Part shown: piece after piece, positions 1 through 50,934 of the stretch
Numbering within the stretch: position 1 is the first letter of the stretch
How the letters are laid out: each line of letters starts with the position of its first letter
Source of the DNA: Gemmatimonadales bacterium
GTDB lineage: Bacteria; Gemmatimonadota; Gemmatimonadetes; Palauibacterales; Palauibacteraceae
Direction of reading: 5' to 3'
Length of the DNA: 50,934 nt
Assembly (NCBI GenBank): GCA_009838765.1
Contig: VXQX01000093.1
Coordinates: 1 to 50,934 of the forward strand
Notes under the pieces: generated by a model
Database searches by the model: none
What the model was told of the DNA's origin: nothing
What the model saw: only the letters and a program-made list of their open reading frames with translations
Program-made: the position numbers and the translations under genes

Positions 1-79
1 CCCCCCCCATCCCGCCCGCCCCGGCGGCGAGTCCGGCAACGGTGCGGCGACCCCGAGTCCCGCGGCGTCGCCGGGTCCG

Positions 80-976
80 GTGGCGTCGCCGGGTCCGGCC
101 GCGGGGGCGGCGAGCCAGGTCATCGAGGTCCAGTTCAAGGGCCTTCGCTCCGACTTCTTCGCCTTCAACGGCGCCGCTCCGCTGACGGAGCGTGAGTATG
201 TCGTCGTCGAGGCCGACCGCGGACAGGACATCGGCTGGGTGAAGCGCGCGGCCGCGGCCCGGGACCTGGCGTGCGGCGGAGGCTGCGACAGCGTGGGCGA
301 GCGCGCCGTCCCGCTGCCGTCCCGCCGGGTGATCCGCCGCGCCGCGCCGGCCGACGTCCTGCGGCTGCTGCAGCTTCGCGACCAGGAACTCGAGGTCCGC
401 CGACGCACGCGCGAACTCGCCGCGAAACACCGGCTGCGCATGAAGGTGAGCGAGGCGGAGTGGCAGTGGGACCGCAACAAGCTCACGGTCTACTTCACCG
501 CGGAGAAGCGGGTCGACTTTCGCGCCCTGGTGCGGGACATGGCCCGCTCGTTCCGGACCCGCATCGACCTGCGTCAGATCGGGGTCCGCGACGAGGCGCG
601 CCGCCTCGGGGGGCTGGGCCGCTGCCGCCGCGAACTCTGCTGCCGCTCGTGGCTCACGTCCATCGAACCCGTCACGCTCCAGCTCGCCAAGGACCAGGGT
701 CTCTCCCTCAATCCAAGCCAGATTTCGGGCGCCTGCGGCCGTCTCATGAACTGCCTGCGCTACGAGCACGCCGTGTACGCGCAGGCCCGGAAGCGCTTCC
801 CGCCCGTGGGCCGAACGATTCGAACCGCCAACGGCCGCGAGAACGTGAAGTCGTGGGACCTGTTCGAGGAGACGGTCTCGCTCGAGGCGCGGGACGGAGA
901 GACCCGCACGATCCCGCTCGCCCAGTTGCAGGACGAGAGGCGCGAGGCGCGCCGCGCCGAACTGGACCGCAACTAG
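80..976 (+). CDS. ricT: PSP1-domain protein, RicT/YaaT-like
   Basis: The product is a PSP1/RicT family protein of about 298 residues from a GTG at 80. RicT (YaaT) is known in Bacillus as part of an Fe-S-binding Ric complex that affects RNA processing. The PSP1 core starts near residue 14 (VIEVQFKGLRSDFFAF). The conserved cysteines are visible in CRRELCCRSW and GACGRLMNCLRYEH. The frame stays open to the left edge of the window, with a low-complexity Pro/Ala/Gly stretch before the core, so the true start may lie outside. The stop is 7 bp before metG, so the two are probably co-transcribed; a ricT-metG neighbourhood recurs in several phyla. The family call is sure, the symbol is by homology, and the role in this organism is inferred. 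Confidence 0.85.
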   Translation: MASPGPAAGAASQVIEVQFKGLRSDFFAFNGAAPLTEREYVVVEADRGQDIGWVKRAAAARDLACGGGCDSVGERAVPLPSRRVIRRAAPADVLRLLQLRDQELEVRRRTRELAAKHRLRMKVSEAEWQWDRNKLTVYFTAEKRVDFRALVRDMARSFRTRIDLRQIGVRDEARRLGGLGRCRRELCCRSWLTSIEPVTLQLAKDQGLSLNPSQISGACGRLMNCLRYEHAVYAQARKRFPPVGRTIRTANGRENVKSWDLFEETVSLEARDGETRTIPLAQLQDERREARRAELDRN

Positions 977-983
977 GCAGCCC

Positions 984-2531
984 GTGGCAAAAGCCCCGCC
1001 AGCGCCTCGATTCTATCTCACGACGGCGATCGACTACTCGAACGGCGACCCGCACCTGGGGCACGCGATCGAGAAGATCGGCGCCGACGCGATCGCCCGG
1101 TACCGGCGCGCCTGCGGCGACGACGTCCACTTTCTCATCGGAATGGACGAGCACGGGCAGAAGGTCCAGCAGGAGGCCGAGAAACAGGGAGCGGAGCCCG
1201 CGGAGTGGGTCGACCGGATCGCCGAGGCCTTCCTCGACGTCTGGCGGCGCCTGGGTCTCTCGAACGACGACTTCATCCGGACCTCCGAACCGCGCCACCA
1301 CCGCGGCGTGACCGCGCTCATGGAGCGGATCGCCGCGAACGGAGACTTCCGCCGCGCGAAGTACGAGGGCCACTACTGCGCCGGGTGCGAGGCCTTCAAG
1401 AAGGACGATGAACTGGCGGACGGGCGCTGCCCGCTCCACCCCGGGCGCGAGATCGAGTGGACGGAGGAGGAGAACTGGTTCTTCCGGCTCTCCGACTACC
1501 GGGACACGCTCCTCGAACGTCTGCGGAACGACCCGGACTCCGTCCGGCCCGAGACGCGGCGCAACGAGATCACGCGACTGCTCGAGTCCGGGCTCGACGA
1601 CATCTCGGCCTCCCGCTCCAGGATTCGCTGGGGCGTCCCCTTTCCGGGGGACGAGGGGCACACGGTCTACGTGTGGTTCGATGCGCTGTCGAACTACATC
1701 ACGGCCATCGGCTATCCCGGCGGCGAGGCGTTCGCGAAGTTCTGGCCCGCGGACCTCCACATCATCGGCAAGGACATCACCCGCTTTCACTGCGTGTACT
1801 GGCCGGCCATGCTGCTCGCGGCGGGCGTAGCGCCGGCGAAGAGCGTGTGGGGGCACGGCTTCATCAAGATCGGCGGGGCCAAGCTCTCGAAGTCGGCGGG
1901 AACGGAACTGGGTCTCGTCGAACTCATCGAACGGCACGGACCGGACGCGCTGCGGTATTTCCTGCTGCGGGAGGTCCCCTGGGATGGCGACCGCGACTAC
2001 TCGTCGACGGAGGCCTTCACCGAGCAGTTCGACCGCCGCTACACGACGGATCTCGCGAACGACCTCGGCAACCTCCTGAATCGCGTGGTGTCGATGGTCT
2101 CCAGGTATCGCGGAGGGGATGTGCCCGAGCCGCGGGGCGGGGAACTCGCGGAGAAAGCCGCGCTTGCCCTCGCGGACTACCGCGCGGCCATGGACGGCTA
2201 TCTCCTCCATCGAGGTCTGGCGGCGGCCTTCGATGTCGTGCGCGCGGCGAACGGGTTCGTGGACGAGACGAGGCCCTGGGCGCTGGCGAAGGCGGAGCGC
2301 GAGGCGGGCGAAGGCGCGGACGCGGGCGCGCTGGACGGCGTACTGTCGCAGCTCATCGCGGCCCTCGGCGCGGTGGCCGCGATGCTCGCCCCCTTCATTC
2401 CGGCGAAGGCCGCCGAACTCTGGCGAACGCTGGGGGGCGACGGACCGCCGCCGTCCTTCGAGCGTCTCGAAGCGTCCGTGGCCGGGCTCCGGGCAGTGCG
2501 CCCCGGCGGCGTGCTCTTCCCGCGTCCCTGA
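984..2531 (+). CDS. metG: Methionyl-tRNA synthetase, short form
   Basis: Class I aminoacyl-tRNA synthetase that charges tRNA-Met in the cytoplasm. The HIGH motif is HLGH at residues 24-27. A single zinc knob has C132, C135, C149 and H152. The KMSKS loop reads KLSKS near residue 300. The protein is 515 residues. It ends after the helical anticodon-binding domain and lacks the C-terminal EMAP/Trbp111 dimerisation domain found in the 677-residue E. coli enzyme; short forms are common. The start is a GTG 7 bp after the ricT stop. A promoter-like site and an intrinsic terminator lie within 140 bp downstream. Confidence 0.96.
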   Translation: MAKAPPAPRFYLTTAIDYSNGDPHLGHAIEKIGADAIARYRRACGDDVHFLIGMDEHGQKVQQEAEKQGAEPAEWVDRIAEAFLDVWRRLGLSNDDFIRTSEPRHHRGVTALMERIAANGDFRRAKYEGHYCAGCEAFKKDDELADGRCPLHPGREIEWTEEENWFFRLSDYRDTLLERLRNDPDSVRPETRRNEITRLLESGLDDISASRSRIRWGVPFPGDEGHTVYVWFDALSNYITAIGYPGGEAFAKFWPADLHIIGKDITRFHCVYWPAMLLAAGVAPAKSVWGHGFIKIGGAKLSKSAGTELGLVELIERHGPDALRYFLLREVPWDGDRDYSSTEAFTEQFDRRYTTDLANDLGNLLNRVVSMVSRYRGGDVPEPRGGELAEKAALALADYRAAMDGYLLHRGLAAAFDVVRAANGFVDETRPWALAKAEREAGEGADAGALDGVLSQLIAALGAVAAMLAPFIPAKAAELWRTLGGDGPPPSFERLEASVAGLRAVRPGGVLFPRP

Positions 2532-2559
2532 CCGCGCGCCCCGCCGCCGCCGAAAAACG

Positions 2560-2589
2560 TTGACACTGGTTGCCGCTCGCGGCTAACTT
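2560..2589 (+). promoter_or_regulatory. Candidate sigma-70 promoter for the M23 leader
   Basis: A perfect -35 hexamer TTGACA (2560-2565) is followed after 18 bp by TAACTT (2584-2589), a 3/6 match to the -10 consensus. It lies just after the metG stop codon. Transcription from here would run into the intrinsic terminator at 2642-2669 before reaching the M23 start. The -35 is strong and the -10 weak. Confidence 0.5.
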
Positions 2590-2641
2590 TATCGACCGAT
2601 GTTGCGGCTGCGTGCGAGTTGTTGCCGTCGCGCGGCCGCCC

Positions 2642-2669
2642 GGCCGGGTAGCTCGACCGGCCTTTTTTT
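2642..2669 (+). terminator. Intrinsic terminator between metG and the M23 gene
   Basis: GGCCGG (2642-2647) pairs perfectly with CCGGCC (2657-2662) across a 9-nt loop and is followed at once by seven T (2663-2669). This is a textbook rho-independent terminator on the + strand. It ends 23 nt before the preferred TTG start of the M23 gene and lies downstream of the promoter-like site at 2560, so it may act as an attenuator as well as ending the ricT-metG transcript. Confidence 0.75.
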
Positions 2670-2692
2670 CGCCCCTCTTACGGCTGGACGAC

Positions 2693-3634
2693 TTGAGAAA
2701 ACCTTCGTATTGGACGATACAGATACTGCCCGGAGGCGGCGGGCGGGCGCGCAGCTATCGCGTGGAGAAGCGCCGCGCGAAAGCTGCCGGCATCGCGGCG
2801 GCCGTGCTCCTGATGATGGCCTCGGCCTTCGTCGCCACCGTTCTGGGGCGCCAGGACGCGGTGGAGCAGCTCGCGCGCTACCGGGCCGAGAACCGGCAAC
2901 TGATCACCAGCCTGCAGGCCATGGAACGCCGCAGCGGAGAGTTCAGCCAGGCGCTCGACGATCTCTCCGCGCGGGAACAGAGATTCCGGCTCGTCGCCGG
3001 CCTTCCCCTGCTCGATCCCGACGTCTACTCGGTCGGAGTCGGCGGGCCCGGCGGCGTCCCGGCGGCGACCGACGAGTTTCTCGAGGTCGCCCCGGACCTG
3101 GCTCGGGAGGCCGGAGACGTGGTGGTCGACATCGAACAGTTGCTGCGGCGCGCGGACCTGCTTGGAAGCAGTCTCACCGAGGCGGCGGATTCCGTCGGGA
3201 CCCAGCGCGAGCGATATCAGCGCATTCCCTCGATCTGGCCGGTCGCTTCGGAAGAATCCTGGATCTCATCGGGCTTCAGCCATAACCGGCTGCATCCGCT
3301 GCTCGGGCTCCGGCGTCCGCATACCGGCGTCGACATTTCGGCCGATTTCGGCACGCCCGTGATCGCGGCCGGGGCGGGACGGGTCACGTTCGCCGGCACG
3401 AGGGGCGAGTACGGACGTCTCGTCGAAATCGACCACGGCGATGGCTACGCGAGCCGTTACGCTCACCTGGGCCGAATCGCGGTTCGCGTGGGCGCCCGGG
3501 TCGGGCGCGGCGACGTCCTCGGAGAGGTCGGTGTCTCGGGGACGGCTACGGGTCCGAACCTCCACTACGAGGTCCTGATCAATGGTCGCGCGGTGAACCC
3601 GGTCGGCTACTTCCTGGACGGCTACCGCCGCTAG
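2693..3634 (+). CDS. M23 family metallopeptidase, membrane anchored
   Basis: LytM/M23 zinc endopeptidase predicted to cut peptidoglycan cross-links or to act as an EnvC/NlpD-like activator. From TTG at 2693 the protein is 313 residues. It has a short basic cytoplasmic start (RKPSYWTIQILPGGG), one membrane segment (about residues 30-52), a coiled-coil stretch and a C-terminal LytM domain. Zinc and catalytic positions look intact: H210 and D214 in HTGVDIS, then YAHLG and GPNLHYEV. The TTG was chosen because homologous proteins usually begin just before the YWTIQ motif. The frame is open back to 2570, but that part reads like leader sequence and contains the terminator. Expression may depend on readthrough of that terminator. 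Confidence 0.85.
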   Translation: MRKPSYWTIQILPGGGGRARSYRVEKRRAKAAGIAAAVLLMMASAFVATVLGRQDAVEQLARYRAENRQLITSLQAMERRSGEFSQALDDLSAREQRFRLVAGLPLLDPDVYSVGVGGPGGVPAATDEFLEVAPDLAREAGDVVVDIEQLLRRADLLGSSLTEAADSVGTQRERYQRIPSIWPVASEESWISSGFSHNRLHPLLGLRRPHTGVDISADFGTPVIAAGAGRVTFAGTRGEYGRLVEIDHGDGYASRYAHLGRIAVRVGARVGRGDVLGEVGVSGTATGPNLHYEVLINGRAVNPVGYFLDGYRR

Positions 3635-3690
3635 CCGGAGCTTCTTAGATTCCGCCCACTTACCCGGACACCCCAACTGGAGCTCGATTG

Positions 3691-4452
3691 ATGTCGAAGT
3701 TGCGTGTCGCGACCCCGCTTCTGGCGATCCTCCCGTTGCTGGCCGCCTGCGGCGGCAGAATCACCGTGCAGGTCACGGCCGACGAGGCCGCGGCCGAACC
3801 CGTGAACGACCTGGAAGTTCAGTTTATTCCCTTCGATCGCGACTCCCTTTTTGCGGCCATCATCGGGCAGGCCGCGACGCCGGAGCCGACGATCCCCGCG
3901 GATCTCGAAGAGGCCTCCCGGACCGAACAGGAGTACCGGGACCGCTGGAGTACGGCGGAGTCGAGTTGGAACAACGTCCGCGACTCCATGCGGTCGATCA
4001 CCACGCAACTCGATAACCTCGACGACCGCAGCAGGGAATACCGGGAACTGTTCGACCAGTTCGGCGATCTCGAGGATCGCGAACGGGCCCTGAACCGGCA
4101 GCGACAGGCCGCGTTCGACGAGTTCAGCGAGCTGCAGCAGGCCACGCAGCAGCGCGTCGACTCGATCTGCATCGTCATCGACTCCTGGGAGGAAGCGGCC
4201 TTCGCGGGTTACGGCGACACGGAGGACGATCTCCTCATGGCGCTGGGACGAGAGGTGCTGGCGGACACCACGGACGCCGATGGCGTGGCGTGGGCGTCGG
4301 CGGCCGGCGGGCCCTGGTGGGTCCACGCGCGGGTGAGCACCGCGGCCGGCGAACTCTACTGGAACGTGATGGTCGACGAGGCTTCGGGGGACACGCTGCG
4401 GCTGGTCCCGGGCAACGCCGAACTGCGACAGGGTGTGCGTCAGCGCTGCTAG
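3691..4452 (+). CDS. Coiled-coil lipoprotein of unknown function
   Basis: A predicted lipoprotein of 253 residues. The N-terminus is a signal peptide with a lipobox (LLAAC, Cys about residue 20), so the mature protein should be anchored by that cysteine. The middle (about residues 70-155) is charged and heptad-like, rich in Glu, Arg, Gln and Asp, and is probably a coiled coil. The C-terminal 80 residues look like a small beta-rich domain (GPWWVHARVS, GELYWNVMV). I recognise no family. ATG 3691 is preferred over the TTG codon just before it because the signal peptide begins there. It follows the M23 gene by 56 bp and could serve in the envelope with it. Confidence 0.7.
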   Translation: MSKLRVATPLLAILPLLAACGGRITVQVTADEAAAEPVNDLEVQFIPFDRDSLFAAIIGQAATPEPTIPADLEEASRTEQEYRDRWSTAESSWNNVRDSMRSITTQLDNLDDRSREYRELFDQFGDLEDRERALNRQRQAAFDEFSELQQATQQRVDSICIVIDSWEEAAFAGYGDTEDDLLMALGREVLADTTDADGVAWASAAGGPWWVHARVSTAAGELYWNVMVDEASGDTLRLVPGNAELRQGVRQRC

Positions 4453-4500
4453 TGCCGGGGAGTGAGCGGCCCTCCCGCCGCGCCAAGCCCTGGCTGACGG

Positions 4501-6693
4501 ATGGCTGGGGAACGCATGGTCGATAAGCCGACGACGCTCAGGCTCGAGATCGACGCGGACAAGATCGCCTGGCTGATCTTCGATACCGCCGACTCCCCGG
4601 TGAACCTCCTCAACTCCCGGGTGATGCGGCACCTGGACCGCCATCTGGCCGAACTCGAGTCGCGGATCGCCACCGGCCATCCCATCGCGGTCGTCATCTG
4701 GAGCGAAAAACCGGACACGTTCATCGCCGGCGCCGACGTCAACGAGATCGCCGAGATCGAGGACGAGGAGGACGGCCGCCGGAAGAGCGCCATGGGGCAG
4801 CGGATCTTCAACCGGCTGGGACGGCTCGGGATTCCGAAGATCGCGGCGATTCGCGGCGCCTGTCTGGGCGGAGGCACGGAACTCGCGCTGGCGTGCGACT
4901 GGCGCCTGGCTTCGGACGCTCCCGCCACGACCATCGGCCTGCCCGAGATCAAGCTCGGGCTGATTCCCGGGTTCGGGGGGTCGGTGCGGCTGCCGCGCCT
5001 GATCGGGATTCAGCGGGCGCTCTCGATGATCCTCACGGGGAGGAGCCTCTCCGCCTCGAACGCGTATCGATACGGTCTCGTCGACCGGGTGTTCGCCGAC
5101 ACGGGTTTCCGGCATTCCGTCGCGCAGGTGGCCCTGGACGCCGTGGTCGGGCGGGTCGAGCGCGAGCTTCCGCACGAGACGGCGCGAGACCGCTTCCTCG
5201 AGAACACCGGCCTGGGTCGCCGGCTGCTGTTTCGGGGCGCCCGCAAGCGCGTGCGCAACGCCTCGGGGACGCGATACCCCGCCGCCCTGAAGGCGATCGA
5301 AGTCATCGAAGACACGCTGGACCTGCCGATCGACGAAGCGCTTGCCATCGAGGCGGAGGCCCTGGGAGAAGTGGCCGCGACGGAAGTCTGCCGGAACCTC
5401 GTCCGGTTGTTCCGGGGAGGCAGGGCCGCGAACAAGACCTTCGCTCCGGAGATCGCGGCCCAGCAGCGGGAGGTGAAGAAGGTCGCTGTCCTCGGGGCCG
5501 GCGTCATGGGCGGCGGAATCGCCGAACTCGCCGCCGCGCACGACATCGCGGTCATCCTCAAGGACATCGATCGGGAGGCGCTCGACACGGGACTGCGCCA
5601 CGCGAGCGACCTGCTCCGGAAAGCGGGCAAGCGGGGCATCATCGCGCCGGAAGAGGTGGGGCTGAAGTTCGCGCTCGTCCACGGTACGCTCGACTACGAG
5701 CGGTTCGGCGACGTCGACGTCGTCATCGAAGCCGTCGTCGAACGGCTCCACGTGAAACAGCAGGTGCTTCGGGATGTGGAGGCGGAACTTCCCGCGCACG
5801 CGGTCTTCGCGACGAACACGTCCTCGCTGTCGGTGACGGAGCTGAGCCGGGCCGCCGCCCGGCCGGACCGGGTCGTCGGCCTGCACTTCTTCAATCCGGT
5901 GCACCGCATGCCCCTCGTGGAGATCATCCGCGGGGAGTCCTCTTCCGACGCGGCGCTCGCCACGGCCGTCAGGCTCGCGCGGAGGCTCGGGAAGACGCCC
6001 GTGCTCGTGGCGGACCGACCCGGATTCATCGTCAACCGGCTCCTCGCGCCGTACCTGAACGAGGCCGGCTTTCTGCTGGAGGATGGAGCGGAGGTGGCCG
6101 ACATCGACCGGACGCTGAAGGAGTTCGGGCTGCCGATGGGGCCGTGTCGACTGCTCGATGAGGTCGGTTTCGATGTCGCGGCGCACGTCGCGAAGGAGAT
6201 GTCCCGGGCGTTCGGCGACCGCATGCGCCCCTCTGCGGCGCTGGAAACGCTCACGGGCCTGGGCCGGCTGGGGAAGAAGAACGACCGCGGGTTCTACACC
6301 TATTCGGACCGCGAAGAGCGCGTGGACCGGGAGGTGAGCCGCGCCTTCGGCCACGGGGGCGGCGGCGTGCGACCCGAGGAGATCGTCGACCGCTGCCTGC
6401 TGATTTCCGTGAACGAAGCCATGTATGCGCTGGAGGACGGCGTGGTGGCGGGGCCGGGGGATGTCGATCTCGCGATGGTGCTGGGCACCGGATTCCCGCC
6501 ATTCCGCGGCGGACCGCTCGCGTGGGCGGAATCCCGCGGAGCGACGGCCGTGCGCGACCGTCTTCTCGAGTTGCGGGAGCGGCACGGCGACCGCTTCGCC
6601 CCTGCGCCGGGGCTGGAAAGGCTCGCCGACACGAACGGATCCTTCACGTCCGACGCTCCGTGGCGGGTCCCGGAGTCTCCGTCGGACATGTAG
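4501..6693 (+). CDS. fadJ: Fatty-acid oxidation multifunctional enzyme (enoyl-CoA hydratase / 3-hydroxyacyl-CoA dehydrogenase)
   Basis: FadB/FadJ-type alpha subunit of 730 residues that hydrates trans-2-enoyl-CoA and oxidises the 3-hydroxyacyl-CoA with NAD in beta-oxidation. The crotonase domain fills about residues 1-190. It has the oxyanion-hole region ACLGGGTELALACD and a second acidic site in GLPEIKLGLIPG. The Rossmann motif GAGVMGGG lies at about 332-339, the catalytic His in GLHFFNPVHRMP, and two C-terminal dehydrogenase helical domains follow. No thiolase (fadA/fadI) is adjacent, so its partner must be elsewhere. ATG 4501 is used; ATG 4516 is also possible and has a better Shine-Dalgarno (GGGGA). 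FadB and FadJ cannot be told apart here. Confidence 0.93.
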   Translation: MAGERMVDKPTTLRLEIDADKIAWLIFDTADSPVNLLNSRVMRHLDRHLAELESRIATGHPIAVVIWSEKPDTFIAGADVNEIAEIEDEEDGRRKSAMGQRIFNRLGRLGIPKIAAIRGACLGGGTELALACDWRLASDAPATTIGLPEIKLGLIPGFGGSVRLPRLIGIQRALSMILTGRSLSASNAYRYGLVDRVFADTGFRHSVAQVALDAVVGRVERELPHETARDRFLENTGLGRRLLFRGARKRVRNASGTRYPAALKAIEVIEDTLDLPIDEALAIEAEALGEVAATEVCRNLVRLFRGGRAANKTFAPEIAAQQREVKKVAVLGAGVMGGGIAELAAAHDIAVILKDIDREALDTGLRHASDLLRKAGKRGIIAPEEVGLKFALVHGTLDYERFGDVDVVIEAVVERLHVKQQVLRDVEAELPAHAVFATNTSSLSVTELSRAAARPDRVVGLHFFNPVHRMPLVEIIRGESSSDAALATAVRLARRLGKTPVLVADRPGFIVNRLLAPYLNEAGFLLEDGAEVADIDRTLKEFGLPMGPCRLLDEVGFDVAAHVAKEMSRAFGDRMRPSAALETLTGLGRLGKKNDRGFYTYSDREERVDREVSRAFGHGGGGVRPEEIVDRCLLISVNEAMYALEDGVVAGPGDVDLAMVLGTGFPPFRGGPLAWAESRGATAVRDRLLELRERHGDRFAPAPGLERLADTNGSFTSDAPWRVPESPSDM

Positions 6694-7761
6694 GTGGGGT
6701 TCGATCTCCTGGGGGCACGGCGCCGCGCGGTGCGAGCCGCGCGCCGCATCCCGGACGATGCGCCGCGGGTAGACGTGGAAGTGCGTCGGGGGAGGCATGT
6801 GCAGCGCTTCCGCCAGGAGTTGCTCGCGGACGGCCCGGGATGGAAGATCACGCTTCAGATCCTGGACGGAGACTTCACCCCGGTGAGGATCGACGAGGCC
6901 ACGACCCTCCGGCCCGGCTCCCTCCTCATGTGGTTCCTCCGGCCGGGGCAGCCGTTCGAGGTCGGCGCCTTCTACCACGGCCGCGGCGCCTTCCAGGGCT
7001 ACTACATCAACCTCATCCGGCCTCCGCGACTGCAGTCCTCGCCCTGGATCGTCGAGGATCTCTACCTCGACGTGTGGCTGCCGGAGGGAGGCGACGGCGT
7101 GTTGCTGGACGAGGACGAACTGGACGCCGCCGTGGACCGGGCCGAGCTTTCGGCTGCAGAGGCCGACGCGGTGCGCCGGATCGGGGCGCGGCTGCTGGCC
7201 CGGTCGAGGCGCCCCGGACGCCACCGGTGGTTGCCCCGCAGCGTCGGGAGATCGCCCGCGGAGTCGGTGCCGGCGCTCCGCCTGCGCCGGGACGCGCCGG
7301 GAACCTTCCATGCGGCGCGGATCTCGGGTCGCATCATCGCCTTCGGGCTCTACCTGATGGCCGCGGTCTCCGCGACGTCCGCGGGGTTCGCCGCGTTCAC
7401 GGACGCGTTCCTGGTCCCGGGTCCGGCACGGGATGCCTGGAGGCTGACCGTGCTGGGCGAGGCGCTCCTCCTGGCCCCGCTCGCCCTCGGCGGCTGGCTG
7501 CCCGCGACCCGCTGGCCGCAGCCGCCCCTGGCCGACGAGCGCTCCCTCTTCATCGCGACGCTCGCCTCGGGGCTCGCGGTGCTCGCGCTCAGCGAGCGGA
7601 CGGAATGGGCCGGAGCCCTTCTGCCCGTGTACGCGACGCTGGGTCTCTTCTCGCTTGTCTTCGCGGTCTGCCGGTGGTGGTTCGACCGGAAGGTGCCGGT
7701 CTTCGCGCTCGCGGGCGTGGCCATGACGCTCGTCGCGCTCGCCATCCTGATCGCGAAGTGA
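6694..7761 (+). CDS. DUF402 domain fused to a multi-pass membrane domain
   Basis: A protein of 355 residues whose GTG start abuts the fadJ stop codon with no gap, implying translational coupling. The N-terminal half carries a DUF402/FomD-like signature: FYHGRGAFQGYYINLI, then EDLYLDVWLPEGG and LLDEDELDAA (about residues 95-150). DUF402 proteins are known or suspected to hydrolyse nucleoside diphosphates or nucleotidylated substrates. The C-terminal part (from about residue 208) has about five hydrophobic helices, which is not usual for the family. The DUF402 assignment comes from motif memory; the function of the fused form is unknown. A short tandem repeat overlaps its stop codon. Confidence 0.65.
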   Translation: MGFDLLGARRRAVRAARRIPDDAPRVDVEVRRGRHVQRFRQELLADGPGWKITLQILDGDFTPVRIDEATTLRPGSLLMWFLRPGQPFEVGAFYHGRGAFQGYYINLIRPPRLQSSPWIVEDLYLDVWLPEGGDGVLLDEDELDAAVDRAELSAAEADAVRRIGARLLARSRRPGRHRWLPRSVGRSPAESVPALRLRRDAPGTFHAARISGRIIAFGLYLMAAVSATSAGFAAFTDAFLVPGPARDAWRLTVLGEALLLAPLALGGWLPATRWPQPPLADERSLFIATLASGLAVLALSERTEWAGALLPVYATLGLFSLVFAVCRWWFDRKVPVFALAGVAMTLVALAILIAK

Positions 7762-7800
7762 CGGCGATTCGCGACGTGACGGCGGTTCGCGACGTGACGG
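7758..7800 (+). repeat. Short 18-bp tandem repeat
   Basis: An 18-bp unit beginning GTGACGGC occurs at 7758-7775 and 7776-7793 with one mismatch, then a partial third copy (GTGACGG) at 7794-7800. It overlaps the stop codon of the DUF402 gene and lies before the M50-like gene. It is probably slippage-derived; I see no regulatory motif in it. Confidence 0.6.
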
Positions 7801-7861
7801 AGCACCGGCGCCTCGCGCCCGCCCCGACACCGACGCCCCGCGTATCCCGTAGGAGGGACGC

Positions 7862-8533
7862 ATGAACGACCGATCCAAACGAAGAGTCCGGTTCCTGGCC
7901 GCGTTCGTCGGCCTCTTTGCCGTCGTGTGGTTCCTCTGGGACACGCCCTTCGTGTATCCCGTCAAGCTCTTCGTCGTTCTGATGCACGAGATCAGCCACG
8001 GGCTGGCGACGCTGGCGACGGGGGGCCGGATCCTCGCCATCGAGGTGACTCCGCGCGAAGGAGGACTGTGCCGGTGTCCCGGCGGGAACGCGTTCCTGAG
8101 CCTGTCCGCGGGGTATCTCGGCAGCCTGCTGTGGGGCGGGCTCATGATCTGGAGCGCGGAACGCTTCCCGACGCTCAGTTCGTGGTTCTCCGCCGTCCTC
8201 GCCGCGACCGTGGGGGGCATGACGCTGCTCTTCGCGCAGCAGTCCTTCGCCGTCGCGTTCGGGCTCGCCTTCGCCGCGGCGCTGCTCGCGGTGGCCTGGC
8301 GGGCGAGCGCCGCGGTGAACCGGGTCCTGCTCACCGCACTCGGCCTCACGAGTTGCCTCTACGCGGTGCTGGACATCAAGAGCGACATCCTCGACCGGCC
8401 GGAGTTGCGGTCGGATGCCCGGATGCTGGCCGAACTCACCGGCGTCCCCACGCTCGTCTGGGGCGGGTTGTGGATCGCCGTCGCGCTGCTGTTCTGCTTC
8501 TTCCTGTTCCGCTGGGCCTGGCGCCGCGCCTAA
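7862..8533 (+). CDS. M50-like membrane metalloprotease
   Basis: A 223-residue multi-pass membrane protein of the M50B-like peptidase group. The zinc motif HEISH is at residues 42-46, inside a hydrophobic helix (VVLMHEISHGLATLATGG), as expected for intramembrane cleavage. Several further hydrophobic helices follow, and the C-terminal helix ends with basic residues. A strong Shine-Dalgarno (AGGAGG, 7851-7856) sits 5 nt before ATG 7862. The second metal ligand, expected as an NxxPG-type Asp motif, is not obvious in this shortened form, so activity is not certain. Its substrate is unknown. Its stop codon overlaps that of the convergent M28 gene by 4 bp. Confidence 0.75.
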   Translation: MNDRSKRRVRFLAAFVGLFAVVWFLWDTPFVYPVKLFVVLMHEISHGLATLATGGRILAIEVTPREGGLCRCPGGNAFLSLSAGYLGSLLWGGLMIWSAERFPTLSSWFSAVLAATVGGMTLLFAQQSFAVAFGLAFAAALLAVAWRASAAVNRVLLTALGLTSCLYAVLDIKSDILDRPELRSDARMLAELTGVPTLVWGGLWIAVALLFCFFLFRWAWRRA

Positions 8534-9969
8534 GGATCGGGGCGGGTCCACTCCAGCGGTTCGAAGGCGCCGATGGGCCATGGGAAGACGACGGGACTCT
8601 CGTAACCGTCCTCGGACACGCTGGCCACGCCGAAGAGGTAATTGTCGATGACGATGTTCTCGAGCGTGTGCTCCGTCACGTCGCCCGCGAAGACGCTCCA
8701 CTGCCACTGCGGCGCATCGGTGAGCCGCCAGTGGACCCGGTATCCCGCGAGGTTCGGGGCGCGGTCGGGGGGGACGGCGTCCCACCGGAGCGTGGTGGAC
8801 GGCCGCACGGCGCCCCGGATCGCGACGTTGCGCGGCGGCGCGGGAGCCCAGGCCATGGCGGCGAGCGAGATCGCGTTGACCGCCGTCAGCTTGGCGGCGA
8901 AGTCGAACTCGACCTCGTCGATCACGTCGCCGTACTCGACGCCATCCTCCACGCGGATGTCCTGGTGCTGGCGCCGGTAGTCCTCGTTCGCCTCCATGAT
9001 CCGCACGGCGGGGAAGCCCAGGTCGTTGAACGGCCGGTGGTGTCCGCCGCGTCCGAACCGGTCCAGCCGGTACACCATCATCATGTCGAGATTCGGGACG
9101 TAGCCGTCGACGAGACGGTCGACGAAACGGGCCAGGTTCCGCGACGGAGAGTCGACCTCGCCCCCGGTGACGCGCCGCCGGGCGGCGACCGACTCGGTTT
9201 CGTCCGCCCGCGTACCCTCGGCGAAGATGCGCGCGATCGTGTTGTCCGCGACGCCGTTCTGGCCCTGGATGTTGCCGATCATGTCATTGTTCAGCACCGC
9301 CTGGAGTCGCCAGCCCTCGTCGAGCGCGACCTGTGCCATGTGCCGCCCGCCGAACAGCCCCTGCTCCTCGCCGGACAGCCCCGCGTAGATGATGGACCCG
9401 TTGAATTCGTACTGCGTGAGGACGCGCGCGGCTTCCAGGACGCCGGCCATCCCGGACGCGTTGTCGTTGGCGCCGGGTGCGTCGGTGACGCCGTCCAGCG
9501 CGCCCGAAGCGCGCGAGTCGATGTCGCCCGACATCACGGCGTAGCGGCCCGGGTCCGTCGTCCCGCGCTGGATCGCGAGCACGTTGACGATGGCCGTCGT
9601 GTCCGGGATGCGCGCCGCGCCCATGACGAGGGACGTCTGGTACGAGACCTCCAGGCAGCCGCCGCACGCCGCGGAGATGGCATCGAACTCGGCCTTGATC
9701 CAGCGCCGGGCGGCCCCGATCCCGCGGGTCTCGGACAGCGTATCGGACAGCGTGTGACGGGTGCCGAAGCTCGCGAGCCGGCGGATGTCCGCCTCCACGC
9801 GCGCGGCCGAGACGGACGCCACGATGTCGTGCAGCGCCGCGAGTTCCCCCGCCGGCTGCCGGGCTTCCTGGCCGCGCAGCGGGCGCGCGGCGAGGGGGAT
9901 CGCCACCGCGGTGGCGAGGACGACGACCATGGGGCGCTTCACGCTGGGCGCCTGGGACCTTCGAAGCAC
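8530..9969 (-). CDS. M28 family metallopeptidase, exported
   Basis: A zinc aminopeptidase-like protein of 479 residues with an N-terminal signal peptide (hydrophobic core MVVVLATAVAIPLAA), so periplasmic or secreted. The M28 fold motifs are present: APGANDNASG (bridging Asp), SGEEQGLFGG (catalytic Glu pair), NNDMIGN (metal Asp) and a late His in GGHHRPFN. The position usually holding the first zinc His (GxHxD) reads MSGDIDSRA, so that His is Asp; this could weaken one metal site. The C-terminal roughly 90 residues look like a fibronectin-type beta domain. The GTG start at 9969 has a Shine-Dalgarno-like CGGAG. It is transcribed divergently from proS. Confidence 0.85.
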   Translation of the reverse strand: MLRRSQAPSVKRPMVVVLATAVAIPLAARPLRGQEARQPAGELAALHDIVASVSAARVEADIRRLASFGTRHTLSDTLSETRGIGAARRWIKAEFDAISAACGGCLEVSYQTSLVMGAARIPDTTAIVNVLAIQRGTTDPGRYAVMSGDIDSRASGALDGVTDAPGANDNASGMAGVLEAARVLTQYEFNGSIIYAGLSGEEQGLFGGRHMAQVALDEGWRLQAVLNNDMIGNIQGQNGVADNTIARIFAEGTRADETESVAARRRVTGGEVDSPSRNLARFVDRLVDGYVPNLDMMMVYRLDRFGRGGHHRPFNDLGFPAVRIMEANEDYRRQHQDIRVEDGVEYGDVIDEVEFDFAAKLTAVNAISLAAMAWAPAPPRNVAIRGAVRPSTTLRWDAVPPDRAPNLAGYRVHWRLTDAPQWQWSVFAGDVTEHTLENIVIDNYLFGVASVSEDGYESPVVFPWPIGAFEPLEWTRPDP

Positions 9970-10147
9970 GGGTCACTCCGGGGATGAAGTCGTATCGGTG
10001 TCGGGCCGAGCCGGTGCCCGGCCGATATCTTATCGCTACGCTGGCCTGCGGACAGCGGGCCGGTTAGCGTCGCGTGTCTCTCCGTGCCGTGCGGCGGGAC
10101 CCGTTACCATTCCGAGCCCACTCCGGACCACTCCGAGCGGTCGACCC

Positions 10148-11926
10148 GTGAATCGAACCGAACGTACAGGACAGCGCGTCTCGAACCTCTTCGGCATGAC
10201 CCTGCGCCAGGCGCCGGGGGAGACCGAGATCGAGTCCCACAGCCTCCTGCTGAGGGCCGGCTACGTCCGCCAGCTCGCGGCGGGCATCTTCTCCTACCTG
10301 CCTCTCGCCTGGCGGTCGCTGAGGAAGATCGAGCAGATCCTGCGCGAGGAGATGGACCGGATCGACGGGCAGGAGCTGTCGATGCCCGTCGTGCATCCGG
10401 CGGAGCTGTGGCAGGCGACCGGCCGCTGGTACGACATCGATGCGACCATGGCCCGGTTCGTCGACCGGCGTGATCGCGACCTGCTCCTGGCGATGACGCA
10501 CGAGGAGGTGGTGGCCTTCCACGCGGCGTCCGAGATCCAGTCCTACCGGCAGCTCCCGGCCATGGTCTATCACATGCAGACCAAGTTCCGGGACGAACTC
10601 CGCTCCCGCGGCGGCCTCATCCGCGTGCGTGAATTCATCATGAAGGACTCCTACTCGCTCGATCGGGATCCCGAAGGGCTCGCGAAGCAGTACGACCGGC
10701 ACTACGAGGCGTACGAGCGCATCGGGAGCCGCTGCGCCCTGCCGCTCACGGCCGTGCGGAGCGATACGGGCATGATGGGCGGCAAGATCGCCCACGAGTT
10801 CATGTACGTGACGCCGATCGGCGAAGACAGCCTCGCGCTCTGCGACGCCTGCGGCTATGCGGCGAACCGGGAGGTCGCCGAGTTCACGCTCGAGCCCCGG
10901 GAAGAGGAGATGTCGCCGCTGGAGCGCGTCCACACGCCCGGCACGGCGACGATCGAGGAGGTGACGGGGCTGCTCGGGATCTCGGCGCCGGAGACCGGGA
11001 AGATGGTCTTCTACATGGGCAGCTTTGCGGGGGAGGAGGGGGCGCGCGAGGAGAAGCTGATCGCGGCGATCGTGCGCGGCGACCTCGAGGTGAACCCGAT
11101 CCAGGTCCAGAACCTCACGGGGGCGCTCGAGCTTCGCCCGGCGCACGAGGAGGAGATCGCCGCGGCCGGGATGGTGCCGGGATTCGCCTCGCCGGTGGGC
11201 GTCGAGCCCGACGGCGCGATCTTCGTCGTCGATCGCTGGGTCGTGGAATCGCCCAACCTGGTGCTCGGGGCGAACGAGACGGACTACCACCTCCGCAACG
11301 TCTGCTGCGGACGGGATTACGAGCCCACGATCGTCGGCCCCGTCGCGCTCGCCTTCGAGGGCGCGCCGTGCGGGCACTGCGACGACGTCCTGCGCATGGC
11401 GCGCGGCGTGGAGGTGGGGAACATCTTCCAGCTCGGCACCCGCTATTCGGAGGGGCTGGAGGCGACGTACACGGACGAGGACGGGGCCGAGCGCCCGATC
11501 TGGATGGGGTCGTACGGGATCGGGACCGGGCGCCTCCTCGCCTGCGTGGCCGAGGAACACCGGGACGACTTCGGCCTCAAGCTGCCGATCTCCGTCGCTC
11601 CGTATCACGTCTCGCTCGTCGTGCTCGCGCGGGAGGAGGCGACGTGGGCGACGGCGGACCGGGTGTTCGAGGAGCTGTGCGCCGCCGGCATCGAGGTGAT
11701 CTACGACGACCGGCGGGACCTCCGCGCCGGCGTGAAGTTCAACGATGCCGACCTGCGCGGTCTCCCGCTGCGCCTCGTCATCGGAGAGCGCTCGCTGGAG
11801 GCGGGGGGCGCGGAACTCAGCCACCGGGGCGTCCGCGAGAGCCGGATCATCCCGCTCGGCGACCTGGTGGGCGAACTCCGCCGGGAAATTGACACCCTCA
11901 TGTCGCAGCTCGCCCTCGACGACTGA
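10148..11926 (+). CDS. proS: Prolyl-tRNA synthetase, bacterial type
   Basis: Class II synthetase for tRNA-Pro, 592 residues. Early signature motifs are RQLAAGIFSYLPLAWR and LLAMTHEEV; motif 2 is FRDELRSRGGLIRVREF. An editing (INS) insertion domain follows, as in the E. coli-type enzyme, then motif 3 (WMGSYGIGTGRLL) and the C-terminal anticodon-binding domain (PYHVSLVVL). The frame is open further upstream to 9761, but that overlaps the M28 gene antisense and lacks conserved features. GTG 10148 gives the usual N-terminus just before the conserved SNLFGMTL. The 178 bp between M28 and proS should hold both divergent promoters; I could not fix them with confidence. Confidence 0.95.
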   Translation: MNRTERTGQRVSNLFGMTLRQAPGETEIESHSLLLRAGYVRQLAAGIFSYLPLAWRSLRKIEQILREEMDRIDGQELSMPVVHPAELWQATGRWYDIDATMARFVDRRDRDLLLAMTHEEVVAFHAASEIQSYRQLPAMVYHMQTKFRDELRSRGGLIRVREFIMKDSYSLDRDPEGLAKQYDRHYEAYERIGSRCALPLTAVRSDTGMMGGKIAHEFMYVTPIGEDSLALCDACGYAANREVAEFTLEPREEEMSPLERVHTPGTATIEEVTGLLGISAPETGKMVFYMGSFAGEEGAREEKLIAAIVRGDLEVNPIQVQNLTGALELRPAHEEEIAAAGMVPGFASPVGVEPDGAIFVVDRWVVESPNLVLGANETDYHLRNVCCGRDYEPTIVGPVALAFEGAPCGHCDDVLRMARGVEVGNIFQLGTRYSEGLEATYTDEDGAERPIWMGSYGIGTGRLLACVAEEHRDDFGLKLPISVAPYHVSLVVLAREEATWATADRVFEELCAAGIEVIYDDRRDLRAGVKFNDADLRGLPLRLVIGERSLEAGGAELSHRGVRESRIIPLGDLVGELRREIDTLMSQLALDD

Positions 11927-11992
11927 CGCCGGCCGGCGGGCCACAAGCGCCGGACACGGCCCGCCCGGCAGTGGCCGGGCGCCGCGCCTCGA

Positions 11993-14125
11993 TCAGCCTC
12001 CGAGACGCACCCGAAGACCGCCGATCAGGGTTCGGGGCGCGCCCACCCGGATGAAGCCGTTCGCGTCGTGGGACATCTCCGCGATCGCATCGAAGAGGTT
12101 CTGCACGCTCGCGAAGGCGCTCAGCCGGCTCGTCAGCTGACGGCGGAAGCGGAGGTCGACCAGGAACGAGCCCGCGATCTCGCCGGTATTGAGGTCGTTG
12201 TCGAAGCGGGTGCCGAGATACCGGGCCGTGGCGACCACTTCGAGGGTCGTCGGATCGACGTGCCCGACCCGCAGCATGGCCCGGTGCGTCGGGCTCCCCT
12301 GCACCTCGTTCCCGATCAGGTCCGGGCGGCCCGGCGCGTCCGTCACCTCCGTCGGGTTGTACTGGTGGTTCACCGCCAGCAGCCAGGCCGCGGATGGACG
12401 CAGCTCGATTTCGGTCTCGATTCCGGCGCTCCAGAACGTGCCCACGTTGTCGCGGCGGCGGCACACGCCTCCGGCCGCCACGAAGCCGCACGGCTGGATG
12501 ACGCCGGATGTCTCGGCTTCCTGGATCGTGACATCGGTGATCGCATCCCTCACGTTCGCGAGGAAGCCGGTCAGCCGGACCAGCACGGAGGGGTCGGGCT
12601 GAAGGTCCACGCCGATCTCGGCTCCACTGACCCTTTCCGGATTGAGCGCCGCGTTGGACTCGTTGACGACGTTCCCGGCCGCGCGGAACGGCTTGTACAG
12701 TTCGTTGAGGGTCGGGACCCGGAGGCCGGTGTGGAGATTCAGCCGCATCGCGACGCGTTCGGACGCGTCGAACAGGAGGCCGATATTCGAGCTGAACTGT
12801 GTCCCGCTGCGGTCCTCGAACGCATCGTCGGTGAGCACGCTGCCGTCGGTCGTGTTGAGGATGTGCCGCGATCCGGACGAATTCTGCCACACGTCGAGCC
12901 GGGCACCGGTCCACAGCCGCCAGCGCTCGCCGAGGTCGTTGTGACCCTGGACGAACAGGCCGAACAAGGTCTGATCGCCGCCGGTCTCCCGCTGTCTCGT
13001 GAAGGCGCCGTCCCGGTACAGGTACCGCTCGGTCGCGTCGCCCGTCGCCCGCAGGAAATCGGCGCCCAGGGCGAAGCCGCCTCCGCTCCAGACCAGGTTG
13101 GCGCCCACCCCCGATGAGGGGACGTCCTGGCTGATCGACGGCTCCTCGCTGTTCCGGCCCGTGCCGACCCCCGAGAACGAGTTCACGTACGTCTGTGACT
13201 GCAGGTAGGCGTTGAACGCGAGCGTGGACGCCTCCCCGGTCGTGAGCGTGGCTCCGACCTGTCCGAATCCCGCTTCGGTGGTGTTGTTGCGAAGGGGCGT
13301 CGCGTTGTCCTTGTCCTGGTCGAAGTAGTTCCCCTGGGCGTGAATGCGCAGGCGGTCTCCGGCCTGGAACTCGACCTTTGCGCGCAGCGCCCCGTGGCTC
13401 GACGCGGAGGGGATGTCCACCGCTCCACGCAGGCTGGGTTCCGTCAGGATGTAGCCGTCGCTGTCGAAGAACTCGCCCGCCACGTAGCCGCCGGCGCGGT
13501 CGTCGCCGAAGGAAGCCATCGCATCGCCGCGGAAGGTGGACTGGCTCCCTCCCTGCACGCCGGCGGAGAACCCGCCACCGCCACCCGAGCGCGTGATCAC
13601 ATGGACGACGCCCGCGAGGCTCTGGCTTCCCCAACTGACCGTGGCCCCGCCGCGCACGATCTCGATGCGCTCGATGACCTCCACCGGCACCTGGCTCCAC
13701 CGCACCCAGCCGAAGTAGGGGTCGTTCAGCGGCACGCCGTCGACGAGCACGAGCGTGCGGCTCGCGGCGGTACCTCCCAATCCCCGCAGGGTCACGGCCT
13801 GCCAGGAGGGATGCGCGACTCCGGCCTGAAACGGGAAGCGGAAGTTGAGGCCCGGCACCTCCTGCAGCACGTCCTGAAGCGTCTGGGCTGCGGAAAGGCG
13901 CAGCTCTTCGCGCGTGACGGTCGTCACGTTGCCCGGCACCTCCCTCACCGATGTCGGGGCGCGCAGCGCCGAGACGATCAACTCGCCCAGCGCAATCACG
14001 CTGTCCGAGGGGACCGGATCCTGCGCCTCCAGCGCAGCGGCAGGCCACAGCCCCCACACGGCAAGCACGAGAAACCCGCGGCGGGCATTACGGAGCGAGC
14101 GAAGCACCGCTTCACGTAGCGTCAT
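11993..14125 (-). CDS. TonB-dependent outer-membrane receptor
   Basis: A 710-residue outer-membrane gated channel energised by TonB, importing an unidentified substrate. It has a signal peptide ending near AALEAQ, a plug domain (VPGNVTTVTREEL, LVLVDGVPLNDP, IERIEIVRGGATV) and a long beta-barrel ending in a terminal strand (GGLRVRLGG). The layout resembles BtuB-like receptors, but I see no cobalamin riboswitch upstream and do not assign a ligand. Its ATG overlaps the end of glnS by 14 bp, so it is probably translated from the glnS transcript, an odd partner for a synthetase. Confidence 0.9.
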   Translation of the reverse strand: MTLREAVLRSLRNARRGFLVLAVWGLWPAAALEAQDPVPSDSVIALGELIVSALRAPTSVREVPGNVTTVTREELRLSAAQTLQDVLQEVPGLNFRFPFQAGVAHPSWQAVTLRGLGGTAASRTLVLVDGVPLNDPYFGWVRWSQVPVEVIERIEIVRGGATVSWGSQSLAGVVHVITRSGGGGGFSAGVQGGSQSTFRGDAMASFGDDRAGGYVAGEFFDSDGYILTEPSLRGAVDIPSASSHGALRAKVEFQAGDRLRIHAQGNYFDQDKDNATPLRNNTTEAGFGQVGATLTTGEASTLAFNAYLQSQTYVNSFSGVGTGRNSEEPSISQDVPSSGVGANLVWSGGGFALGADFLRATGDATERYLYRDGAFTRQRETGGDQTLFGLFVQGHNDLGERWRLWTGARLDVWQNSSGSRHILNTTDGSVLTDDAFEDRSGTQFSSNIGLLFDASERVAMRLNLHTGLRVPTLNELYKPFRAAGNVVNESNAALNPERVSGAEIGVDLQPDPSVLVRLTGFLANVRDAITDVTIQEAETSGVIQPCGFVAAGGVCRRRDNVGTFWSAGIETEIELRPSAAWLLAVNHQYNPTEVTDAPGRPDLIGNEVQGSPTHRAMLRVGHVDPTTLEVVATARYLGTRFDNDLNTGEIAGSFLVDLRFRRQLTSRLSAFASVQNLFDAIAEMSHDANGFIRVGAPRTLIGGLRVRLGG

Positions 14126-16604
14126 TGAGACTCTCCTCGAGGAGTTTCCTCACGATGGCCGGGTCCGCGCGTCCGTGCGTCGCGCGCATGACCTGGCCCA
14201 CGAAAAAACCGGCGAGGCCGGTGTGCCCGGCGGCATAGCGCGCCACCTCGGCCGGGTGGGCGGCCACGACGCCGGCCACGATCTCGCGAATCTGCTCAGC
14301 GTCGCCGATCCGGCCGAGTCCCTCGCGCCGGACGATCTCCCGGGGGCTTCCGCCCTCTTCCACGAGCCGCGCCAGCAGCGACTTCGCCACCGCCCGCGAG
14401 ATCGAGCGTTCGAGCACGAGTTCCACCAGCTCGGCCAGCGCCTCCGGCTCGAGGGCGCCGGCGTCGCCCTCGCTGCCCCCGGCGCCGCGGACTTCGTGCA
14501 CGAGCCAGGTCGCGACGGCGGCCGCATCCACGCCGCCACGGATCGCACGCTCAAAGTAGCGCACAGACTCGGCGGAACCACTGAGCAGGTCGGCGAGTTC
14601 GTCCGGCAGACCCAGCGGGTCCCGGAAGCGGTCGAAGGCCGCCTGGAGCGCGGGATCGGCGCGCCTCGCCGCGTCGCGGGCTTCCCGCGCCGAGTCGATG
14701 CCGGGGACCGCCGGGTCGGCAGACCGGTCTTCCGCCGGGGGCCGCGCCTCGCCGGCCTCGGTGGCGCGGGCGTCGTCCGACTTCGCGCGCCGGCTCCAGG
14801 CGTCGCGGAGCGTCACGGTCCGGTTGAAGACGAGCGGGCCGCCAGCCGGCGCGTTGCCGCCCGCGTCCGCCGACGCCCCCGCTCGCGTGGCCCGGTCCGG
14901 GACGAAGTACCCCAGCCGTTCGAACTGATAGACCGTCCCTGCCGGATCGCCAGCCGGATCGGGGTCGCTGGCCGGATCGGGATCGCCTGCCAGGCTCGGC
15001 TCGCCGCGCGCGTGGGCCAGGATCTGCAGCGAGTCGGGGTTGAGGCTCTCGCGGAGGCCGTCCGCGCCGCCAGCGGGATCCGAGACGCGGAACAGGCGGT
15101 CGTAGAGGCGGACCTCCATCGGCACCGACTCCGTGGCCGACACCCAGTGGATGGTGCCCGCCGGCCGCCGCCCGTCCGGAGCCGATCCGCTTCGCGTCTC
15201 CGGATCGTACGTGCAGCGCAGGCGCACGATCTCGCCCGCGTCGTCCTTCTCCACGCCGCGGCACGTGATGAAATAGCCGTGTCGCAGGCGCACCTCGCGC
15301 CCCGGCGCGAGCCGGCGGAATCCCGGCGCCGGCTCCTCCGCGAAGTCGTCCCGCTCGATGCAGAGGACGCGGGTGAACGGGACCTTCCGCGTCTCCGGCC
15401 ACCCCTCGGGCGGGGCATCGGCGCCGCGCGGGAAGTACGGGGCTTCCATCCACTCCACGTCGCCCTCCGGGAAGTTCTCGATGACGACTTCGAGCGGCCG
15501 CAGCACCGCGAGCGCGCGCGGCGCCCGCTTGTTCAGTGCCTCCCGCACGGCCCACTCGAGGGTGGCGATCTCCACCCGGTTGTCGGCTTTTCCGATACCG
15601 ACCTGGCGGCAGAAGGCGCGTATCGCATCGGGAGGAATGCCGCGGCGCCGCATGCCGGCGAGCGTGGGCATGCGCGGGTCGTCCCAGCCCGAGACGTGTC
15701 CCTCTTCCACGAGCAGCAGGAGCTTCCGCTTGCTCACGATCGTGTAGTCCAGGTTGCGGCGCGCGAACTCGTACTGGCGGGGCCGCGGGTCCCAGGATCC
15801 GAGCGCCTCTCCGCCGCCGCCCTCCGCTCCCGGCACGCGGTCGATGCGGGCGGAAGCGGGACGCGTGTGCTCGATGAACCAGTCGTAGAGCGCCCGATTG
15901 TCCTGGAATTCGAGCGTGCAGAAGGAGTGCGTGATCCCCTCGATCGCGTCGGACTGGCCGTGCGCCCAGTCGTAGAAGGGGTAGATCGGCCACTCATCGC
16001 CCGTCCGGTAGTGGTGCGCGTGCCGGATCCGATACATCAGCGGGTCGCGCAGCTTCATGTTCGACGAGGCGAGGTCGATCCGCGCGCGGAGAACGTGTTC
16101 CCCATCGTCGAACTCCCCGGCGCGCATGCGCCGGAAGAGATCCAGGTTCTCCTCGGTCGAGCGCTCCCGATACGGGCTGGGCCGGCTGGGTTGGCGGACC
16201 GACCCGCGGTGCGCGCGGATCTCCTCCTCGGACAGGCTGTCGACGTAGGCGAAGCCGTCCTCGATCATCCGCAGCGCCATCCCGTACAGCGCTCCGAAGT
16301 AGTCCGACGCGTAACGGATCTTGCCGTCCCACCCGAACCCCAGCCAGCGGATGTCGCGCGCGATCGCTTCAACGTAGGACGGATCCTCCGTCGTCGGGTT
16401 CGTGTCGTCCATGCGCAGCGTCGTGCGCCCGCCGTGCTCCCGCGCCACCTCGAAGTCGAGGCAGATGGCGGAGGCGTGGCCGACGTGAAGGAAGCCGTTG
16501 GGTTCGGGCGGGAAGCGCGTGAGCACACGCCCCCCGTGACGCCCGCTCAGGACATCTTCGGCGACGATCTGACGGATGAAATCGAGACGCTCTCGTTGCG
16601 GCAT
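14112..16604 (-). CDS. glnS: Glutaminyl-tRNA synthetase with C-terminal GatB/YqeY-like domain
   Basis: An 830-residue class I synthetase charging tRNA-Gln. The HIGH region reads PPEPNGFLHVGH and the KMSKS-like loop VSKRKLLLLV. The beta-barrel anticodon-binding domain follows, then about 170 residues with the GatB/YqeY helical fold (GGSPREIVRREGL, HTGLAGFFVGQVMRATHG). Such a tail is known in Deinococcus GlnRS, where it helps bind tRNA-Gln. An insertion of Gly/Ser-Asp-Pro repeats in the barrel part is encoded by copies of GCCGGATCG (+ strand positions 14941, 14953, 14971). An intrinsic terminator ends just 11 nt before the start codon, and I see no Shine-Dalgarno in that gap. Confidence 0.95.
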   Translation of the reverse strand: MPQRERLDFIRQIVAEDVLSGRHGGRVLTRFPPEPNGFLHVGHASAICLDFEVAREHGGRTTLRMDDTNPTTEDPSYVEAIARDIRWLGFGWDGKIRYASDYFGALYGMALRMIEDGFAYVDSLSEEEIRAHRGSVRQPSRPSPYRERSTEENLDLFRRMRAGEFDDGEHVLRARIDLASSNMKLRDPLMYRIRHAHHYRTGDEWPIYPFYDWAHGQSDAIEGITHSFCTLEFQDNRALYDWFIEHTRPASARIDRVPGAEGGGGEALGSWDPRPRQYEFARRNLDYTIVSKRKLLLLVEEGHVSGWDDPRMPTLAGMRRRGIPPDAIRAFCRQVGIGKADNRVEIATLEWAVREALNKRAPRALAVLRPLEVVIENFPEGDVEWMEAPYFPRGADAPPEGWPETRKVPFTRVLCIERDDFAEEPAPGFRRLAPGREVRLRHGYFITCRGVEKDDAGEIVRLRCTYDPETRSGSAPDGRRPAGTIHWVSATESVPMEVRLYDRLFRVSDPAGGADGLRESLNPDSLQILAHARGEPSLAGDPDPASDPDPAGDPAGTVYQFERLGYFVPDRATRAGASADAGGNAPAGGPLVFNRTVTLRDAWSRRAKSDDARATEAGEARPPAEDRSADPAVPGIDSAREARDAARRADPALQAAFDRFRDPLGLPDELADLLSGSAESVRYFERAIRGGVDAAAVATWLVHEVRGAGGSEGDAGALEPEALAELVELVLERSISRAVAKSLLARLVEEGGSPREIVRREGLGRIGDAEQIREIVAGVVAAHPAEVARYAAGHTGLAGFFVGQVMRATHGRADPAIVRKLLEESLNDAT

Positions 16605-16615
16605 GCGGGGAAACT

Positions 16616-16650
16616 AAAAAAAAAGGCCGGGTCCCGGTACGGACCCGGCC
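16616..16650 (-). terminator. Intrinsic terminator just before glnS
   Basis: A perfect 10-bp inverted repeat, GGCCGGGTCC (16625-16634) and GGACCCGGCC (16641-16650), with a 6-nt loop. On the minus strand it is followed by nine T (16624-16616). It would end transcripts from the small gene at 16684-16899. It finishes only 11 nt before the glnS start codon, so any transcript from further upstream must read through it to express glnS. Confidence 0.85.
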
Positions 16651-16683
16651 CGGAGGGCGGCGTCGCGAGCGATGCCGCTCCGC

Positions 16684-16899
16684 TCAGGACCTCTTGTGGG
16701 CGGTAAAGTCCGCCGTCGCGGAGGCCGCCGCGACGGGAGTCTCCGGGCACGTGACGGTCGCCGGCGTGGCCGGCGTGGCCTCGATCCCGGCCGCCTGCGC
16801 GCCCTGTACGGACCCGCCGTGCGTGCCCAGGATCAGTCCAACCGCCATCGCCAGCCAGGCCAGAGAGCCCGTGGTCGCCCATTTCGACAACCTGTCCAT
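16684..16899 (-). CDS. Small exported protein, unknown function
   Basis: A 71-residue protein with a basic N-terminus (MDRLSKWA), one hydrophobic segment (about residues 9-27, signal peptide or anchor) and an Ala/Thr/Pro-rich tail with a single Cys. The ATG has a purine-rich ribosome site upstream (GGAAGGGAC on the minus strand). A strong intrinsic terminator follows the stop codon, which supports a real, separately ended transcript. I recognise no family. It lies between the paa genes and glnS on the same strand. Confidence 0.55.
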   Translation of the reverse strand: MDRLSKWATTGSLAWLAMAVGLILGTHGGSVQGAQAAGIEATPATPATVTCPETPVAAASATADFTAHKRS

Positions 16900-17025
16900 G
16901 TGATCCGTCCCTTCCCCTGAATCGGCGGTTGCGATCTGTACCCTCGTTGTACGGCAGAAATGAGAGAAAGTTTCTCCCGGCTCCTGAACGTTCGACTCCG
17001 GAACCGATGAAATGGTTGGCAGGCG

Positions 17026-17265
17026 TCAGCGCCACCTCACGGCTTCGAACACGGTTCGGCAGGCGTTGCAATAGTACTGGGCCGTCGAGGCCTGGCCCCC
17101 GAACGTCGCGAAGGGATCGGAATCGTCGGAGTCGCAGAAGGGGCAGGGGATGGAGGGCGGCATGCCGGACGATTCGACGGGGTCGTCGAGCGGCGACCGC
17201 TCCGGCGGGGCATCGCCGCTCGCGCTGTCGGGTTTCGCGCTGTCGTGCTTCGTGCCGTCGGGCAT
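17026..17265 (-). CDS. PaaD-like zinc-ribbon protein (separate C-terminal part of PaaD)
   Basis: A 79-residue protein. After a polar, Asp/Pro/Ser-rich N-terminus (residues 1-40) comes a zinc ribbon: CPFC (41-44), then FGGQASTAQYYC and CNAC (66-69), ending FEAVRWR. The pattern matches the C-terminal zinc ribbon of PaaD/PaaJ (CPxC...FG...Y.C..C...F). In the usual PaaD this ribbon is fused behind a DUF59 domain. Here that domain is encoded separately at 18337-18798. The ATG lies 6 nt beyond the paaC stop, giving a tight polycistronic arrangement. The family call rests on motif and context. Confidence 0.75.
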   Translation of the reverse strand: MPDGTKHDSAKPDSASGDAPPERSPLDDPVESSGMPPSIPCPFCDSDDSDPFATFGGQASTAQYYCNACRTVFEAVRWR

Positions 17266-17270
17266 GGACT

Positions 17271-18095
17271 TCAGTCCATCAGGAGTTCTCGGTTGCGGTC
17301 GCCACGGGCCCGGGCGAGGGAATCTTCGTCGGGGCCGCCTTTCGCCGCCCGCCGACGCGCAAGCCAGCGGTCCTCCCAGACGGGTTCGCGCGTACTGATC
17401 CACGCCGATTCGGTGTCGCGCGCCAGGCCGGTCTCCGCAGCGACCGGACCCACCCGCTCCAGCCAGCGCGCCCGCGCCCCGGCGGCATCCCGCCGCACGA
17501 TTCCGTGCATGGCGAGCGTCCCGCTGAGCGGGTCGTCGTCCGGGCCGAACCCGCGCAGGCACGCGTTCCAGGCCGCTCCGAAGGCTTCGGCCAGCGCCGT
17601 CCGCCCGCCCTCGGCGCTCAACAGGCGAGAGGTCCACCCCTGTCCGTGATCGAAATGGAACCGCTCCTCTTCGAGCAGCTTGCGCACCTTGTAGTGGATC
17701 GGCTCGTAGCGGCTCTCGACCAGCATCTCGAACTGGACCGACAGCGCCGTGTCCCACAGGAAGTTCAGGGCGAGGAACTCCTCCCACGATGCGACGTCCC
17801 GGTCGAGCAGTTCCGAGCTGTGGTACTCGTTGGACGCGCGTTCGTGCTCGAGGGCGGACGGATCGTGGCCGAAGTCGCGCAGCATCGCATAGAGGATGCG
17901 GGCGTGCCCCCACTCGTCCTGCGCCATGGCGGAGCAGGCGATGCCGGCCTCGACGGAGGGCGCCCCGAGGATCCAGTCCGAGTAGCGGATGCCGAGCAGC
18001 CGCTTGTTGTCGGCGAGGGCGAGGATGAGGTTGGCGAGGTGTCCGGACGCTTCCTCCGGCAGGTCCTCCGCGGACCGGAAGCCGCTTTCCGTCAT
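17271..18095 (-). CDS. paaC: Phenylacetyl-CoA epoxidase structural subunit PaaC
   Basis: A 274-residue ferritin-like four-helix protein. PaaC pairs with catalytic PaaA in the ring 1,2-epoxidase that converts phenylacetyl-CoA to its epoxide. Helix motifs are visible: DNKRLLGIRYSDWILGAPS, AMAQDEWGHARILYAML, and EEERFHFDHG. The ATG at 18095 was chosen because the family starts shortly before the NLILALADN helix; an open frame further up overlaps paaB. Its start overlaps the paaB stop by 4 bp and its stop lies 6 nt before the zinc-ribbon gene. Confidence 0.92.
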   Translation of the reverse strand: MTESGFRSAEDLPEEASGHLANLILALADNKRLLGIRYSDWILGAPSVEAGIACSAMAQDEWGHARILYAMLRDFGHDPSALEHERASNEYHSSELLDRDVASWEEFLALNFLWDTALSVQFEMLVESRYEPIHYKVRKLLEEERFHFDHGQGWTSRLLSAEGGRTALAEAFGAAWNACLRGFGPDDDPLSGTLAMHGIVRRDAAGARARWLERVGPVAAETGLARDTESAWISTREPVWEDRWLARRRAAKGGPDEDSLARARGDRNRELLMD

Positions 18096-18340
18096 CGCGA
18101 ATTCCCGGACGCGCGCCCGACCGAATCGCCGAGCGTGAACGGGGCCTGCGGCCGGTTCACCGCCGCGAACGCATCGCGCGGCGCGACCGTCATCTCGAAC
18201 CACTTGGCCTCGTCGTACGTTTGCCAGGCGTAGACGCGCGCCAACTGTTCGTTCGGGGCGGACACCGCGCCCACATGCTCGAAGCGGTCCGCCCGCTTCT
18301 TGCGGGCGAAAACCTCGTAGACCCGTCCGTTCCCGCTCAC
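18092..18340 (-). CDS. paaB: Phenylacetyl-CoA epoxidase subunit PaaB
   Basis: An 82-residue small subunit that bridges PaaAC units in the epoxidase complex. Recognisable core: YEVFARKKRADRFEHVG, then YAWQTYDEAKWFEMTV. The GTG start at 18340 overlaps the stop codon of the preceding DUF59 gene as GTGA, a classic coupling junction. Its own stop overlaps the paaC start. It is slightly shorter than the E. coli protein (about 95 residues), with a divergent Ser/Gly/Arg-rich tail. Confidence 0.9.
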   Translation of the reverse strand: MSGNGRVYEVFARKKRADRFEHVGAVSAPNEQLARVYAWQTYDEAKWFEMTVAPRDAFAAVNRPQAPFTLGDSVGRASGNSR

Positions 18341-18798
18341 GTGACGACTCCGACGGAGCGCAGCAGCTTCCGTCCGCGCGCGGAGATGGCGGCCGTCGTC
18401 CACGGAGGATCCCACCCGGTCACGATCTCGACGTGCCGGATTCCGTCCATCTCCAGCAGGCGCTGCCGCACGTCCCATTCGATGAAGTCCATGCAGGGGC
18501 AGGCGGTGGCCGTGAAGGTGAGGTGGACGGTGACGGCCCCGGTTTCTTCATCCGCCTCGACGCCGCGTACGAGCCCGAGGTCGACGATCGAGATCGGAAA
18601 CTCGGGATCCGCGACTTCGTAGAGCGCCCGCCGCGCCCCTTCCGCGAGATCCGCGGCGGGTTCCGCGAACGCGGGAGGCGGCGGCAGTTCCCGTCCGCCC
18701 TGCGTCTCCCGGAGCACGGCGCCGAAATCCATGCCGGCCTCGTATCGCGGGAGGTGCCGGGGGCCCGCCACGCCGCGAGCGGGGGCGCCGCCGTTCAT
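18337..18798 (-). CDS. paaD: PaaD DUF59 (MIP18-type) domain protein without zinc ribbon
   Basis: A 153-residue protein with a DUF59/MIP18 domain from about residue 55: ALYEVADPEFPISIVDLGLV, then FTATACPCMDFIEWDVRQ with the conserved Cys. PaaD is required for epoxidase activity and is thought to mature its metal or Fe-S centres. Usual PaaD carries a C-terminal zinc ribbon. Here the protein stops after the DUF59 fold (ending GVVT), and the ribbon is a separate gene at the operon end. The ATG (18798) overlaps the paaA stop as ATGA, and its stop overlaps the paaB start. The first roughly 50 residues are poorly conserved, so a downstream ATG (MDFGAVL) is possible. Confidence 0.85.
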   Translation of the reverse strand: MNGGAPARGVAGPRHLPRYEAGMDFGAVLRETQGGRELPPPPAFAEPAADLAEGARRALYEVADPEFPISIVDLGLVRGVEADEETGAVTVHLTFTATACPCMDFIEWDVRQRLLEMDGIRHVEIVTGWDPPWTTAAISARGRKLLRSVGVVT

Positions 18799-19733
18799 GC
18801 CGCGAGCAGCCGCTCGACGGCGAATCGGCTCCTCCGCAGCGAATCGACGTACTGCTCGTTCATCGGGCCGCGCGCCTTCCAGCGCTCGAACACCTGCTTC
18901 CAGGTGATCGTCTCGTTGAAGAGCCAGCGTCGCGCCTCCGGGTCGTACTGGCAGGGAAGCTCGTAGGTCAACTCCACCTCGTCCGTACCCGGGTCGTACT
19001 GCGCGGGAAGGTCGTATCCCAGCTCCTCGCACAGCGGCACGACCGCCTTGAGCCAGGTCCGGCGGAGCTGGTCGTTCGTCATCCCCTTGAGGCGGAAGTC
19101 GAGCTGCGCGTTGTGGTGCTTCCGGTCGTCGGGCATCCCGAACCACTCGACGCCCATCGGGAACATCCAGTCGAGCGTCCGCTGCACCGCTTCCTTCGCG
19201 GCGCCCCCCGCCTCGGCGAAGCGGCGGATCCAGACCTCGCCGTGCCGCAGGTGGAAGTTCTCCTCGAGGCTCACCTTGACGAGGCCGCGCTTGAGCGGCC
19301 CGTAGCTCGTGTTGCGGTGCACGTCGCCCAGCAGCGTGATCCCGGCCCGGTCGTAGAGCGCGTTCGCCGAAACGAGCTCAGCCCAGTTCATCAGCGGCTG
19401 GTCGAAGCCGTAGGGGTGTTTGAAGTGGGCGGGTTCCCGCTCGTAGAGCAGCCAGTGGCGGTCCACGCCGAGATCCTCGAGCAGGCGGTAGGCGATGTTC
19501 GCGTGCCCCAGTTCGTCCTGGATGATCGCCGTGGCCGAGACCATCGTGTTCGTGGACGGAGCGTCGCGGGCGGCCATGAAGTAGGCCGGCGCGCTGATCA
19601 GCTCCGTGTCGCCCTGGACGGTGAGCTGCGTGATGAGCGCCCGCTTGTAGGTCTCCGTCATGTCCTCTTCGGACTCGACGATGAACCCTTCCTGTACCTT
19701 CCGCTGCAGTTCCTCGTCTGTGAAACGTCCCAT
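18795..19733 (-). CDS. paaA: Phenylacetyl-CoA epoxidase catalytic subunit PaaA
   Basis: A 312-residue diiron oxygenase subunit. Metal ligands expected for the family are visible: E44 (GDTEL), the ExxH of DELGHA (E74, H77), and the later EENFHLRHG helix. With PaaB and PaaC it forms the oxygenase that epoxidises phenylacetyl-CoA, the key step of aerobic phenylacetate breakdown. ATG 19733 has a purine-rich site (GGGAGAGG) upstream. It begins the coupled run paaA, paaD, paaB, paaC and zinc ribbon. The reductase gene paaE and downstream genes (paaG, paaZ, paaK) are not in this window. Confidence 0.95.
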   Translation of the reverse strand: MGRFTDEELQRKVQEGFIVESEEDMTETYKRALITQLTVQGDTELISAPAYFMAARDAPSTNTMVSATAIIQDELGHANIAYRLLEDLGVDRHWLLYEREPAHFKHPYGFDQPLMNWAELVSANALYDRAGITLLGDVHRNTSYGPLKRGLVKVSLEENFHLRHGEVWIRRFAEAGGAAKEAVQRTLDWMFPMGVEWFGMPDDRKHHNAQLDFRLKGMTNDQLRRTWLKAVVPLCEELGYDLPAQYDPGTDEVELTYELPCQYDPEARRWLFNETITWKQVFERWKARGPMNEQYVDSLRRSRFAVERLLAA

Positions 19734-19757
19734 ACCGTCGCGCCTCTCCCGCCCCGA

Positions 19758-19774
19758 CCGGGTCTCCCACCCGG
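19758..19774 (-). promoter_or_regulatory. Small hairpin between the META lipoprotein gene and paaA
   Basis: CCGGGT and ACCCGG form a perfect 6-bp stem with a 5-nt loop in the 57-bp gap before paaA. No T-run follows on the minus strand, so it is unlikely to be a complete terminator. It could set relative expression of the paa genes against upstream genes or mean nothing. Confidence 0.3.
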
Positions 19775-19790
19775 AGGGCGAACCGTGAAT

Positions 19791-20786
19791 CTACATTGAA
19801 CTCGCGTCGGGCGAGTCCGGCGTCGAGCCGGGCGCGTGCGAGGCGAGCTGACGTCCGGCCCGGAAACGAATCGCGCCGCCGCGGAGCGCGAGCGTCATCC
19901 GGTCGCCCTCGACCCGGAACGCCCTCACGAGACGAAGCGCCTCGAGCAGGCGCTGCTCGAAGTCCGCCTCCCGTTCCCGGCAGAGCTTTCGCATGGCCGC
20001 TACGCCATAGAAGCGCATGGCCTCCGCCTCGTGCACCCGGAAACTCGCGAAGATCCGATTGCAGCCCGCGAACCCCGCCAACTCCCCGATGACGTCCGCG
20101 TCGGCGCGCGGTTCCGCCCGGAATCTGAGCCTCACCGGTTCTCGCAACTCGCCGAGGGTCGCGCTCCAGTCCCCGCGGTCGAACGATTCAAGTTCCCATT
20201 CGTGCGTGTACAGCGCAGGCGCGGCCGCCGGCGTCCCGTTACCGGCATCGGCGTCGTCGGTCGGCACCTCCTCCCCATCGGCGCCGTCGACGAGCGTGAC
20301 GGAGGTCAGCCCCCGGGTCGTCAGCGCGAAGTACGGCGTCCGGTCGACCGACAGAGGGGCCGTGACCGGGTCGCGTGGCCCGCGAATCCGGACGTTCAGC
20401 CGGATCATGCCATCGAGAATCTCCACCCGGTGAACCTCGATCCGGTCTCCAATGAGGCGGGCGGACACGTCCTGCAGCTGATCGCCGTCCCTCAGCACGG
20501 CATGCAGGGTCAGGAACCGTTCCCGACCGTGATCCGCCGAAAGCACCGCGACCGCGTCGATGTCCGAATCGAAATCGAGATCGCCCTCGGCCGTGAGGAG
20601 GAGCTCGTGCTGCACGTCGTCCTGACCGGTCCCCGTTCCGGCGGCGAGCGTGATCTCGCCACCGTCCAACGTGAGGAACGTCGCGTTTTCCAGCACTTCG
20701 CGAATGGTGGTGTCGGGCCCGTCGTCGCATGCGACGGCCGCGCCCGCGGCCACGAGCAGCACCGCGACCGCGAGATGCCGAATCAC
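19791..20786 (-). CDS. Lipoprotein with META (HslJ-like) domain
   Basis: A 331-residue predicted lipoprotein. The signal peptide has a lipobox-like end (AAVAC, Cys about residue 17). The middle region is acidic and beta-rich. The C-terminal part fits the META/HslJ fold: YTHEWELESFDRGDW, GFAGCNRIFASF, then AAMRKLC and MTLALRGG. META-domain proteins are envelope proteins of unclear role. The GTG start at 20786 gives a clean signal peptide with CGGAG upstream; the open frame above it overlaps the dehydrogenase gene. It lies 26 bp after that gene and 57 bp before paaA on the same strand. Confidence 0.75.
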   Translation of the reverse strand: MIRHLAVAVLLVAAGAAVACDDGPDTTIREVLENATFLTLDGGEITLAAGTGTGQDDVQHELLLTAEGDLDFDSDIDAVAVLSADHGRERFLTLHAVLRDGDQLQDVSARLIGDRIEVHRVEILDGMIRLNVRIRGPRDPVTAPLSVDRTPYFALTTRGLTSVTLVDGADGEEVPTDDADAGNGTPAAAPALYTHEWELESFDRGDWSATLGELREPVRLRFRAEPRADADVIGELAGFAGCNRIFASFRVHEAEAMRFYGVAAMRKLCREREADFEQRLLEALRLVRAFRVEGDRMTLALRGGAIRFRAGRQLASHAPGSTPDSPDASSM

Positions 20787-20812
20787 GGGCTCACTCCGGA
20801 GGAGGCCGGTCC

Positions 20813-22468
20813 TCACTCCGCCTCCATGAACGGATACCGGTAGTCGGTGGGCGGATCGAAGGTCTCCTTGATCGTCCGGGGGGAGACCCAGCGCACGAGG
20901 TTCAGCACGGATCCGGCCTTGTCGTTCGTGCCGCTCGCGCGGCCGCCGCCGAAGGGCTGCTGGCCGACCACCGCGCCGGAGGGCTTGTCGTTGATGTAGT
21001 AGTTCCCCGCCGCGTTCCGAAGCGCCGCGCCCGCGCTGCGAACGGCCTCCGGGTCGCGCGCGAACACCGCGCCCGTGAGCGCGTACGGCGATGTCGCGTC
21101 GACCAGGGAGAGCGTGGATTCCCACTCCGACGCGCGGTACGAATGCAGGGTGACGACCGGCCCGAAGATCTCCTCGCACATCAGCCGGTGCCCGGGATCG
21201 TCCGCTTCGACCAGGGTGGGTTCGATGAAGTAGCCTCGGCTGTCATCGCAGCCGCCGCCGGCGAGAATGCGCGCATCATCGGACTCGCTCGCGTAGTCGA
21301 TGTACGACTTGATGCGGTCGAACGCCGTCCGGTCGATCACGGCGCCGAGGAAGTTCCGGAAGTCCGCCGGGTCGCCCATGCGAAGTTCGCCGGTCATCGC
21401 GACGACCCGGTCGCGCACGTCCTCCCACATCGTGTCGGGCACGTACACGCGGGAGGTCGCCGAGCACTTCTGTCCCTGGTACTCGAAGCCGCCCTGCACG
21501 ATCGCGACCGCGAGCGCCTGCGGGTCCGCGCTCTCGTGCGCGACGATGAAGTCCTTCCCCCCCGTTTCGCCGACGAGTCTCGGATAGGCGTGGTAGTGCT
21601 CCACGTTCTGCGCGACGGATTTCCAGAGATGCTGGAAGGTGCCGGTCGAACCGGTGAAGTGGATGCCGCCGAGTTCCGGGCTCGACAGCAGGACATCGCT
21701 GATCTCCGAGGCGACGCCCGGGATGAAGTTGATCACGCCCGGCGGGAGCCCCGCCGCTTCGAGCAGCTTCATTACGTACCAGGACCCGAGCACGCCGGTG
21801 GTCGAAGGCTTCCAGATCGCGACGTTTCCCATGAGCGCGGGGGACGTCGTCAGGTTGGCCCCGATGGCCGTGAAGTTGAACGGACTGATGGCGTAGACGA
21901 AGCCTTCGAGCGGGCGGTGGTCCATGCGGTTCCGTACACCCGGTCCCGAGATCGGCTGCTCCGCGTGCACGCGCCCCGCGAAGAAGGAGTTGAAGCGCCA
22001 GAAATCGACGATCTCGCACGCGGAGTCGATCTCGGCCTGGATCGCCGTCTTGCTCTGTCCGAGCATGGTCGCGGCGTTGAGCTTCATCCTCCAGGGGCCG
22101 GCGAGCAGCTCGGCGGCGCGGAGAAGAATCGCGGCGCGATCCTCCCAGGCCCGGTTCGACCACTCCGCCCAGGCCTCGCGCGCGGCGTCGATGGCGGCCT
22201 GCGCCTCGGCGGCCCCGGCGATGTGGCAGCGGGCCAGCACATGGCCGTGGTCGTGCGGCATCGTCACGTCGAAAGTGCGCGACGTCCGCACCTCGCGTCC
22301 GCCGATGATCAGCGGGATGTCGATGACCTCGCCCTGCTGGCGGAGCAACTCTTCCTTGAGGGCGGCCCGTTCGGGACTGCCCGGAGCATAGTTGCGGACC
22401 GGTTCGTTGCCGGGACGTGGAATTCCGGGATCCGCGCCCGACTGAACCTCGTCGACAGGTGGTTTCAT
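20813..22468 (-). CDS. pruA: L-glutamate gamma-semialdehyde (1-pyrroline-5-carboxylate) dehydrogenase
   Basis: A 551-residue aldehyde dehydrogenase that oxidises glutamate semialdehyde to glutamate with NAD, the last step of proline breakdown. Catalytic Glu lies in RLVGETGGKDF and catalytic Cys in YQGQKCSATSR. The NAD-site region FTGSTGTF and the C-terminal GQQPFGGGRASGTNDKAG match the single-domain P5C dehydrogenase group rather than generic aldehyde dehydrogenases. ATG 22468 begins a conserved-length N-terminus. No proline dehydrogenase gene is adjacent. It is the first gene of a same-strand run leading into the META lipoprotein and paa genes, and is transcribed divergently from the OmpA-family gene. 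Confidence 0.9.
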   Translation of the reverse strand: MKPPVDEVQSGADPGIPRPGNEPVRNYAPGSPERAALKEELLRQQGEVIDIPLIIGGREVRTSRTFDVTMPHDHGHVLARCHIAGAAEAQAAIDAAREAWAEWSNRAWEDRAAILLRAAELLAGPWRMKLNAATMLGQSKTAIQAEIDSACEIVDFWRFNSFFAGRVHAEQPISGPGVRNRMDHRPLEGFVYAISPFNFTAIGANLTTSPALMGNVAIWKPSTTGVLGSWYVMKLLEAAGLPPGVINFIPGVASEISDVLLSSPELGGIHFTGSTGTFQHLWKSVAQNVEHYHAYPRLVGETGGKDFIVAHESADPQALAVAIVQGGFEYQGQKCSATSRVYVPDTMWEDVRDRVVAMTGELRMGDPADFRNFLGAVIDRTAFDRIKSYIDYASESDDARILAGGGCDDSRGYFIEPTLVEADDPGHRLMCEEIFGPVVTLHSYRASEWESTLSLVDATSPYALTGAVFARDPEAVRSAGAALRNAAGNYYINDKPSGAVVGQQPFGGGRASGTNDKAGSVLNLVRWVSPRTIKETFDPPTDYRYPFMEAE

Positions 22469-22551
22469 GAAGGGATCCCCCTGGGTGAATGGGTCTCGCG
22501 AAGGGAGGCGCAATCTGGCGGCCCGGGAGTGAGATTGAAAGGTGTACGGTG

Positions 22552-22570
22552 CACTGCGTATCGTGCAGTG
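22552..22570. promoter_or_regulatory. Inverted repeat in a divergent intergenic region
   Basis: CACTGC (22552-22557) and GCAGTG (22565-22570) are perfect inverted arms separated by 7 nt. The site lies between pruA (start 22468, minus) and the OmpA-family gene (start 22620, plus), the usual place for an operator. The regulator is unknown. Confidence 0.4.
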
Positions 22571-22619
22571 GACGCGCGCCGGATTCGTTTGCTTGCCGAC
22601 GGGGAAGAGCACGGAAAAC

Positions 22620-24122
22620 ATGGCTTTTGTCAGGCAGAGGCTCCCGGCCCGGCCGCGCCGGCGGCAGGTGGGCCGGCGGCGGTTCGGAGGACTCCTCCGG
22701 GCTGTCCTCGTCGCATGCTTCGTCCAGGGTGCGGGTCCGGCCGCCGCCCAGGAGGGCGCGGGTTCGCTGGAGACCCTTGAGGCTCGCCTCGGCCAGGCGC
22801 GCGAGAACGCGATCCACCTCCTCGCACCGTCTTCGTTCAGGGAGGCCGAGGATCGGCTTGAAGACGCGGCGCGTCGGCTGAGGGATGGGCGGCGGGACGC
22901 CCGGTTCGAGGAGTTGCTGGACGAGGCCGGGCGCTGGCTCGGAGCGGCCGAACGCATCGCGGCCGCGGGCCGGCCGCACTTTGAGGAGGCGCTCGCGGTC
23001 CGGGACGAAGCCCGCGCTTCCGAAGCCGAGACGCGCGCGGTCGAAGGGTGGGCGAGGGCCGAGTCCGAACTGGAGACGGCCGGCCGCCGTCTGGAACGCG
23101 AGGACCTGGAAGACGTCGTCGTGAGAACGGGCCGCGCAACCGTGCTCTACAGGCGGGCGACCCGGGCCGCGCGGCGCGACGAGTTTCTGGGAGCGGCGAT
23201 CCAGGCGCGCGTCGCCGCCATGAACGCGGGCGCGAGCGAGTTGGCCCCGAGGGCGTTCGAGGCGGGCGAGGCGCACCTGGCGCGTGCGGAAGCGGCGATC
23301 GAGATCCTCGCTCCGGTGGAGGGGCCGGCGCGCTCCGGAGAGGCCGCGCTCGCCGCCTTCTCCCGCGCGCACCGCAGCGCCGCTCTGTTCGACAGCGTGC
23401 GCCGGCGCCAGGTGACGGTCGAGCGATTGCTCGACGGGCACGAGGCGGACCTGGCTCGCCTCGCGGAAGCCGCCGATATCGAACCCCTCCGCAGCGAGAC
23501 CGGCGAAACGACCGCGCGCATCGCGGCGGCCATCTCCCGTCTCCGGGCCGACAACGAGCGACTGGGCGCCGCGCTGGCCGACGAACGAGCGCGGACCTCG
23601 GAACTCGACGGCCGGCTGGCCTCGCTGGAGGACCGCCTGGCCGAGTTCGAACGGCGCTTCACGGGAGCCCGGGACGAACTGCTCGCGGTCCGCGAGCGCG
23701 AGGCGCGGCTGCGCGAAGTGCAGGGCCTCTTCACGCCTTCGGAAGGGGAAGTGCTGCTCGTCGGAGACCGGCTCGTACTCCGGCTGTTCGGCCTCACCTT
23801 CGAGCCCGCGCGGGCCGAGATCGACGAGGCGCTGTTTCCCCTGCTCACCAAGGTCCAGCGCGTGATCACGACCTTCCCGGGAGCCACCCTGCGGATCGAG
23901 GGGCACACCGACTCTCAGGGCGGGACGCGTGGGAATCAGGCGCTGAGTCAGCGGCGGGCCATCGCCGTGCGCGAGCACCTGCTCTCCCGAGTGCCCATCC
24001 CGTCCTCGCGCGTAGAGGCGACCGGCCTGGGCGAGGAACGCCCGATCGCGAGCAACGAGACGGAGGAAGGACGCGCGCGGAACCGCCGGATCGAGATCGT
24101 GATCGCCCTGCCCGGGAACTGA
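22620..24122 (+). CDS. OmpA-family peptidoglycan-binding protein with long helical stalk
   Basis: A 500-residue exported protein. The basic N-terminus and hydrophobic core (GGLLRAVLVACFVQG...AAAQ) form a signal peptide. Residues about 45-370 are almost entirely charged and helical with Ala/Glu/Arg heptads, likely a long coiled coil. The C-terminal OmpA domain contains FEPARAEID, LRIEGHTDSQGG, LSQRRAIAVREHL and RNRRIEIVI, the peptidoglycan-anchoring signature. ATG 22620 has GGAAGAG upstream. The stalk length suggests an envelope-spanning tether. It ends 27 bp from the convergent small gene. Confidence 0.88.
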   Translation: MAFVRQRLPARPRRRQVGRRRFGGLLRAVLVACFVQGAGPAAAQEGAGSLETLEARLGQARENAIHLLAPSSFREAEDRLEDAARRLRDGRRDARFEELLDEAGRWLGAAERIAAAGRPHFEEALAVRDEARASEAETRAVEGWARAESELETAGRRLEREDLEDVVVRTGRATVLYRRATRAARRDEFLGAAIQARVAAMNAGASELAPRAFEAGEAHLARAEAAIEILAPVEGPARSGEAALAAFSRAHRSAALFDSVRRRQVTVERLLDGHEADLARLAEAADIEPLRSETGETTARIAAAISRLRADNERLGAALADERARTSELDGRLASLEDRLAEFERRFTGARDELLAVREREARLREVQGLFTPSEGEVLLVGDRLVLRLFGLTFEPARAEIDEALFPLLTKVQRVITTFPGATLRIEGHTDSQGGTRGNQALSQRRAIAVREHLLSRVPIPSSRVEATGLGEERPIASNETEEGRARNRRIEIVIALPGN

Positions 24123-24149
24123 CGCGAGCCGCGGCGGGGCGACGCCGCG

Positions 24150-24368
24150 CTAGTCCGGACGGCCCTCCGCCTGGACCGCGGCGATCACGCCCCACACCGC
24201 CGCTCCCACCGCGAGGCCGGTCCCGACCCAGCGGCCGACCTCCGCCCAGCGCCCGGGTCGTCCGGTCCGCCAGGGTCGCGTGATCTCACTCCGCCAGTAC
24301 TCCACTTCGTCCGAGACGAGCTCCCGGGCCACCTCCGCCGCCGGGCCCGCCAATCGCCGGGCGTCCAC
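24150..24368 (-). CDS. Small membrane protein, unknown function
   Basis: A 72-residue protein from a GTG start lying 6 nt beyond the end of the reductase gene, with a GAGG motif just before it. Residues about 45-65 (GRWVGTGLAVGAAVWGVIAAV) form one hydrophobic helix; the N-terminus is amphipathic and charged. The close spacing suggests co-expression with the reductase. I recognise no family. Confidence 0.5.
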   Translation of the reverse strand: MDARRLAGPAAEVARELVSDEVEYWRSEITRPWRTGRPGRWAEVGRWVGTGLAVGAAVWGVIAAVQAEGRPD

Positions 24369-24374
24369 GCGGCC

Positions 24375-25199
24375 TCAGTCCCCCGGCGGCCTGGAGCCGA
24401 CGAAGTCCTCGCCTCCGTCCACCCGGATCGTGTTTCCCGTCATCCACCCCGTTTCCGGCGCGGCGAGCGCGACCATGCAGCGCGCCACGTCCTCCGGCGT
24501 TCCGAGTCGCCCGTGGGGGTTCTGGGCCGCGGCTTCGGCGATCATGTGTTCGGCGCCGGGGATCTTGCGGAGCGCGGGCGTATCCGTCACGCCGGCCCGG
24601 ATCGAGTTGACGGCAATGCTCTTCGTCGCGAGTTCGAGCGCGAGTTGGCGGCAGTGCGATTCGAGCGCGGCCTTGGCCGCGGAGACGGCGCCGTAGGAAG
24701 GAATCACGCGGTCGCCGCCGGAGGAGGTCATGGCGAAGATCCGGCCGCCTTCGCCCATCAGGTCGCGCTCGAGGAGCCCCTGGGTCCAGTAGACCAGCGT
24801 ATGAGCCATGACGTCCAGCGTCATGTTCATCTGCTCGGGGCTCATCCCGGGAGCGCCGTCGGGCACGAAGGGACGCAGTGTTCCGAAGGCCAGGGAGTGC
24901 ATCAGCACGCGGACGGAACCGGCCCCGGCGCCTTCCGCGATTTCGTCCAGCACCCTGTCCCGCTTCTTCGCGGATGCCGCGTTCACGTTGAAGAACATCG
25001 CACGCCGTCCGCGCGACTCGATCAGCGCCCGAATCTCTCCCACGTGCGCGAGCCCCGCCCTCCGGTCCAGGTGTACCCCGTAGATGTCGTAGCCGGCTTC
25101 GGCGAACGCCAGCGCGGCCGCTTCGCCAAAGCCGCTCGAGGCTCCGAGAATCAACGCGCCGGGCGCAGAATCCGTCACTCGTACGTCTCCGTTCGTCAT
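24375..25199 (-). CDS. SDR-family enoyl-ACP reductase, FabL/FabI-like
   Basis: A 274-residue short-chain dehydrogenase. The nucleotide-binding motif is GASSGFGEA. The active site is Y-x6-K (SYGAVSAAKAAL), the spacing typical of enoyl-ACP reductases (FabI, FabL), not the Y-x3-K of ordinary SDRs. The segment VNSIRAGVTDTPAL resembles FabL. The predicted role is NADPH- or NADH-dependent reduction of enoyl-ACP in fatty-acid synthesis. The ATG is at 25199, and a small membrane-protein gene follows. Assignment to FabL rather than another SDR is probable, not certain. Confidence 0.75.
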   Translation of the reverse strand: MTNGDVRVTDSAPGALILGASSGFGEAAALAFAEAGYDIYGVHLDRRAGLAHVGEIRALIESRGRRAMFFNVNAASAKKRDRVLDEIAEGAGAGSVRVLMHSLAFGTLRPFVPDGAPGMSPEQMNMTLDVMAHTLVYWTQGLLERDLMGEGGRIFAMTSSGGDRVIPSYGAVSAAKAALESHCRQLALELATKSIAVNSIRAGVTDTPALRKIPGAEHMIAEAAAQNPHGRLGTPEDVARCMVALAAPETGWMTGNTIRVDGGEDFVGSRPPGD

Positions 25200-25530
25200 C
25201 CGTTAAGGGCCATCCCGCGTCTCGGTCACGCCGCGGGAGTCGGAGCGCACAGCATAGCCGTCCGCACCCCGGGTCGCACGGTCCCGCGCCCTCCAGCCGC
25301 GAGCGCGAAAACCCGGCGTCGTCGCCGCTCGAACGCCGGCGCAGTGGGGCCCGCCACGGCTTCCGGATCCCCAACGGCGACGCATCCGGCGAGCGGGCCG
25401 CGTATCGGCGGCAATCCATATTTTTTGAAAAAAATCATGCGCGCGCCGATCTTTTCGGGTCGCCGTCACAGCGCGTTCATCGCCGCATGTAACATGCATG
25501 AACGCCGCACGCGAGCGCCCCTGCCATGCC

Positions 25531-25578
25531 GTGGATTAGCGGCACAATCCACACGTGATCGAGAGTTTTGGACGATCA
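25531..25578. promoter_or_regulatory. Two adjacent inverted repeats, possible operators
   Basis: GTGGATT (25531-25537) and AATCCAC (25546-25552) are perfect arms around 8 nt. TGATCG (25556-25561) and CGATCA (25573-25578) are perfect arms around 11 nt. Two such sites side by side in an AT-rich intergenic stretch fit repressor operators or small hairpins. The adjacent gene product looks like a ribbon-helix-helix protein, so autoregulation is one possibility. Confidence 0.35.
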
Positions 25579-25657
25579 TTCAACAGTCACGCAACATTCT
25601 ATTGTACAGCGTTTTACGATCCCATAACACAATCCGTCGATCCCTGAGCGAACGGGC

Positions 25658-25737
25658 GGACCGCTTGCAGGGCCGGGAACGTCGATCCTATCCTCAAAGC
25701 GCGACGGGAAACGCACGGCCCCTGATTGCCGCGGACC
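25658..25737 (+). ncRNA. Candidate structured RNA or leader element
   Basis: Three nested helices can be drawn by hand. GGACCGC (25658-25664) pairs with GCGGACC (25731-25737) with one A-A mismatch. CAGGGCCG (25668-25675) pairs with CGGCCCCTG (25716-25724) with one bulged C. CGTCG (25680-25684) pairs with CGACG (25702-25706) around a 17-nt loop. Purine-rich internal loops (GGAA and GGAAACGCA) separate the last two. It lies 65 nt upstream of the small gene at 25802. It matches no riboswitch class I can recognise; GC-rich sequence can fold this way by chance. Confidence 0.3.
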
Positions 25738-25801
25738 TCCGGCGTCCGTTCGGATAAAGAGAGCGAAACCCTCGAATTTTCTTGCGAGTGTGCCCCTGAC
25801 A

Positions 25802-25984
25802 ATGATGGCATCATCCGACTGTAGCCTCGTCAACGTCGTCGTGGATCTCCCCAAGGAGCTTGCCGCGGATGTGGAGGCCGTGCGCCAGCGAGATCCCGAG
25901 TTCCTCGAGCGTGCCATACAGTACGTCCTGGCCCGCCGCATCATCTTCGAAGAACTCAAGACCCCCGCCTCGAGACACCGCTGA
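25802..25984 (+). CDS. Small ribbon-helix-helix-like protein
   Basis: A 60-residue protein from ATG 25802 (a second ATG follows at once; a GTG lies at 25790). The order is a short beta strand (VNVVVDLP), a helix (ELAADVEAVRQ) and a second helix (PEFLERAIQYVLARRIIFEEL). This fits the Arc/MetJ-type ribbon-helix-helix DNA-binding fold by pattern only. No clear Shine-Dalgarno is seen. It follows the long non-coding stretch with inverted repeats. It could equally be a small protein of unknown role. Confidence 0.5.
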   Translation: MMASSDCSLVNVVVDLPKELAADVEAVRQRDPEFLERAIQYVLARRIIFEELKTPASRHR

Positions 25985-26118
25985 AAGAGACGGCCGACGA
26001 GCTCGCGTCGGCGAAGCGTACGTCGCGGACCATGGACCGCGGTCCCGGCCGGAGGCGTTGACGCCCGTCCCACCCGGGGCTACATCGCGCAGGGAGTGGC
26101 GAGCGGGGAGGTGAGGGG

Positions 26119-26520
26119 TTGGCCAGCGATTGCGAGCCGAGTATAGCCGTGTCCTCCGATACGGAGCGTCCAGCGCCCGGTCGGGATGCCGAGAGGGGAT
26201 CGGAGTCCGACGAAGGCGTACTGCGAGCAAAATACGCCGACTACTGCTCGGCTCAACTCACCGAAGTATTCCTCTCCCTGTCCGAAGAGCGCATCTACGA
26301 GATCGTGGAAGAGGAAGCCCGCGCGCAGGCGTTCGGCCAGGAGCGCCTGGGGTTCCAGACGATGGTCCGACTCGCGACCAAGCGACTGCGGGAGAGCGTG
26401 CCGCTGCCCGATTTCGAGACGTGGCGCCGCGACTACGAAGCTGCTCCCGAGGAGTATGAAGCCTACCTGATGGGCCTGTGGCGGCAGCGTTCGGAGGAAG
26501 AGGCCCCCGAGCCCGATTGA
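26119..26520 (+). CDS. Helical protein of unknown function
   Basis: A 133-residue soluble protein. The start is a TTG preceded by a strong ribosome site (GGAGGTGAGG, ending a few bases upstream); a GTG at 26149 is an alternative. The first 30 residues are polar and probably disordered. The remainder is helical and highly charged (EERIYEIVEEEARAQAFGQ, FETWRRDYEAAPEEYEAYL). It is followed after 6 bp by another small gene and then a GTGA-coupled glycosyltransferase, so these form one unit. I recognise no family. The 134 bp before it hold nothing I can name. Confidence 0.6.
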   Translation: MASDCEPSIAVSSDTERPAPGRDAERGSESDEGVLRAKYADYCSAQLTEVFLSLSEERIYEIVEEEARAQAFGQERLGFQTMVRLATKRLRESVPLPDFETWRRDYEAAPEEYEAYLMGLWRQRSEEEAPEPD

Positions 26521-26526
26521 GTCGCG

Positions 26527-26856
26527 GTGGAATCGGAGGGCGTATTGCCTGAAGATCAGAACGACGCAGCCGACAGCGCCGAAGAAGGACGCCCCCAATT
26601 GCGGATGTGGGATGAAGCGGGCCAGGAGACCGCCATCGGGAGCCTCGATGACGGGGAACGCCGGTGGAACATCCTGGTCGTCGCCGAACCGGTCGCCGAA
26701 GACCTCGTTCGGGGCTGGCTCTCCTTTCGGCTCGACGACGAGAGGTACGACACGGCTCCCGTGATCATGGAGGAAACGGTGGCGCGCGTCGTCGAGCGGG
26801 CCGTCGAACTCCCCGAGCCCATGTTGCGACAGCTCTTCCTTTCGGCCCGGCGGTGA
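26527..26856 (+). CDS. Small acidic protein of unknown function
   Basis: A 109-residue protein from GTG 26527. The N-terminus is acidic and probably disordered (about 25 residues). It is followed by beta-like segments (RWNILVVAEP, GWLSFRLDDERYDTAPVI) and a C-terminal helix (VARVVERAVELPEPMLRQLF). It sits 6 bp after the helical unknown gene, and its stop overlaps the glycosyltransferase start as GTGA, so the three products are likely made together. I recognise no family. Confidence 0.6.
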   Translation: MESEGVLPEDQNDAADSAEEGRPQLRMWDEAGQETAIGSLDDGERRWNILVVAEPVAEDLVRGWLSFRLDDERYDTAPVIMEETVARVVERAVELPEPMLRQLFLSARR

Positions 26857-28202
26857 CGTCGGCGGGGTCACCCGCTGACACAGGCGCAGGCCGGCCAGGC
26901 TGGCTCTGGCTCCTCGTGGCCGTCGAAGCGGCGGCGCTCTGGGGCATGGCCTGGGGTGGATCCGGTACTCCGTGGCCGGCGATTCCGCTGTGGGTCGTGG
27001 CGTTCGCGGCCTATCTCGGGGCGGCCCGTTGCGCCGCCGCGCCACGCCGGGCGGGTTCGATCCGCCGGCATGTCTGGACCGCCGGAATCGCCCTCCGAGC
27101 GGGCGTCGTCCCCTCGGCGCCCGCCCTTTCCGAGGACATCTACCGGTACCTGTGGGACGGCTGGGTACAGTCCGCCGGCGTGAATCCCTACGCACATCCC
27201 CCCTCGGCGACGGCGCTCGAAGAGCTGCGCACCGCATGGTGGCCGCTCATCAATCACGCGGACGTGCCCACGATCTATCCGCCGGGGGCTCAGATCGTCT
27301 TCGCGCTTCTGGCCTCGGCCGGCCCCGCGTGGTGGATCTTCAAGCTGGCGTGGCTCGCGGCGGACCTGCTGGTGGCACGGCTGATCGACAGGCTTTCGTC
27401 CGGCCGGAGCGCGCTCCCGCTCCTGCTCTACCTCTGGTCGCCGCTCGTCGTCGTCGAAGTGGCCTGGAGCGGGCATCTCGACCCGTTCGGGGTCGCCCCC
27501 ATGCTGGGCGCCGTGGCGCTCGCGGGCAGCGCAGCGGTCCCGGCGTGGCGATCCGGCGCCCTGCTCGGGCTCGGCGGCGCGGTGAAGTTCGCCCCTCTCG
27601 CCGCGCTCCCGGCTCTCTTCCGGCTGCGCGGCCCCGGGGCGCTGGCCGCCGCCGTCGTCGTGCCCCTCCTTCTCTATGTGCCGTATGTCGGCGCGGGGTC
27701 CGCCCTCTTCGATGGTCTGCGGACCTACACGGACCTCTGGGCGTTCAACGGCGGCCTCTACCGGGTCCTCGAACAGTTGCCCGGGCACCCGGATCTCGCG
27801 AAGTGGATCGGCGCGTCGATCGTCGGCGCCATCGCGTTACGCGCCGCGCTCCGCCGCTGGCCGCTGGAACGCGCGCTCCTGTGGACGATCGGAGCCGCCC
27901 TCCTCCTCTCTCCGACCCTCCACCCGTGGTATCTCCTCTGGGTGCTGCCGTTCGCCTGTCTCTCGGCGAATCGGGGGTGGCTCCTGTTCAGCGGGACCGT
28001 GTTCCTCGCGTACGCCGGGAGGGACGCCTACATCGCCACAGGGGCGTGGCCGGAACCGGCCTGGCTAGCGTGGGTGATCCACGGGCCGCCGCTGGCCCTC
28101 CTGGCCTGGGATGGCTGGCGCGGGCGCGGTTCTCAGGGACTCGCGCGCGGTGAGGGCGTACCCCGCGGCGAAGAGGGCCGTGAAGGGCAGGACGGCGGGT
28201 GA
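26853..28202 (+). CDS. GT-C-type membrane glycosyltransferase, GT87/mannosyltransferase-like
   Basis: A 449-residue protein with about ten membrane helices. The loop motif EDIYRYLWDGWVQSAGVNPY near residue 90 is typical of polyprenol-phosphate-sugar-dependent GT-C enzymes; its acidic pair is the expected catalytic site. A later HPWYLLWVLPF segment is also family-like. It would transfer a sugar from a lipid carrier to an envelope glycan on the outer face of the inner membrane; donor and acceptor are unknown. The GTG start overlaps the previous stop as GTGA. Its last 138 bp (a Gly/Arg/Glu-rich tail) lie antisense to the end of the neighbouring GT2 gene. Confidence 0.8.
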   Translation: MTSAGSPADTGAGRPGWLWLLVAVEAAALWGMAWGGSGTPWPAIPLWVVAFAAYLGAARCAAAPRRAGSIRRHVWTAGIALRAGVVPSAPALSEDIYRYLWDGWVQSAGVNPYAHPPSATALEELRTAWWPLINHADVPTIYPPGAQIVFALLASAGPAWWIFKLAWLAADLLVARLIDRLSSGRSALPLLLYLWSPLVVVEVAWSGHLDPFGVAPMLGAVALAGSAAVPAWRSGALLGLGGAVKFAPLAALPALFRLRGPGALAAAVVVPLLLYVPYVGAGSALFDGLRTYTDLWAFNGGLYRVLEQLPGHPDLAKWIGASIVGAIALRAALRRWPLERALLWTIGAALLLSPTLHPWYLLWVLPFACLSANRGWLLFSGTVFLAYAGRDAYIATGAWPEPAWLAWVIHGPPLALLAWDGWRGRGSQGLARGEGVPRGEEGREGQDGG

Positions 28203-29534
28203 TCCGACGAGCGCCGTGTTCACGACGGCGCCGGCGAGCGTCGCGGCAAGTGCCAGGCGCAGGAGCGCGGGCCCGCTCGAGAGCCGGACCCGATACGCCA
28301 CGACGGGTTGGAAGCCGCGCTTCGGCGTGCGGACGAAGGGCGTGCGGGTGCCGCGGCAGGCTCGCGCGACGGCAAAGGTGAGGGGCACGCCGAGCCCCAG
28401 CCCGAGGAGCAGCGCTTCGACGATGCGGCGTCCGAGTCGCCGGCGCCCGCGGATCCACCCGGCGGACCCGTAGAAGAGCACGAACGGGACGGTGGCGAGG
28501 AGCACGGCGGCGACATGAACGGCGACCGGGAGGCCGAAGCCGGTCGCCGTCGCCCACCCGGCCCCCGCGAGCGCGGCCGCCATCGTGAGCGTCAGCGGAT
28601 GGACGACGTGGCCCACGAGATGGGCTGTCGCCTCGAACTTGATCGCCGCCGGCACGGGGGCGCGCCAGATCCGCGGCAACAGCTTCCGTGCGCTCTGGAT
28701 GCCGCCCTGCGTCCACCGGCTCTGCTGGATCTCCACCGCGCGCAGATTCGCGGGCAGCTCGGCGGGCACTCGGACATCGTCCCGGTACACGAATCGCCAG
28801 CCCGCGAGCTGGGCGCGGTAGCTGAGGTCGACGTCCTCGGTCAGCGTGTCGCTCTGCCAACCCCCCGCCGCCTGCACGCACGCCTTGCGCCACATTCCGC
28901 CGGAGCCGTTGAAGTTGAAGAAGAGACCGGCGCGGTATCGCGCCTCGTGCTCGATCGCGAAGTGCGCGTCGAGGAAGAGCGCCTGGGCTCGCGTCAGCCA
29001 GCTCGCGTCGGGCGAGAGGTGATCCCAGGCCGCCTGCACCGCCCCCACGCCGGGGTCCGTGAACGGGGGGAGCAACTCCCGGATCAACTCCGGGGACGGA
29101 ACGAAGTCCGCGTCCAGGACGAGCAGGAAGTCGCCGCGGGCGAGGGATACGCCGTGAGCGAGCGCGCCGGCCTTGAACCCCTCGCGGGATCCCCGCCGCA
29201 CGTGCCGGATGTCGATCCCGCGCGCCCGCCATTCGCGCACCCGCCGCGCGGCGATCGCCACCGTCTCGTCGTCCGAGTCGTCCAGCAGCTGGATTTCGAG
29301 GCGGTCCGCCGGATAGCGCAGGCGGCAGGCCGCGTCGATGAGCCGTTCGACGACGTTGGCTTCGTTGAAGACGGGCAGCTGTACCGTGACGACCGGTAGC
29401 GGGCCGTCCCAGGCGCGCGATTCCACCCGGGCGGGCCGGCGCATCCGCAGCCAGAGCAGACGCAGCCGGTGCGCCCCGAAGGGGGCGAGGAGGGCGAGAA
29501 GCGCCAGGTACGCCAGCGGTCCGACATCGCTCAT
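28065..29534 (-). CDS. GT2 membrane glycosyltransferase, processive-type motifs
   Basis: A 489-residue family 2 glycosyltransferase. It has an N-terminal membrane helix and a catalytic domain with VQLPVFNEANVVERL, a DxD-type LVLDADF, TEDVDLSYR and the QQSRWTQGG form of the QxxRW motif. At least four C-terminal membrane helices follow. The motif set resembles cellulose synthase/CsbB-like enzymes that make beta-linked polysaccharides or glycolipids. The ATG overlaps the stop codon of a small upstream frame as ATGA. The final 45 or so residues are encoded antisense to the GT-C gene tail, suggesting the two genes were pushed together or one tail extended. Confidence 0.85.
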   Translation of the reverse strand: MSDVGPLAYLALLALLAPFGAHRLRLLWLRMRRPARVESRAWDGPLPVVTVQLPVFNEANVVERLIDAACRLRYPADRLEIQLLDDSDDETVAIAARRVREWRARGIDIRHVRRGSREGFKAGALAHGVSLARGDFLLVLDADFVPSPELIRELLPPFTDPGVGAVQAAWDHLSPDASWLTRAQALFLDAHFAIEHEARYRAGLFFNFNGSGGMWRKACVQAAGGWQSDTLTEDVDLSYRAQLAGWRFVYRDDVRVPAELPANLRAVEIQQSRWTQGGIQSARKLLPRIWRAPVPAAIKFEATAHLVGHVVHPLTLTMAAALAGAGWATATGFGLPVAVHVAAVLLATVPFVLFYGSAGWIRGRRRLGRRIVEALLLGLGLGVPLTFAVARACRGTRTPFVRTPKRGFQPVVAYRVRLSSGPALLRLALAATLAGAVVNTALVGSPAVLPFTALFAAGYALTARESLRTAPAPAIPGQEGQRRPVDHPR

Positions 29535-29692
29535 CGCGCGAGCCCGATCTCATCCGCGCGGAAGTCGAGCCGGTCGAGGGCGATGGTGCCGTCGCTCGCC
29601 GTCGGAGAAGTCGGGCAAACGAACAGGCCGCCCACGCAGCGGGCGAGTCGGAAGCGTCGGGACGCGGTGGCCGCCGAAGCGGTGACGGACAT
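29531..29692 (-). CDS. Probable small protein translationally coupled to the GT2
   Basis: A 53-residue frame with a strong Shine-Dalgarno (CGGAGGA, about 6-7 nt before the ATG at 29692) and an ATGA stop-start overlap with the GT2 gene. By my count 45 of 53 codons end in G or C, as in real genes here. The sequence is Ala/Ser/Thr-rich at the start, then basic (RRFRLAR) with two Cys (RCVGGLFVC), ending acidic. No family is recognised. It may be a genuine small protein or a leader cistron that delivers ribosomes to the GT2 start. Confidence 0.5.
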   Translation of the reverse strand: MSVTASAATASRRFRLARCVGGLFVCPTSPTASDGTIALDRLDFRADEIGLAR

Positions 29693-29791
29693 TCTGATCC
29701 TCCGGAGTCTTGACCGTGGGCCACCAAGATGCCTTCGGCTGCGGGCCGGGGACAGGAGCGCGCCGCCATCGATTCGGCTACGTTGCCCTTG

Positions 29792-31384
29792 ATGCGGCAA
29801 ACGACGACAGCGACGCCAGCACAGCCACGCGAGACCGCCGACGGCCGGGAGCCGCTCCCGTTCCCGCTGCGCGTGGCCGCCATCGACGTGGGGTCGAACG
29901 CGTTCCGCTTCGTCGCGGCCGAGTTCAGCGCCCCGGAGCGCTACGTGGAGCTGGCCTCGGAGCGGGTTCCCGTCCGGCTGGGCCATTCGGCCTTCCTGAC
30001 TGGCGAACTGTCGCCTTCCGCCATCGACCGGACGGTCGAGGGGTTCCGGCGCTTCCGGGAGGAAATCGACCGCCTGGGAATCGAGCATGTGCGCGCCGTG
30101 GCCACCAGCGCGGTCCGGGAGAGCCGCAACGGCGCGGATCTCGTCCGCCGCATCGAAGCGGACGCGGGGATCCGGCTCGATCTCATCTCCGGTACGGATG
30201 AGGCACGGCTCGTGTGGACGTCCGTGAAGCAGCGGTTCGATTTAGGCGACGCCAAGTGGATGCTCGTGGATCTCGGCGGCGGGAGCGTCGAGGTATCGCT
30301 GGCGGATCGGTCCGGGATCATGTGGAGCCAGTCGCACCGGATGGGATCGGTCCGGCTGCTCGAGGAACTCACGGGGGCGGACGATGCGCCCGCGCACTTC
30401 GCGAATCTGCTCGCGGAGTACGCCGCCACGCTGCGCATTCCGCACGCGAGCAAGCACTGGACGCCGGTGCAGCTCATCGCCACCGGCGGCAACATCGAGG
30501 AACTCGCGCGCCTCGCGGGTCACGGCGCCGCCGACGGCACGCGCCGCATCACGCGGGCCGAACTCGCCATGGCGATCGAGGAGTTTTCCCGCCTCTCCTA
30601 CAGCCAGCGCATCGGACGGCTCGGCCTGCGCGAAGACCGGGCCGATGTGATTCTCCCCGCCGCGATCGTGTACGACCGCGTCGCCGAACTCGCGGGAGCC
30701 GAAGAGATTCTCGTCCCCGGAGTCGGCGTGAAGGAGGGCGTGCTGTTCGACCTCGTCGACGAGTTGACGGGCGGCGCCGGTTTCGGGCGGCTGGAGCGGA
30801 TCGTCCACGAGGGAGCGCTCACGCTCGGGCGCCGATACCTCTTCGACGAGGATCACGGGCGACACGTCGCGTCGCTGGCCCTCTCCCTGTTCGACCAGCT
30901 CACCGAGGTCCACGGCCTCGAACCGCGCGACCGGCGGATTCTGCTGGCGGGGGCGATCCTGCACGACATCGGGCAGCACGTCTCCTACGCGAAACACCAC
31001 AAGCACTCGCTCTACCTGATACTTCACAGCGAGATCCCGGGCATCGCGCCGAACGAACTCCCGCTCGTCGCCCTGGTGGCGCGCTACCACCGGCGGGCCG
31101 AACCGCGCGGCGGCCATTACCTGTACCGCGATCTGGGTCCTCGCGACCGCGAGCGGGTGGAGAGGCTCGCCGCCCTCCTCCGCATCGCGGACTCCCTCGA
31201 CCGCGAACACCTCCAGCGCGTGCACAGCATCGAGGCGCGCGTGCACGCGCACAGGCTCGAACTCCGTCTCGAGCGGAGAGGAAGCCTGCTCCTCGAGCAG
31301 TGGGCGCTGCGAAAAAAGGGGAAGCTCTTCGCCCGCATCTTCGGCCTCGAACCGTACGTCACCTTCGACCTGGCCTCCGACTGA
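29792..31384 (+). CDS. ppx: Ppx/GppA-family exopolyphosphatase with HD-type C-terminal domain
   Basis: A 530-residue protein from ATG 29792; an ATG at 29729 would add 21 poorly conserved residues. It hydrolyses terminal phosphate from polyphosphate and/or pppGpp. The actin-like ATPase fold has AAIDVGSNAFRF, ATSAVRESRNG and LVDLGGGSVEV. The C-terminal half carries an HD-like region (GAILHDIGQHVSY, HHKHSLYL). It lies 170 bp before ppk1 on the same strand, so synthesis and breakdown of polyphosphate are encoded together. Ppx and GppA cannot be separated by sequence alone. Confidence 0.88.
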   Translation: MRQTTTATPAQPRETADGREPLPFPLRVAAIDVGSNAFRFVAAEFSAPERYVELASERVPVRLGHSAFLTGELSPSAIDRTVEGFRRFREEIDRLGIEHVRAVATSAVRESRNGADLVRRIEADAGIRLDLISGTDEARLVWTSVKQRFDLGDAKWMLVDLGGGSVEVSLADRSGIMWSQSHRMGSVRLLEELTGADDAPAHFANLLAEYAATLRIPHASKHWTPVQLIATGGNIEELARLAGHGAADGTRRITRAELAMAIEEFSRLSYSQRIGRLGLREDRADVILPAAIVYDRVAELAGAEEILVPGVGVKEGVLFDLVDELTGGAGFGRLERIVHEGALTLGRRYLFDEDHGRHVASLALSLFDQLTEVHGLEPRDRRILLAGAILHDIGQHVSYAKHHKHSLYLILHSEIPGIAPNELPLVALVARYHRRAEPRGGHYLYRDLGPRDRERVERLAALLRIADSLDREHLQRVHSIEARVHAHRLELRLERRGSLLLEQWALRKKGKLFARIFGLEPYVTFDLASD

Positions 31385-31397
31385 CTCGACTCGGCCT

Positions 31398-31437
31398 CCG
31401 ACGGAATTCGCCGCGGCCCCCGACGGAATTCGCCGCG
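31398..31437 (+). repeat. Direct repeat between ppx and ppk1
   Basis: An 18-bp unit (CCGACGGAATTCGCCGCG) occurs at 31398-31415 and again at 31420-31437, a period of 22 bp. It lies just after the ppx stop. It could be a duplicated regulatory site or simple slippage. Confidence 0.55.
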
Positions 31438-31554
31438 CCTCCGACCGACTGAGGCGTCCGAAACAAGCGGAACGGTGGGTGCAGGGCTTATGATTCAGGC
31501 CCTGCGTTCGCAAACGGCCCGCGAAGTGGCCGGAGGAGAGTGGCGGAGAGCCGT

Positions 31555-34020
31555 ATGTCATCCGAGTCGAAAGAGACTTCGAACGAGACTTCGCGTCGAC
31601 CGTGGGTTCATCACGGGAGCCGCCGTCCCGCCGGGATTTCCCCGACGGCGTCGTCCCGCTCCGCCGCCGTGAACCCTGCGCCGCACGAGGCCCCGCCGGT
31701 TCAGGTCCCGGCGCCCGAGGCCCCGACGCCGGGGGCCGCGACACGGGAGGCCGAGACACCCGAGACTCCGGCACGGGAGGCCGCGGCGCCCGTCGAGGTC
31801 GCGCCAGCCCCGGCGAACGGCGCCGACCCCACGCCGCGTCCGTCCGGCCCGCAGGTCGGCCACCGCGTCCAGGGCGTCCCGATGCTCCCGCGCGCCGTGG
31901 CGCCGCAGCCCGTTCCCGACGGCGCGAAGCCGAGCCACCCGTCGCTCTACTTCAACGCGGAACTCAGCTGGCTGGATTTCAACTGGCGCGTGCTCTACCA
32001 GGCCATGGACGAGCGGACCCCGCTGCTGGAGCGACTCCGCTTCCTCGCGATCACGGAGAACAACCTCGACGAATTCGTGATGAAGCAGGTCGGCGGCCTC
32101 AAACGCGTGCTCGGCGCGGGCGTGGTGAAGCCGTCCCCGGACGGCCTGGGGCCCGCCGAGCAGCTGGACCTCGTGCGCGAGGGCGTCCGCACCATGCGGA
32201 CCCGGTTGGCCGAGGTCTGGGAGGACGACCTCCGGCCGCGCCTCGCGGCGGAACTCGACATCGCCGTGCGCGACTTCGAGGACCTGAACGAAGCGGAACG
32301 CGCCCACGTGCGTCGCGTGTTCGCGGATCGGATCTATCCGGTCCTCACGCCGCTGGCCGTCGACCCGGGGCATCCGTTCCCCTTCCTTTCCAACATGAGC
32401 CTCTCGCTCGCCCTGATGCTCGAGCACCCGGAGCGCCGGACCCGCCACTTCGCCCGGGTGAAGATCCCCACGGCGCTGCGCTGGGTCGAACTCCCGGAGA
32501 GCGGGCACGTGGTCCCCGTCGAGCAGGTCGTGCGGCACTTCGCGGGCGAACTCTTCCGCGGGATGAAGATCGAGAGCGCTTCCCTCTTCCGCGTCACCCG
32601 CAACGCGGACGTGGCCCGGGACGAAGAGGTGGCGGACGACCTCCTGCAGATGATCTCGGAGGAGATCCGCGAGCGGCGCTTTGCGCGCGTCGTTCGGCTG
32701 GAAGTCGAGCCCGGCATGCCCGAAGACGTGCGGCAGTTCCTGGTTCGCCAACTCAAGCTGGATGACGAAGACCTGTACGAGATCCCGGGACTGCTCGAGA
32801 TGTCGGGCTTCTGGCAGATCGCGGCCGAGGGCCCCTGGGAGCACCGCCACGAACCCTGGGAGGCGATGATCCCGCCCCGCCTGATCCGCGAAGGCGAGAC
32901 GGAGGATCGTCCCGACATCTTCACGGTGATCCGGGCGGGCGATCTCATGGTGCACCACCCGTACGAGTCCTTCACCGCGACGGTGCAGCAGTTCATCGAA
33001 GAGGCCGCCGCGGATCCCGCGGTCGTGGCCATCAAGCAGACACTCTACCGGACGGCGGAGCACTCGCGGATCATCGCCGCGCTGGTGCGGGCGGCCGAGG
33101 CGGGCAAAGCGGTCGCCGTGCTCGTGGAGGTCACGGCCCGCTTCGACGAAGCCGACAACATGGAGTGGGCGTCCGTGCTGGAGGAGGCCGGCGTCAACGT
33201 GACGTACGGTCTCGTCGGGCTGAAGACGCACGCGAAGGTCGCGCTCGTCGTCCGCGAGGAAGGGGACGAGATCCGCACCTACTGCCACATCGGCACCGGC
33301 AACTACAACTCCGAGACGGCGCAGATCTACGCGGACATCGGGATCCTCACGGCGCGTCCGGAGATCGGGCGCGACGCGGTGAACCTGTTCCACTACCTGA
33401 CCGGGTACGCCCCCGACCAGCAGTACGAGGAACTCATCGTGGCGCCCCGCGACCTGCGACAGGCCCTCACCGCCCGGATCGAGCGCGAGATCTCGCATGT
33501 CGAGGCCGGCCGGCAGGGTCGCATGATCCTGAAGATGAACGGTCTCGACGATCCGAAGATGATCCGGGCCCTCTACGCCGCGTCCGCCGCCGGCGTGAAG
33601 ATCGACCTCATCATCCGCGGCCAGTGCCGGCTCCGCCCGGGGATCCCCGGCTTCAGCGAGAACATCCGCGTGCGCAGCATCGTCGGCCGATTCCTCGAGC
33701 ACGACCGGATCTTCTGGTGGGAGAACGACGGGAACCCCGAGGTGTGGATCGGGAGCGCGGACTGGCGCCGCCGAAACCTCGACGGCCGTGTCGAAGTGCT
33801 GCTGCCCGTCCGCGACAAGCGGATCCGGAAACGCCTGCGCAAGACGCTGCGCTTCGCCCTTCGCGACAATCAGCGCGCCTGGGACCTGCGGCCGTCCGGG
33901 GAGTACGTACTCTGTGAGCCCGCACCGGGCGAGCGCCCCATCGACTACCAGAACCGGATGTTGAAGGCGGTCCGGAAACGCCGCCGCAAGGTGGACGACC
34001 GCTGGAGCGCCTCGCACTGA
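31555..34020 (+). CDS. ppk1: Polyphosphate kinase 1 with long disordered N-terminus
   Basis: An 821-residue enzyme that polymerises the gamma-phosphate of ATP into polyphosphate. The core starts at about residue 132 (LYFNAELSWLDFNWRVL). Hallmarks include TENNLDEFVMKQVGG, AIKQTLYRT and the phospho-histidine region YCHIGTGNYNSETA, with the second phospholipase-D-like half intact to the C-terminus (IDYQNRMLKAVRKRR). The first roughly 125 residues are Pro/Ala/Glu/Thr-rich and absent from typical PPK1; they are presumably disordered. ATG 31555 has a GGAG ribosome site 7-8 nt upstream. It is convergent with phoU. Confidence 0.95.
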   Translation: MSSESKETSNETSRRPWVHHGSRRPAGISPTASSRSAAVNPAPHEAPPVQVPAPEAPTPGAATREAETPETPAREAAAPVEVAPAPANGADPTPRPSGPQVGHRVQGVPMLPRAVAPQPVPDGAKPSHPSLYFNAELSWLDFNWRVLYQAMDERTPLLERLRFLAITENNLDEFVMKQVGGLKRVLGAGVVKPSPDGLGPAEQLDLVREGVRTMRTRLAEVWEDDLRPRLAAELDIAVRDFEDLNEAERAHVRRVFADRIYPVLTPLAVDPGHPFPFLSNMSLSLALMLEHPERRTRHFARVKIPTALRWVELPESGHVVPVEQVVRHFAGELFRGMKIESASLFRVTRNADVARDEEVADDLLQMISEEIRERRFARVVRLEVEPGMPEDVRQFLVRQLKLDDEDLYEIPGLLEMSGFWQIAAEGPWEHRHEPWEAMIPPRLIREGETEDRPDIFTVIRAGDLMVHHPYESFTATVQQFIEEAAADPAVVAIKQTLYRTAEHSRIIAALVRAAEAGKAVAVLVEVTARFDEADNMEWASVLEEAGVNVTYGLVGLKTHAKVALVVREEGDEIRTYCHIGTGNYNSETAQIYADIGILTARPEIGRDAVNLFHYLTGYAPDQQYEELIVAPRDLRQALTARIEREISHVEAGRQGRMILKMNGLDDPKMIRALYAASAAGVKIDLIIRGQCRLRPGIPGFSENIRVRSIVGRFLEHDRIFWWENDGNPEVWIGSADWRRRNLDGRVEVLLPVRDKRIRKRLRKTLRFALRDNQRAWDLRPSGEYVLCEPAPGERPIDYQNRMLKAVRKRRRKVDDRWSASH

Positions 34021-34056
34021 CGGGCGGGCGGCGGACGGGGAGGCGCCCGCGGCCCG

Positions 34057-34725
34057 CTAAGCGGGGTCCGGTGAGCCCTCCTGGTGCCGGATCGTGATTC
34101 CCTGGACCATGTAGACGACATCCTCCCCGATGTTCGTCGCGAGGTCGCCGATCCGTTCGAGGTTGCGGCCAATGAGGATGACCTGCAGGCACCCGGAGAG
34201 GTTGTATTCCGGCATATGGGTGATCATCACCCGGCTCAGCGAGTCCTGGAGCTGATCCAGCCGGTCGTCTCGCGCGATCACGGAGCGTGCGGCGTCCGCG
34301 TTCCGGTGGACGAACGCGTCGAGCGCATCGCGCAGCATCGCCCTGGCCATGCGGCTCATCTCGTCCAGTTCGGGCGGGACCGGGACCTTCTTCTCGGCCT
34401 TCGCCAGCCGTTCCGCCGCTTCGGCGATGTTGACCGCATGGTCGCCGATCCGCTCGAGGTCGTTGTTGATCTTGAGGACCGTGACGAGCACGCGCAGGTC
34501 GCTCGCCACCGGATGGTGGAGCGCGAGGATCTCCACCGTGGATTCCTCGACCTCCACCTCGGCCCGGTCGATGGCGTCGTCCGCCTCCCGGATCGCCTCG
34601 GCATCGACCGTGGGCTGGCCCACGAGCGCCACCGCGCGCTGCACCAGCTCCTCGATGTCGTGCGCCATCTGGTGCAGCGTCCGCGTGACGTCGCTGACCC
34701 GGTCGTCGAATTGCCTGAAGGACAT
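34057..34725 (-). CDS. phoU: Phosphate regulatory protein PhoU
   Basis: A 222-residue helical protein with two PhoU repeats, each with an acidic metal-binding signature: ERIGDHAVNIAE and ERIGDLATNIGED. PhoU links the Pst transporter to the PhoR kinase and represses the Pho response when phosphate is ample. It is the last gene of the phoBR-pstSCAB-phoU run, 17 bp after pstB, and is convergent with ppk1 (36-bp gap). Confidence 0.95.
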   Translation of the reverse strand: MSFRQFDDRVSDVTRTLHQMAHDIEELVQRAVALVGQPTVDAEAIREADDAIDRAEVEVEESTVEILALHHPVASDLRVLVTVLKINNDLERIGDHAVNIAEAAERLAKAEKKVPVPPELDEMSRMARAMLRDALDAFVHRNADAARSVIARDDRLDQLQDSLSRVMITHMPEYNLSGCLQVILIGRNLERIGDLATNIGEDVVYMVQGITIRHQEGSPDPA

Positions 34726-34742
34726 CGATCGCCGCCGGTCCG

Positions 34743-35504
34743 TCAGCCCCGCCGGCCCGTGATGTAGGCCTCGGTCCGCTCATCCTCGGGATTGGTGAAC
34801 AAGCGCTGCGTCTCCTTGTACTCGACGAGTTCGCCCATGTAGAGGAAGGCCGTGTCGTCGCTGATGCGCGCGGCCTGCTGCATGTTATGGGTCACGATCA
34901 CGATCGTGTAGCCTCCGCGCAGTTCTCCGATGAGGTCCTCCATGCGGCCGGTCGCGATCGGGTCGAGCGCGCTCGCCGGTTCGTCCATGAGGAGAACCTC
35001 CGGTTCCACGGCCAGCGCCCTCGCGATGCAGAGCCGCTGCTGCTGTCCGGCCGAGAGCCCGAGGGCGTCCGCGTCGAGACGGTGGCTCACCTCGTCCCAG
35101 AGCGCGGCCGCGCGGAGCGATGCCTCCACCCGGTCGCCGATGTCATCCTGGAACCCGTTGATCCGCAGGCCGAACGCGATGTTCTCGAAGATCGACTTCG
35201 GGAACGGGTTCGGCTTCTGGAACACCATCCCGATGGCGCGCCGGACGTCGGCCGGCTCGACACCGGGTGCATAGAGGTCCCGGCCGCGGAAGAGGACCTG
35301 GCCGGTGACGCGGGCCGTCGGCACGAGGTCGTTCATCCGGTTGAAGCAGCGCAGGAGCGTGCTCTTGCCGCAGCCCGAGGGCCCGATGAAGGCGACCACC
35401 CGCCGTTTCGGAATCGTGAGCGAGATGTCCTCGATGACCCGCGTCTCGCCGTAGCGAACGCCGAGCCCGACGGTCTCGAGCACCGCTTCCGGAGCCACCG
35501 TCAC
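34743..35504 (-). CDS. pstB: Phosphate ABC transporter ATP-binding protein PstB
   Basis: A 253-residue ABC ATPase powering phosphate uptake. Walker A is GPSGCGKST, Walker B is [14 protein letters not shown], and the H-loop is [11 protein letters not shown]. The signature motif reads LSAGQQQR instead of the usual LSGGQQQR, a Gly-to-Ala change in the ATP-contacting loop. The start overlaps the pstA stop by 4 bp, implying coupled translation. Confidence 0.96.
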
Positions 35505-36379
35505 CTCTCGAATCGGTTACGAATCAGAATCGCGGCCGCGTTCATCATGAGCAGCACGCCCAGCAGTACCACAATGGCCCCTGCCGCCAGCGCATGGAAC
35601 TCCCCGCGCGGATCCGTGGTCCAGTTGAAGATCTGGATCGGCAGGGCCGTGAAGGGATCCATGGGCGAGAGCGGGTCGAAGGCGATGAACGTCAGCGCCC
35701 CGATGATGAGCAGCGGGGCGGTCTCTCCCCCCGCCCGCGAGAGGCCGAGGATGGTGCCGGAGAGGATGCCGGGCATGGCCGCGGGGAGCACGTGGTGGCG
35801 GATGGCCTGCCAGCGCGTGGCGCCGAGCGCGTAGGCGGCTTCCCGCAGCGAGTCCGGAACGGCGCGGATCGCCTCCCGGGCAGCGATGTTCACGATCGGC
35901 AGCACGAGCAGCGACAGCGTCGCCGCTCCCGCGAGCAGGCTCCGTTCGAGCGCCAGGAAGCGGACGAACACGGCGAGTCCGAGGATTCCGTACACGATGG
36001 AGGGCACGCTGGCGAGGTTCGCGATGTTCGTCTTCAGGAGAGTCGTGAAGCGGTTCGTCGGGGCGTACTCCTCGAGGTACAGCGCAGCGCCGACGCCGAG
36101 CGGGAAGGACATCACGGCGACGAGCGCGAGCATCCACGCGCTCCCGAGGATCGCGGAGCGGACGCCGGCCCGCTCCGGGAAGCGGGACGGGTAGCTGGTC
36201 AGGAACTCGAAGGAGAGCGCCGGGAGTCCGTCCGCCGCGAGGCTCACGAGGAGGACGACGAGGGACGCGACCCCGAAGGCCACCGCGAGGCGGCAGAGCC
36301 ACATGAACCGGACCCCGGCCCGGCGGCGGGCCTCGAGGCGCGGGTCGAACCGGCCACCGCGGGGCGCCCCGGGGCTCAC
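35501..36379 (-). CDS. pstA: Phosphate ABC transporter permease PstA
   Basis: A 292-residue inner-membrane permease with about six helices. The ABC-coupling loop ([20 protein letters not shown]) and PSIVYGILG segment are typical of PstA. It forms the phosphate channel with PstC. The start overlaps the pstC stop by 4 bp and its end overlaps pstB. The N-terminus has about 25 basic residues before the first helix. Confidence 0.94.
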
Positions 36380-37287
36380 CGGAAGCTCTCCCGGAAACGG
36401 GTCGTCATGCGCTGGCTCAGCAGGTTGAGGGCCAGCGTGATGAGGAAGAGAAGGAGGCCGACGGCGAACAGCGTCCGGTACTCGATCGACCCGGAGGGCG
36501 CGTCGCCCAGGCTCACCTGCACGATGTAGGCCGTCATCGTCTGAACGCTCTGGAGGAGGTCAAGGGTCATCCCCGGCGTCGCGCCGGCGGCCAGCGTCAC
36601 GACGATCGTTTCGGCGATGGCGCGCGAGATCGCGAGGATGAAGCTGGCGGCGATGCCGGGCAGACCCGCCGGCACCACGATCCGGGTCGCCACCTCGAAC
36701 CGGGTGGCCCCGACGCCGTACGCGGCCTCGCGCAGGGAGTCGGGGACCGCGCTCAGCGCGTCCTCGGAGAGGGACGACACCATCGGAAGGATCATGATGC
36801 CCACGACGATGGCGGCGCTCGCGGCGTTGAAGACCCCGACCCCCGGAAAGAGCGTCCGGAGGACCGGCGTGACGAGGGTCACGGCGAAGTATCCGTAGAC
36901 GACCGTCGGGATCCCCGCGAGAATCTCGAGCGCCGGCTTCACGGTCCGCTTCGTCCGGAGCGACGCGAACTCGCTCAGGTAGATGGCCGTCGCGAGCCCG
37001 GTCGGGAGCGCGATCAGCGCCGCGCCGGCCGCGACGAGAAGGGTTCCGTTGACGAGCGGGAGGATGCCGAACGACCGCGGCACGAGGTCCGGAGACCATC
37101 GCGTCCCCGCGAGGAACTCGACGGGGGATACCTCGGCGAAGAAACCCAGCGATTCGGTGAGCAGCACGACGACGATTCCGACCGTCGCCAGGATCGAGAG
37201 CGCTTCGGAGCCGAAGAGGAGCGCCCCGATCAGGCGCTCGCCGACCCTGGTGTGACGGCTAACCGATCCGGGCTCGGATTTCCGCAT
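36376..37287 (-). CDS. pstC: Phosphate ABC transporter permease PstC
   Basis: A 303-residue permease with about six helices. It has the [20 protein letters not shown] coupling loop, [12 protein letters not shown], and a conserved Arg/Glu pair in [10 protein letters not shown]. It pairs with PstA. Its ATG overlaps the end of pstS by 29 bp, so pstS, pstC, pstA and pstB are a continuous coupled unit. Confidence 0.94.
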
Positions 37288-38209
37288 AGGCGTCCGGCTC
37301 GAGCGGTATGTATCCCGTCTCCGGGATCAGGGTCGCCGCCTGTTCGAGGTAGAAGTGCACGAACGCGCGGACCTCCGGCCGGTCGAGCGCGTCGCGCCGA
37401 ATGTAGATGTACATCGGTCGAGCGAGCGGCGTATACGTGCCGTTCAGGATCGTTTCGCGGGACGGCGCGACGCAACCGTCGCCCCCGTCGACTTCGAGGG
37501 CGCGCAGCTGCTCCTGGTTGTCCTCGAAGTACGCGTAGCCGAAGTAGCCGAGCGCGCCGGGGTCGCCGCTCACCCCCCCGACGAGCATGTTGTCGTCTGC
37601 GCTGGCGGTGTAGTCGCTCCGGCTCGCGCCCGCCTCGCCGACCACGGCGGCCGTGAAGTAGTCGAAGGTGCCGGAATCGGTGTCGGGGCCGTACAGCTTC
37701 AGTTCCTCATCCGGCCAGTCCGGGCGGAGTTGGCTCCATCGCTCGATCCCGGACCCGGGCATCCATACGCGCCGGAGTTCAGCCACGCTGACACAGGCGA
37801 CCCAGTCGTTGGAGGGGTGCACGACCAGCGTGAGGCCGTCCCGGGCGATCTGGAGTTCGACCGGTTCGATGCCCTCCGCCCGGCAGGACGCCGCCTCGGC
37901 TTCGTCGATCTGCCGCGAAGCGTTCGTGATGTCCGTCTCGCCATTGCAGAACCGCTGGAACCCGCCGCCCGTGCCGGAGACGCCGACGGACACGCGGACC
38001 GCGCGCCCGCCGGCGATCTGGAACTCCTCGGCCATCGCCTGGCTGATCGGAAACACGGTGCTCGAGCCATCAATCTCGATGAGTTCCGATGAGGCTCCGG
38101 CGCTTCCGCCGGCGCCGCAGCCCCAGCCTGAGAGGACCGCCAGCACCCGCAGCGCGCCAACGCTCGGCGCTGACGCACGGTCTTGCCACGGGCTGCTAGG
38201 CCGGGACAT
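37259..38209 (-). CDS. pstS: Phosphate-binding protein PstS
   Basis: A 316-residue periplasmic phosphate-binding protein delivering phosphate to PstCA. The phosphate site is visible in [29 protein letters not shown] and [11 protein letters not shown]. The N-terminus has a short hydrophobic stretch ending in GWGC, which could be a non-standard lipobox. ATG 38209 overlaps the end of phoR by 14 bp. Placement of pstS directly behind phoR, inside the regulator operon, differs from E. coli, where pst and phoBR are separate. Confidence 0.93.
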
Positions 38210-39554
38210 CGAACGTCTCCTCGTCCGGGATCTGCGCCGCGACGGGAAGGGTGAACCACACGGTCGTGCCGCGGCCGAGCGCGCTGTCGATGCCGACCTC
38301 GCCCCCGTGCGCCTCGACGAAGTGCTTGACGATCGCGAGTCCGAGTCCGGTGCCCCCGCGGGCGCGCGAACGCGCCGGATCGACCCGATAAAACCGCTCG
38401 AACACGCGCTCCACGTGCACCGACGGGATTCCCGGCCCCCGGTCCGTGACCTCGACGCGCTGGAACTCCCCGTCGGACCGGATCCGCACGGCGATGTTCG
38501 GGTCGTCATCGCTGTAGCGCGCCGCGTTGTCCAGGAGGTTGCGCAACACCTGCCGAATCGCGTCCGGGTCGACGTACGCGGGCTCCCGCGGGCCGGAGAC
38601 GTCCAGCGTCACCTCCTCTCCGCGCACCCGCGGCGAGAGCGTCTCCCAGACCTCCAGGGCGACGGCCCCCACGGACACCGGCTGCGGCTCCGGACTCCAA
38701 CTGCCGGACTCCAGCAGCGAGAGGTCGAGGAGGTCCTCCACCAGGTGCCGCATGCGCGTCGCGTTGACGAGGATGCGCCGGGCGAAATCGCGCGCGTGGC
38801 TGGAGTCGAGTCCACCCTCCGAGAGCGCCTCCGCGAACCCGACCACGCTCGTCAGCGGGGTCTTGAGTTCGTGGGACACGTTCGCGACGAAATCGCGCCG
38901 GACCCCTTCGAGACGCCGCATCACCGTGAGATCGTGCAGCACGATGACCGCGCCCGAGCGGTGGGGACGGGTCGACATCAACACGGTATGCTCGCCGAGT
39001 TCGACCTCGACAGTGGTGGATTCGCCCTGCCGCGCGGCGCTCACCGCCTGGGCGATGCGGGGCGACCGGAACAGCGTCCCTATGCGAACGCCCGGCGAGA
39101 CGGCGCGTCCCGCCCAGCGTTCGAACGCCGTGTTGCAGAGGCTCACGAGCCCGTCCCGGTCGATGAAGGCGAGCCCGTCCTCCAGCTCGTCGAACAGGAT
39201 CCGGAGGTCGCTGGATTCCCGTTCGGAATGGGCCACGCGGTCCCGCACCCGGTCGGCCATGCGGCCGATCGCCCGGTTCAGGGAACTGATCGGGCCCGAA
39301 CCCGTCGGGCCGATGGAAGGATCGAGATCGCCGGAAGCGATGCGGTCCACGGTCTCCCGCGCCTGGTCGACTTCCGCCTCGATCCGGCGGGCCGCGAGCC
39401 GGGTGGCGGGCCACAGCAGGATCAGAATGCCGCCGAGAACGGCCGACTCGACCACTACGCCTCTCGTGTCGAGCCGGAACACGAACCAGGCGGCGATATA
39501 CGCCACGAAGAGCACCGCCCCCGCGGCGAGGAAAAAGCGGTTCGCGAGTCTCAC
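38196..39554 (-). CDS. phoR: Phosphate-regulon sensor histidine kinase PhoR
   Basis: A 452-residue membrane kinase. Two N-terminal helices with almost no periplasmic loop mean it probably senses through PstSCAB-PhoU rather than a periplasmic ligand. A HAMP-like linker and a PAS domain (LFDELEDGLAFIDRDGLVSL) follow. The H-box is FVANVSHELKTPLTS. The ATP-binding N, G1 and G2 boxes are RNLLDNAARYS, VTDRGPGIP and GGTGLGLAIVKHF. It phosphorylates PhoB. It starts 10 bp after phoB and overlaps pstS. Confidence 0.94.
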   Translation of the reverse strand: MRLANRFFLAAGAVLFVAYIAAWFVFRLDTRGVVVESAVLGGILILLWPATRLAARRIEAEVDQARETVDRIASGDLDPSIGPTGSGPISSLNRAIGRMADRVRDRVAHSERESSDLRILFDELEDGLAFIDRDGLVSLCNTAFERWAGRAVSPGVRIGTLFRSPRIAQAVSAARQGESTTVEVELGEHTVLMSTRPHRSGAVIVLHDLTVMRRLEGVRRDFVANVSHELKTPLTSVVGFAEALSEGGLDSSHARDFARRILVNATRMRHLVEDLLDLSLLESGSWSPEPQPVSVGAVALEVWETLSPRVRGEEVTLDVSGPREPAYVDPDAIRQVLRNLLDNAARYSDDDPNIAVRIRSDGEFQRVEVTDRGPGIPSVHVERVFERFYRVDPARSRARGGTGLGLAIVKHFVEAHGGEVGIDSALGRGTTVWFTLPVAAQIPDEETFDVPA

Positions 39555-39564
39555 CTTGCGCGGA

Positions 39565-40269
39565 CTACTTGTCGAGTGCCCGGAACCGGTAGCCGATCCC
39601 TCGAACCGTCTCGATCAGCGGGGCGGCGCCCCCGAGCTTCGTGCGCAGGCGGGCGACGTGCATGTCGACCGTGCGCGTCTCGATCGCCGCGTTCGTATCC
39701 CAGACGGCCTGGAGCAGTTGGCGGCGACTCTGCACCCGTCCCCGCCGCTCCAGCAGAACTTCGAGCAACCGGTACTCCAGCGGTGTCAGGTCGACCTCGG
39801 CGCCGTCCGAGAAGGCCCGATGCGCCTCGCGGTCGAGTTCCACCGGACCCACGGCAATCCTCCGCGAAGCGGAAACGGGTTCCGCCTTCGCGCGCCGCAG
39901 CAGCGCCTCGACGCGGAGCGTGAGTTCGCGTGCGCTGAACGGCTTCGTGATGTAGTCGTCGGCCCCGACCTCGAATCCCCTGACCCTCTCGTCCTCTGCC
40001 CGCCTCGCCGTGAGCAGGATGACGGGTATCGCGCTCGTGCGGTCAGCCCGCCTGAGCCGCTGCAGCACCTCGTATCCGTCCATGCCCGGCAGCATGAGAT
40101 CGAGGATGATGAGGTCTGGGCGCTCGGCGTCCGCCATGGTCAGCGCCCCCTGACCGTTCACGGCCGTGGTCACCCGGTATCCTTCGCGACTCAGGTGATA
40201 CACGAGTACGCTGAGGATATCCGGCTCGTCATCCACTACCAGGATCCGTGCGTCCGCCATCTTCACCAT
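39565..40269 (-). CDS. phoB: Phosphate-regulon response regulator PhoB
   Basis: A 234-residue OmpR-type regulator. The receiver domain has VVDDEPD, phospho-acceptor Asp in LIILDLMLPGMDG, and the switch residues LLTAR and KPFSARE. The C-terminal winged helix (PLEYRLLEVLLERRG, RTVDMHVARLRTKLG, VRGIGYRF) binds direct repeats. ATG 40269 is used; ATG 40260 (MADAR) is equally possible. It is first in the operon, and 11-bp-spaced repeats upstream fit autoregulation by phosphorylated PhoB. Confidence 0.95.
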   Translation of the reverse strand: MVKMADARILVVDDEPDILSVLVYHLSREGYRVTTAVNGQGALTMADAERPDLIILDLMLPGMDGYEVLQRLRRADRTSAIPVILLTARRAEDERVRGFEVGADDYITKPFSARELTLRVEALLRRAKAEPVSASRRIAVGPVELDREAHRAFSDGAEVDLTPLEYRLLEVLLERRGRVQSRRQLLQAVWDTNAAIETRTVDMHVARLRTKLGGAAPLIETVRGIGYRFRALDK

Positions 40270-40302
40270 GCGCTAACCTGGCTCATGGCTGCCGTCGGAA
40301 TC

Positions 40303-40382
40303 GTAACGTTTTTGTAACCATATCGTAAACACCGGCGCGGCGTGACGCGTTTTCCGGCAAACGGTTGTGACAAACTCGTGAC
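40303..40382 (-). promoter_or_regulatory. Pho-box-like array upstream of phoB
   Basis: On the plus strand GTAAC, GTAAC and GTAAA begin at 40303, 40314 and 40325, exactly 11 bp apart; on the transcribed minus strand these read TTTAC, GTTAC, GTTAC. A second pair, GTGAC at 40367 and 40378 (GTCAC on the minus strand), is also 11 bp apart, with a further GTGAC at 40342. PhoB/PhoP proteins bind direct repeats with 11-bp period. The proximal array lies 34-60 nt before the phoB start. Confidence 0.7.
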
Positions 40383-40438
40383 GCTTCCCGTCCGGGGGCG
40401 TTACCCGGCCCGCCTATCCTCCCCCCATGACAAGTCCG

Positions 40439-41317
40439 TCAGTAGTCCACCGGTCTCAGGTACCATTCCCCGATCGCGGTCGGCGAGAGCATCGCGACCG
40501 TCGGCAGGTGGCGTTTCCAGTGCGTGCTTTCGAGTCGCCGGGCGACGAGTTCGACCTTCGTTCTCTCGAACCCCGCTTCGACGAGATCATCCGCCCCGCG
40601 TCCGGAAGTGAGGTGGTGGAGGATGAGGTCGGCTTCGGGGTACGTGGCGCCAAGGTCGTCCTCATCCGTCTGCCCCTGGATCAGATCCGCCGTCGCCGGC
40701 TTGTCGACCACCTCGACGGGAACGCCGATGGCCCGCGCGAGCGCCCATACCTGGCTCTTGAACAGGTCTCCGAGCGGGTTCACCGGCGGGGAGTCGTCCG
40801 CGTGCCAGGTATAGTAGCCGAGGAGACGCTCGGATTTGTTTCCGGTACCGACGGGGAGGGCGGAGAGCTTGAAGGCCTGGTCGAAGAGGACGATCATGCG
40901 CTGGCGCGCGGCCACATTGCCCCTCCGGTGTCCGCCCGCCTCGGGCTCGAATTCGTCGAGATAGCCGTCCACGGCCCGCGTGATATCGATCGTGCGCGTC
41001 GGAATCCCGAATTTCCCCGCCACGAGGAGCGCGTGCTCGCGGCTCCGGGGGCTCGAGGTCCGGTAGGGCAACAGGAGGGCGAGCACTGCTTCGGGACCGA
41101 GAGCTTCCACGCACAGCGCAGCCGTGAGGGCGGAATCCACCCCTCCCGACAGCCCGACCACGACGCGGCGGAAACCGCGCCGACGCTCGATCTCCTCTCG
41201 AAGGAACTGGACGAGCCAATCCCGCACGAGGTCCGTATCGATGTCGAGCGGGCCTCGGTCGGCGGGGTGCGGAGCGCGGGCCTCCGCGGTGCCCGCCGGC
41301 GGCCAGGCGCCGGTCAT
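40439..41317 (-). CDS. nadE: NAD synthetase, ammonia-type (synthetase domain only)
   Basis: A 292-residue ATP-dependent amidotransferase that turns deamido-NAD into NAD. The P-loop is LSGGVDSALTAAL, with GTGNKSERLLGYYTW, PVNPLGDLFKSQVW and QTDEDDLG matching the NadE family. It has no glutaminase domain; that is a separate gene upstream, whose stop overlaps this ATG as ATGA, so the two are made in fixed ratio. It is followed by the phoB promoter region. Confidence 0.94.
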   Translation of the reverse strand: MTGAWPPAGTAEARAPHPADRGPLDIDTDLVRDWLVQFLREEIERRRGFRRVVVGLSGGVDSALTAALCVEALGPEAVLALLLPYRTSSPRSREHALLVAGKFGIPTRTIDITRAVDGYLDEFEPEAGGHRRGNVAARQRMIVLFDQAFKLSALPVGTGNKSERLLGYYTWHADDSPPVNPLGDLFKSQVWALARAIGVPVEVVDKPATADLIQGQTDEDDLGATYPEADLILHHLTSGRGADDLVEAGFERTKVELVARRLESTHWKRHLPTVAMLSPTAIGEWYLRPVDY

Positions 41318-42207
41318 TCGCCGTCGGGAGCCGGCCGGCGCACGCCGGATCCCGGACTGTTCACGAGAAGACGGGTCCAGGACCGTTCGAGGTCCGAAAA
41401 AAGCGGCTCTTCGGTGCGGGCGCGGGCGGCCTCGTCGAGGTCGACCCGCACGGGCAGCACCGCTTCCTCCCAGAGCGGCCCCGCGAGGAGCCGGTGTCCG
41501 CGCGGGTCGTAGGCCGCGGACCCGCCGGCGAATCCCTTGCCCCCTTCGAACCCGACCAGTTGGGACACGATGACGAACACCCCATGCTCGGCGGCGATCC
41601 CGCTCGCGAGGGCGTCCCAGCGGACGAGGTTGCCGGGTACTCCGGCTCCGGGGGCGGCCCCCCGCGCCGGCGAGGCGCTGAGAATGAGGATGATCGACGC
41701 GCCGTCGAGCGCGGCGAGCGTGCCGGAGACCGAGTGAAAGCCGTCTTCGCAGATCAGCAGCGCGGTGCGTCCCGGCGGCGCGTCGAACGCCCGGATGCCG
41801 GCCCCCGCCTCGACGAACCGCTCTTCCTGGAAGACGCCGTAGGTGGCGAGGAACACCTTGCGGTGGACGTGGAGGATCCCGCCGCCGGGCCCCAGCGTCG
41901 CGTAGAGGGCCGAGTTGTAGATGCCCGCCGCGTCCCGCTCGTAAAAGCCGATCGCGACATCGAGACCGTCCGCATCTTCGCCGACGCGCGCGTTGAGGGC
42001 CTCGAACAGTTCCGGGGCCGCGATGGCCTGTTCGCGAACTCCGCCCTCCAGGAAATAGCCGGTGAGCGCGGTCTCCGGGAACACGATCAGGCGCGGCCGC
42101 CGTTCCGCCCCGGCCGCGCGCCGGATGATCCCCGCGCAGCCGTCCAGCGTCGCGTCGAAGTCGCCCTTGGAGGGCCGGAACTGGGCGATCGCGATATCGA
42201 GCGGCAT
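41314..42207 (-). CDS. Nitrilase-superfamily hydrolase, probable glutaminase partner of NadE
   Basis: A 297-residue carbon-nitrogen hydrolase. The catalytic triad is visible: Glu in IVFPETALTGYF, Lys in HVHRKVFLATYGVF and Cys in ALLICEDGFHS. The sequence resembles the glutaminase half of glutamine-dependent NAD synthetases (FQEERFVEAG). ATGA coupling with nadE strongly suggests it supplies ammonia from glutamine in trans. ATG 42207 (MPLDIAIAQF) is the natural start. It could instead be an independent amidase. Confidence 0.88.
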   Translation of the reverse strand: MPLDIAIAQFRPSKGDFDATLDGCAGIIRRAAGAERRPRLIVFPETALTGYFLEGGVREQAIAAPELFEALNARVGEDADGLDVAIGFYERDAAGIYNSALYATLGPGGGILHVHRKVFLATYGVFQEERFVEAGAGIRAFDAPPGRTALLICEDGFHSVSGTLAALDGASIILILSASPARGAAPGAGVPGNLVRWDALASGIAAEHGVFVIVSQLVGFEGGKGFAGGSAAYDPRGHRLLAGPLWEEAVLPVRVDLDEAARARTEEPLFSDLERSWTRLLVNSPGSGVRRPAPDGE

Positions 42208-42364
42208 GCGCGTTCCGCAGTCGTCGTTCGAGTGAAATGCCGTCGGTCCGGAGGCCGACGGTCGGGTGAACGTCCCCGAACCGCGCCCCGCTGTCAACGG
42301 GCCCGGCCCCCGTCGTCCGGTGCGCGTGTTGCACGCGGCGCCCGCGCCGCGTTATCCCTCCGCG

Positions 42365-43087
42365 ATGCCGGAGACTCCGACCCCGATCGCGGCGGCGTAC
42401 GCCCTGCTGCTCCTGATCGGCATGCCCCTCCTCGCCGCCCTCGATGCCCGCCGCGGGGCCGATCTCGCCGCAGCGGCGAAACACCGCCGTCTGCTGTACG
42501 TGTCGGTAGGGGCATCGCTCGTCGTGCTCGGCCTGGTGACGCTCGGCGTCGCGGCGTGGCAGAACGTCCCCGCGGCCGCGCTGGGCTGGCGGGTCGACGC
42601 GCCGGCGCCCGCGCTGTTCCGGGGCCTGGGCGTGGCCGCCGTCGGGCTCCTGGCCGCCTGGCTGATCACCGCGGCCGGACGGCTCGCCGGGCTCCGGGAG
42701 ACCGCGGCGGTGCTGCTGCTGATGCCGCGAAACGCCTCGGAAAAACGCTGGTTTCTCGCGCTCTCCGGGATCGCTGCGGTCTGCGAGGAGTATGCCTATC
42801 GTGGATTCGGCCTGTGGGCCGTCTCGGCATGGACCGGCAACCCGTGGCTCGGCGTGGCGCTGGTCTCCGTGTCCTTCGGACTCGCTCACGGATACCAGAA
42901 GCTGGTCGGCGTGGTCCGGGCGACGGCGCTCGGCGTCGTGCTCGCGGCGACCGTCATCTGGACGGAAAGTCTGTTCCCGTCCATCGTCGGGCACTTCTGG
43001 ATCAACGCGGCGATCGGCCTGGGAGGTTGGCGCCACCTCCACGCGAACTTCGATGTCGACGAATCCGATGAACCCGAAACAAGATGA
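42365..43087 (+). CDS. CPBP-family intramembrane metalloprotease
   Basis: A 240-residue membrane protein of the CAAX protease/bacteriocin-processing (Abi) family. The EExxxR motif is CEEYAYRGFG; the second and third motifs are FGLAHG and VGHFWINA, with metal His residues. About seven hydrophobic helices are seen. These proteins cleave unknown membrane substrates or act in immunity. ATG 42365 is preferred to an upstream ATG at 42266 because the extra residues lack features. A 7-bp hairpin (42240-42261) lies in the divergent gap with the nitrilase gene. The porin gene follows after 10 bp. Confidence 0.85.
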   Translation: MPETPTPIAAAYALLLLIGMPLLAALDARRGADLAAAAKHRRLLYVSVGASLVVLGLVTLGVAAWQNVPAAALGWRVDAPAPALFRGLGVAAVGLLAAWLITAAGRLAGLRETAAVLLLMPRNASEKRWFLALSGIAAVCEEYAYRGFGLWAVSAWTGNPWLGVALVSVSFGLAHGYQKLVGVVRATALGVVLAATVIWTESLFPSIVGHFWINAAIGLGGWRHLHANFDVDESDEPETR

Positions 43088-43097
43088 GGAGTGATAC

Positions 43098-44162
43098 ATG
43101 ATCGCGAGAATGTGCGCGCGCACGGTCGTCGCGCTTGGCCTGGCCATTCCGGCGGGAATGGCGGCGCAGGAGGCCTCCCCGATCGAGGTCGGGGGGCTGC
43201 TGCGGGCCGGAGCCCGGGCGCATTCGGATTCCACCCTCGGCGGGCAGGGATTCCGGCTCTTCGAATCCCGCCTCAAGGTGGAGGGCGCCGTCGGGCTCGT
43301 CTTCGACTACAAGTTCGTTGTCCGCTACGACGCGGGGCGGGACGCGTACCGGATCCACGACGCGGTGGTCACGATGCCGGTGATTCCGGAATTCGAACTC
43401 AGCATCGGCATGTTCAAGCCCTACTTCGGCTACGAAGCCACGGTGTCGCGCAGTGACATCACGTTCGTCGAACGCTCCCAGGCCGCGACCGCCCTCAGGC
43501 CGGACCGGCAGATCGGCGTGCAGGCGGGCGGGCAGGCGCTCGAGGGCCGGTTCACCTACGGGGCCGGCCTCTACAATGGCAACGGCCGCTCCGTCACGAA
43601 CGACGGCGACAACTACATGTTTGCCGGCCGCCTGCAGTACAACTCGATCGGCACGATCGCCTTCTACGACGAACTCGTCGTACAGGCGGGAGCTTCCCTC
43701 GCCTATTCGGAGGACACATCCGCGCCGCTCGGAAAGGGCATCATCACCGGAGACCGCTCGGCGGCACCCGGGATCACGTCCGATTTTGCGGGCAGCCGCC
43801 TGTACTGGGGTGCGGACGTTCAGGTCTCCTACGCCAGCCTGACGCTGACGGGCGAGTACCTGCGGGCGGACTTCGATCTCGATGCGCCGCTCACCGGGAG
43901 CGGGCCGGCCGAGACGGAGGCGTACGGCGGCTGGGTGCAGTTCGGCTATCGGCCCTGGGGGCTGCTTGAGGCCGTCGTGCGGTACGATGGATTCCGGCCG
44001 GCTCTGGGCGCCGACCGGAAGTTCATGGTGTTCGGACTGAACCTGTATCCCGACGGCTACGCGAGGTTCGGGCTGCAGTACGCCAGCGCCCTCGACGACT
44101 CGCCCCACGCGCCGACGCTGTCCGACGGCCAGTTTCAGTTCCTCGCCCAGGTCGACTTCTGA
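43098..44162 (+). CDS. Outer-membrane porin, OprP/OprO-like
   Basis: A 354-residue exported beta-barrel protein. It has a signal peptide ending AAQ (about residue 24), repeated amphipathic strands and a terminal aromatic strand (GQFQFLAQVDF). Segments such as FKPYFGYEATVSRSD and FVERSQAATALRPDRQIGVQ match the phosphate-selective porin family (OprO/OprP). A clear Shine-Dalgarno (GAGGAG) precedes ATG 43098. Phosphate selectivity is not shown by sequence, but the nearby Pho island makes it attractive; no Pho-box-like repeat was seen in its short upstream gap. Confidence 0.8.
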   Translation: MIARMCARTVVALGLAIPAGMAAQEASPIEVGGLLRAGARAHSDSTLGGQGFRLFESRLKVEGAVGLVFDYKFVVRYDAGRDAYRIHDAVVTMPVIPEFELSIGMFKPYFGYEATVSRSDITFVERSQAATALRPDRQIGVQAGGQALEGRFTYGAGLYNGNGRSVTNDGDNYMFAGRLQYNSIGTIAFYDELVVQAGASLAYSEDTSAPLGKGIITGDRSAAPGITSDFAGSRLYWGADVQVSYASLTLTGEYLRADFDLDAPLTGSGPAETEAYGGWVQFGYRPWGLLEAVVRYDGFRPALGADRKFMVFGLNLYPDGYARFGLQYASALDDSPHAPTLSDGQFQFLAQVDF

Positions 44163-44194
44163 GCCGGAGCGAGTAGGCCGAGGGCCGGGGCGGC

Positions 44195-44947
44195 GTGTAC
44201 GGGGGAATGACGGTGGGCGCGGTCGTGCCGGCGCGGGACGAGGAGGGGAATATCGGCGATGTCGTCGCCGACCTGCTCGCGCTGCGCGATGACCGCGGCC
44301 GGCGCGTGATCGACGATTTCGTCGTCTGCGACAACGGGTCGACGGACGCGACCGCGGCCCGCGCGCGCGAGGCGGGGGCGCGGACCGTCCGGCAGGACAC
44401 GCCGGGCTACGGGCTGGCCTGCCTGACGGCCCTCGACCACCTGCGCCCCGTCGACATCGTGCTGTTCACGGACGGCGACCGGTCGTTCGAGGCGGCGCAG
44501 GGACTCCGGCTGCTCGAAGCCGTCGCCGGCGGGGCCGACCTCGCGATCGGATCGCGCGCCCTGGGCCGGAGGGAGCCGGGCGCCCTGTCGGCGCCCCAGA
44601 TCGCGGGCAACCGCGTGGCCGCTGTGCTCGTACGTCTGCTGTGGGGAGCGGAGGTGACCGACCTCGGTCCCTACCGCGCCATACGGGCCGAGGCGCTGCG
44701 CCGCCTCGACATGGGCGACCGCACGTACGGCTGGACCGTGGAGATGCAGATCAAGGCCATCCAGCACGATCTGCGCGTCGCCGAAGTGCCCGTCGACACC
44801 TTGCGGCGCCGTTTCGGCCGCTCGAAGGTGGGAGGCACGGTCCGGGGGGTCGCAGGCGCCAGCGCCGGCATCCTTTCGATGATCGCGCGGCTCCGCTGGC
44901 GGCAGTGGCGCGCCGCGCGCTCCGCCAAGTCGCAGGAGACCGCGTGA
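44195..44947 (+). CDS. GT2-family glycosyltransferase, polyprenol-phosphate type
   Basis: A 250-residue soluble or peripheral GT2 enzyme. The nucleotide-sugar domain has GAVVPARDEEGNIG, VVCDNGSTDAT and the metal motif VLFTDGDRSF; later motifs are SRALGRREPG and YGWTVEMQIKA. The pattern resembles enzymes that load hexose onto polyprenyl phosphate (DPM1-like), which could feed the GT-C enzyme elsewhere in the window. The start may be GTG 44195 or ATG 44207. The gene ends 160 bp before tRNA-Glu. Confidence 0.82.
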   Translation: MYGGMTVGAVVPARDEEGNIGDVVADLLALRDDRGRRVIDDFVVCDNGSTDATAARAREAGARTVRQDTPGYGLACLTALDHLRPVDIVLFTDGDRSFEAAQGLRLLEAVAGGADLAIGSRALGRREPGALSAPQIAGNRVAAVLVRLLWGAEVTDLGPYRAIRAEALRRLDMGDRTYGWTVEMQIKAIQHDLRVAEVPVDTLRRRFGRSKVGGTVRGVAGASAGILSMIARLRWRQWRAARSAKSQETA

Positions 44948-45106
44948 ACCGCCCGGGAGACGAACCGCCCGGGAGGCGTGGCGGTCCGAGATCGGGCGTC
45001 CGGCGTCGTCGCGCCGGACGTGCCGTGACGCGATCCCAGGCCGTCCGGACCGTCGTGACGTGACAAGCGCCGCGGAGGTCCGGTCGGGACCCGCCGCGGC
45101 GCCTTA

Positions 45107-45179
45107 TACCCCCTAGGGGAATCGAACCCCTGTCTCCTGGCTGAGAACCAGGTATCCTGGGCCACTAGACGAAGGGGGC
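45107..45179 (-). tRNA. tRNA-Glu (anticodon CTC)
   Basis: A 73-nt cloverleaf on the minus strand. The acceptor arms are GCCCCCT and AGGGGGT, giving a G1-U72 wobble at the end. The anticodon stem is CCTGG/CCAGG with loop TTCTCAG, so anticodon CTC (45145-45143) reads GAG. The T arm is intact (CAGGGGTTCGATTCCCCT). CCA is not encoded; TAA follows the discriminator A. A consensus-like promoter lies 17 nt upstream. Confidence 0.95.
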
Positions 45180-45196
45180 CGGAGTTGGGAAGCGAT

Positions 45197-45224
45197 ATTC
45201 TAGTCGGGCTGGAAGGCGTGTCAA
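45197..45224 (-). promoter_or_regulatory. Sigma-70 promoter of tRNA-Glu
   Basis: On the minus strand a perfect TTGACA (45224-45219) is followed after 16 bp by TAGAAT (45202-45197), a 5/6 match. The -10 ends 17 nt before the mature tRNA 5' end, giving a leader of about ten nucleotides for RNase P to remove. Confidence 0.8.
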
Positions 45225-45287
45225 GATGATCACGAAGCGGGGTAGCGCACGGAGCGTGGAGGGCGCACGGGGCGGGGGCGCGGTCCG

Positions 45288-45761
45288 GTGAGTTGGGAAT
45301 ACCTGCACAACATCACGCATGCCTTCCCCATCGTCCTCGCCGCGAGCGGGAGCGCCGTCGGCCTCTACGGGTGGGCCCGAGGCCGCGAGCCGCTCGAGTT
45401 GTGGGGGCTGGTGGCCCTCGTCATCGCCGGTGCCTTCGTGGCCCCCGCCTACCTGACCGGCCTCGCCGCCGCCGATGTCGTCGCGGACCGCACCTTCGTG
45501 CGGCCCGGCATCGTCCAGACGCACCGCTTCTGGGCCACGTGGGCGGCCGTCCCCGCCTTCACCGCCGGCGCGCTCGCCGCCTTCGCGCTCTACGAGCGGG
45601 ACGACCGCCGGCTGCGGCGTTTCGTGCTCCTGCTGGGCCTCTTCGCCACCTTCATGATCGGAATCGCCGCCTGGCAGGGCTCGAAGATCGCATACGGTCC
45701 GAATGAGACCGACGGCGCGACCGTATCCGCCACGACCGTTCACACCGCCGCAGACGACTGA
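45288..45761 (+). CDS. DUF2231-like four-helix membrane protein
   Basis: A 157-residue inner-membrane protein with four hydrophobic helices: HAFPIVLAASGSAVGLYGW, LVALVIAGAFVAPAYLTGL, WAAVPAFTAGALAAFALY and FVLLLGLFATFMIGIAAW. The pattern, with His residues in the first helix (HNITHAF) and third (QTHRFWATW), resembles the DUF2231 group, some of which may bind haem. The GTG start at 45288 overlaps nothing. The function is unknown and no operon partner is evident. Confidence 0.65.
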   Translation: MSWEYLHNITHAFPIVLAASGSAVGLYGWARGREPLELWGLVALVIAGAFVAPAYLTGLAAADVVADRTFVRPGIVQTHRFWATWAAVPAFTAGALAAFALYERDDRRLRRFVLLLGLFATFMIGIAAWQGSKIAYGPNETDGATVSATTVHTAADD

Positions 45762-45824
45762 CACGCCGGCGGGAGGCGACGGCGAGGGAGCGGTTAGCCC
45801 ACCGTGCGCTTTGCGCCGGGACAG

Positions 45825-45995
45825 CTAGTGGGTGGCGGATTCGACCAGGACGACGAGGCCGTAGAAGATGAATGCCGCGGCGAGCATGGCGCTGGTCTGA
45901 AGGACGCGTTCCCGGAGGGACAGCCTGGCGAGTTGTCCGAGCAGGAGGGCGACAACGACCGTGCAGAGCAGCAGGATCCCGAGAATCATAGTCAT
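45825..45995 (-). CDS. Small two-helix membrane protein
   Basis: A 56-residue protein from ATG 45995, with a second ATG at 45989. It consists of two hydrophobic helices (ILGILLLCTVVVALLLG and TSAMLAAAFIFYGLVVLV) joined by a basic loop (RLSLRERV), a helical hairpin. The frame is open far upstream, but only this part has coherent protein features. A weak AAGGA site lies upstream. The function is unknown. Confidence 0.5.
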   Translation of the reverse strand: MTMILGILLLCTVVVALLLGQLARLSLRERVLQTSAMLAAAFIFYGLVVLVESATH

Positions 45996-46335
45996 CTTCG
46001 CAAGCCATCCTTGTGCGGCGGTTCGGCGACGGACATCGGGTCGCCCCCGTCGGTGAGCGACCGGCCACAAGGTCGGCCCAAAGGCGCGTTTCGGCAACGT
46101 TGCCGCCCACGAGTCCCCGCGGACTGCTCCACCCCTCCCTGCCGTACGCGCGGTCGTCCCGGAACGGGCATGGAACATCGGTGCGATTCCGGGCATATGA
46201 GGCGTGTGGGTGGCCATGGGTCGACGCTTCCGGCTCACCGTTTCCCTTGGAGGAATCCCTGGCACACGACTTCAAGTTGATGAACGTGGGCTCGTTTGCA
46301 GTCGCTTCGCGGCTGGATACCGACCTTCCTCCGTG
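45996..46335. other. Intergenic stretch of 340 bases
   Basis: The region lies between the divergent small membrane-protein gene and the regulatory-domain protein. It contains short inverted repeats, for example AGTCC/GGACT near 46113 and CGACC/GGTCG at 46058-46075. Open frames cross it, but none has a ribosome site or recognisable protein features. It probably holds the promoters of both flanking genes. Confidence 0.5.
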
Positions 46336-47523
46336 ATGACCGGCGATCCGTCGTCCCCCGCGTGGACTTCGAACGCGTTCGACTACGCCCGCATCGGCGC
46401 AGCCCTCGCCGCGAGCTTTGCTGCGTTGGCCCTGCTTGCGCCCACGGTCGCCGCGCAGGAGTCGAGTGCTCGGCTGACGGGCATCCTCGTGTCGGAGGGC
46501 AGCGGCGCGCCGGTGGACGGGGCCGTCGTGTCGCTCGACGGTCTCGACGGCGTCGTCGTATGGGAGACGCTGTCGAACGCCAGCGGCGCGTTCAACCTTC
46601 CGCTCCCGCCTGCGGGCACCTACCGCCTTCGCGTGGCGCGCATCGGCTACGATTCGTGGACCTCGGGCCCGGTCCGCATCGACTCCGCGCCACCGTCCCG
46701 CCCGCTGCGCCTTGAGGTCCCGGTGCGTCCGATACCGCTCCCGGAGTTGATAGTGACGGAGCAGAACGATTGTCCCACCACGCCTGCGGAGCGGCAGCGT
46801 GCGTTCGAGCTCTACGAATCGGTCCTCCCCATCCTCGCTTCCGTGTCGAACACGGAAGATGTCGGCCACTTGCGGATGCGAATCGTACGACCGATCAGGG
46901 AGTGGAGGCGTGGGCAGTTCCTGTACGGTTACGACACCACAGCCGTCGTCCAGTCGAGATCCCTGTACAACGCTTCGCCCGGATACCTTGCGACGCACGG
47001 CTACGCCGAGGCCATCAACGATACGTTAACCACGTTCTACGTCCCGGATGGAGACGCGCTGGTGTCTCCGGGCTTCCTTGCGACGCATTGCCTGCGTATG
47101 ACCGAGGCCGAGGATGAAGGCACCGCCGGGCTGGCGTTCGACCCCCGGCCGGGACGCGAGGTCGTTGATGTGTCGGGTATCCTGTGGATCGATACCACGG
47201 CCAATGAACCGCGGGAGCTGGAGTTCCAGTACATCTCGATGCGCCCCTTCCTGCGCCGGCACCTGGAGCCCTCTCTGAGGGCGGACATCCAATCGCGATT
47301 CCAGCGCCCAAGATTCGCCCGAACCAGAATCGTCGAGTCCCTCTTCGGCGGCTGGCTCCGATTCGGGATGATCGCCTCTGACCGCTGGGTGATCGAGGAT
47401 TGGAGGATCAATCGACCTATTCTCCTTTATGAACTCGCGACTGGTGTAATGGGGACGTCCGTCATGCCAGTGGCTGTTCCGGTGACGACCAGTGGGAAAG
47501 TCTTGAGTGTGGTCCCGCGATAG
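46336..47523 (+). CDS. Exported carboxypeptidase-regulatory-like domain protein
   Basis: A 395-residue exported protein with a signal peptide (AALAASFAALALLAPTVAAQ). The first mature domain (about residues 38-115) is a carboxypeptidase-regulatory/peptidase-associated beta fold: LTGILVSEGSGAPVDGAVVSL, SGAFNLPLPPAGTYRLRVARIGY. The rest (about 280 residues) is beta-rich with ILWIDTTANEPRELEFQYISM and no barrel signature. Proteins of this layout occur widely in Gemmatimonadota and Bacteroidota and resemble the N-terminus of TonB receptors without the barrel. The start could be GTG 46333 or ATG 46336; there is no obvious ribosome site. Codon use at the 3' end is less GC-rich than in neighbouring genes. 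Confidence 0.75.
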   Translation: MTGDPSSPAWTSNAFDYARIGAALAASFAALALLAPTVAAQESSARLTGILVSEGSGAPVDGAVVSLDGLDGVVVWETLSNASGAFNLPLPPAGTYRLRVARIGYDSWTSGPVRIDSAPPSRPLRLEVPVRPIPLPELIVTEQNDCPTTPAERQRAFELYESVLPILASVSNTEDVGHLRMRIVRPIREWRRGQFLYGYDTTAVVQSRSLYNASPGYLATHGYAEAINDTLTTFYVPDGDALVSPGFLATHCLRMTEAEDEGTAGLAFDPRPGREVVDVSGILWIDTTANEPRELEFQYISMRPFLRRHLEPSLRADIQSRFQRPRFARTRIVESLFGGWLRFGMIASDRWVIEDWRINRPILLYELATGVMGTSVMPVAVPVTTSGKVLSVVPR

Positions 47524-47877
47524 TTGCCGTCAAGGTGTGTCGTGGCGCCCGCATCCGTCGCGATGGGGATGAAGGCGGCCGCGACTGCGAACGTGGCTGC
47601 GACCAACAAGCCGCCATGCGCGGAGACTATACCAGACTTCGTCTCCCACATCGTAGTAGACCATCGACAACTCCAGGCGAAGCATGCGTCGGCCTCGGTC
47701 GCGACGACTTGGAACGGCGCGACACGCTCTCATGCCCCTATATGCCGCGAGACGGCCAAACGTTACACGGAAGCGCTCAGCTCCGCGGCGGGCGGCCTCG
47801 GGCCCGGCGCCGAGGAGGGTCGGTCGGTCGGGCCGTCTTCATCGAGCGTATGCAGTTGTGTGAGGTGCGCGTGGAAT
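47524..47877. other. Intergenic stretch of about 350 bases
   Basis: The region lies between the regulatory-domain protein and lipB, convergent. It is less GC-rich than its surroundings for the first 250 bases. Short frames exist on both strands, including one with a hydrophobic stretch (minus strand, 47427-47651), but none has a ribosome site. It may hold degraded gene remnants; I assign nothing. Confidence 0.5.
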
Positions 47878-47895
47878 ACGTTCCCGCGGGAACGT
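47878..47895. promoter_or_regulatory. Perfect 18-bp palindrome at the end of lipB
   Basis: ACGTTCCCGCGGGAACGT is a perfect palindrome whose last base is also the last base of the lipB TGA. It may act as a hairpin at the lipB transcript end, though it has no loop and no T-run, or as a protein-binding site. A perfect 18-bp palindrome is rare by chance. Confidence 0.45.
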
Positions 47896-48674
47896 CAGAT
47901 GCGCAGGGCGACTTCCGGCGCGGGTGACGGCGCGAGGCTCGGGAAGGCCGCGGGAAACGCGCGCACCACGGCTGCGCCGGCATCATCGAGGGTGAGGGAG
48001 GCGCCCTCGGACGCGAGGCTCGTCATGCGGACGCCCTGGATCCCGCACGCCACGATGCCGCGGAAGTTCGCGAGAGGCTCGGGCGTCACGTTGAGCGCGA
48101 AGCCGTGCCAGGTGATCCAGCGGCTCGCGTGCACGCCGATCGAAGCGACCTTGCGAATCGCACCGGCTCCGATGAGGGCGTCCGCGCGTCCGGCGGGAAC
48201 CGTTCCGAAGCCGTCGTCCTCGACCGTCTCGAGGCTCCCGGCGGGTGCAGAACCCGTCCACACGCCGGTGTACGACTCGACCCGGAACGCGGGGAGGCCG
48301 TGCTCCGCGAGGGCGCGCAACAGCACCTCCTCGATGCGGCGCAGATACCAGTGGAGGTCCTTTCGGTGCGCTCGGAGGTCCAGGATCGGGTAGCCCACGA
48401 GCTGGCCGGGGCCGTGGTACGTGAGGTCGCCGCCGCGCTCGATCTCGACGAGGTCCAGCCCCGCCTCGGCGAGCCATGCCGGGTCGGGGGGCGTGACGTC
48501 CTCCCTCGATCCCCGCCCGAAGGTGATCACCGGCAGGTGTTCGACGAGGAGCAGGAGGTCGTGATCCGGCGGAGAGTTCCGGCGCCAGCGGGCGATGGAG
48601 CGCTGCAGTTCGAGCACCTCGCGGTACTCGCGGCGGCCGAGGTCGACCACCCGGAGTTGCCGCTCCCCGCTCAT
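47895..48674 (-). CDS. lipB: Octanoyl-[acyl-carrier-protein]:protein transferase LipB with insertion
   Basis: A 259-residue enzyme that moves octanoyl groups from ACP to lipoyl domains, the first step of lipoate assembly. Motifs are GGDLTYHGPGQLVGYPILDL, the catalytic Lys in RKVASIGVHAS and the catalytic Cys in VACGIQGV. Between YTGVW and RKVASIG there is an extra loop of about 30 residues, rich in Gly, Ala and Asp, not present in typical LipB. It lies 44 bp after lpdA, so it is probably co-transcribed with lipoate-dependent E2 and E3 genes. Confidence 0.93.
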   Translation of the reverse strand: MSGERQLRVVDLGRREYREVLELQRSIARWRRNSPPDHDLLLLVEHLPVITFGRGSREDVTPPDPAWLAEAGLDLVEIERGGDLTYHGPGQLVGYPILDLRAHRKDLHWYLRRIEEVLLRALAEHGLPAFRVESYTGVWTGSAPAGSLETVEDDGFGTVPAGRADALIGAGAIRKVASIGVHASRWITWHGFALNVTPEPLANFRGIVACGIQGVRMTSLASEGASLTLDDAGAAVVRAFPAAFPSLAPSPAPEVALRI

Positions 48675-48718
48675 CGAACCTCCGCCTGCCCCGTCCGACC
48701 CCGTCTGTCCGCGCCGGC

Positions 48719-50131
48719 CTACATGTGGATCGAGCGGCCGAGCGCGGCGAACGCGGCCTCCATCACGGCCTCGGCCATGCTGGGGTGGGCGTGCGCGTGA
48801 CGCACGATCTCGTCCAGCGTGGCTTCGAGTTCGCGCGCCATGCCGACCTCCGCCACGAGTTCGCTCACGTTGTGTCCGATCATGTGGACGCCCAGCACTT
48901 CGCCGTACTTCGCGTCCGCCACGATCTTCACGAACCCGTCCGCGGATTCGGCGGTCAGCGCGCGCCCGTGCGCCCCGAGCGGGTACTTGCCGGTGACGAC
49001 CTCGTGGCCCGCCTCCTCGGCCTGCGCGACGGACATGCCGATCGAGGCGACCTCGGGGTGGCAGTATCCGACGGAGGCGATGTTCCCATACGTCATCGGG
49101 TGGTGGGCCACGCCGGCGATATGCTCGGCGGCGACGATGCCCTCGTGCGATCCGACGTGCGCCAGCATCGGCTGCCCGGCCACGTCCCCGATCGCATAGA
49201 CGCCGGGCTGGTTCGTTTGGCACCACTCGTCGATCCGGATGAAGCCGTCCTCCACGGCGACCCCGTTCTTCTCGAGCCCGAGATTCTCGCTCACGGGTCG
49301 CCGTCCGACGGCCATGAGCACGAGATCCGTCTCCTCGGCGGTCTCGCTGCCGTCCGGGTTCACGACCGTGAGGACCATTGGGCTCGAGTCGCGATCCAGG
49401 TGCTTGACGCGAGTGTTCGTGAGATTGCGGATGCCCCGCTTCCTGAAGGAGCGTTCGAGCGCTTTCCCGATCTCGGGATCCTCGAAGGGTACGAGCGTCT
49501 CGAGTGCCTCGATGAGCGTGACGTCCACGCCGAAGGCGTTGAACACGTCGGCGAACTCGACGCCCACGAATCCGGCCCCGACGATCGCCATCTTCGCCGG
49601 GAGTTCCTGGAGACCCAGCGCTTCCCGGCTGCCGATCACCTTCTCGCCGTCGAGTTCGAAGCCGGGGAAGGTCTTCATCACGGAACCGGTCGCGAAGACG
49701 ACGTTGCGGGCCGCGATCTCCCGGGTTTCGCCGTCCTCCGTCTCGACCGCGACGCGGCCCGCCCCGGCCAGCCGGCCGCGGCCCTGCACGATGTCGACCT
49801 TGTTCTTGCCGAGCAGGTACTTCACGCCGGCCGTGAGCTTCCGGGTGATGATGCGGCTCCGCTTCACGGCGGCCGGGAAGTCGTACTCCACCTCGACGGG
49901 CTTGACGCCCATGCGGGCGCCGTGGTGCTGCAGGTTGTGCGCGAGCGCGGCGCTCTCGAGCAGCGCCTTGGCGGGGATGCAGCCCCAGTTGAGGCAGGTG
50001 CCGCCGAGGCCGCCCTCGTACGACCCGCTCTCGACGCAGGCGGTCCGGAGGCCGAGTTGCGCGGCCCGGATCGCACACACGTAGCCGGCCGGTCCGGCCC
50101 CGACTACGACGACGTCGTATGTCTCCGACAT
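48719..50131 (-). CDS. lpdA: Dihydrolipoyl dehydrogenase (E3)
   Basis: A 470-residue flavoprotein that reoxidises dihydrolipoamide of 2-oxoacid dehydrogenases with NAD. Motifs are the FAD-binding GAGPAGYVCAIRAAQLG, the redox disulphide GGTCLNWGCIPAKALL, the NAD site VGAGFVGVEFADV and the C-terminal HAHPSMAE with catalytic His. The length is normal. It lies 58 bp after the E2 gene and before lipB. Confidence 0.97.
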   Translation of the reverse strand: MSETYDVVVVGAGPAGYVCAIRAAQLGLRTACVESGSYEGGLGGTCLNWGCIPAKALLESAALAHNLQHHGARMGVKPVEVEYDFPAAVKRSRIITRKLTAGVKYLLGKNKVDIVQGRGRLAGAGRVAVETEDGETREIAARNVVFATGSVMKTFPGFELDGEKVIGSREALGLQELPAKMAIVGAGFVGVEFADVFNAFGVDVTLIEALETLVPFEDPEIGKALERSFRKRGIRNLTNTRVKHLDRDSSPMVLTVVNPDGSETAEETDLVLMAVGRRPVSENLGLEKNGVAVEDGFIRIDEWCQTNQPGVYAIGDVAGQPMLAHVGSHEGIVAAEHIAGVAHHPMTYGNIASVGYCHPEVASIGMSVAQAEEAGHEVVTGKYPLGAHGRALTAESADGFVKIVADAKYGEVLGVHMIGHNVSELVAEVGMARELEATLDEIVRHAHAHPSMAEAVMEAAFAALGRSIHM

Positions 50132-50189
50132 CTATCCCTTCACTCTCTCGTTTATCCGGTTTCAGCGAGCCCGGCGGCCCGCCACGACA

Positions 50190-50934
50190 CTAGAGGATCA
50201 TCTCGAGCGGATTCTCGAGCATGGCCTTGAGGGCGGCGAGGAAGGCCGCGCCCGTGGCGCCGTCGATGACGCGGTGGTCGCACGACATGGTCACGCGCAT
50301 CCGCTTGCGGACGACGACCTGGCCATCCACGGCGACCGGCTTCTCGACCGTCTGCCCGATGGCGAGGATGCCGGCTTCCGGCGGGTTGATGATCGCCGTG
50401 AACTGGTCGATCTCGAACATGCCGAGGTTGCTGACCGAGAAGGTCCCGCCCTGGTACTCCTCCGGTGCGAGCTTCCGCGCCCGCGCCCGGGCGATGAGGT
50501 CCCGCGCCTCCACCGAGATCTGCCGCAGCCCCTTGCGGCCCGCGTCGCGCAGCACCGGTGTGATGAGGCCTTCGTCGAGCGCCACCGCGATGCCGAGGTG
50601 GACTGCGCCGTGATAGCGGATCGCGTTCTCCTCCCACGACGCGTTGACCGCCGGGTGGCGGTTCAGCGCCTCCGCCGTCGCCTTCAGGAGCAGGTCCGTC
50701 ACCCCGATCCTGCCGTCCGCGAAGCGGGCGTTGAGGTCCGCGCGCAACTCGAGCGCCCGGCCCATGTCGACCTCGGTCGTGAGGAAGAAGTGAGGGACGG
50801 GCCCGATCGACTGGCCGAGCCGGCGCGCGATCGCCTTCCGCATCTGGCTCGCCTCCTCGACCCGATCCTCGAGCCCGGGTGGGAGCGGTGCGGGCGCCGC
50901 TGGAACAGGCGCAGGGACGGGCTCGGCGGGGGGC
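50190..50934 (-). CDS. 2-oxoacid dehydrogenase E2 acyltransferase, partial
   Basis: The C-terminal part of a dihydrolipoamide acyltransferase; the gene runs off the right edge. The catalytic domain has MRKAIARRLGQS, TFSVSNLGMFEIDQFTAIIN and the active-site CDHRVIDGATGA. Before it is a Pro/Ala/Glu linker (residues encoded at 50844-50933). The lipoyl and E1/E3-binding domains must lie beyond the window. Features such as FSVSNLGMFEID favour the pyruvate dehydrogenase type, but the substrate is not proven. E2, lpdA and lipB make one lipoate-centred operon. Confidence 0.92.
   Translation of the reverse strand, partial: PPAEPVPAPVPAAPAPLPPGLEDRVEEASQMRKAIARRLGQSIGPVPHFFLTTEVDMGRALELRADLNARFADGRIGVTDLLLKATAEALNRHPAVNASWEENAIRYHGAVHLGIAVALDEGLITPVLRDAGRKGLRQISVEARDLIARARARKLAPEEYQGGTFSVSNLGMFEIDQFTAIINPPEAGILAIGQTVEKPVAVDGQVVVRKRMRVTMSCDHRVIDGATGAAFLAALKAMLENPLEMIL

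Follow-up and report, generated by a model that had tools for sequence, protein, structure and literature searches.

A probable divergent promoter and putative operator region before a small ribbon-helix-helix-like gene in Candidatus Palauibacter

The gap between two divergent genes of Candidatus Palauibacter (Gemmatimonadota), at 25200-25801, probably functions as DNA, as a divergent promoter/operator region. A putative transcription factor common to the class would bind a palindromic operator in this gap, likely as an activator at the promoter of a ribbon-helix-helix-like (RHH) gene. The RHH gene and its partner gene would belong to a conserved regulon connected with the replication and segregation of the chromosome. 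The gap lies in a stretch of 50,934 nucleotides, here called the window, that forms contig 80 of a 3.6-Mb genome assembly, and the sample around the window comprises 198 genomes. Among named organisms, the closest to the window are Candidatus Palauibacter and other Gemmatimonadota. A preliminary description had taken the gap for an undescribed regulatory element of the RNA kind. A strongly conserved regulatory region is present before the tiny RHH-like gene, but it is not a structured or regulatory RNA. Gemmatimonadota is a widespread and mostly uncultured phylum, and to our knowledge hardly anything is known about its transcription control and cell cycle. A conserved operator that precedes parA, gyrA, dnaE, and a predicted, uncharacterised operon of two genes would be a concrete handle on regulation in this phylum. 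Among papers on Palauibacter and on Gemmatimonadota regulators, we found none that describes the motif, nor any earlier description of the operator and its regulon.

The gap separates a gene for an SDR-family oxidoreductase (24375-25199, minus strand) from the RHH-like gene (25802-25984, plus strand), which encodes 59-60 amino acids from the ATG at 25802 or 25805. No conserved long open reading frame is found between the two starts, so the gene-free stretch of about 600 bp noted earlier is borne out. The AT-rich core is also real, with a G+C content of 46% at 25550-25649 against 70% for the whole window. An upstream extension of the RHH reading frame was rejected, because a 1-nt indel near 25777 disrupts the frame in half of the genus. 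The SDR protein resembles the enoyl-ACP reductases FabL/FabI (Pfam PF13561, E 2.9e-47); its top NCBIfam match is FabL, with a score under the cut-off. SDR is the divergent neighbour of RHH in Palauibacter and in several members of its family. RHH orthologues are found in 98 of the 198 genomes, with one match each. In nearly all loci examined, RHH is accompanied by a second gene (26119-26520, plus strand) encoding a 133-aa all-helical protein with the motif AKYxDYCSA. A scan of genome contigs detected 108 relatives of this partner, and the titles listed were essentially all from Gemmatimonadota. The partner family thus seems restricted to this phylum, and no relatives belonging to a known family were found.

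A sigma70-type promoter would drive the RHH-like gene and probably the next gene too. Its predicted elements, the -35 TTGCAG (25665-25670) and the -10 TATCCT (25689-25694), lie on the plus strand with an 18-bp spacer and are invariant in 12 genomes. Nearly all RHH orthologues have TTGC at the corresponding -35 place, and TTGC-N16..18-TAnnnT is seen about 120-175 bp upstream of almost every RHH start. The sister family carries a perfect TTGCG(T/C)-N17-TATAAT. We infer that transcription starts near 25701, about 7 nt past the -10 element, which would leave a 5' untranslated leader of about 100 nt (25701-25801, plus strand) with approximately 92-97% identity per 20-bp block. A second promoter on the other strand would drive the SDR gene. 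It is likely formed by GTGCGA (-35, 25279-25274) and TATGCT (-10, 25256-25251) with a 17-bp spacer, spanning 25251-25279. In 12 Palauibacter genomes, the block 25244-25283 hardly varies, unlike its flanks. The -35 element of the SDR promoter has the same TTGC-like flavour as that of the RHH promoter.

Throughout the class, a palindrome upstream of the RHH promoter forms the putative operator, with the class form TAAGTCGTTGTnnnACAACGACTTA and the genus form TAAC-N17-GTTA. A symmetric weight matrix was built from 74 of 92 distinct upstream regions; the window was left out and close relatives were included. By simple consensus matching, 62 of the 92 regions exceed the 99% shuffle level, and the best matrix match keeps its place in weak cases too. 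The window copy, CAACATTCTATTGTACAGCGTTTTA at 25592-25616, is degenerate. The inferred RHH start site would lie about 98 bp downstream of it. The copy's score of 8.4 is the best in the 50.9-kb window (the next is 5.8), and it occupies the same position as in relatives, with a gap of 48 bp to the -35 element. In the stronger cases, this gap measures 28-30 bp (12 loci), 37-41 bp (60 loci), 48 bp (5 loci, mainly Palauibacter), and 57 bp (1 locus); the classes are about 10 bp apart and rest on few independent spacing changes. The Palauibacter operator is decayed: its score of 8.4 compares with approximately 20-35 in most relatives and narrowly misses the 99% shuffle level of 8.8, which makes binding in this species uncertain. 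The genus-specific operator pattern, searched for in the window genome, showed no excess over the control. A dif site, with its 11-6-11 layout, was considered and discarded, since neither the sequence nor the occurrence at multiple sites fits. We regard the palindrome as a protein-binding DNA operator, judging from its sequence, position, and recurrence. The putative binding protein could be fished with one oligonucleotide carrying the operator TAAGTCGTTGTAAGACAACGACTTA, and the regulon could be tested in the few species in culture.

The palindrome is not confined to RHH loci. A pattern search finds it in 132 of the 198 genomes, and in most multi-site genomes the number of sites is above the reversed-pattern control, in many genomes by a wide margin. 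Complete site lists were obtained for 36 genomes, and the fetched sites are mostly intergenic. The genes behind them, named by sequence inspection and not by family search, are parA, parB, gyrA, gyrB, dnaE, fliA, rod/flagellar genes, MotA-like genes, type IV pilins, and M23 peptidases. Because the fetched sites had been selected by the motif, orthologues of individual genes were tested. For parA, a site above the 99% background was found in 13 of 30 orthologues, always at -27 to -38; a few of them had already come up at the discovery step. For gyrA the number is 17 of 30, mostly at -141 to -161 from the start of the aligned protein, and for dnaE 12 of 30, mostly at -88 to -93. The SDR control gene gave 0 of 30. 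The positives are mostly in families f5, f7, and f10. Several unrelated genes thus share the site at rates above background, as they would in a regulon. The window genome itself has a clear site (score 17.9) about 1.15 kb from the parA start. This Palauibacter site (L381 149-173; L369-L377) overlaps the end of a pyrF-like gene and lies about 180 bp before a formamidopyrimidine-glycosylase-like gene. In several relatives (L313, L325, L327, L330, and L332), a parS-like TTTCACGTGAAA is seen about 100 bp before parA.

Since the operator precedes parA, gyrA, dnaE, and others in relatives, the RHH pair would be part of a conserved regulon for replication and segregation. A broader version of this proposal is put forward tentatively. 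A class- or phylum-wide master regulator might read TAAGTCGTTGTnnnACAACGACTTA and coordinate replication (gyrA, gyrB, dnaE), segregation (parA, parB), motility and pili, and wall hydrolases. In one half of the class, the RHH pair would then be the target of this regulator that is retained most widely, and the pair might itself be a novel effector of the cell cycle. Such a regulator would be unrelated to CtrA and GcrA but analogous to them: in relatives, a single family of sites precedes genes for replication and segregation, flagella, pili, and murein hydrolases. The alphaproteobacterial systems differ in that CtrA recognises direct TTAA repeats and GcrA depends on GAnTC methylation. They also belong to another phylum, and cell-cycle timing of the operator's targets is putative.

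The RHH-like protein resembles the Arc/CopG/MetJ repressors in its size and in its predicted strand-helix-helix layout, but it has no significant match in Pfam, NCBIfam, or PDB sequences. The partner likewise belongs to no Pfam or NCBIfam family. Only one of 38 RHH family members matches Pfam Arc, with an E value of 0.12. PDB fold searches with both small proteins gave no significant match; for RHH, the search ran on a monomer model and is uninformative. This model predicts helices at 17-29 and 31-52 and no strand. The RHH assignment is based on a sequence pattern of an alternating strand, LP, and two helices. The strand of the Arc repressor reads Q-x-N-x-R. The predicted DNA-facing residues are Q-N-R in sister family f6 and N-V-D in the window protein (residues 10-14), with QNR, EVN, NVN, and NVD occurring in different families. 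Since these residues differ between families, it is not certain that the window protein binds DNA, and N-V-D suggests changed or lost binding.

These observations bear on which protein reads the operator and with what effect. Small RHH proteins often bind palindromes beside their own promoter. The RHH-like protein could likewise bind the palindrome and autoregulate in an Arc/CopG-like repressor circuit, and the Q-x-N-x-R strand of family f6 is in keeping with this. We consider such a circuit unlikely. Families f5, f7, and f10 have the operator at parA, gyrA, and dnaE, and in them a search with the RHH profile, which recovers 3 of 3 positive controls, matched nothing in 29 of 29 genomes. Moreover, family f2 keeps the operator even though the strand residues vary. 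Because the operator is present in lineages without detectable RHH, RHH is probably the target of the operator's regulator and not its binder. This regulator might be a repressor that keeps the RHH pair and the replication genes off, a reading to which we give a minor but real chance. The parA palindrome stops a few bases short of the start codon, where a blocking repressor would be placed, and repression fits better than activation there. At RHH, however, the operator is well upstream of the core promoter and its preferred distances come in steps of about 10 bp. Stepped upstream distances of this kind are what an activator such as CRP would show in class I promoters, where CRP is centred at -61.5, -71.5, -82.5, or -92.5. 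Steps of about one helical turn suggest an activator that touches RNA polymerase from one face, although the independent shifts are few. Activation is the most likely mode at the RHH promoter, with repression possible, especially at parA. The likeness to CRP class I promoters lies in a palindromic site upstream of a sigma70-type promoter with tolerated distances about one helical turn apart. The differences are an unrelated operator sequence, a longer palindrome of 25 bp, and an activator whose role here is putative.

Two further readings were weighed. According to one, the region is an ordinary divergent intergenic region whose conservation reflects the low divergence of the genus. The 12 related species are 79-90% identical, and the SDR and RHH promoters alone would account for two of the conserved blocks. 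This reading is very improbable, since the segment 25300-25359 between the promoters, inside the same gap, is variable (about 42%), and the promoter and operator reappear in families whose gaps otherwise show no visible likeness. The operator position is also more conserved than in shuffled upstream sequence, which holds for the relatives and less clearly for the window species. According to the other, a cis-acting structured RNA such as a riboswitch, thermometer, or leader attenuator precedes the RHH gene. The leader is conserved about as much as coding sequence and holds a small invariant CTCG...CGAG hairpin. Nevertheless, RNA structure in the leader is unsupported, with 0 compensatory changes in 21 pairs and a folding energy of z +0.28 against shuffles. 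Rfam, at gathering and permissive thresholds, gave nothing above threshold in the region and only a sub-threshold match with E=1.1. The cis-acting RNA is very improbable.

The structural elements on which the regulatory RNA had been based can all be drawn: two adjacent perfect inverted repeats (25531-25552 and 25556-25578), the repeated octamer CACAATCC (25543 and 25628), the 13-bp palindrome GCATG-TAA-CATGC at 25485, and a three-helix fold (25658-25737). The inverted repeats and repeated octamers are no more frequent than expected by chance. The region has 5 perfect inverted repeats (arms of at least 6, gap 3-12) against 3.1 in dinucleotide shuffles, 22% of which equal that count, and 9 repeated octamers against 7.7, equalled by 36% of shuffles. 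The 80-nt fold has a z score of -0.29, with 79 of 200 shuffles equally stable, and the double hairpin has a z score of -1.74. Among 12 genomes of the genus, several species have disrupted left arms in both inverted repeats and a disrupted 25485 palindrome, and the right arms of the two repeats are invariant or nearly so. Pairs of the two hairpins are lost on the left arm without a compensating change on the right, and 0 compensatory changes were found. The three-helix fold has 1 double change in 25 pairs, which is equalled by 138 of 500 shuffles. Covarying pairs are thus no more numerous than in shuffles, an outcome that the preliminary description had named as refuting it. In addition, the fold covers the -35, the -10, and the start of the class-wide promoter. 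A transcript from the RHH promoter would start in the middle of the fold and so could not contain it. The RNA reading is largely refuted for 25658-25737, and the conserved parts behave as protein-binding DNA. Hairpin-looking parts of a promoter region can thus mimic a regulatory RNA. A 6S-like RNA from the long imperfect hairpin at 25640-25760 was also rejected (z +0.29, overlapping the promoter).

Several other blocks of the gap are conserved. The A/T-tract block ATATTTTTTGAAAAAAATCATGCGCG (25416-25446) is conserved in 12 genomes, and a recognisable version is also seen in the low-GC relative G013. The block CGTTCATCnCCGCATGTAAC (25473-25492) is conserved, and the palindrome inside it is not. 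The invariant CACAATCCACAC (25543-25554) is the right arm of the first inverted repeat, and other genera of the family share its core AATCCAC(A/G) upstream of RHH. The conserved GTTTTgGACGATCAT block (25565-25579) is the right part of the second inverted repeat and has the counterpart GTTTTCGACATT in sister genera. Reading AATCCACA as a DnaA box (TTATCCACA) was rejected by inspection, because the family copies have AATCC instead of TATCC and dnaA did not turn up among the neighbouring genes searched. In the sister family (L063, L065, L066, L069, and L071), an extra inverted repeat around TTCGAACG..CGTTCGA is located just upstream of the -35 element and may be a second, lineage-specific operator. 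In many f6-type loci (L141-L179), GGAACAnnTGGWTT lies about 25 bp before the operator and GAGGttGCtaGCgCCTCC directly at the predicted transcript start, where a small hairpin is possible.
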